From NCBI GenBank assembly GCA_001940725.1, contig MDVR01000027.1, forward strand, positions 1 to 29,060: a DNA stretch of 29,060 nucleotides, in the 5' to 3' direction. How positions within the stretch are numbered: position 1 is the first letter of the stretch; the number at the start of each line of letters is the position of its first letter. Origin of the DNA: Candidatus Heimdallarchaeota archaeon LC_2. GTDB lineage: Archaea > Asgardarchaeota > Heimdallarchaeia > Heimdallarchaeales > Kariarchaeaceae. The notes beneath the pieces were generated by a model, which searched no databases, was not told the DNA's origin, and saw nothing but the letters and a program-made list of their open reading frames with translations. The position numbers were made by a program, and so were the translations under genes. Positions 1-29,060 of this stretch are shown here, piece by piece.

Positions 1-546
1 TTCAGGACTTATTGAGTCGTAAAAGAGGTATGGAGTTTTAATTATTTCTAAAATAGTAAATAATTGATCTCCTGAAAATTCTGGTCGTATGTAAAATATT
101 GCATAGTTGCCATAATAACCGATTGGTCCCGCAGGGTTAATTATTTCGTGAAGTTTAGCTACTTCAATATTATTTGACGTAAATTCAACATCTAATTCGT
201 AATAATCGTTGAGTGGAATCGAAGACATAAGATCCAATATATCATTTAATGTAGCTATTGTCGGATCTGTAGAAGTAAAATCATATGTCAGAGAAACATT
301 AATATTTTGTTTTTCATATCGCAACATTCGCTGTTGGGGATCCTCTTGTGCCCAAATTGCTCTCATATAATGCAAAATGTTATCATAAAGGTGTTGATAA
401 AATCTCTGTTCTTTCAATGTCCTTTGCTCGTGTTGACGTATCCGTTCAAGTTGTTCCTTTAACGTTTCATTGTATAAATTTTGTGATGAATTAACTATGT
501 CTACATCTGATATCGCAAGCTCTGCCGACCTATCTACGGAAGTCAT
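1..546 (-). pseudogene. Second copy of the 3' third of the neighbouring gene, running off the window
   Basis: Positions 1-554 repeat 667-1220 with no difference that I can see. The offset is 666 bp, exactly 222 codons, so the copy stays in the reading frame of the upstream gene but lies behind its TGA stop at 556-558. The first in-frame ATG is at 544-546 and opens a reading frame (MTSVDRSAEL...) that continues to the window edge. It carries no N-terminal part of the parent protein, so it is either a truncated duplicate or an assembly product at a contig end. No promoter is visible in the short joint. Confidence 0.6.
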
Positions 547-554
547 CGATCCCA
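1..554. repeat. Direct repeat, copy B (identical to 667-1220)
   Basis: A 554-bp direct repeat with copies at 1-554 and 667-1220; line-by-line comparison shows no difference. The two copies diverge just after a shared CCCA. The repeat may extend left of the window. Confidence 0.9.
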
Positions 555-587
555 CTCAACGATTATTACGAATTAGATGTTGAATTT
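552..587. repeat. 36-bp inverted copy of gene-internal sequence at the duplication joint
   Basis: Positions 552-587 are the exact reverse complement of 181-216 and of 847-882. The segment contains the last nine or so codons and the TGA stop of the 754-residue gene, and it sits at the joint of the 666-bp tandem duplication. Short microhomology (CCA on one side, GAATTT on the other) is visible at its ends. This is the pattern expected of template switching, or of an amplification or assembly chimera. Confidence 0.85.
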
Positions 588-2820
588 GTAAAATAAAATC
601 ATCACCCAAGTTATTTATATCTATTTCCTCTCTATATTTTTTCAGCAACGGATCTATAATAGATGCTTCAGGACTTATTGAGTCGTAAAAGAGGTATGGA
701 GTTTTAATTATTTCTAAAATAGTAAATAATTGATCTCCTGAAAATTCTGGTCGTATGTAAAATATTGCATAGTTGCCATAATAACCGATTGGTCCCGCAG
801 GGTTAATTATTTCGTGAAGTTTAGCTACTTCAATATTATTTGACGTAAATTCAACATCTAATTCGTAATAATCGTTGAGTGGAATCGAAGACATAAGATC
901 CAATATATCATTTAATGTAGCTATTGTCGGATCTGTAGAAGTAAAATCATATGTCAGAGAAACATTAATATTTTGTTTTTCATATCGCAACATTCGCTGT
1001 TGGGGATCCTCTTGTGCCCAAATTGCTCTCATATAATGCAAAATGTTATCATAAAGGTGTTGATAAAATCTCTGTTCTTTCAATGTCCTTTGCTCGTGTT
1101 GACGTATCCGTTCAAGTTGTTCCTTTAACGTTTCATTGTATAAATTTTGTGATGAATTAACTATGTCTACATCTGATATCGCAAGCTCTGCCGACCTATC
1201 TACGGAAGTCATCGATCCCAGATGTTTAAGTGTGTCTTTTAATATAATATCAACTCGATCAAGTATATTTGTATCATTGGTAATTCGAATTTCTTGACTG
1301 ATTGAATTTAAAATCTCTCTAAAAGAATCATCTAGCAAAACCTTTGCAATTATCCAATCATTTCGTTTAACCCAGTCAAAACCAATTTCACTTGGTAATG
1401 GGATTTTTTCAGCTACCATAATTACATTGTGAACTTCGGCAAGACCAGTAAATATTTCATATTGTCTTTGCAACTTACTATAGACATACGTAACTGCAAT
1501 CTCATCATTTGGGTTCTGAATGTCTGATGAGATTGTTGCGTCGAATGTTTCATCCGTTTCCCTACTTACTATTACTTTAGTTTCATTTCTTGTTTTGTTT
1601 GCCATTTTCTGAGTTGACGAATTAATTTTACTACTCGTATCCTTGGATTTGTTTGAAGAATCACTTTTAACTCCTCCTGAAATTGTTGCACTACCAAAAC
1701 CAAATTTTGCTGAAACTTCAGAATCTATATTCCATCCAAATTGATCGGAAGTTTCAGTTATAAGTTCACTTGCCTCTTTTGATGTTTCTGTTGTTTCTGT
1801 CGTAGTCTCAACACTTTTAATATTTTCAGAATATTTTTTTGTTTTAGTTTTCCTAATAATTTTTGTAGAGATTTTTTCAATTTGTTTAGGTCCTAATGGG
1901 ATGGTCCTTACAATTTCTCCTCTTTGAGTTCCCAACGGCTTCCATTCCTGACGATAGATCAATCTCAGGCCGATATTATATGAAAATGGTTCGAACAACT
2001 TGAAAGGATATTCTGCAGGTAAAGAAATCTCAAGGGCCTTTTCCACCGAATTTTCGATAGTCACAGATAAATCCTCATCCAATTCTCTATCCACGGATGC
2101 ATATTCCTCAAATTCGTTAGACAATCTATCAAGGATCTCGACCCACATTAGCTCGATATCATCTACAACAGGAGGATAGGTTATTACTACGAAGTTCTTT
2201 TTAATGTGAATGAAAAATAACACAGCACCTCCAGCACGAATTGTAATTGACGATATTAATATCTCTTTTATACGCTTCAAAAATTCAAGTTTTAGAGTTT
2301 CTGTTTCCGCAAGATTATTACCTTCAATAAGGTAATACATTTCAATTAAATCAACAATCTGAAGTAGTCCTGAATCAAATATTGTATTCATGATAGAAGA
2401 AAATCGTTCCATAGATACGACCCACCAGCCATCAATGATTATACGTACATAGGATACTCCGTTTGTAACATAATAATCTAATTCAGGATGAATATTGGTA
2501 AAATGGGTTATTACCCAATATATTTGTGATCTTATCTTGTTACTAATATTCGTATATATTAATTGTGGAATATCAACCTCATCAAGATCTTCCAAGATGG
2601 AAGATTGAGTTGAGTCGCTAGTTCCTAGTTCTGCTGGGTAAATAAAATCTTCAATGTCTAAAAGGTATAGATATTGCACATAATCCCTCCATGCAATTTT
2701 ATCTAGCTGATATGAAGATGTAAGCAAATTTATTGTAGATTGAAGTGGATTGAATAAAGAACCCATTAAATCTAACATTTGAGGGTCTCTTAATGCATCT
2801 TCTGCTTCATTATTACTCAT
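556..2820 (-). CDS. Uncharacterised 754-residue protein with a Ser/Thr-rich central segment
   Basis: I do not recognise the family. There is no signal peptide. Residues about 288-303 carry the distinctive motif RQEWKPLGTQRGE, followed by IPLGPKQ. Residues about 335-400 are rich in Ser, Thr, Glu and Lys around a short Gly-rich, alternating segment (FGFGSATISGG). The block after it (NPNDEIAVTYVYSKLQRQYE) looks well conserved. Residues 560-640 are charged and probably helical. The Ser/Thr-rich flanks around an amphipathic beta-hairpin resemble the membrane-inserting region of some beta-pore-forming toxins, but that is only a resemblance. The ATG lies inside the end of the upstream gene (8-nt overlap), so the two are translationally coupled. 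The last codons and the stop come from a 36-bp inverted copy of the gene's own interior, so the native C-terminus may be lost. Confidence 0.75.
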   Translation of the reverse strand: MSNNEAEDALRDPQMLDLMGSLFNPLQSTINLLTSSYQLDKIAWRDYVQYLYLLDIEDFIYPAELGTSDSTQSSILEDLDEVDIPQLIYTNISNKIRSQIYWVITHFTNIHPELDYYVTNGVSYVRIIIDGWWVVSMERFSSIMNTIFDSGLLQIVDLIEMYYLIEGNNLAETETLKLEFLKRIKEILISSITIRAGGAVLFFIHIKKNFVVITYPPVVDDIELMWVEILDRLSNEFEEYASVDRELDEDLSVTIENSVEKALEISLPAEYPFKLFEPFSYNIGLRLIYRQEWKPLGTQRGEIVRTIPLGPKQIEKISTKIIRKTKTKKYSENIKSVETTTETTETSKEASELITETSDQFGWNIDSEVSAKFGFGSATISGGVKSDSSNKSKDTSSKINSSTQKMANKTRNETKVIVSRETDETFDATISSDIQNPNDEIAVTYVYSKLQRQYEIFTGLAEVHNVIMVAEKIPLPSEIGFDWVKRNDWIIAKVLLDDSFREILNSISQEIRITNDTNILDRVDIILKDTLKHLGSMTSVDRSAELAISDVDIVNSSQNLYNETLKEQLERIRQHEQRTLKEQRFYQHLYDNILHYMRAIWAQEDPQQRMLRYEKQNINVSLTYDFTSTDPTIATLNDILDLMSSIPLNDYYELDVEFTSNNIEVAKLHEIINPAGPIGYYGNYAIFYIRPEFSGDQLFTILEIIKTPYLFYDSISPEASIIDPLLKKYREEIDINNLGDDFILQIQHLIRNNR
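667..1220. repeat. Direct repeat, copy A (inside the 754-residue gene)
   Basis: This is the partner of 1-554. It encodes roughly residues 534-718 of the 754-residue protein. The 666-bp period keeps the frame. Confidence 0.9.
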
Positions 2821-3754
2821 TATTTACTCCCTCACTATTAACTTGGTCACCATTAGTTTTGTCATGATTCCCGTTTCTAGGATTGATGCGATTAATTTTT
2901 TTCGATTTTCTAATAATAGTTCTTTCAAAAGATCTTTCCAATGAACTTGACATTTTTGGAAAATATAAAATTAAATCAAATCCACTATAAGATTTTCCTT
3001 TTTCAGTTCTTTTACTCTCAATCTTGGGTTCGAAAATATTCTCCACTGTTTTAACTAACATATCTTCACGATCATCAACTCTTGCCTGTTCAAAGATTTT
3101 TAAAATGTCATCACGATCAAATACGATATTATTTTTTTGAAAATGTAACCCGAATTGATCATATTGAGAAATAGGCTTATTCTCTGAATCAATCGGATTT
3201 CTCTCAGCAATTTTTATAACGCCTATTTTCATACTTTTATCACGAGAAATGAAGTAAATTCCTGATTTACTTGAAAGATCACTAATGAATTCCTTTGCCT
3301 CATTGTAATATCCAAATTTAATCAATTTAAATAATTCAGGGATTATATCATTTCCCTTAATTTTTGATCTGATGTTTTCGTCAATATACAGAGGTAATTT
3401 TGCTGTAACCGTCTTTTGATTTATCTTTGAATTGGCAGTTTGCAGCATTGCGTCATATTCAGCTAATTTAGTCAAGTATGTTGGATCTTTTTCACCTAAC
3501 TTTTTTACCGTTGATGCTAAATTAAGTTTTAATTCCTCAATATTGTAAGGGTTAAAATCGACCTTAGCTGTGTAATTAATTGCTATTTTACGTTTCCTGT
3601 CAACCGTGTTTTTATTGAGTTTTGTCTTTAAATTATTCGTTACACTTCTTATTTCTATCTTTCTTCTGTCTGAATAACTGGTTTTAGCCTGTTTTGCTGG
3701 GTCCTTTTTTGATCTAAAATTGATAAACCTAGATATACCTATTCCCCCAGACAA
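2813..3754 (-). CDS. Uncharacterised 313-residue basic protein, first gene of the operon
   Basis: The start is TTG; the two ATG codons just upstream (3762-3767) are out of frame. The N-terminus is strongly basic and the C-terminus is polar and Asn/Lys/Arg-rich (disordered). The central part (about residues 110-250) looks folded, with segments such as GYYNEAKEFISDL and KSGIYFISRDKS. There is no signal peptide or membrane helix and no motif I can name. It overlaps the start of the 754-residue gene by 8 nt, so the two proteins probably act together. A TATA-like stretch (ACTATAAATAAT on the minus strand) lies near 3767-3779, which is only about 20 nt from the TTG, so the exact start is uncertain. 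Confidence 0.65.
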   Translation of the reverse strand: MSGGIGISRFINFRSKKDPAKQAKTSYSDRRKIEIRSVTNNLKTKLNKNTVDRKRKIAINYTAKVDFNPYNIEELKLNLASTVKKLGEKDPTYLTKLAEYDAMLQTANSKINQKTVTAKLPLYIDENIRSKIKGNDIIPELFKLIKFGYYNEAKEFISDLSSKSGIYFISRDKSMKIGVIKIAERNPIDSENKPISQYDQFGLHFQKNNIVFDRDDILKIFEQARVDDREDMLVKTVENIFEPKIESKRTEKGKSYSGFDLILYFPKMSSSLERSFERTIIRKSKKINRINPRNGNHDKTNGDQVNSEGVNNE

Positions 3755-3897
3755 GTAAAGTCATCATATTATTTATAGTTTCTCCCTATCATGTGATGCT
3801 ATAAAATTGATAGCAATCAATCGAAAAGGTGCAACATTTGATTTTTCGCTTCGATTGACGTATCAATCGATTGTTTCCTTTAATAATTAATGAGACA

Positions 3898-4983
3898 TCA
3901 ACTCCTTGAAAAATTTATGAGCGTTTGCTCATAAAATTGACATGCTGTTTGCATGTCAAGTATTGAAGGTTTCTTGCCAAAGAAACGTTCTTGGGGAGTC
4001 ATTTTTGTTGTAGAATGCACCCTAGCAGTGTTGTAGTAGTCTCTCCATGCATCAAATGCAAATTGCAGTTGATGTATATCTTTTGTAAAAACGAGGTCTC
4101 TGACCTCGTGTTGCAGACTCTGCTGCATCTTCTCCACTTTGCCACATGTTTCTGGGTGTCGAATACGGGATCTGATACTTCTGATCCCGTATTTCGCAAG
4201 AAAGTCTCTGAATTTCTTGGTCAGTTTTCCAGATGGATTATGGATGTATTGACTCCCATTATCATGCAATATGGCTTCTGGAACGCCATATTGCTTGACT
4301 AATTTCTCAAGCAAATCAATCCATGATTGAGTGGACTGATTATCTGAGATTTTACTGGCCAAGCAAAATCTGGAGTGGTCATCGACCACGTTGAAAGCGT
4401 ACAGCTTTCCAGGTTTGTAAAATGGTCCCACATTATCAATTTGCCACAGTTCATTTGGTTTAGACCTTTCAAATCTTTTGTAAATTTGCTTTTTCTTTCT
4501 CATATTTCTTTTGAGACGGGATTTACCAATCCGTCTCAAAAAATAATGAGTTGTTGATTCAGGTAATTTCTGCTGAAATTCAACAGAAATCATTGTTGAG
4601 ATAGTTTTAGCAGATATTTGCAATTCTCGTAACTCTTCAATCCTGAACTTTATCTGGGAATCAAGTCGAGGACCCTTTGGTCCTCGTTTCCTGGGAATGA
4701 TCCCAACAATTCCAAATTGGTGAAATCTTTTGATTTTACGATAAAATGTTGATCTAGGAATTCTAAATTTCTCACAAATTGACGAAACCGTCAATTCGTG
4801 CCATTTACTCTGAGGATCGAGACGATCCTCAATGGCTTGACAAAGAGAAATAAATTCTCTGAGTCTGCGCTTTCGATTAAGGACTTGCGTGATTCGAAGC
4901 ATTAGCAACTCCGGTTCTGCGGGTCCTACTACTTGTTTTTGTAATATCTGGGTGACATGTTTTTCAATAATCACATGTCTCAA
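3898..4983 (-). CDS. IS481-family DDE transposase
   Basis: A 361-residue transposase that cuts and joins DNA at the element ends. A helix-turn-helix lies at about residues 62-95 (SSICEKFRIPRSTFYRKIKR), followed by a basic GPKGPR linker. The integrase core has the catalytic triad D183 (WQIDNVGP), D241 (ILHDNGSQ) and E284 (TCGKVEKM), plus the DDHSR motif at 201-205 typical of the IS481/Rve group. The D-to-E spacing is 42 residues, longer than the common 35, because of extra residues after DNGSQ. The frame is open from start to stop, so the gene may be active. Its oddest property is at the nucleotide level: at least 18 perfect stem-loops lie inside the coding sequence (separate entry). Confidence 0.92.
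   Translation of the reverse strand: MRHVIIEKHVTQILQKQVVGPAEPELLMLRITQVLNRKRRLREFISLCQAIEDRLDPQSKWHELTVSSICEKFRIPRSTFYRKIKRFHQFGIVGIIPRKRGPKGPRLDSQIKFRIEELRELQISAKTISTMISVEFQQKLPESTTHYFLRRIGKSRLKRNMRKKKQIYKRFERSKPNELWQIDNVGPFYKPGKLYAFNVVDDHSRFCLASKISDNQSTQSWIDLLEKLVKQYGVPEAILHDNGSQYIHNPSGKLTKKFRDFLAKYGIRSIRSRIRHPETCGKVEKMQQSLQHEVRDLVFTKDIHQLQFAFDAWRDYYNTARVHSTTKMTPQERFFGKKPSILDMQTACQFYEQTLINFSRS
3914..4979. repeat. Array of perfect stem-loops inside the transposase gene
   Basis: Perfect inverted repeats with loops of 3-12 nt. Stems of 7 bp or more are at 3914-3935 (9 bp), 3937-3959 (9), 3969-3986 (7), 4091-4109 (8), 4162-4193 (11), 4266-4294 (10), 4509-4541 (11), 4566-4590 (7), 4667-4686 (8), 4777-4796 (8, plus an outer CAC/GTG), 4811-4831 (9, plus an outer CCATT/AATGG) and 4954-4979 (7). 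Stems of 6 bp are at 4316-4330, 4348-4370, 4375-4389, 4393-4409, 4733-4747 and 4844-4860. They occur throughout the gene and lie in the open reading frame, so the protein sequence must accommodate them. Confidence 0.9.
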
Positions 4984-5154
4984 AAATTGTTAAGTTAGAT
5001 AACCAATCGAACAAGTGGAATATTTGATCGATCTACGATTATTGGATCAATGTTGTGATCATATAATTTGATACAATGCTCTTGCTAGGTGTAAACTAAC
5101 TTAAGTTAAAAAATCAGATTCTAAAACCATCCAACTTTCTAATAAATAATTTCC
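4984..5154. other. Non-coding flank of the insertion sequence
   Basis: No gene seen. It holds the candidate right end of the IS (5036-5051), a GATCA/TGATC pair nearby, and a perfect 12-bp palindrome TAACTTAAGTTA at 5097-5108. Confidence 0.5.
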
Positions 5155-5298
5155 TCATTTATTTTTGGTTGTTAGAGTTACAGGATCTAACCATTTTGAA
5201 ATTGATGAATAAATTCTAATTATTTTGTAACCTCGAAGTTCAATAGCAATCCGTGCTTTTTGCAATGATTTTTCGTTGGAGATTGGAAATTTTACCAT
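5155..5298 (-). CDS. Small ORF, 47 residues, hypothetical
   Basis: ATG at 5296-5298, TGA at 5155-5157. The product starts MVKFPISNEKSL and contains RIAIELRGYKIIRIYSSI, which reads like a compact alpha/beta fold rather than random sequence. An in-frame stop lies five codons upstream of the ATG, so it is not simply the tail of a longer gene. It sits between the insertion sequence and the first intergenic element of the island. Function unknown; it may be a remnant. Confidence 0.35.
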   Translation of the reverse strand: MVKFPISNEKSLQKARIAIELRGYKIIRIYSSISKWLDPVTLTTKNK

Positions 5299-5336
5299 TC
5301 GATTCAAAACTCACCGTAAGTAAAGTTACTTTCATA

Positions 5337-5420
5337 TTTTCAATGTTCTAGCTCTCGAGCATCACTAATATATTCGATTAATTGCAGATAATTAAGTCTA
5401 TATGTAACTTAAGGTTGCCC
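5337..5420 (-). repeat. Island intergenic element, copy 1
   Basis: One member of the element family that separates the genes of the 5.3-14.2 kb island. Positions 5381-5420 match 10561-10600 in 33 of 40 bases (shared core TATGTAACTTAA plus GCCC). It ends 27 nt from the stop codon of the minus-strand gene at 5448. Confidence 0.6.
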
Positions 5421-5447
5421 CGAGAGAATTCCTTTGGATCTAATATA

Positions 5448-6482
5448 TTACCCACGTTTACTCCTATAATAATCAATTATCATATCAGATAAATTACCAT
5501 AGGGATAAAGTCTTGAAGCCCAAATCTCAAACTTTTTGAGATCTTGTTTGATAGCATTTAATTCTATGTTTATCTTTGTTGGATTCCCTTCGTTGAATAA
5601 TTCTTCCAAATTATGTTGACTAAAATTTTTGAGTAAAACACTTATCTTATGGATTTGAGCTACTCCATTTCCTACGTTGGGATTTGTAGTCTGAATTCCT
5701 CCTGTTTTTGACCAATTTCTATAACTGCTCAAGGCATTATTTAATTGCTGAGTTTGCCCGGTTAGTTTGTTCATTGCTGACGTAAAGTGTCCAAAATCAT
5801 ATGTTTCAGCAATTGATTTATCAGTAATATTTTTTCCATCTTGGCAAATTTGGTTAATCCGAACATTAATGAGACGATTAAATTCTTCATGACTTTGATG
5901 CTTCAACTTCCCAATTCTTGAGTAGACATCCTCCCATCTATCTTGGTTCATCAATCCATTGAGTTCGAAAGCGTCTTCGGTAGCCCCGTTAATTCTCACA
6001 ATATCCAGTCTTCTTTTGAACGAATTAACTTCCCATAGCAAAATGAGAAAAACAACGAATGTAAACACTATTAATATTTGTCTTATTCTAGTTTCAAATT
6101 TAGAAAGCGATGACCATTCAAAAATAAATGGAGTAATTAATTGCTTCTGTTTTATAAGTAGAATAAGAGAGGCTAAGAAATATCGACTATTACTCACTAA
6201 TTTTATTCTGTAAGTCTTCCAATGTTCACTTGTCCATGCATAATAATAACCTCCAATATTTGTAAAATTCTTAATCCTATCCATTGTGTTAAAAATAAAA
6301 ATAGTAAGACCTGTCCACATAAAACTTAGCAATAGACCTATACCAGAACTTAAAATTAGGAATGGGACTAAACTATCATCTTCATTTATTTGAATTATTC
6401 TTGTAGTAATTGCAAAGGATAGGATTAATGTCGCACCTATATCCTCTCTGCCTGGTGATGATTTTAGGAATTGTATACTCAT
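5448..6482 (-). CDS. Uncharacterised membrane protein, 344 residues
   Basis: The N-terminal half is membranous, with hydrophobic stretches at about residues 16-32, 38-64, 101-112 and 136-152. Residues 155-344 form a soluble, mostly helical domain with no motif I recognise (segments LNGLMNQDRWEDVYSRIGKL and NALSSYRNWSKTGG). On the minus strand a TATA-like AAAAATATAA lies at 6501-6510, about 24 nt before the ATG at 6482, so the mRNA is probably leaderless. It diverges from the membrane protein at 6740, which has the same plan (N-terminal helices, long soluble C-terminus). The two may work together, but no sequence similarity is obvious. It is bounded by intergenic elements on both sides. Confidence 0.7.
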   Translation of the reverse strand: MSIQFLKSSPGREDIGATLILSFAITTRIIQINEDDSLVPFLILSSGIGLLLSFMWTGLTIFIFNTMDRIKNFTNIGGYYYAWTSEHWKTYRIKLVSNSRYFLASLILLIKQKQLITPFIFEWSSLSKFETRIRQILIVFTFVVFLILLWEVNSFKRRLDIVRINGATEDAFELNGLMNQDRWEDVYSRIGKLKHQSHEEFNRLINVRINQICQDGKNITDKSIAETYDFGHFTSAMNKLTGQTQQLNNALSSYRNWSKTGGIQTTNPNVGNGVAQIHKISVLLKNFSQHNLEELFNEGNPTKINIELNAIKQDLKKFEIWASRLYPYGNLSDMIIDYYRSKRG

Positions 6483-6500
6483 ACGAGAATGATTTACGAG

Positions 6501-6510
6501 TTATATTTTT
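6501..6510 (-). promoter_or_regulatory. TATA box for the 344-residue membrane protein
   Basis: AAAAATATAA on the minus strand, about 24 nt from the ATG at 6482. This spacing puts the transcription start at or next to the start codon. Confidence 0.5.
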
Positions 6511-6575
6511 CCTTTATTGATTAATTCTGTTCAATCTATATTTAGTTTAAATAAAATTCCACTTTCTAAATAATA

Positions 6576-6640
6576 TTTTCGGTTAGCTCTATCTTTACGT
6601 AAATCAATTATTCTAATAATCTTTTAATTAACCATCTAGA
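6576..6640 (-). repeat. Island intergenic element, copy 2
   Basis: Positions 6576-6599 match 14093-14116 in 22 of 24 bases (core TAGCTCTATCTTT). A GGTTA at 6581 and a TAACC ending at 6633 could pair. It lies between two divergent genes. Confidence 0.6.
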
Positions 6641-6706
6641 AGAGTTTTACAGTTGAATCTCAAAAATTTAATCGTAATATGGAAAATGAACTAAATATGG
6701 CTAAAA

Positions 6707-6719
6707 CAATATATAAAAT
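6707..6719 (+). promoter_or_regulatory. TATA box for the 557-residue membrane protein
   Basis: CAATATATAAAAT, centred about 26 nt before the ATG at 6740. This is consistent with a leaderless transcript. Confidence 0.6.
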
Positions 6720-6739
6720 TATTAACTTTTCCCAAATCA

Positions 6740-8413
6740 ATGAGCACGGAGTTATTACCAAAAGTATCCCAGACAAAATTATTAGGATCATTGATATTCT
6801 TCTTTTTTACTTTGATTATAATTTTTTTAGTAAATCTAACATCAGATATTAACTTTCTTAGCGTTGGCATTTTATTTGGTGCTTTATTTTTCTCCAGTAT
6901 AATATCGTCCATTATCTATGAAAGCACAATTATTCAAAAGCTGGGATCGTATCTTTCATATGGATATATTTATCTCAATAAATCTGCTAAAATGCATAAA
7001 CAAATATGGTGGGTTCCTGTAATAAATCCAAATAGAAAATCAATCATATTTAATTCTCCTAATTCATATTCAAAATATCCTTGGATACAAAAGTTTGATG
7101 ACATAGTTTTTGGAAAATTTATATACGGAATCTCAATTGGAATCATTGGGTGGATTATTATATTCAAAGGAAATGAGCTTCTACAGCTATTCTTAGGAGA
7201 ACCCGTTGTTTTCCCTTCCAAAATTGTTTTTGGGAGTTTCATTTTCATGGGTGGCGTGTTAATTTGTATCCTCAGTTTAAGAAGATTAGTCAGAGAGCAC
7301 TTTGAAGAAAGATTTGGATTGATCTGGTATACAAACTCTCTAGCTGTCAATCAAAATATTTCAATGAATCAACAATCGCCAAATCTGATTGAGGTTATTA
7401 GAAAGGACATGAAAAATTTCATTTTAATCGAGGATTGGAGAGGTTTACTTTTTTATGGTCTCGAAAACATAACAGAAGTATTAAATTCATACTTTAATGA
7501 CATTCTTAACAAATGGCCAATACAAAAATTTGTTCAGGAAAATATCGATTCAATTGCATTATATTTTGATATTTCAAATATTGAAGATGCTATGAATTTT
7601 AGTTCACATTCTCTATTTGCTAAGACAAAAAACTCCTCATATATCCAAACCCTACCATTTAATCACCAAAAAGATTCTAATTATGCATTAATATCAATAG
7701 CTTTTGGAAAAGATACATACCAAGGTCAAATAAAAAAGAATTTAGAAGAAATAGAAAAATTACTAACCAACTTAGGTTACTTAGATTCATTTTTGATTAG
7801 TTTAGTTAGTAATATTTTATCAAGTGAATTGTTAATTGATGAAAAAGATTCAACAATAGGAATCGAAATTTCTAAAATCATCAATCTTCCTGATAATTAT
7901 ACTCAACTATTATATTCTTTACAACCAGAGTTGAATGTCTCATATGATAAAATGTTAGGGGATATAAAAAACAGCAATCAGACATTTAATTCATTACGTC
8001 TTCAAATTTATTTTGTATCATTAATTTCAATAACCATAGTAAATCAAAAATTAGAACTCTCTGACCTTAAGGAATTGAAGTATCTTTTCAGAGGTAGGTT
8101 TGTCTCCACTTCATTCAATTTACGTAAAAATGGAGATCCTTTGCGATTCCTAAGAAAGAGAAATTTTATGGAAAAGAGTGCTTTAGTATTTCTCCAAAAC
8201 GAGTACAGGAAAAATATTCCGCACTGGATAAGTACTGGCCTTAATAGGCTACTTAGAGATAGTATAGGTTCTTTAAGTGCCATAAAGATTGAGTATGTTA
8301 TAGCGTCGCTTCTTCGCTATAGAAAAAGTCAGTTTTTGGACCTTCAAGATCTATTAGTTCATTTAACTGATAAACTGAAGTATTTACGTTATGAAATACG
8401 ATCGGAGATATAA
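6740..8413 (+). CDS. Uncharacterised membrane protein, 557 residues
   Basis: Four hydrophobic stretches at about residues 14-33, 40-60, 126-143 and 163-182 suggest an N-terminal membrane domain of two hairpins. The remaining 370 residues are soluble and mostly helical, with no P-loop, nuclease or other motif I recognise. A strong TATA box about 26 nt upstream supports this start and a leaderless mRNA. The gene converges with the Septu operon, with an intergenic element (8431-8492) between the two stops. Near its 3' end a 7-bp perfect stem (TATAGCG/CGCTATA, about 8300-8322) lies inside the coding sequence. Function unknown; a membrane component of an accessory or defence unit is possible from context only. 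Confidence 0.75.
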   Translation: MSTELLPKVSQTKLLGSLIFFFFTLIIIFLVNLTSDINFLSVGILFGALFFSSIISSIIYESTIIQKLGSYLSYGYIYLNKSAKMHKQIWWVPVINPNRKSIIFNSPNSYSKYPWIQKFDDIVFGKFIYGISIGIIGWIIIFKGNELLQLFLGEPVVFPSKIVFGSFIFMGGVLICILSLRRLVREHFEERFGLIWYTNSLAVNQNISMNQQSPNLIEVIRKDMKNFILIEDWRGLLFYGLENITEVLNSYFNDILNKWPIQKFVQENIDSIALYFDISNIEDAMNFSSHSLFAKTKNSSYIQTLPFNHQKDSNYALISIAFGKDTYQGQIKKNLEEIEKLLTNLGYLDSFLISLVSNILSSELLIDEKDSTIGIEISKIINLPDNYTQLLYSLQPELNVSYDKMLGDIKNSNQTFNSLRLQIYFVSLISITIVNQKLELSDLKELKYLFRGRFVSTSFNLRKNGDPLRFLRKRNFMEKSALVFLQNEYRKNIPHWISTGLNRLLRDSIGSLSAIKIEYVIASLLRYRKSQFLDLQDLLVHLTDKLKYLRYEIRSEI

Positions 8414-8430
8414 TAAGCATGAATTGATTA

Positions 8431-8492
8431 TTTTCGACTAACTCTCTAAACAGCTATATTATTAAATTACAGATAGTTAGGTCTAAATGAAA
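8431..8492 (-). repeat. Island intergenic element, copy 3
   Basis: Positions 8431-8477 match 10526-10572 in 38 of 47 bases. Read on the minus strand, the outer arms GACCTAACTATCT and AGAGAGTTAGTC can form an imperfect stem with one bulged base and one mismatch. The element lies 43 nt beyond the ptuB stop codon. Confidence 0.65.
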
Positions 8493-8535
8493 TCGATTGA
8501 TCGAGGATAATCATCACACCAGTAAATCAATTGCA

Positions 8536-9192
8536 CTAGTCCATGAAAAACTGAGTTAGATTTTGATCTAGTGCACTAAAATATTGACGTAACATTGTTG
8601 AGAAAGCGTAACTTTTGTTAAAATATCGCTCTAATGAATCTTTCATTTCCAGTTTGACAGCTTCAGAGGCTGGATGATCAAAAAGATAAATACAATTCTG
8701 TATTTTTATTATTAACATTGAGATATTAGTTCTAATTCGTAAAGCAGAGGAATCAGTTCGATGATTTACAATATGATTCAACTCCTTTGCAGTGTTTTTT
8801 GCCTTGTGATCCGAGGATAGAGGAAATATTTTGACATAAATTTCTGATTTATCAATAGACGGCCTTTGTGTAATAAGTGATTCTACATCATCACCATCAG
8901 CTGGAAAAAGTAAATCTCCTATCTGAAATTTTGGACGTCTTTGATTGCATTTACTGCACGCTGGATACAGATTAGTCCAATCAAACTTTCTGTGATCATT
9001 GGTTTGATTCAAAGACTTCTGCTCACGATGATCCACATCAAAAGCACTAGAAATGTTTTGTTCACATAAGTAACATTTCCCTAGGAAATCTTGGTAAAGT
9101 TGATCTTTTACATCTCGGTGTCGATACCTATAGTCCGATTTGTTATTTGTTAAAATTAATGGTGCGGGTAGACTTCTCTTAATTGTCATCAT
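8536..9192 (-). CDS. ptuB: Septu-type HNH endonuclease PtuB
   Basis: A 218-residue HNH nuclease, the predicted effector of a two-gene Septu defence system. The zinc-binding and catalytic parts are visible in order: CYLC at about residues 38-41, the DVDHRE motif (catalytic His) at about 51-56, and ACSKCNQRRPKF at about 77-88. The C-terminal half is helical. Its ATG follows directly after the TAA of the upstream ATPase gene with no gap, so the two are translationally coupled; a second ATG follows immediately and could also be used. Family knowledge: PtuA and PtuB form a complex in which the ATPase controls DNA or RNA cleavage by the HNH subunit in phage-infected bacteria. That this archaeal pair does the same is inference. 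Confidence 0.78.
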   Translation of the reverse strand: MMTIKRSLPAPLILTNNKSDYRYRHRDVKDQLYQDFLGKCYLCEQNISSAFDVDHREQKSLNQTNDHRKFDWTNLYPACSKCNQRRPKFQIGDLLFPADGDDVESLITQRPSIDKSEIYVKIFPLSSDHKAKNTAKELNHIVNHRTDSSALRIRTNISMLIIKIQNCIYLFDHPASEAVKLEMKDSLERYFNKSYAFSTMLRQYFSALDQNLTQFFMD

Positions 9193-10410
9193 TTATTGAT
9201 TATCCCCAAAGTCACTATTTGGTTTTATACGCTTTTGTCTGATGTAGAGAATTTCAAGTGCTAGTAAATGTGATCTCTTTGCTAATTGTTCAGCTAGATT
9301 ATCCATTTGTTCTAGCTCTTCTTGATTTAATTTTTCATGCTTAAATCTATTGTACAATTGCTGAAGGGTGGTTAGTTTCTTATTAGTTTCTAAATCAAAT
9401 TCATTATCAAGACTGAATGGAATTTTCAAGAGTTCAGCGAAAGAAGCACCAATGAGATCCTTACTTTTATATGTTCTTTGGGTGCTTAAGTCACAAATTA
9501 AGGCATTGGGAATCGAGGTAATGATTGCAGGTGAGTGAGTAGAAACAATTAATTGTAATCGAGGAAAAGATTGAATTATCAATTTCATTATTTTTCTTTG
9601 TAGTTCATAGTGAAGATGATTTTCTATTTCATCAATTATGAAAATTCCCTGCTCAAGGAATCCTTTTCTTCTTTCACCAATAACATGATTTGTTACCAAC
9701 AATTCAGCCCAGATTGCAATAATGCTAGCAATACCATCAGGAAGTTGATTAAAATTTACAATATGGCCGTTTGAGTATTTTAAATTGAAGGAAAATGTTT
9801 CAGGTTTAAATTCTAAATTGACTTCTTCTCCAAATATCTCACACAAAAAATCATTGAAGTTTTTAAACCAATCCTTGATTTCGATTGATTTTTGCAAATT
9901 TCCCTCCTCCTCTCCTTGGAAAGATTGTTGAGCTCTTCTTTCCAATAAATATTGTTCCAAGAACCTAATCGTATTCCCGCTCCTACTCGGTGTTGTCATA
10001 TCTATCCAAGCGTTTTCTTGATAATTTTTACCAATCGTGTTGGGTCTTTCTACACTCAAATTACGGAATGCCCCTAAGAAAAATACTACATAGGCCTTGT
10101 TCTTGAACTTCTCTAAAATTTTGTTTTTGGTCAATTCTTGTTCAGGAAATTCAACATCAATGTTCGGTAAGGTTCCGTCGTCTTCTATTTTTCTTTTAGG
10201 TTGATCCAAAGTTACATATAATGATCTCAAAAAAGATGTTTTACCGCTTCCATTTTTGCCAGTAACAATGAGGTGCATTGGGAAATTTAATTCATCTGAA
10301 ATTAAATTTAACTCAAACGGAATCTTACCTTTAAGTCTCTGGTGATTATCTCTTATAATCTTTATATTTGATACAAAATGAGATTTATATTCAATATTTT
10401 GTGAATCCAA
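9193..10410 (-). CDS. ptuA: Septu-type SMC/ABC-like ATPase PtuA
   Basis: A 405-residue ATPase. Walker A is GKNGSGKTS at about residues 50-58. An ABC-signature-like segment NQLPDG lies at about 217-222, Walker B IFIIDEIENH at about 254-263, and the H-loop STHSPA at about 288-293. The region between Walker A and the signature is helical, as in overcoming-lysogenisation and SMC-like ATPases. It is somewhat shorter than the roughly 500 residues I associate with bacterial PtuA. The start is TTG, supported by AGAGGT a few bases upstream on the minus strand and a TATA-like TTCTATAAGAG at 10443-10453. The ATPase-HNH gene pair in this order, abutting, is the hallmark of Septu. No reverse transcriptase lies nearby, so it is not the PtuAB-bearing type of retron. 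Confidence 0.8.
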   Translation of the reverse strand: MDSQNIEYKSHFVSNIKIIRDNHQRLKGKIPFELNLISDELNFPMHLIVTGKNGSGKTSFLRSLYVTLDQPKRKIEDDGTLPNIDVEFPEQELTKNKILEKFKNKAYVVFFLGAFRNLSVERPNTIGKNYQENAWIDMTTPSRSGNTIRFLEQYLLERRAQQSFQGEEEGNLQKSIEIKDWFKNFNDFLCEIFGEEVNLEFKPETFSFNLKYSNGHIVNFNQLPDGIASIIAIWAELLVTNHVIGERRKGFLEQGIFIIDEIENHLHYELQRKIMKLIIQSFPRLQLIVSTHSPAIITSIPNALICDLSTQRTYKSKDLIGASFAELLKIPFSLDNEFDLETNKKLTTLQQLYNRFKHEKLNQEELEQMDNLAEQLAKRSHLLALEILYIRQKRIKPNSDFGDNQ

Positions 10411-10453
10411 CTGAACCTCTCAGCTAATATCATTTTGCTTCTCTTATAGAATT
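10411..10453 (-). promoter_or_regulatory. Promoter and ribosome binding site of ptuA
   Basis: On the minus strand TTCTATAAGAG (10443-10453) is a TATA candidate. AGAGGT (10415-10420) lies 4 nt before the TTG start at 10410 and could pair with the 16S rRNA 3' end, which justifies the non-ATG start. Confidence 0.5.
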
Positions 10454-10528
10454 TGGGGTTCTTTTATGAAATGGAGATTGATCGATTTAGGATATTCTAC
10501 TAACAGAGAGTAAACCAATCGATTAATT

Positions 10529-10602
10529 CCGATTATCTCTTTAGACTACTATATTAATAAATTACAGATAGTCAATACTATATGTAACTTAAAGATGCCC
10601 TG
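10529..10602 (-). repeat. Island intergenic element, copy 4
   Basis: Matches copy 3 in 38 of 47 bases and copy 1 in 33 of 40. GATTATCT (10531-10538) and AGATAGTC (10566-10573) can form an 8-bp stem with one G-U pair. It lies upstream of ptuA and downstream of the small membrane protein gene at 10656. Confidence 0.65.
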
Positions 10603-10655
10603 GTGTTATTGGATATAAATCAAACTAATCATTGGATTTAATCTACATGGGAGGT

Positions 10656-10865
10656 TTAGAAAGTATTCGGATATAACCGTAAATCTAAATTTTTCTTAGC
10701 TTTTATCTTTTTGTTATGATACCTTAAATAAACAAGAAACGTAATAATTAAGATCATTGATAACGAAATTATTGGTCTATCAATTAAAATATCAATGAAG
10801 GAAAATGATATTTCTCCGACCCAATAATGTTCTAACAGAGAAGAATACAATATTAAGTTCGCCAT
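10656..10865 (-). CDS. Small single-pass membrane protein, 69 residues
   Basis: One clear membrane helix at about residues 31-48 (ISLSMILIITFLVYLRY), then a basic tail (NKKIKAKKNLD). The ATG at 10865 is preceded by GGAG about 7 nt upstream on the minus strand. It is divergent from the beta-helix surface protein at 10923, and the gap between the two start codons is only 57 bp, so they share one promoter region. Function unknown. Confidence 0.5.
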   Translation of the reverse strand: MANLILYSSLLEHYWVGEISFSFIDILIDRPIISLSMILIITFLVYLRYHNKKIKAKKNLDLRLYPNTF

Positions 10866-10890
10866 TTATTCTCCACAACATTCAAATCAA

Positions 10891-10903
10891 ATCCTTATTA
10901 TAC
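10891..10903. promoter_or_regulatory. Shared A/T box between divergent genes
   Basis: TCCTTATTATACA on the plus strand lies about 26 nt before the TTG at 10923. Its complement (TGTATAATAAGG) lies about 30 nt before the ATG at 10865, so one short site may serve both directions. Confidence 0.4.
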
Positions 10904-10922
10904 AGATATTGGTATTCAAGTA

Positions 10923-12566
10923 TTGAATTATAAAATATTATTTGCACTGCTCATTAGTTTAATACTATTAAATTTTGGTCTAAGTGTTAATTCATCCAAT
11001 GAACCACCTAGCAATAATTCCTATATTTCATCTATTGAATTTGAAAAGCCCACAATTCAGAATTACCAACCTCATCCCGCAATAAATATCTCATCCGATT
11101 CAGATTTTGTTGACTTAGGGTTCCCAGGCATTGGAGATCAGCAAAATCCGTACATGATTGAGGGGTTGGAAATTATAGGATCTGAATCGGTCAGGAAATT
11201 AATTAGTATAAAAAATGTAAACTCGACCTTCACAATAAAGAACAATAGACTTGTTGGGAATGGATCGGAGAAGTTAAACGTTTATCAAAATAACATTGAA
11301 AATATTCAAAAACTGATTTATATTGAAAATACAAATTCGCCATTTATTATAGAGAACAATTTACTTTTTGGCAATGATTCAGATGGGATTTACTTAAACA
11401 AGGTTAGTTCTGCATCAATTGAATATAATATTATTGAAACGACCAATATAGCAATTAATTCAGTGAACAGTAGTCAAATTATAATAATTAACAATGTTAT
11501 ATCAAAATCTACATGGGTAGGAATTTCAATTTTAGAATCACTAGGTGTACAAATAATAAATAATTCAATAATAAATAAAGGTGAAATAGGAATTGACATA
11601 AAATCTCATAACGTTGTTATAGAAAATAACACCATAGAAGGAGGTAGTTTTGCAGGAATCAAGGCATCAAATCGGTATCCAATCTATTATTCGAATTTAA
11701 CTGTCTCAAGTAACACAATTAATAACACACTCCATGGGATTTATTGGCAAACACAAGATAGTATAATTTCTGAAAATCAAATATTAAATTCAAAAGGGAA
11801 TGGGATCCTTTTGCAGATTCTTGATCAATCGATCCAAAATGGTTTTAATAACAATTTCTCAAATAATTTAATTTCTAGTGCTAATTTGAATGGCATTGCA
11901 ATTCTAGGTGCAGATAGTAACACTTTTACAAACAATACAATAATTGATTCCGGGTTTTCAGGGATTTCTGTTTCAGGATCTTCAGGTTTAAGATCAAAAA
12001 ATAACTTCATTTCACGTAACGAGATTTCATATTCAGATGATTATGGAATCCGTATAGGATATTCTGCGGAGGAAAATTCAATCATAGGTAATAACTTTCA
12101 ATTAAATAATAATGGTGGAATCCAAGGGTATGATGAAGATGAGAAAAATAAATTTCAATTGAATTATTGGGATGATTGGACTGGACCAGATTCCGATGTA
12201 AATGGAATTGTGGATGCTCCTTATATCTTTGAAGGAAATTCAGATCCATATCCCAGAGTATCGATAGATAGTAATTATGAAATCTTAGAGCAAAATATAC
12301 CATTTAATACTGTCAAAATTACAATTATAGACTTTAAAACAGATGGTGCCACCAAAATTGAGACTGAAACTCAAAATTTACCTGAATTTCATATCAGTAC
12401 AGCAGAATTCTTCTTGATTATCTTGATTATAGGTGTTGTATCATTTAAAGTGTATCAAAAATACCAAAAGAAATCATTTCCTCTCAATCGTTGTCCATCA
12501 TGTAACTCGCGTTACCCTCCCGGAAGTGTTTATTGCGGGGAATGCGGAGCCGAGGTAGAGATATAG
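10923..12566 (+). CDS. Surface-anchored right-handed beta-helix (NosD/pectate-lyase type) protein with zinc ribbon
   Basis: 547 residues. A signal peptide or N-terminal helix at residues 1-22 is followed by the motif DFVDLGFPGIG...PYMIEG that opens many archaeal beta-helix surface proteins. Residues about 80-440 are a run of short repeats with N/I/G patterns (NNxIxxS, IENNTIEGG) that form a right-handed parallel beta-helix. A membrane helix at about 495-512 follows, then a cytoplasmic zinc ribbon with CPSC (524-527) and CGEC (538-541). The chain would place the helix outside the cell and the ribbon inside. The start is TTG, with a TATA-like box about 25 nt upstream. The usual role of such proteins is glycan binding or cleavage or surface structure; no catalytic residues can be assigned here. 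Confidence 0.82.
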   Translation: MNYKILFALLISLILLNFGLSVNSSNEPPSNNSYISSIEFEKPTIQNYQPHPAINISSDSDFVDLGFPGIGDQQNPYMIEGLEIIGSESVRKLISIKNVNSTFTIKNNRLVGNGSEKLNVYQNNIENIQKLIYIENTNSPFIIENNLLFGNDSDGIYLNKVSSASIEYNIIETTNIAINSVNSSQIIIINNVISKSTWVGISILESLGVQIINNSIINKGEIGIDIKSHNVVIENNTIEGGSFAGIKASNRYPIYYSNLTVSSNTINNTLHGIYWQTQDSIISENQILNSKGNGILLQILDQSIQNGFNNNFSNNLISSANLNGIAILGADSNTFTNNTIIDSGFSGISVSGSSGLRSKNNFISRNEISYSDDYGIRIGYSAEENSIIGNNFQLNNNGGIQGYDEDEKNKFQLNYWDDWTGPDSDVNGIVDAPYIFEGNSDPYPRVSIDSNYEILEQNIPFNTVKITIIDFKTDGATKIETETQNLPEFHISTAEFFLIILIIGVVSFKVYQKYQKKSFPLNRCPSCNSRYPPGSVYCGECGAEVEI

Positions 12567-12579
12567 CGGATAACCTAAA

Positions 12580-12652
12580 ATTTCGGATAGCTCTATCTTT
12601 GCGCCAATCAACCGTTGTTTAAACTGCATTCAATTGGCATTTATCTGGTCTA
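12580..12652 (-). repeat. Island intergenic element, copy 5
   Basis: Positions 12580-12603 match 14093-14116 in 23 of 24 bases. The element fills the gap between two converging genes and its far arm reaches the stop codon of the gene at 12650. GATAGCTCTATC is itself a small palindrome. Confidence 0.6.
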
Positions 12653-12916
12653 TTGATCGAAGTTCTCCCGATGTGCGATGATTTTATCTTTTCCTTTATA
12701 TGACTGTCTACTGGTATTCGATCGCTTCGGTCTTTGTACTCCCAATAAGAAAATATCCAAAATAGGGAAGACTTCAAAAATCAGAAACAGACCTAGAAGC
12801 AGACCCAGAGGCAGAAACAGAGACAGGTAAAATGTAGTTAAAGGATCGATGTCGGTAAAAAGGAGAAGCATAAGGAAATAGATTATGTAAAGTTTGATCA
12901 ATCGTCTGATCTTCAC
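12650..12916 (-). CDS. Small membrane protein, 88 residues, hypothetical
   Basis: Two hydrophobic stretches at about residues 6-21 and 28-60 (LSLFLPLGLLLGLFLIF), then a basic, polar tail (QRPKRSNTSRQSYKGKDK). The start is GTG. An overlapping frame starting at 12962 gives a 62-residue polar product, which I judge less likely because the membrane-protein composition of this frame is coherent. It is bounded by intergenic elements on both sides. Function unknown. Confidence 0.45.
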   Translation of the reverse strand: MKIRRLIKLYIIYFLMLLLFTDIDPLTTFYLSLFLPLGLLLGLFLIFEVFPILDIFLLGVQRPKRSNTSRQSYKGKDKIIAHRENFDQ

Positions 12917-12989
12917 GTTGGATTCTATCTAGTCTCATTTTTTGAATATATGGTAGCGTCATTAGATTTTATGTAAATTTCTTTAACCC

Positions 12990-13048
12990 GATGTAAGGAT
13001 ACAACTTATTACAAACTTGTTATTGCACATAATTAGGTCTAAATGAAA
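12990..13048 (-). repeat. Island intergenic element, copy 6
   Basis: Contains ATAATTAGGTCTAAATGAAA, close to AGATAGTTAGGTCTAAATGA of copy 3. It lies directly after the stop of the nuclease-like gene at 13059. The other arm is weakly conserved. Confidence 0.5.
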
Positions 13049-13058
13049 ATCAGTATTT

Positions 13059-14009
13059 TCAGTCGGATCTATCATATTTGGTTACTTCTTCCCAAATTGG
13101 ATTAAAATATTCTTCCTCAATCCTTCGTATAACTAATTCCAAATTATTAATAGAGGTAATCAATACTGGAACCGAATGCCCAATATATTCGGGATCAACG
13201 ATCGAAGTTTGATGATGATACAATAGTGCTTCGGTTTCCTCAAATTCATTATTAGAATATTCCGCTAGAGCTCCTGCTAAAAAATCTACTGAATTCCCAA
13301 ATACAAGGGTTGGAATAGTTACCTCGAGTATTTTATCCTTATTTTTTTGGTCTTGAGATTTTCTATGGTTGAAAAATCCACTGGTGATTTGTTCGAAATA
13401 GCGGAATAAAGCTTCATTGTCTTTAATAATTTTTTTACTATTGTCTCCTTTATCATCTAAAAGGCGTAATCTCTCGATTTGAGGATATGGAAACCTCGTG
13501 GATAAATCTATCTCTCCGGCAAGAACTTTTGAAATACTCTTACTAAAATTTGTTTGTGAATATTCATATTTAAAAATTTTATTTAATGACAGAAATTCTG
13601 TAACAGAGTTAACTCTCAATGAAATTGTATCACTTTGATCTTGCGAAAAACGTTTTATTCCAGTCATAATTCTTTTCCCATAATTAATTGAATACTTAAC
13701 GTCTCCAACAAATGTAAGCATGTGCTGATTTGGTTCATCAACTACAGGATAATTTTTTAGGGTTTTACCAAGTGACTCTTGAAATAATTCCCAATCAATT
13801 TTTGTCGCTCTGAAATCCAATTCGCGATACTTGTCTTGTTTTGAATCTTCGGATCGATCTCTATAAATATATTTGATCGAATTAAATTGCAACTTATCAA
13901 AAATCTCAAGGACTCGATATTCAGAACTTTCGCTTAGATTCGCAATACTTTTTTTGATATTATTATTTATTTCTTCTGAATAACCCATCCTTGCAATTAA
14001 TTTACACAT
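13059..14009 (-). CDS. Probable PD-(D/E)XK nuclease-like protein
   Basis: 316 residues. The layout matches a group of restriction-endonuclease-like proteins. An N-terminal helical segment (residues about 15-45) leads to YIYRDRSED...YRELDFRA (about residues 48-70, with the acidic ELD). About 38 residues later comes VGDVKYS (D-x-K, about 102-108), and still later a beta-strand-like TLVFGNSVDFL. RELD plus DVK would supply the metal-binding triad, but spacing and fold are judged by eye. The first ATG is at 14009. A TATA-like TTATTAATAAA at about 14013-14024 fits better with the second ATG at 13988 (residue 8, MGYSEE) as a leaderless start. It is bounded by intergenic elements in an island with a Septu operon, so a defence role is plausible. 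The alternative is an uncharacterised protein. Confidence 0.5.
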   Translation of the reverse strand: MCKLIARMGYSEEINNNIKKSIANLSESSEYRVLEIFDKLQFNSIKYIYRDRSEDSKQDKYRELDFRATKIDWELFQESLGKTLKNYPVVDEPNQHMLTFVGDVKYSINYGKRIMTGIKRFSQDQSDTISLRVNSVTEFLSLNKIFKYEYSQTNFSKSISKVLAGEIDLSTRFPYPQIERLRLLDDKGDNSKKIIKDNEALFRYFEQITSGFFNHRKSQDQKNKDKILEVTIPTLVFGNSVDFLAGALAEYSNNEFEETEALLYHHQTSIVDPEYIGHSVPVLITSINNLELVIRRIEEEYFNPIWEEVTKYDRSD

Positions 14010-14329
14010 TTGTTTATTAATAAGTTTTCATAGTGTATGGAATTTGGATGGATAATGATTGATTAATCTCACAGTCAATGTTTCATTTGTTATTTTCGGA
14101 TAGCTCTATCTTTGCGCAATCTAATTTTTTCCAACTTTATTTATAGTGTTAACTTAAACTAGGCAGGAAGTAGATCTCACTCAGACAGATGATAGGAAAG
14201 GGAGGTCTTTTGGAAAACCATGTTAGAAGCACTATAACTATATTTTTAATGAAATGAAATAAGGTAAATTTAGGCTTTTTTGATTGGTTGATTTTTTGAA
14301 ACCGGTTGAAAGTGCCGAAAACAAGCGGT
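14010..14329. other. Non-coding region between the nuclease-like gene and the tRNA gene
   Basis: No coding region supported. It holds the promoter of the minus-strand gene, intergenic element copy 7 and the leader of the tRNA gene. A TTTATTTATAG at about 14140-14150 looks like a TATA box, but no start codon with suitable spacing follows. Confidence 0.5.
14093..14160 (-). repeat. Island intergenic element, copy 7
   Basis: Positions 14093-14116 match copy 5 in 23 of 24 and copy 2 in 22 of 24 bases. The second arm is weakly conserved (TTAACTTAAACTAGG). It is the last copy before the tRNA gene. Confidence 0.55.
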
Positions 14330-14351
14330 AGCGCCTTTGAGTAGCCAGGTT

Positions 14352-14380
14352 TTTATTTACTTGCGAGTAGATGACTTGAA
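14352..14380 (+). other. tRNA intron 1 (D-loop)
   Basis: Predicted from a bulge-helix-bulge. Central helix CAGG (14346-14349) pairs with CTTG (14375-14378); the bulges are TTT (14350-14352) and AAA (14379-14381). The intron stem is TTATTTACT/AGTAGATGA with one G-U pair and a TGCG loop. Cleavage after the second base of each bulge removes 29 nt and leaves the normal D-loop AGCCAGGTTA. Confidence 0.75.
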
Positions 14381-14419
14381 AACTCGTTGGGCTCATAACC
14401 CAAAGATCGGACGGTTCAA

Positions 14420-14448
14420 ATTTCACGACTGAGGGCGTGAAAGAATAG
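14420..14448 (+). other. tRNA intron 2 (T-loop, about position 58/59)
   Basis: Central helix GTTC (14414-14417) pairs with GAAT (14443-14446) with one G-U pair; the bulges are AAA (14418-14420) and AGA (14447-14449). The intron stem is TTTCACG/CGTGAAA, perfect over 7 bp. Splicing joins TTCAA to AT and restores TTCAAAT. Confidence 0.75.
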
Positions 14449-14466
14449 ATCCTCCAGGCGCTACCA

Positions 14467-14851
14467 TTTTCCATTACGTTAGAGTTTCAGCGGTTTTTAG
14501 TTTATCGTTCGCTCTAAAATCCAACATAACGTCTCAATTCACGAGAATATTGTAAATGATAAAAACGCTTGATAATGCAAAATATTGCTTTTCAAGTTAA
14601 TCCATAAGAAATTATTAGTCTGGATATCTTAAATCGATAGGAATTATTGTTTTTTGAGCACCTGGAGGACTTATTCCGCATAATTGATACAATCAAGCTA
14701 TTTCAAGGGATTTTAGAAAAATGATTCATAAATATGCAAAACGGGCACTTGGAGGATTTTGTTTCCCTCTACTTACGTATTTACAATGACTGAATGATTT
14801 TTAAAGAAATTGGATATTACCTGTTTGGAGGGTTTGGCATAAAATTATCAA
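14467..14851. other. Non-coding region with tRNA-3'-end-like inverted copies
   Basis: No gene seen. TTTTCC directly after the tRNA may end its transcript. Positions 14657-14676 match the reverse complement of 14443-14462 (end of tRNA intron 2, last T-arm bases, acceptor) in 17 of 20 bases. Weaker relatives (GGGCACTTGGAGGATTTT at 14743, TGTTTGGAGGGTTTGG at 14822) follow in the same orientation. Confidence 0.45.
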
Positions 14852-15499
14852 TTAATAATTTATTTCAACTTTATCAATTTTGAATTTTTTAATAAATTCA
14901 TGTAATTTGAGCTCATCTTCGTTCATAATAGCATTCCCTCTAAACCAAAACTGTTTTGAAATATCTGAAACATTTTTAAGTCCAAAATATGGATCACAAT
15001 TTGTTATTCTATTTGACATAACTACCATCTGGGATAAATCAAGTCCTTTAAACAAATCATATTGAATTTCTGAGAGATATGACCTTTCAATTTTGATACT
15101 TTGTAGACTATATCCTATAGACTGAAAGAAATCATAATCAATCCCTTTCAAAACATTTGAGTTTATTAAATTAAATTCTCCAATTAGATCTAAATCTGTA
15201 TGTTTCGCAATTATCTTGAAAATATTTTTATCCAACTTTTCAATTGCAAGTGATCCTTGATAGTTAAGAATATTAAGTGAATAATACCTTTTGTCGAAGA
15301 CTGCTTTACTAATAAAATTTAACAGAGGAGCTCCATGATAGACAATATTATCAATTTTATTATAATCACTTAGATCAACGTTGTAGGCGAGTGAGGAAGG
15401 GTAGTAATTCTTTTGATCATGATAATCTTTCAGCTCAAGAAGATTCAGTGATTCAAATATCTCTTTATTTAGAATATCTATTATATCTTCACTTATCAT
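14852..15499 (-). CDS. Leucine-rich-repeat-like protein, 215 residues
   Basis: Irregular repeats of about 22-25 residues with the pattern L..I.I....L..I....F..L run through the middle. Examples are LQSIKIERSYLSEIQYDLFK and the preceding FNLINSNVLKGIDYDFF. They suggest a short solenoid of beta-strand plus turn units, probably a binding protein. There is no signal peptide or membrane helix, so it should be cytoplasmic. ATG at 15499; a weak TATA-like sequence lies about 25 nt upstream. It follows the giant minus-strand gene after 148 bp and could be co-transcribed with it. Function not identifiable. Confidence 0.65.
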   Translation of the reverse strand: MISEDIIDILNKEIFESLNLLELKDYHDQKNYYPSSLAYNVDLSDYNKIDNIVYHGAPLLNFISKAVFDKRYYSLNILNYQGSLAIEKLDKNIFKIIAKHTDLDLIGEFNLINSNVLKGIDYDFFQSIGYSLQSIKIERSYLSEIQYDLFKGLDLSQMVVMSNRITNCDPYFGLKNVSDISKQFWFRGNAIMNEDELKLHEFIKKFKIDKVEINY

Positions 15500-15647
15500 A
15501 AATTCACATCCCTATACATGAATACAAAAAACCCTAGTAATAAGTTGTAGGAGACCTTTTCGATTTTATTATGTATTTCAATACTTGATTTCATCAAATA
15601 TTTTGAAATTTGATTATTTAAACTCAGAATCAAGTAATTATTATTTT

Positions 15648-18600
15648 TCAATCTAACTCCTCCTTGTTACCAGAAATTTCAGATATATCATTTGATTCAG
15701 AAAATAAATCGTTAATTATCCGATCGAAAATTACTGTGAGTTTATCCGCAATATTGTTAAAAGCTCTAAAGTTAACATTTTCCCAATTTAACACGATTTC
15801 CCATTTTGGACTATGTAATAATTTTGTTAATTCATCTAATAATGGAGGATGGATAAGTGGTGGCAGACCTTGATGTGATTTTAGAACATCTCCCTTATTG
15901 ATTTTTCGCTTTTTATCTTTGTTTTTATGGAGTAACGATCTTACTGTAGGACTTTTGGAATTGGGACCCCTCCCAGGATTATACACAATCCAAGTTCTGA
16001 GTTGTCTAGATGGGTCAAGCTGATCTTTTGGAATATTAATCCAAGCTCTCAACCTAATAACATATCCCAAACCTTCAACAAACTTTACACTGTCATATCT
16101 ATTTGGATTATAATAATTAATAATATATTTCAACCAATGTTCCTGTGCGTCACTCCCAGTACCATCATAAGCAAGATCAAACATTGATACTAATTTATCA
16201 ATTACTTCATCAGTTAAGATTGATTCATCAAAAAATGGATGCTCACCAGAATTTCTTAATGAATACAAATGTTCTCTAATCTTGTTCAAATCTATGTAAA
16301 CACCTTCAGGGAGAATTTTGTAGAATTCTCCAATATCATCAATTATGAAATTACCATCAGCAATTTGATCTATATTTTGTGCATCAAAATCAAAAAATCT
16401 ATGTCTGACTGCTATTGGCTTGAAGAACGAATCTGAGATAGCTAGTCGATTATGGATCGCACTATTTTCGATTTTGTCTGACCCGAATCTTGAAGCACCG
16501 TAATAATATTGATTGGGAGAATAAGAAGTGTTTGAAAACATAGAAACCAATTTTTTACTTGCTGTATGTTTCGTTATTTCTTTCTGGGAATTTATTAAAA
16601 TATTCTGTACTTTCCCTTTGTGAACATATTTTAATGTCCACGAATTATTTTTGGATTTCATTGATTTAGAATTGTTTTCCAATCGATGAACAATAAAATC
16701 AACAGCCTGATTATTCTTATTTATAGATGGTATTACAAGTACTTCTTCTGAAATGAATTTTTTCAAATACTTCTCAACTTGTTTACAAGACTCTGTTATC
16801 TCATTACAGATAAGTGAATTAGCTTTCATTGTGAAAATATCTCCCAACTGGAGATCCCAAATCCTAATTTTTAATTTATGAAATTCTCTTTCATCATCTT
16901 GAAACTCTATGGTAATGGGGTCCAATAAAACAATGGTACCGTCAAATCCTTCACGGTGTGATAAATTGAAACCTTCAATATCTGTCACTGATATCTCTAA
17001 CAGATCTTTGCTAATTGGAAACTGATTCCAATACTCATCAATCTTTGATATCCATTCTGATCCTTCATCAGTTGAATTGATTTGGTAAAATTTTGTAGGA
17101 TAAATTCCATAATGGTTCTTGAATTGCTCTTTAAATTCACCCACAGAATTAATATATCTTCTTGACATCACTTTTCCTTTTTTGTTGCGGATTGGGATTT
17201 GCAACTTTATCAATTTTGAATCTATTTCTTCAAGGGGAAGTTCATCATCACTCTCAATAATATGTTGAAGGATGGAAGGTTTCAACATGTGAAATTGAAA
17301 ATTGTTTTGTATATCAAGGTAAACAATTCGTAATGTACTATATTGTTCAGTCTCTGACAGGATATTCAAAATGTCCTGAGCCTTCCTACCATATAATGCT
17401 ATTGTGTTGTTTGATTTTTCAGCTAAACTATCAAATTGGTTGATGGAACTTTCTACAAAATGAAATTTAAGTGAATTTTTTGCAAAGATTTTTCTTAGTT
17501 CCTCAGGCGTTCTCTTATGTTTAGACCAAATATCTAACGGACCATGAATGTAATCTTTCCCATGCTTAAATTTTGTATTAATTAAAAACCTGGTACTCAT
17601 ATTACTTCCATCTTTGTTACTTTTTATCTCAGCTGGAACCATGATAATATTTGAACTAGGCTCCCATCCTTTGTCTGTGTTAACAGGTAAGGTGTAAAAA
17701 ACGAGGTGATCAAATCCATTGGGATCTCTACGTAATATAAGAGAATTTTGCTGAAAATCAATTAGATATTTTTTAATTTCAGTTGGGGTTGCCCCTTTTA
17801 CCTTCATAAACATCTCCACAAATTTATGATGGTTTCTTATTGAGTAGATAGAATGTTCAAGTTCTCCCAGCCTTGAGAGTATAATCGAATCTGATAAATT
17901 CAAAACAAATTTTTTCATGTCCCCAGCATTAATATCGAAATAATCCAAAATATCTGAAAAAATACCATTTACTTTTTCACTATCCCCCCACAACTCCTCA
18001 ATCACATCCCGATCAACCACAGGGTCCAGCACATCCCGCATCGCATCCCCCAGCGCCCCCAAATAAGCCACCAGCCACTCCCGACGCAGCTCAACATAAA
18101 GCCCCTGCAGCCCTTCCTCCTGCCCCTCAAGTACCTCCATCCGCCCCAAATCCACAAATTCCGCCAACCTTTTCCGCACCGACGCCTTCACCTCGCCCCC
18201 CTCGAACCCAAACCACGTCACAAAATTGTCAAACCGAAACCCCAAATACACCTCGCCCTCCGCATCGAAACGCAGCCCATAAACAACCTCGACCCCCACC
18301 AGTTCAAATTCACTGAACATGTGCTTCACAATTTCCAGATCCTTGTAATAATCCAGCCTCACCAACAAATAAAACGCCGTCAAACCCTCAAACATCCGCA
18401 GCCGTTCCACGAGTTCACCGGGCCTCTTGATCTCATGCCGCAGCAACTCAGCCAAAATCATCTCATACCGCGGGTTTTGTCCCGACTCAATTTTAGCACT
18501 TGCCCGATCCTCCACAAACCTCAACAACTCCTCAACACTCACTTTCAGATCAACCAAATCATGAATGGAAATTGGCTGGTTGAGTACCGCCTTTGAGTAA

Positions 18601-21600
18601 CCTCTTTCGTTTTCCGGATTTGAATTTTCTTTCGAACCCGTCTTGATTTCAGCCTTTCCTTCATCCATCTTTTTAGAGTTTGCCCGTTTCCGTACCGACA
18701 ATTTTGCACTCTGCGCTAGTTCTCTTATATCGCGCTTTTTCCACAACTTTGTATTTTTTGTCCTCTCCTCAATCCGTCCCCAAATTCGTCCAAACACCGG
18801 ATTCCTAATCTTCTTCAACGACAAGTCACCGATCAAAACTGTCGGTTTCGAATCCAACAAATACTGAACCCCAGGCTTCACCTCACTAATCTGTTTTCCC
18901 ACTTTTAATACAGTGCCTCTTAACCCCGAAGGATACGCCCCCCGATTTAACAGCCCACCCAAGAACGCATGAACCCCCTCATCCTTAACCAACTCCTCTC
19001 CCAGCAATTTCCGTACCGACAAATCATCCGCCCCAGCCACCGAATTTCCCGAAACCAAAATCCCCTCTTCCCACATCTCACTTCCCAACTCATTATAAGA
19101 AGCATAGAACGCCAGTTTCCCCAGCAACACATTCTGCAAAAACTCCGGTGAAACCTCATCCCTGATCACAACATATTCCACGCCATCCTTCCCAACAGGC
19201 AATACCTCAAACTCGCTACCAGCATCCACCTCATCTTTTCGCACCACCAGGGTAATCTCAATCCGCTCCCCTTCTTCCGATCCCAGACTTCCAAGTGACC
19301 CCACAAACGCCTTCTTCAACCTCGCAATCGCAGCTTGTTTCGCAAACTCCCTCATATCCCGAATATGCCCCCTCCTACGCTCGACCGAATTCATAAGCTC
19401 ATTCAAATACATCATATTAACAAACAAGTGAAACAAGTAATTTCGATCCAACCCAGTCTTCCCAGCCACCCAACTCAGCGACATCCCCGAAAAAACAAAA
19501 TCCCAAGCCTCTTCGATCACATCCGGCTCGACCACCACAGACCCCAAACTGTTAAACTTGACTTCATATGGTTCATATGGTGCACTTTCCTTCTCAAACT
19601 CCATATCCGAAATCCTCCGAGGATGCATCAACTTCGCAAGTTCACTCGATTCTTCCGAATTTCCATGGCTCAAATATTTCCGTACTGCAAATTTCTCACT
19701 AATTTTTCGAAATAACGAACCAAACAATCCAAGTCCACCTGAAATTACAGATTGCAAGGATTTCCAAGAATACCCCGTCTGTAAAACTGATTTGGAAGGC
19801 GATATTGCGAGACCAGAAGCATCTTGGTTATGATCCTTCTCCTCAAAATCTAGTACTTCACGGTGCGTTTCCGCCGGTTCATCATAATACTCCGGTTCCT
19901 CTATTTCCCGTGCACCCTGTATTTCATAAAAATCTAAACTCCCGCTATCTTCCGTAGATACATCAACGACCGATGGAACAATTTCCGTACCGACACTTTC
20001 AATCGGTTGATCATCCCTTAAATCAAAATCACTTTGTATTTCGGCAAAGCTTTCAGAAAACGCACCAGACGACTTTTCTTCTCCAAGTGATTGATCATTA
20101 AGATCTGCCCCAAAGTCATCAATAACCTCAATTTTTGATCCTGATACAGGCAAACTGTGAAAATCCTTGGCTGCAGAATCTTGGGCATTTCGGAATTCCA
20201 TTTCGGACATACCTTTTTCTACTTCTGACTCATATCCCTCACCCTGTACCTCGTATACGTGAGGTTCAGGCACCCAAGAGCGATTCAATGACTGATTTTC
20301 TTTCCTCGATGCTTCATTAAATTCACCCGTTTGTCTTAAATTCGAACCCTCTCTAACTTTTTCTGCGTCCCTAGCCATTTCCGTACCGACACTTTCATTT
20401 CCTATTTGCTCATTTTTTTGTTCTAAACTCCCCTGCGGCTCCCTTATCAATCGGGAGGTCGGAAAAATCGGATCTGTTTTTAGTCTGTCAATCGCCTCAT
20501 TGATTGCTCGTTCCAGATCCTTATCTATTTTATACTCGGGTTCCTCTGGTTGACTTTCACCCAGAACATTACTCTTTTTTGAAAAAAAATCGGTTGGATC
20601 TACCCACTTTCCTTTACCATTAGATCCACCAACGTACCTTGATAACCCACTTGACTTATATTTAATCCTATCAAACTCCTCCCTCATTGGCTGATCATAA
20701 GAATCATGAAGTTCGTACCTACCAGCAAGTATAGTAATTGCTCCCCCCAAAATGAACCACCACTTGTTCAGAACAATAAACTGCCAAATCAACTCACCTT
20801 GAGAATATTCACGTTCATAAAAAATTGCAGGAATTTTAAAAAAAGCTTCAAACCACACTTCGACCAGACCCCCATAATTAGTCACATCAATCTCCAGCAC
20901 CTGCTCAAACCCGGGTTCATACTGAAGCCGAAACTCAATTGTCGAATCCTCTTTCTTAGTTCGCTTGAATCTCTCCCCTTGCTGAAATAATATTACATCA
21001 GGCTGTTCTGAGTCAATTATATCTTCATCGTATGAAAATCCCATATTCAAAATCATTTCTATTTTCGGTGAGTCATCAAGCGTAAGATTGTGATCCCATA
21101 GCATCCTCTCAAAAAAACGCGAGGTCAACTCATAAGGTACTATGAGAAATAGGCTTTTACTATTTAGGATCCCCTGTTTGTCAAGTAGCATTGCATAGGG
21201 AAAAGCACTCACTGACCCCAAGATATCATTATGAAACTCATTATGATCCACAGAAGCCGGTCTTAATGTCTGAACTACATAGTCAATAGTAAGATCAATA
21301 TCCGGTCTTGAAAACCCGGAATATGTAAATTGAAGCTTAAACTCAACATTGATATTATTATCAGATGATTCTCTAGAGTTTTCAAGTGAAAGAGAATTAT
21401 CGTAGAAAGACCATAATTCATTGAAATAATGGGTCGGATCAATAACTGTAGTAAAATCAACCTGTTCCTGATTACCATGCGGAACTGAATGTCTGGTTCT
21501 ATTATATTCTTGATAACTGCCATCAATTAACACCAAAAACGTGGTTATCAGTTCAATTCTGAGCGAGTCAGAAAGAATTTTGGTTTCATTAGGTTCAAGA

Positions 21601-21881
21601 GTTGGTGTATCATAAATTTGAAAATTGATAACCAAAGAATCAAACATGAAAATTTCTTGAACAATTGTAAGTTTATGATTTTCAGTTTTATGACTTAAAT
21701 GTAAATGATTTTGATTTTGTTGGAAGTATTTTATTTCAGGATAAAAAGAGAGAGACCGCTCCTCTTTATCATTTTCAATGTGTGAAGAAACAGTGGTTGA
21801 GGCTATTAAAATTTGAAAAAGGATGACATAGAAAATAATTATTTTCTTCCTCTTCAAAATTAAAGCCGAACCAATATTCAC
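15648..21881 (-). CDS. Giant membrane-anchored protein, 2,077 residues, mosaic base composition
   Basis: I recognise no family. In order: a signal peptide at residues about 12-32; an extracytoplasmic beta-rich domain (about 35-365); one membrane helix (about 370-388, WWFILGGAITILAGRYEL); a long acidic, low-complexity stretch (about 420-720). A folded domain (about 765-1035) follows, then a basic linker, a second folded domain (about 1110-1300), and a C-terminal region (1300-2077) with no motif I can name. The start is GTG at 21881, with CTTATATAG about 26 nt upstream. The two folded domains are coded by DNA with about twice the G+C of the rest and with G-ending codons, so they look imported or differently selected. 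A 13-nt motif recurs in two reading frames. The topology suggests a surface receptor or scaffold with a very large cytoplasmic part. The frame is open throughout. Confidence 0.8.
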   Translation of the reverse strand: MNIGSALILKRKKIIIFYVILFQILIASTTVSSHIENDKEERSLSFYPEIKYFQQNQNHLHLSHKTENHKLTIVQEIFMFDSLVINFQIYDTPTLEPNETKILSDSLRIELITTFLVLIDGSYQEYNRTRHSVPHGNQEQVDFTTVIDPTHYFNELWSFYDNSLSLENSRESSDNNINVEFKLQFTYSGFSRPDIDLTIDYVVQTLRPASVDHNEFHNDILGSVSAFPYAMLLDKQGILNSKSLFLIVPYELTSRFFERMLWDHNLTLDDSPKIEMILNMGFSYDEDIIDSEQPDVILFQQGERFKRTKKEDSTIEFRLQYEPGFEQVLEIDVTNYGGLVEVWFEAFFKIPAIFYEREYSQGELIWQFIVLNKWWFILGGAITILAGRYELHDSYDQPMREEFDRIKYKSSGLSRYVGGSNGKGKWVDPTDFFSKKSNVLGESQPEEPEYKIDKDLERAINEAIDRLKTDPIFPTSRLIREPQGSLEQKNEQIGNESVGTEMARDAEKVREGSNLRQTGEFNEASRKENQSLNRSWVPEPHVYEVQGEGYESEVEKGMSEMEFRNAQDSAAKDFHSLPVSGSKIEVIDDFGADLNDQSLGEEKSSGAFSESFAEIQSDFDLRDDQPIESVGTEIVPSVVDVSTEDSGSLDFYEIQGAREIEEPEYYDEPAETHREVLDFEEKDHNQDASGLAISPSKSVLQTGYSWKSLQSVISGGLGLFGSLFRKISEKFAVRKYLSHGNSEESSELAKLMHPRRISDMEFEKESAPYEPYEVKFNSLGSVVVEPDVIEEAWDFVFSGMSLSWVAGKTGLDRNYLFHLFVNMMYLNELMNSVERRRGHIRDMREFAKQAAIARLKKAFVGSLGSLGSEEGERIEITLVVRKDEVDAGSEFEVLPVGKDGVEYVVIRDEVSPEFLQNVLLGKLAFYASYNELGSEMWEEGILVSGNSVAGADDLSVRKLLGEELVKDEGVHAFLGGLLNRGAYPSGLRGTVLKVGKQISEVKPGVQYLLDSKPTVLIGDLSLKKIRNPVFGRIWGRIEERTKNTKLWKKRDIRELAQSAKLSVRKRANSKKMDEGKAEIKTGSKENSNPENERGYSKAVLNQPISIHDLVDLKVSVEELLRFVEDRASAKIESGQNPRYEMILAELLRHEIKRPGELVERLRMFEGLTAFYLLVRLDYYKDLEIVKHMFSEFELVGVEVVYGLRFDAEGEVYLGFRFDNFVTWFGFEGGEVKASVRKRLAEFVDLGRMEVLEGQEEGLQGLYVELRREWLVAYLGALGDAMRDVLDPVVDRDVIEELWGDSEKVNGIFSDILDYFDINAGDMKKFVLNLSDSIILSRLGELEHSIYSIRNHHKFVEMFMKVKGATPTEIKKYLIDFQQNSLILRRDPNGFDHLVFYTLPVNTDKGWEPSSNIIMVPAEIKSNKDGSNMSTRFLINTKFKHGKDYIHGPLDIWSKHKRTPEELRKIFAKNSLKFHFVESSINQFDSLAEKSNNTIALYGRKAQDILNILSETEQYSTLRIVYLDIQNNFQFHMLKPSILQHIIESDDELPLEEIDSKLIKLQIPIRNKKGKVMSRRYINSVGEFKEQFKNHYGIYPTKFYQINSTDEGSEWISKIDEYWNQFPISKDLLEISVTDIEGFNLSHREGFDGTIVLLDPITIEFQDDEREFHKLKIRIWDLQLGDIFTMKANSLICNEITESCKQVEKYLKKFISEEVLVIPSINKNNQAVDFIVHRLENNSKSMKSKNNSWTLKYVHKGKVQNILINSQKEITKHTASKKLVSMFSNTSYSPNQYYYGASRFGSDKIENSAIHNRLAISDSFFKPIAVRHRFFDFDAQNIDQIADGNFIIDDIGEFYKILPEGVYIDLNKIREHLYSLRNSGEHPFFDESILTDEVIDKLVSMFDLAYDGTGSDAQEHWLKYIINYYNPNRYDSVKFVEGLGYVIRLRAWINIPKDQLDPSRQLRTWIVYNPGRGPNSKSPTVRSLLHKNKDKKRKINKGDVLKSHQGLPPLIHPPLLDELTKLLHSPKWEIVLNWENVNFRAFNNIADKLTVIFDRIINDLFSESNDISEISGNKEELD
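17980..18540 (-). other. G+C-rich segment 1 within the giant gene
   Basis: Counted by hand, 18061-18120 is 35/60 G+C (58%), against 15/60 (25%) at 17281-17340 in the same gene. On the coding strand G exceeds C 27 to 8 in that stretch. It codes for about residues 1114-1300. The left edge at about 17980 is sharp. Confidence 0.8.
18171..20390 (-). repeat. Recurring 13-nt motif TTTCCGTACCGAC
   Basis: Exact copies at 18687-18699, 19008-19020, 19982-19994 and 20378-20390. A one-mismatch copy lies at 18171-18183 and a looser one at 19677-19689. The two right-hand copies share a longer identity of 21 nt and encode SVGTE. The others are read in a different frame and encode SVRK or AVRK. Confidence 0.8.
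18780..19555 (-). other. G+C-rich segment 2 within the giant gene
   Basis: Similar composition to segment 1, coding for about residues 775-1035. It is separated from segment 1 by an AT-richer linker region (about 18540-18780). Confidence 0.75.
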
Positions 21882-21900
21882 AACATAATTTAGCCTGCAA

Positions 21901-21912
21901 ATCTATATAAGC
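21901..21912 (-). promoter_or_regulatory. TATA box of the giant gene
   Basis: GCTTATATAGAT on the minus strand, centred about 26 nt before the GTG start at 21881. It supports this start and a leaderless transcript. Confidence 0.6.
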
Positions 21913-22087
21913 AACCATTAAAATTAGAAAAAAAAAATCATAGAAACTGTTTCTTTAATGCGTGATTACTCACTAGCCTACATTACCATTGGAAATAAAA
22001 ACACCGATCTACTTTCTTACCAGGAGATATCCCCACCTCATTTGTAATATTATGTGTTCATATTTTATTGGCTACAGGTTCACTTTG

Positions 22088-22240
22088 ATGGAAATCGGGC
22101 ATCTCGGTTTAGAAGGTAATCAATTGGAATATGTCTATTTCCCACTCTTCAGTGCCATCCTATTTTTCAAGATAGTTTTGGATGAGAGGTAAATGAAAAT
22201 TTCTAAAAGTAAAATCGATGAAATTTTGTTGGAGATAGAA
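22088..22240 (+). pseudogene. Broken paralogue of the small membrane ORF at 25343
   Basis: The translation GLEGNQLEYVYFPLFSAILF aligns without gaps to the ORF at 25343 (GFEGNRLGYVNFLLLSAILF). The similarity continues past a TAA at 22190-22192, which stands where the other copy has CAG, into KISKSKIDEI versus KISKKKIDDI. The frame is open upstream to 21989, but that part has no match to the other copy. It is a decayed copy with a nonsense mutation, or a truncated small membrane peptide of 34 residues. Confidence 0.5.
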
Positions 22241-22255
22241 ATTATAGACTTGTGC

Positions 22256-22405
22256 GAATCGTTCTTTTTCACAGTAACATTAAAAATTCATATCGTTTTA
22301 TCATAATGAGTTCGTATTTTCTTTGAATTTGCCATGTATGGCTTTGATATCCTTCCATTTGCATGTGGGCTTTTGAATCCAAGAATGATTAAGCTTTTTA
22401 TAAAA
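22256..22405 (+). promoter_or_regulatory. Promoter module A, upstream of the secreted protein gene
   Basis: About 145 bp that closely resemble 23362-23512. Conserved blocks include CTTTTTCACAGT, TTTGATATCCTTCCATTTGC, the imperfect palindrome CCATTTGCATGTGG and GGGCTTTTGAA. It ends in the TATA box TTTTTATAAAAC (22395-22406), about 27 nt before the ATG at 22427. Confidence 0.7.
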
Positions 22406-22426
22406 CAAATGGATAGTTGAACCGCT

Positions 22427-23287
22427 ATGGAACTCTTAAAACTAAGTTCAAAAAAAATAAAATTTACAATCCTAGGGATACTATTTATCCTAATCACAGG
22501 AAACAATTCTCCTGTTTATGCTGTGAGTTACCATTTTGCAGAAGATTTTTCAATTGCGCCTGATACAGATTGGAAATTTTCAGCATGGTTCTATCCGCCT
22601 TCTCTCGACTATGAAAAAACAAATCATACGTTCACGTTTGATGATGAATTAATATCAGCTGGTGAACCAAACGGAAAGGTCAGTAACTATGCAACGAAAA
22701 ATGATACCACTGCTTTTGGAGCATGGAGCTTTGATATATTTATTCCGACTAACCCATTAACTAATGTTTGGGGCGCTAGTTTCAGTATAGAGTGGGATTA
22801 TCTTAAACTGACATCATATTTTGGCGAACCTGATGGAGCTGATTGGCCTGAGTTCATTCTTGATGGATACGGGGAAGGTCTCCGAATGCAAGCTTGGAAT
22901 AAAACAAAAGACCCGTTTAGTGATCGTCTCAAATTCGCACAATCAGACTCTGGTCTGAAATTTGATACTTACCAACACTTTGAGGTCATAAGGACACCAG
23001 CCGACTTCTACGTCTATAACGGCGGAAACCTTATCTTTGAAACAGAATTTTCTTCCAATCTAGGTCCTGAAATTAATTATTTTACAGTGATTGCAGCTCA
23101 AGGATCAGGTGTTAAATATGACAATATAAAAATTACTTCAGATTATCAAGGAGTGCTAGACTCACTTTTATCTGAATCAGACAATTCAGAATCTGGATCT
23201 AATGCCTTATTTTATACTTTAGGGGTCGGAATTGTAGCTCTGATAGGTGGACGTTCGTATTCGAGATTTAAATTAAAAGAAATTTAG
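22427..23287 (+). CDS. Secreted, membrane-anchored lectin-like (LamG/concanavalin-like) protein
   Basis: 286 residues. A signal peptide covers residues about 1-32 (hydrophobic core FTILGILFILITG). Residues 40-245 are beta-rich with a pattern typical of jelly-roll carbohydrate-binding domains: FAEDFS near the start, WSFDIFIP, FSIEWDYLKL, HFEVIRTPADFYVYNGG, and a closing YDNIKITS strand. A Ser/Asn linker leads to one membrane helix at about 262-278 and a basic stop (RSYSRFKLKEI). The bulk of the protein is therefore outside the cell. The family assignment is by pattern only; no binding residues can be named. Its promoter module is shared with the sensor gene at 23552, which suggests co-regulation, possibly by that sensor. 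Confidence 0.7.
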   Translation: MELLKLSSKKIKFTILGILFILITGNNSPVYAVSYHFAEDFSIAPDTDWKFSAWFYPPSLDYEKTNHTFTFDDELISAGEPNGKVSNYATKNDTTAFGAWSFDIFIPTNPLTNVWGASFSIEWDYLKLTSYFGEPDGADWPEFILDGYGEGLRMQAWNKTKDPFSDRLKFAQSDSGLKFDTYQHFEVIRTPADFYVYNGGNLIFETEFSSNLGPEINYFTVIAAQGSGVKYDNIKITSDYQGVLDSLLSESDNSESGSNALFYTLGVGIVALIGGRSYSRFKLKEI

Positions 23288-23361
23288 CTAGAATGGTTAG
23301 AATAGCTAGAACGGATGTAATCTATATCTGTCAATAAACACCTTGTTCTCTCTGATAGGTT

Positions 23362-23512
23362 TGAATCAAACTTTTTCACAGTTTCATTAGAAATACATCT
23401 CTTTTTTTCATAATGATTTAGCATTTTCCTTGAATTTGCTATGCATAATATTGATATCCTTCCATTTGCATATGGGCTTTTGAAAACAAGAAGGGTTAAA
23501 CTTTATATAAAG
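23362..23512 (+). promoter_or_regulatory. Promoter module B, upstream of the propeller-winged helix gene
   Basis: The partner of 22256-22405. It contains TTGATATCCTTCCATTTGC, the near-palindrome CCATTTGCATATGG (12 of 14 symmetric positions) and the TATA box CTTTATATAAAG (23500-23511). The start codon is about 46 nt from the TATA centre, so this mRNA would have a leader of about 20 nt, with CAGGAA near its 5' end. Confidence 0.7.
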
Positions 23513-23551
23513 TTACATTAACATCAATATTACACAGGAATTGACGAATGT

Positions 23552-25300
23552 ATGGGTGGAAAATCGAAATTTGAGATGATTGGATGGGTTGTTCTTTTTA
23601 CAATAACTGTTCAATTTTTATTTATTCAAAACGTCCAGTCACAAACGTTAGCTCAAAATAGTGCTAGTCAACCCCGAATACAGTGGACTCAAACGTATGG
23701 AGGAACAGAGATAGCTTTTGCCAATGATATGATCCAGACAATTGATGGAGGATTTGCGCTGGCTGGGAGAGGAGCAGAAGGGGCGATGATGTATCTCGTC
23801 AAAACTCGAACAGATGGTGAAATGCAATGGGAGAGAACTTTTGAAGGAACAATATTTGGTCATTCTCTAGTTCAGACTTCAGATGGAGGTTTTATTTTTG
23901 CGGGGTTTCAACGAGATGGATATGTCTCATTTAATGGATTCATACACCTCATTAAATTAGATTCGAATGGTAATACCCAATGGAACAAAACTCTTGATCA
24001 AAGAGATGGTTCTGTAACGATTATACAGACTTCTGATGGTGGATTTGCAGTATCTGGGGGTAACATTTCATATAAAGGTAGAACTCAACCTTGGTTAATA
24101 AAAACTGATGTAAACGGTGAAGTATTGTGGAATCAGACATATGGGGGTTTTCATATAAACGATGTCATCCAAACCTCTGATGGAGGATTTGCCCTCTTAG
24201 AACAGCACGCATTAGTTAAAACAGATTCACAAGGAATTTTACAATGGAACCAAACTTTTAGTGAGCCAAGTCTTGATACTGGGTATACACTTATTCAGAC
24301 AATCGATGAGGGGTTCATAATAGCGGGAGGTTCTTATCCTCCCAACTCAAATGCAAACGAAGAAGACATGTGGATAGCAAAAACAAATTTAAATGGTGAG
24401 ATTCAATGGAGTGAGACTTACGGGGGTAATGAGCGAGACCAAGCAAGGGACATAATTCAAACTAGCGATGGGAGGTTTTTTGTCGCGGGACTAACTCTTT
24501 CTTTCGGAGCTGGGAGCAGGGATATGTGGTTAGTGAAAATTGATGCAAACGGTGAAAAACAATGGGATCAGACATATGGTGGAACTGGAAATGATATTGC
24601 TGAAGCTATTATCTTAACGTCAGATGGAGGAATTGCACTAACTGGAACGACCTCTTCATACGGATCTGGGGACTATAATATGTGGTTGGTAAAACTCACC
24701 TATGAAGAGAAGATAACCGATTTCAATTTAGGATATATTATTGGAGGTATCGTACTGATCATCTCCACATTGGGAAGTGGATATTATTTTGTTAAACAAC
24801 GCAATCTCAAAAGATTATCAGGATTGCTACCTAACAAGGTGACAAAGGAAACACTCCGTTTGATATTCAATGGAAACACATCCAAATATCTTTACTTGAC
24901 AGCTGGATTTCATAAGATCCCGGATGATCAAAATTTTGAAGCTAGGGTCCCAAAAGAAATGTTCGAATATAAATTTCTAATGCATCCAGTACGATTGGCA
25001 ATAATGAAGATATTAGTAGAAGATAATTCTATAACTTCAAGGGAATTAAAAACCCAATTAGGTTTAACTTGGGGTGAGGTAGGGCATCATTTGCCAAATT
25101 TAAAGAAAAATAAACTGGTGGAGATAGAGGAACACTTTGTCGATGGTATAACAATGCAAACCGTCATAATTACTCAAACTGGGATTTCTCAATATGAATC
25201 CTTGGTAAAAATTTTACAGGAGTTTCTGTCGTCTTCAGATTTCGATACTTTCCCCTTAAATTGGAGCGGCCGTTCAAAAAGTAATGAGAACTTAGAATAA
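23552..25300 (+). CDS. Transmembrane one-component regulator: extracellular beta-propeller, TM helix, cytoplasmic winged helix
   Basis: 582 residues. A signal peptide lies at about 1-30. Seven or so repeats of about 45-55 residues (about 45-385) follow, each with the pattern W-x-QTYGG ... IIQTSDGGFALAG ... WLVKTDxNGE, forming a beta-propeller outside the cell. One membrane helix lies at about 396-413 (IVLIISTLGSGYYFV). The cytoplasmic part ends in a winged helix (about 472-570): MHPVRLAIMKILVE, SRELKTQLGLTWGEVGHHLP (helix-turn-helix), then NKLVEIEEHF and TVIITQTG for the wing. It resembles ArsR/MarR-type and archaeal DUF-type winged helices. The design lets an outside ligand act directly on transcription without a kinase. 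The start is the second of two closely spaced ATGs; the first (23548) is out of frame. Confidence 0.85.
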   Translation: MGGKSKFEMIGWVVLFTITVQFLFIQNVQSQTLAQNSASQPRIQWTQTYGGTEIAFANDMIQTIDGGFALAGRGAEGAMMYLVKTRTDGEMQWERTFEGTIFGHSLVQTSDGGFIFAGFQRDGYVSFNGFIHLIKLDSNGNTQWNKTLDQRDGSVTIIQTSDGGFAVSGGNISYKGRTQPWLIKTDVNGEVLWNQTYGGFHINDVIQTSDGGFALLEQHALVKTDSQGILQWNQTFSEPSLDTGYTLIQTIDEGFIIAGGSYPPNSNANEEDMWIAKTNLNGEIQWSETYGGNERDQARDIIQTSDGRFFVAGLTLSFGAGSRDMWLVKIDANGEKQWDQTYGGTGNDIAEAIILTSDGGIALTGTTSSYGSGDYNMWLVKLTYEEKITDFNLGYIIGGIVLIISTLGSGYYFVKQRNLKRLSGLLPNKVTKETLRLIFNGNTSKYLYLTAGFHKIPDDQNFEARVPKEMFEYKFLMHPVRLAIMKILVEDNSITSRELKTQLGLTWGEVGHHLPNLKKNKLVEIEEHFVDGITMQTVIITQTGISQYESLVKILQEFLSSSDFDTFPLNWSGRSKSNENLE

Positions 25301-25342
25301 AAGAGAGCAGGTATAAGAGTACTCCACTGATCAAATCAGTAA

Positions 25343-25516
25343 ATGGATCAAGGATCCTTTGTGGAATCTAAATCTTTGGTTGCAGACATTGGATTTGAAG
25401 GAAATAGATTGGGTTACGTCAATTTCCTTCTCTTAAGTGCAATCTTATTTTTCAAGATCATTTTAAATGTGGAGCAGTTGAAAATTTCCAAGAAGAAAAT
25501 AGATGATATTTGTTGA
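25343..25516 (+). CDS. Small membrane protein, 57 residues
   Basis: ATG at 25343, TGA at 25514-25516. The start MDQGSFVESKSL is followed by GFEGNRLGYV, a hydrophobic stretch VNFLLLSAILFFKIIL and the basic tail KISKKKIDD. Similarity to the broken copy at 22088 is concentrated at the protein level, which suggests it was once, or still is, translated. It lies 42 bp after the sensor gene. Function unknown. Confidence 0.5.
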   Translation: MDQGSFVESKSLVADIGFEGNRLGYVNFLLLSAILFFKIILNVEQLKISKKKIDDIC

Positions 25517-25617
25517 ATATAGATCTGATAGAATTAGTTTGGTATTAATTCATCAACAATTTTCCAGTAATTATACTAATTTTCTAACTTTACTCAAAAA
25601 CGATTATGAGCTAAAAA

Positions 25618-26214
25618 ATGCAAGAATCATATACTATACCCAGGGGAGTACAGACAAATGTGTCAAGACAAAGAATAGTAGCTAAAGTTGTACTCTGTGG
25701 AGGTTGGCAAGTTGGGAAAACCGAACTCAGAAGGAGATATATGGGTGAAACTTTCATTCAAGATCATCTTAGTACATTAGGAGCTGATTATTCTGTAAAA
25801 AAAGTGAAACTTGACGAAGATACAATTATTGAATTACAAATTTGGGACCTTGCAAGTCAACCAGGTTTTGAATCACTCCGCCAGCGCTTCTTCAAAGGAA
25901 CTTCTGCAGCGATAATGGTTTTTGATCTTGAAAGACCAGAAACATTCAAAGAATTTGATTCTTGGTTTGAGCAGCTTTGGAGAGGTATGCAGGAGAAAGC
26001 GATGCCCATTGCAATTATCGGTAACAAATCACATCTTAATAACGATCAAATAACTGAAGAAGAAGTAATGAAATACATTGAAAAGTTAAAAACAGATAAT
26101 GACATTCATGATGCGAATATCTTCTACATTAAAACAAACGAAAAAACTGGCGAAAATATCAATCACTGTTTGCATAATCTCGCTACATCATTGTTTGAAC
26201 TATTGAAAGATTAA
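25618..26214 (+). CDS. Rab/Ras-like small GTPase with degenerate base-recognition motif
   Basis: 198 residues with an approximately 20-residue polar N-terminal extension. G1/P-loop GGWQVGKTE lies at about 28-36, the G2 threonine in STLGADY at about 52, G3 WDLASQPGF at about 77-85 (DLASQ instead of DTAGQ), G4 GNKSHL at about 135-140 (His where NKxD has Asp), and G5 near IKTNEKTG at about 170. There is no C-terminal cysteine, so it is not prenylated like eukaryotic Rabs. Overall spacing (IWDL...FFKGTSAAIMVFDL) is Rab-like. Asgard archaea carry many such GTPases. Loss of the G3 Gly and the G4 Asp predicts altered hydrolysis or weakened guanine specificity. No partner can be read from the neighbourhood, but surface-signalling genes lie on both sides. 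Confidence 0.88.
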   Translation: MQESYTIPRGVQTNVSRQRIVAKVVLCGGWQVGKTELRRRYMGETFIQDHLSTLGADYSVKKVKLDEDTIIELQIWDLASQPGFESLRQRFFKGTSAAIMVFDLERPETFKEFDSWFEQLWRGMQEKAMPIAIIGNKSHLNNDQITEEEVMKYIEKLKTDNDIHDANIFYIKTNEKTGENINHCLHNLATSLFELLKD

Positions 26215-26240
26215 ATTTAACGTGCATATTGTGGGTATAA

Positions 26241-26675
26241 TTACCTCAAAAGCAACACAAAGAGCCTTATTATTATCATCGCTGGTACAATTAATATTAT
26301 AAAAAAATAGATCCCAATAAAAATGAAGAAGATACTAAAAGGATCCTCCACAACTAACCATATCATCATCACAGCTGGTACACTATTGATTAGTAAAGCA
26401 GTTATACTACCACGGATCACATGTACTAATAAGTAAATAAAAAGAATATCCAATAATAATAAAATGAATACACCCAGTAAAGTGTTGCCACCCAATATGT
26501 TAGCCGCCAAGAAGCCAGACATAATTACAATGGAAATCACATCAACAGGCACTACTAATACATATAGCCACCAAAACATTCCGATGGGTGGTTTTCCTAA
26601 CTTCACTAATTGTTTAGCGATCTTATCATCATCACTTGAGTGAAGGTCGACAGCTAATGGTCCTCTTTTTTTCAT
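26241..26675 (-). CDS. Small multi-pass membrane protein, hypothetical
   Basis: I chose the ATG at 26675 (product MKKRGPLAVDLHSSDDD..., 144 residues) because a TATA box on the minus strand (TTTTTATATACTG, about 26696-26708) lies about 27 nt upstream, as for other genes here. The frame stays open to an ATG at 26789, which would add a 38-residue hydrophobic N-terminus. A cytoplasmic-looking acidic start is followed by at least four hydrophobic segments (WWLYVLVVPVDVISIVIM, LLGVFILLLLDILFIYLLV, ALLINSVPAVMMIWLV, FFIFIGIYFFIILIV). No family recognised. It converges with the GTPase gene, with 26 bp between the stops. Confidence 0.6.
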   Translation of the reverse strand: MKKRGPLAVDLHSSDDDKIAKQLVKLGKPPIGMFWWLYVLVVPVDVISIVIMSGFLAANILGGNTLLGVFILLLLDILFIYLLVHVIRGSITALLINSVPAVMMIWLVVEDPFSIFFIFIGIYFFIILIVPAMIIIRLFVLLLR

Positions 26676-26695
26676 ATTATAGATTATATCAGATT

Positions 26696-26708
26696 CAGTA
26701 TATAAAAA
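26696..26708 (-). promoter_or_regulatory. TATA box for the small membrane protein
   Basis: TTTTTATATACTG on the minus strand, about 27 nt before the ATG at 26675. This is the main reason for preferring the shorter start. Confidence 0.5.
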
Positions 26709-26789
26709 TGAGTTAAACTTTGGAAACCAAAGAGTTCCAATCTTCATCGATAATATGATGGCAATGAATATTACATTTCCAAACAACAT

Positions 26790-27212
26790 TGGACCCTCAA
26801 GTAATTATTTCTTCTTGAGCGCAGCGTAAGGAACCAACCTTAAATATGACAATATAGTTCCCGATCCGTTTTCTCTGAAACAATGTGTGCTGAAACTACG
26901 TTTGGAAAGATGAAAAATTGAAATAGTTGCACCCCCAGATGGAAGGTGTTCTGTCTAGATTGGTGGATCTATTTTAGCCTCCCTCAAGACCTTGTTAAAA
27001 TGTAGAACCAGGGGCAGCTGAGTAAAAATACTCCAGCTGTTCCCTAAAAGCAGTCAACAGATGTATTTAATCACAAAACGTTAATATTATTATCAATTTA
27101 GTTTACAAATCAATTAATGTCAATAATATGATATTGAATTTAATCAATTAATACAATTAAACAAATCATTTGAGAATAAAGTTATATCTCTAAACAATCA
27201 TAATTAGGTTTA
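26790..27212. other. Non-coding region with a strong hairpin
   Basis: No coding region supported. Positions about 26810-27060 are less AT-rich than their surroundings. A hairpin at 27010-27045 pairs CAGCTG-AGTA with TACT-CAGCTG (one bulged C, AAAA loop) and an outer AGGG with CCCT. A smaller TAGAT/ATCTA pair lies at about 26955-26970. A structured RNA or leader is possible. The right end is the AT-rich promoter of the gene at 27213. Confidence 0.45.
27178..27190 (+). promoter_or_regulatory. TATA box for the gene at 27213
   Basis: AAAGTTATATCTC, centred about 28 nt before the ATG. The segment between (CATAATTAGGTTTAATG) resembles the arm of island element copy 6 (CATAATTAGGTCTAAATG). Confidence 0.5.
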
Positions 27213-28928
27213 ATGGAAAAATCTATGCGTATTCTTATCGTTGTTATTGCGGTTTGGTTACTCAGCTTGTTGGTTTTCATATCCCCAATAACTACAGGGT
27301 CGCGTATAACAATGGAATCGGGATTTTGGTCAGTTTATTCGTCACCAAGTCAGGATAAACTGATAACTGTAAGTGAAAGACACGCTTTCATATTTAATTT
27401 GGATCTTGAAAAACAAGGAGAATTTAACGATCCTGAATATTCCTTGCCCGATGAAACTATCCGTGACAGCCCACCTACCTGGAGTAAAGATGAAAAATAT
27501 GTATTACTTCAAGATGAGCACTACGTGTATTTATTAAATTCCAATAATCTATCTATTAAACATAAATTGAGTAAATATAGTGATCTTGATGTGGTTGATA
27601 AAGGAAATCATTTTCCGCTTTTCTATATTGATAATCAATATAATCTGCATTATTTAAGAAACAATTCTTTAGTAGAATTTGATTTACAAACAGGTAATAT
27701 TGAGACTACTCTGGATTTGTCTTATAATAATATAACTTTCACATATGTTGAATTTCATAGGAATGGAGATTATGTAGCACTATTTCAAAGAGATTTTGAA
27801 ACTGGTGAAGTTAATCTTGTTGTTTTAAATTTAGTGTCAGAAGAATACTTCCCAGTTGAAGAATATATAATAGGTGAATTTAGCTTTGCACCTTCAAAAC
27901 CATATTTGGGTTTTATCACTACTAGTAGCTCACGGGTTGAGGCTTTAACTATATACAATATTGAAACAAACACTTATGGTGAGTCATTTCCCGTCGATTT
28001 TTCACTTTATGAGTATGATTTCACATGGTCCCAAGATTCTAATGAGATTTTAAGAATTGTCCAAAATGACGAATACGGAGGATATGAACGCGCATACACT
28101 GAAAATGTCATGATATTTAATGTATTAACTGGTAAGACAAATTTCAATTTCGAATATGCACGTGGATTAGTTTATGAAAGTTCACCAACTTCTTATGCGT
28201 GGTTATCAGAAGCAGATAAAGTCGCGATTATAGATTGGACCGGAATCGGACTACCAAGGCTCGTATTGCAAAATATTGATAAAAATAGCAATATGATTTA
28301 TACGATATCAGGTTATGCAATAATTTTATTTGGATTATTATCAACTATCTTACTTTTGGGACTTTACATAATTCGTAACCCTAAGACTTATGTTAATCTA
28401 AAGCTTGCATTATTTAATAAATCTGAATTTGAAATAGCGATAGATGAATATAGATCGCACGTAAAAATTGGATTTTCATTTTTAATTTTGTACTATATTT
28501 TTGCATCCTTTCTTAATTTTAGTACTAACGTGGTTGGAGAATATCCAGAGCAGGTTCCAATCACAACTTCAAATATTTTGTTCTATTCATTTTTATCTTA
28601 TGTTGATATTTTGATTGTTGGGGTCATAAACTTGTATCATTCCAATGTAAATGATTTGCGGAATACTAGTTCAAAGAGAATAAATAACGCATCTTTTATT
28701 TTCATGATCTTTATGATAATTGCTAGATATTTACAGGGATATTCTTTTGGAATAATTAATAACCAAATAATAGGGGCTAGCATTTTGACCATCCCGTTTT
28801 TAACAATATCATTTGTTTATTGGGCTGTTAATATAGATAGAACAATAGACAAACAAACTGCAAATTCATTCCTGCTAATTTTTATATTCATTATTTACTG
28901 CTTAAGCTTATTTGTAAATGTTACGTAA
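27213..28928 (+). CDS. Membrane protein with extracytoplasmic beta-propeller-like domain and C-terminal helices
   Basis: 571 residues. An N-terminal hydrophobic helix lies at about 6-24. Residues 30-360 are beta-rich with WD/TolB-like repeats: FWSVYSSPSQDKLITVS, PPTWSKDEKYVLLQ, FSFAPSKPYLGFITT and FTWSQDSNEILRI, each a W/F-S-x-D-x-x-x-L/I-hydrophobic unit. A helix at about 366-387 follows, then about five more hydrophobic segments to residue 570 (around 415-435, 450-470, 490-510, 520-540, 550-570). It is probably a surface sensor or transport-linked protein. The strong TATA box 28 nt upstream supports the start. No enzyme motif is seen. Confidence 0.72.
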   Translation: MEKSMRILIVVIAVWLLSLLVFISPITTGSRITMESGFWSVYSSPSQDKLITVSERHAFIFNLDLEKQGEFNDPEYSLPDETIRDSPPTWSKDEKYVLLQDEHYVYLLNSNNLSIKHKLSKYSDLDVVDKGNHFPLFYIDNQYNLHYLRNNSLVEFDLQTGNIETTLDLSYNNITFTYVEFHRNGDYVALFQRDFETGEVNLVVLNLVSEEYFPVEEYIIGEFSFAPSKPYLGFITTSSSRVEALTIYNIETNTYGESFPVDFSLYEYDFTWSQDSNEILRIVQNDEYGGYERAYTENVMIFNVLTGKTNFNFEYARGLVYESSPTSYAWLSEADKVAIIDWTGIGLPRLVLQNIDKNSNMIYTISGYAIILFGLLSTILLLGLYIIRNPKTYVNLKLALFNKSEFEIAIDEYRSHVKIGFSFLILYYIFASFLNFSTNVVGEYPEQVPITTSNILFYSFLSYVDILIVGVINLYHSNVNDLRNTSSKRINNASFIFMIFMIIARYLQGYSFGIINNQIIGASILTIPFLTISFVYWAVNIDRTIDKQTANSFLLIFIFIIYCLSLFVNVT

Positions 28929-29060
28929 AAACATTATCAAGATTGCTAAAGCAGCATTAAATGAAATTAATCTTTGATCTAACAATTTAAGTTACATACC
29001 TCACGACCTTCAGTAAAATGTGGGTTACAAAGAAAGAGTACAACGATTCTAAACCAATAG
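28929..29060. other. Non-coding end of the window
   Basis: No gene seen. TTAAGTTACATA at about 28987-28998, 3' of the plus-strand gene, is also found in the minus-strand reading of island element copies 1 and 4. Confidence 0.35.

Follow-up and report, generated by a model that had tools for sequence, protein, structure and literature searches.

Dense perfect stem-loops along most of an IS481-like transposase gene in a Heimdallarchaeota archaeon

The mitochondrial genes of Nematomorpha contain coding palindromes, inverted repeats of up to 284 bp, for which repeat conversion through template switching has been considered (PMC6649704). In the genomes of some vertebrate RNA viruses RNA structure is pervasive, a property known as GORS (PMC3950689). 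Among insertion sequences, the transposase mRNA of ISPpu9 carries a structured 5′ leader that controls expression (PMC8450116). Template switching creates and maintains RNA hairpins (PMC8794818) and has altered coding genes in yeast (PMC8604942). Transposases and integrases of 11 families have been reported from circular Heimdallarchaeum genomes (PMC8813620); in the main text of that report the terms hairpin, inverted repeat and secondary structure do not occur. Within literature on hairpins in transposases or insertion sequences, on the structure of their mRNAs and on Asgard transposases, the titles and abstracts of the best-matching open publications (subscription literature lies mostly outside this set) contained no report of a hairpin-packed transposase coding sequence. 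We know of no earlier insertion sequence whose coding region is pervasively structured.

Here we describe a transposase gene filled with short perfect stem-loops, located in a 29,060-nucleotide stretch of contig MDVR01000027.1 of Candidatus Heimdallarchaeota archaeon LC_2 (hereafter the window). As in the Nematomorpha palindromes, many perfect repeats lie within a functional protein gene and their arms encode conserved residues; unlike those organelle-gene repeats, the stems are 6–11 bp long and, within the window, confined to a transposable element. Long repeats of up to hundreds of bp are absent, the longest perfect stem being 11 bp. As in GORS, coding RNA is folded pervasively beyond what composition accounts for, but this is the gene of a DNA element rather than the RNA genome of a vertebrate virus, its stems are short and perfect, and its folding is strand-symmetric. 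The structure of ISPpu9 is in the 5′ untranslated region, whereas here it takes up most of the coding region (PMC8450116). The template-switch studies offer a route to perfect stems and to multi-base changes, including in coding DNA, but their cases are RNA genes and dispersed events in yeast rather than a single stem-filled gene (PMC8794818, PMC8604942). The coding palindromes of Nematomorpha mitochondria are the nearest parallel, and pervasive viral RNA structure is the nearest functional one.

The transposase gene and its surroundings

The gene occupies 3898..4983 on the minus strand and encodes 361 amino acids when translated from TTG, its start position being uncertain. The product matches the Pfam integrase core rve (PF00665, 2.1e-21), and the D, D and E columns of the DDE catalytic core are conserved in alignment A1. 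An earlier note on this DNA had assigned the gene to the IS481 family. IS481 (NF033577, matched over residues 62–334) is indeed the top curated NCBIfam family, with which the protein shares the DDE integrase core; the score of 203.4 bits falls below the family cut-off of 224 bits, and we therefore call the transposase IS481-like. Its two nearest relatives in protein searches were P0001 (81% identity) and P0002 (88% identity, a partial protein), and the close relatives with a named organism come from Kariarchaeaceae, Hodarchaeales and Heimdallarchaeota archaea (Heimdallarchaeia, Asgard).

Two scans of genome contigs gave one Heimdallarchaeota locus and four bacterial loci. The former, L001, lies on contig JACZSS010000003.1 of Heimdallarchaeota archaeon B11T1B5 and encodes P0014, which is identical to the window transposase at 192 of 333 aligned residues (58%). 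Viral contigs searched with A1, P0007, P0122 and A2 yielded no further relatives, a search of plasmid DNA for the element gave no match, and among the matches listed in plasmid and phage protein searches all were below 60% identity. A DNA pattern from downstream of the gene had 0 matches; 12 matches to an upstream pattern were taken as chance from their number and set aside.

A scan gave no clean terminal inverted repeat of the element; motifs resembling each other were seen at both ends by eye only. Upstream of the gene, a 26-base segment (4985..5010, minus strand) is identical by eye to L001 at 23 of 26 positions and is likely the right terminal region or a promoter. Downstream, an 18-base segment (3858..3875, minus strand) with one mismatch by eye against L001 probably belongs to the left terminal region. 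In L001, a stretch of about 71 bp stands in tandem repeat upstream of the transposase (3841–3982), each copy containing TTATCTAGCTTAACAATT, which resembles the segment that precedes the transposase gene in the window.

Other genes of the window include a Septu-like defence pair, in which an ATPase (9193–10410, PADLOC match to PtuA 3.6e-64) and an HNH protein (8536–9192, match to PtuB 2.2e-29) are adjacent on the minus strand, and a Ras-family small GTPase (25618–26214, plus strand; PF00071, 8.7e-31), which fits an Asgard archaeal origin. A right-handed beta-helix/NosD protein is encoded at 10923–12566 (plus strand), with a C-terminal zinc-ribbon match under the Pfam cut-off, and a 2077-aa ORF starting from GTG at 15648–21881 (minus strand) has no Pfam match at E 0.001. 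No known RNA family or tRNA was found within the window.

Stem-loop excess in the coding sequence

The earlier note had reported at least 18 perfect inverted repeats in the gene, 12 of them with stems of at least 7 bp. Both counts were exceeded when we searched exhaustively (stem at least 6 bp, loop 3–12 nt): the gene contains 22, of which 15 have stems of at least 7 bp, 10 of at least 8, 6 of at least 9 and 3 of at least 10. Given on the minus strand like the gene itself, the longer stems are distributed as follows. Those of 11 bp lie at 4162..4193 (loop 10) and 4509..4541 (loop 11), and one of 10 bp at 4266..4294 (loop 9); stems of 9 bp are found at 3914..3935 (loop 4), 3937..3959 (loop 5) and 4811..4831 (loop 3). 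Stems of 8 bp lie at 4091..4109 (loop 3), 4291..4314 (loop 8, with an arm overlapping the stem at 4266..4294), 4667..4686 (loop 4) and 4777..4796 (loop 4), and stems of 7 bp at 3969..3986 (loop 4), 4197..4219 (loop 9), 4347..4371 (loop 11), 4566..4590 (loop 11) and, at the 5′ end of the ORF, 4954..4979 (loop 12). Three GC-rich stems claimed previously are those at 4667–4686, 4811–4831 and 4162–4193. The left flank carries the two stems also claimed there, of 6 bp with a loop of 4 (3806..3821) and of 8 bp with a TACG loop (3851..3870); the latter is 3′ of the stop codon and overlaps the downstream segment shared with L001.

Shuffling did not reproduce these counts. In 500 shuffles that preserved the protein and the gene's own codons, the control that the earlier note had proposed, stems of at least 6 bp averaged 4.45 ± 2.04 with a maximum of 12 (22 observed), and stems of at least 7 bp averaged 1.56 with a maximum of 6 (15 observed). 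The means for longer stems were 0.50 (at least 8 bp, maximum 4), 0.17 (at least 9, maximum 2) and 0.04 (at least 10, maximum 2). With protein and codons fixed, the stem z of the gene is 9.5–10.2. In a comparison taking in 14 window ORFs and 6 bacterial ORFs, the 13 other window ORFs had z from −1.5 to 2.4 against 10.2 for the transposase. Stems of at least 7 bp occur at 13.8 per kb in the transposase and at 0–3.3 per kb in 15 other ORFs.

Folding energies agree. The message has a minimum folding energy of −351.1 kcal/mol against −247.0 ± 10.2 in 40 codon shuffles (z −10.2), a GORS-like depth far below matched shuffles along most of the gene, and the complementary strand is equally extreme (z −11.5). 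When 150-nt tiles were compared with dinucleotide shuffles, leaving out of the averages two tiles that straddle the limits of 3780–5030, the seven tiles within these limits had a mean z of −4.27, six of them below −3, while the 184 tiles outside had a mean of −0.05 (SD 0.97) with a single one below −3. The folded block spans approximately 3826 to 4950 and ends near the ends of the element.

We calibrated the codon-shuffle null on an unrelated bacterium (G156; 20 stretches, about 171 kb), where 128 ORFs contained 159 stems of at least 7 bp against 148.6 expected, with a mean stem z of 0.08 (SD 1.07) and two values above 3. Fifty-one bacterial ORFs picked as transposases gave stem z from −1.3 to 4.3, three above 3; these are automatic picks trimmed to the first ATG, some of which may not be transposases, L018/L023 and L038/L039 look like duplicates, and the set omits L044, L048, L053 and L055 (stop inside the match) and L050 and L068 (no usable ORF). 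Local folding was assessed at 38 of 40 loci drawn from this set, and three of these had a sense-strand z below −3 (L054 −3.3, L070 −4.4, L074 −5.5). The IS481-like gene also departs from the IS481 family in that 18 bacterial ORFs found with A1 had z of at most 2.5 for stems of at least 7 bp; in the four bacterial relatives, available as partial stretches, a stem excess was not clear. Thus z near 4 occurs elsewhere, and the window gene's value is unmatched in the control sets. Two integrase-core genes of G156, L070 and L074, are themselves over-structured (local folding z −4.4/−3.6 and −5.5/−3.7), and both belong to the 128-ORF sample that averages a stem z of 0.08.

Chance, base composition or repetitiveness of the protein could be invoked, since 3 of 51 control ORFs exceed a z of 3 and 3 of 38 fold below −3, but a z of 9.5–10.2 with protein and codons fixed, and a shuffle maximum of 6 against 15, leave this account a negligible probability; for the window gene it is refuted by codon shuffles, folding energy and tiles alike. 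An artefact of codon or amino-acid usage is ruled out by the codon shuffles together with the calibrated null, and a host-wide mutational bias by the normal neighbouring ORFs and outside tiles. Taken together, these results confirm that the stem-loop excess in the transposase gene is real.

The excess is short-range, being limited to loops of 3–20 nt. Beyond about 20 nt the counts stay within the shuffle range (the highest, at loops of 61–120 nt, was 9 stems of at least 7 bp against 4.6, maximum 11), which rules out a long-range fold, and direct repeats in the gene are likewise within the shuffle range. Inverted repeats with loops of 0–2 are not enriched (0 against 0.33), and neither the phase of the stems relative to codon positions nor rare codons within stems gave a signal. 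Folding shows no strand preference. A mismatch-type test offered a small hint for the sense strand (3 G-T and 0 A-C among six one-mismatch stems), which was supported neither by window stems carried to L001 (17 G-U and 17 A-C cells) nor by G-U pairs in predicted folds (16 sense, 30 antisense). Strand symmetry gives no support to an action as RNA.

Strand symmetry is what would be expected if the structures acted in DNA, where hairpins or cruciforms might serve transposition or target-site immunity, and the flanks carry stems too. DDE transposases, however, act at terminal repeats, while the stems are spread across the ORF and not located at the ends, and loops of 0–2 show no enrichment. We consider this account very unlikely, and the role in transposition itself that had been put forward earlier gained no supporting observation.

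A further property concerns perfection. The enrichment holds for perfect stems (15 against 1.9) but does not extend to stems that have one mismatch and no 7-bp core (4 against 2.4), as in Nematomorpha, where an excess of imperfect repeats is likewise lacking and palindromes are gained and lost among relatives (PMC6649704). This pattern would be expected of element-specific homogenisation of arms, in which template switching rewrites one arm of a short imperfect repeat to match the other, purifying selection holds the protein, and the hairpins are functionless. Such rewriting would be stronger in the element, perhaps because it replicates when it transposes or once resided on a replicon prone to switching. 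Strand symmetry, loops limited to about 20 nt and the equally all-or-none perfection of the Nematomorph repeats, for which template switching has been considered (PMC6649704), also speak for it. The earlier note had suggested repeated template-switch repair: a host-wide form does not fit the 13 other ORFs and 184 outside tiles, which are normal, but we give an element-specific form somewhat less than even odds. There is no known reason for transposases to switch more.

Relatives at the DNA and protein level

L001, distant at 58% identity, is the one relative we compared with the window gene at the DNA level. Its homologous gene has 10 stems of at least 6 bp against 4.09 (reached by 3 of 1000 codon shuffles) and 5 of at least 7 bp against 1.04 (reached by 4 of 1000), with local folding z of −4.6 (sense) and −4.1 (antisense). 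The L001 gene lacks the restriction of the excess to perfect stems seen in the window gene and in Nematomorpha, one-mismatch stems being enriched (5 against 1.54).

Mapped by codon alignment, the window stems pair at 81 of 164 L001 positions against 66.7 ± 4.6 (3 of 2000 shuffles reach this), and in the reverse direction L001 stems pair in the window at 41 of 68 against 32.7 ± 2.8 (4 of 2000). The surplus of the window stems is made up of pairs in which neither base has changed (71 against 55.3); since unchanged pairs arise from shared ancestry without selection, it is not evidence of conserved structure. Compensatory substitutions, which the earlier note had suggested looking for in relatives, were not in excess: compensated double changes number 10 against 11.3 expected for window stems in L001 (1561 of 2000 shuffles reach 10) and 5 against 3.9 for L001 stems in the window (661 of 2000). 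Third positions in codons of shared residues match at 30 of 63 in stems and 57 of 123 outside (Fisher P 0.88); restricting the comparison to longer stems, or using the stems found in L001, raises the match within stems slightly but not significantly. We had read the better pairing in both directions as conserved structure with compensation; with compensated changes at chance and stem third positions no better conserved, that reading was dropped.

Single stems are suggestive. The stem at 4266–4294 has a counterpart in L001, a perfect one of 9 bp, and here one double change is compensated and falls in synonymous codons. At 3937–3959 it pairs at 8 of 9 positions, and of three pairs changed on both sides two are compensated and one is now C-C; at 4811–4831, 7 of 9 pairs are retained with no compensated changes. 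Most window stems are absent from L001. The earlier note had named such absence, without compensatory changes, as a refuting outcome, and this check did not turn out in its favour; the L001 gene is nevertheless over-structured, and this foldedness, which is real, rests largely on stems other than those of the window. Conservation stem by stem is not supported by this alignment; what recurs in L001 is the tendency to over-structure. Stems mostly unshared, with compensation at chance, are what homogenisation would give if stems come and go. A gene folded largely by other stems is also what would be expected if foldedness itself were kept.

A second, unrelated transposase lies 3 kb from the IS481-like homologue in L001. 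This DDE_Tnp_1/DUF772 gene (7871–8860), whose nearest NCBIfam is IS1182 at 127.6 bits (cut-off 270), has 7 stems of at least 7 bp against 1.62 (0 of 1000 shuffles reach this) and local folding z of −5.8 (sense) and −8.1 (antisense); its named relatives of at least 50% identity are from Heimdallarchaeota and Kariarchaeaceae. The tetratricopeptide gene between the two transposases is normal, with 4 stems against 3.27 and folding z of −0.5 and −1.0 for its two parts. Because bacterial controls include such values (3 of 51 and 3 of 38), neither L001 gene is decisive alone, but three genes from two sources hint that over-structuring may be a habit of Heimdallarchaeia transposases and not of one family. 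One-mismatch stems are enriched in this gene as well (6 against 2.3), so that both L001 transposases count against homogenisation of arms.

Protein relatives retain further traces. For the stem at 3937–3959, relatives whose first arm encodes DM carry AC in the second, and seven proteins (P0006–P0012, which include HeimC2_21920 of LC_2) with AAK, AVK or ATK have AW, five of them allowing 9 of 9 pairs. The exception is L001, with AAK and AC (8 of 9 pairs); in P0001 and P0003 the residues are compatible with no more than 7 of the 9. We predict that the AAK..AWQ proteins are encoded by DNA with CTGCCAAGC/GCTTGGCAG. Arm amino acids covary at the 22 window stems more than at 300 same-shaped pseudo-stems in the same alignment (P 0.0012) and at 10 L001 stems more than in any of 5000 pseudo-stem sets, one stem dominating both results; at 14 stems of the DDE_Tnp_1/DUF772 transposase the excess of covariation is weak (P 0.027). 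The stems were picked in one member of each alignment, so relatedness to that member can contribute.

For stems of at least 8 bp and codons 31–345, stem codons are conserved at 53 of 59 against 199 of 256 others in P0001 and at 47 of 48 against 200 of 232 in P0002. Because stem codons are more conserved against both, the window stems may be older than the split from these proteins; the same picture would arise, though, had the stems formed in parts where the protein is conserved in any case. Against P0006–P0012 stem codons are not better conserved (0.596 against 0.612 for stems of at least 8 bp, 0.552 against 0.63 for at least 7). The conservation in P0001 and P0002 is awkward for homogenisation, in which recent rewriting should have altered residues there.

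Selection or mutation, and what either would mean

We tentatively favour, at a probability of roughly 0.4, the reading that selection acts on the transposase coding sequence both for its conserved protein and for a dense array of short hairpins, formed locally over most of the gene, with single stems turning over while overall foldedness persists. We prefer it because a purely mutational account has more difficulty with the confinement to transposases. Also in its favour are the recurrence in two families, the turnover of stems with foldedness kept, the conserved stem codons and the covariation of arm residues. Several results point the other way: compensated changes at chance and unremarkable stem third positions in the L001 comparison, the lack of strand preference with G-U equal to A-C, and stem codons no better conserved against P0006–P0012; a compromise between fold and protein should moreover leave one-mismatch stems, which the window gene does not have in excess. 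On balance we hold selection and element-specific template switching nearly level.

Both selection as the keeper of the foldedness and an action in the transcript are what we infer. If selection is responsible, a folded message might throttle synthesis of the transposase by slowing translation, or the hairpins might shield the element's RNA from attack directed at single strands, by nucleases or by antisense or guide RNAs, in the way that GORS protects some RNA viruses. Many of the perfect stems may still be supplied by template-switch repair.

A bolder version, which we regard as unlikely, would have Heimdallarchaeia elements of unrelated families independently armouring their transposase messages against host attack on single-stranded RNA, such as Argonaute- or CRISPR-guided cleavage; the hairpins would then match, in prokaryotes, the genome-scale RNA structure that serves immune evasion. 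An Asgard Argonaute, from a Lokiarchaeon, cleaves RNA using RNA guides (PMC11217426); nothing in the present data links an enzyme of that type to this element.

If the stems are mutational, the gene would cleanly illustrate how template switching shapes a working gene and leaves its neighbours untouched. If foldedness is selected, no insertion sequence known to us would precede this one in having its coding region pervasively structured: a minimal mobile element would carry, along most of its single gene, a second code that constrains the synonymous sites. One would then ask what it is in Asgard cells that favours hairpins.
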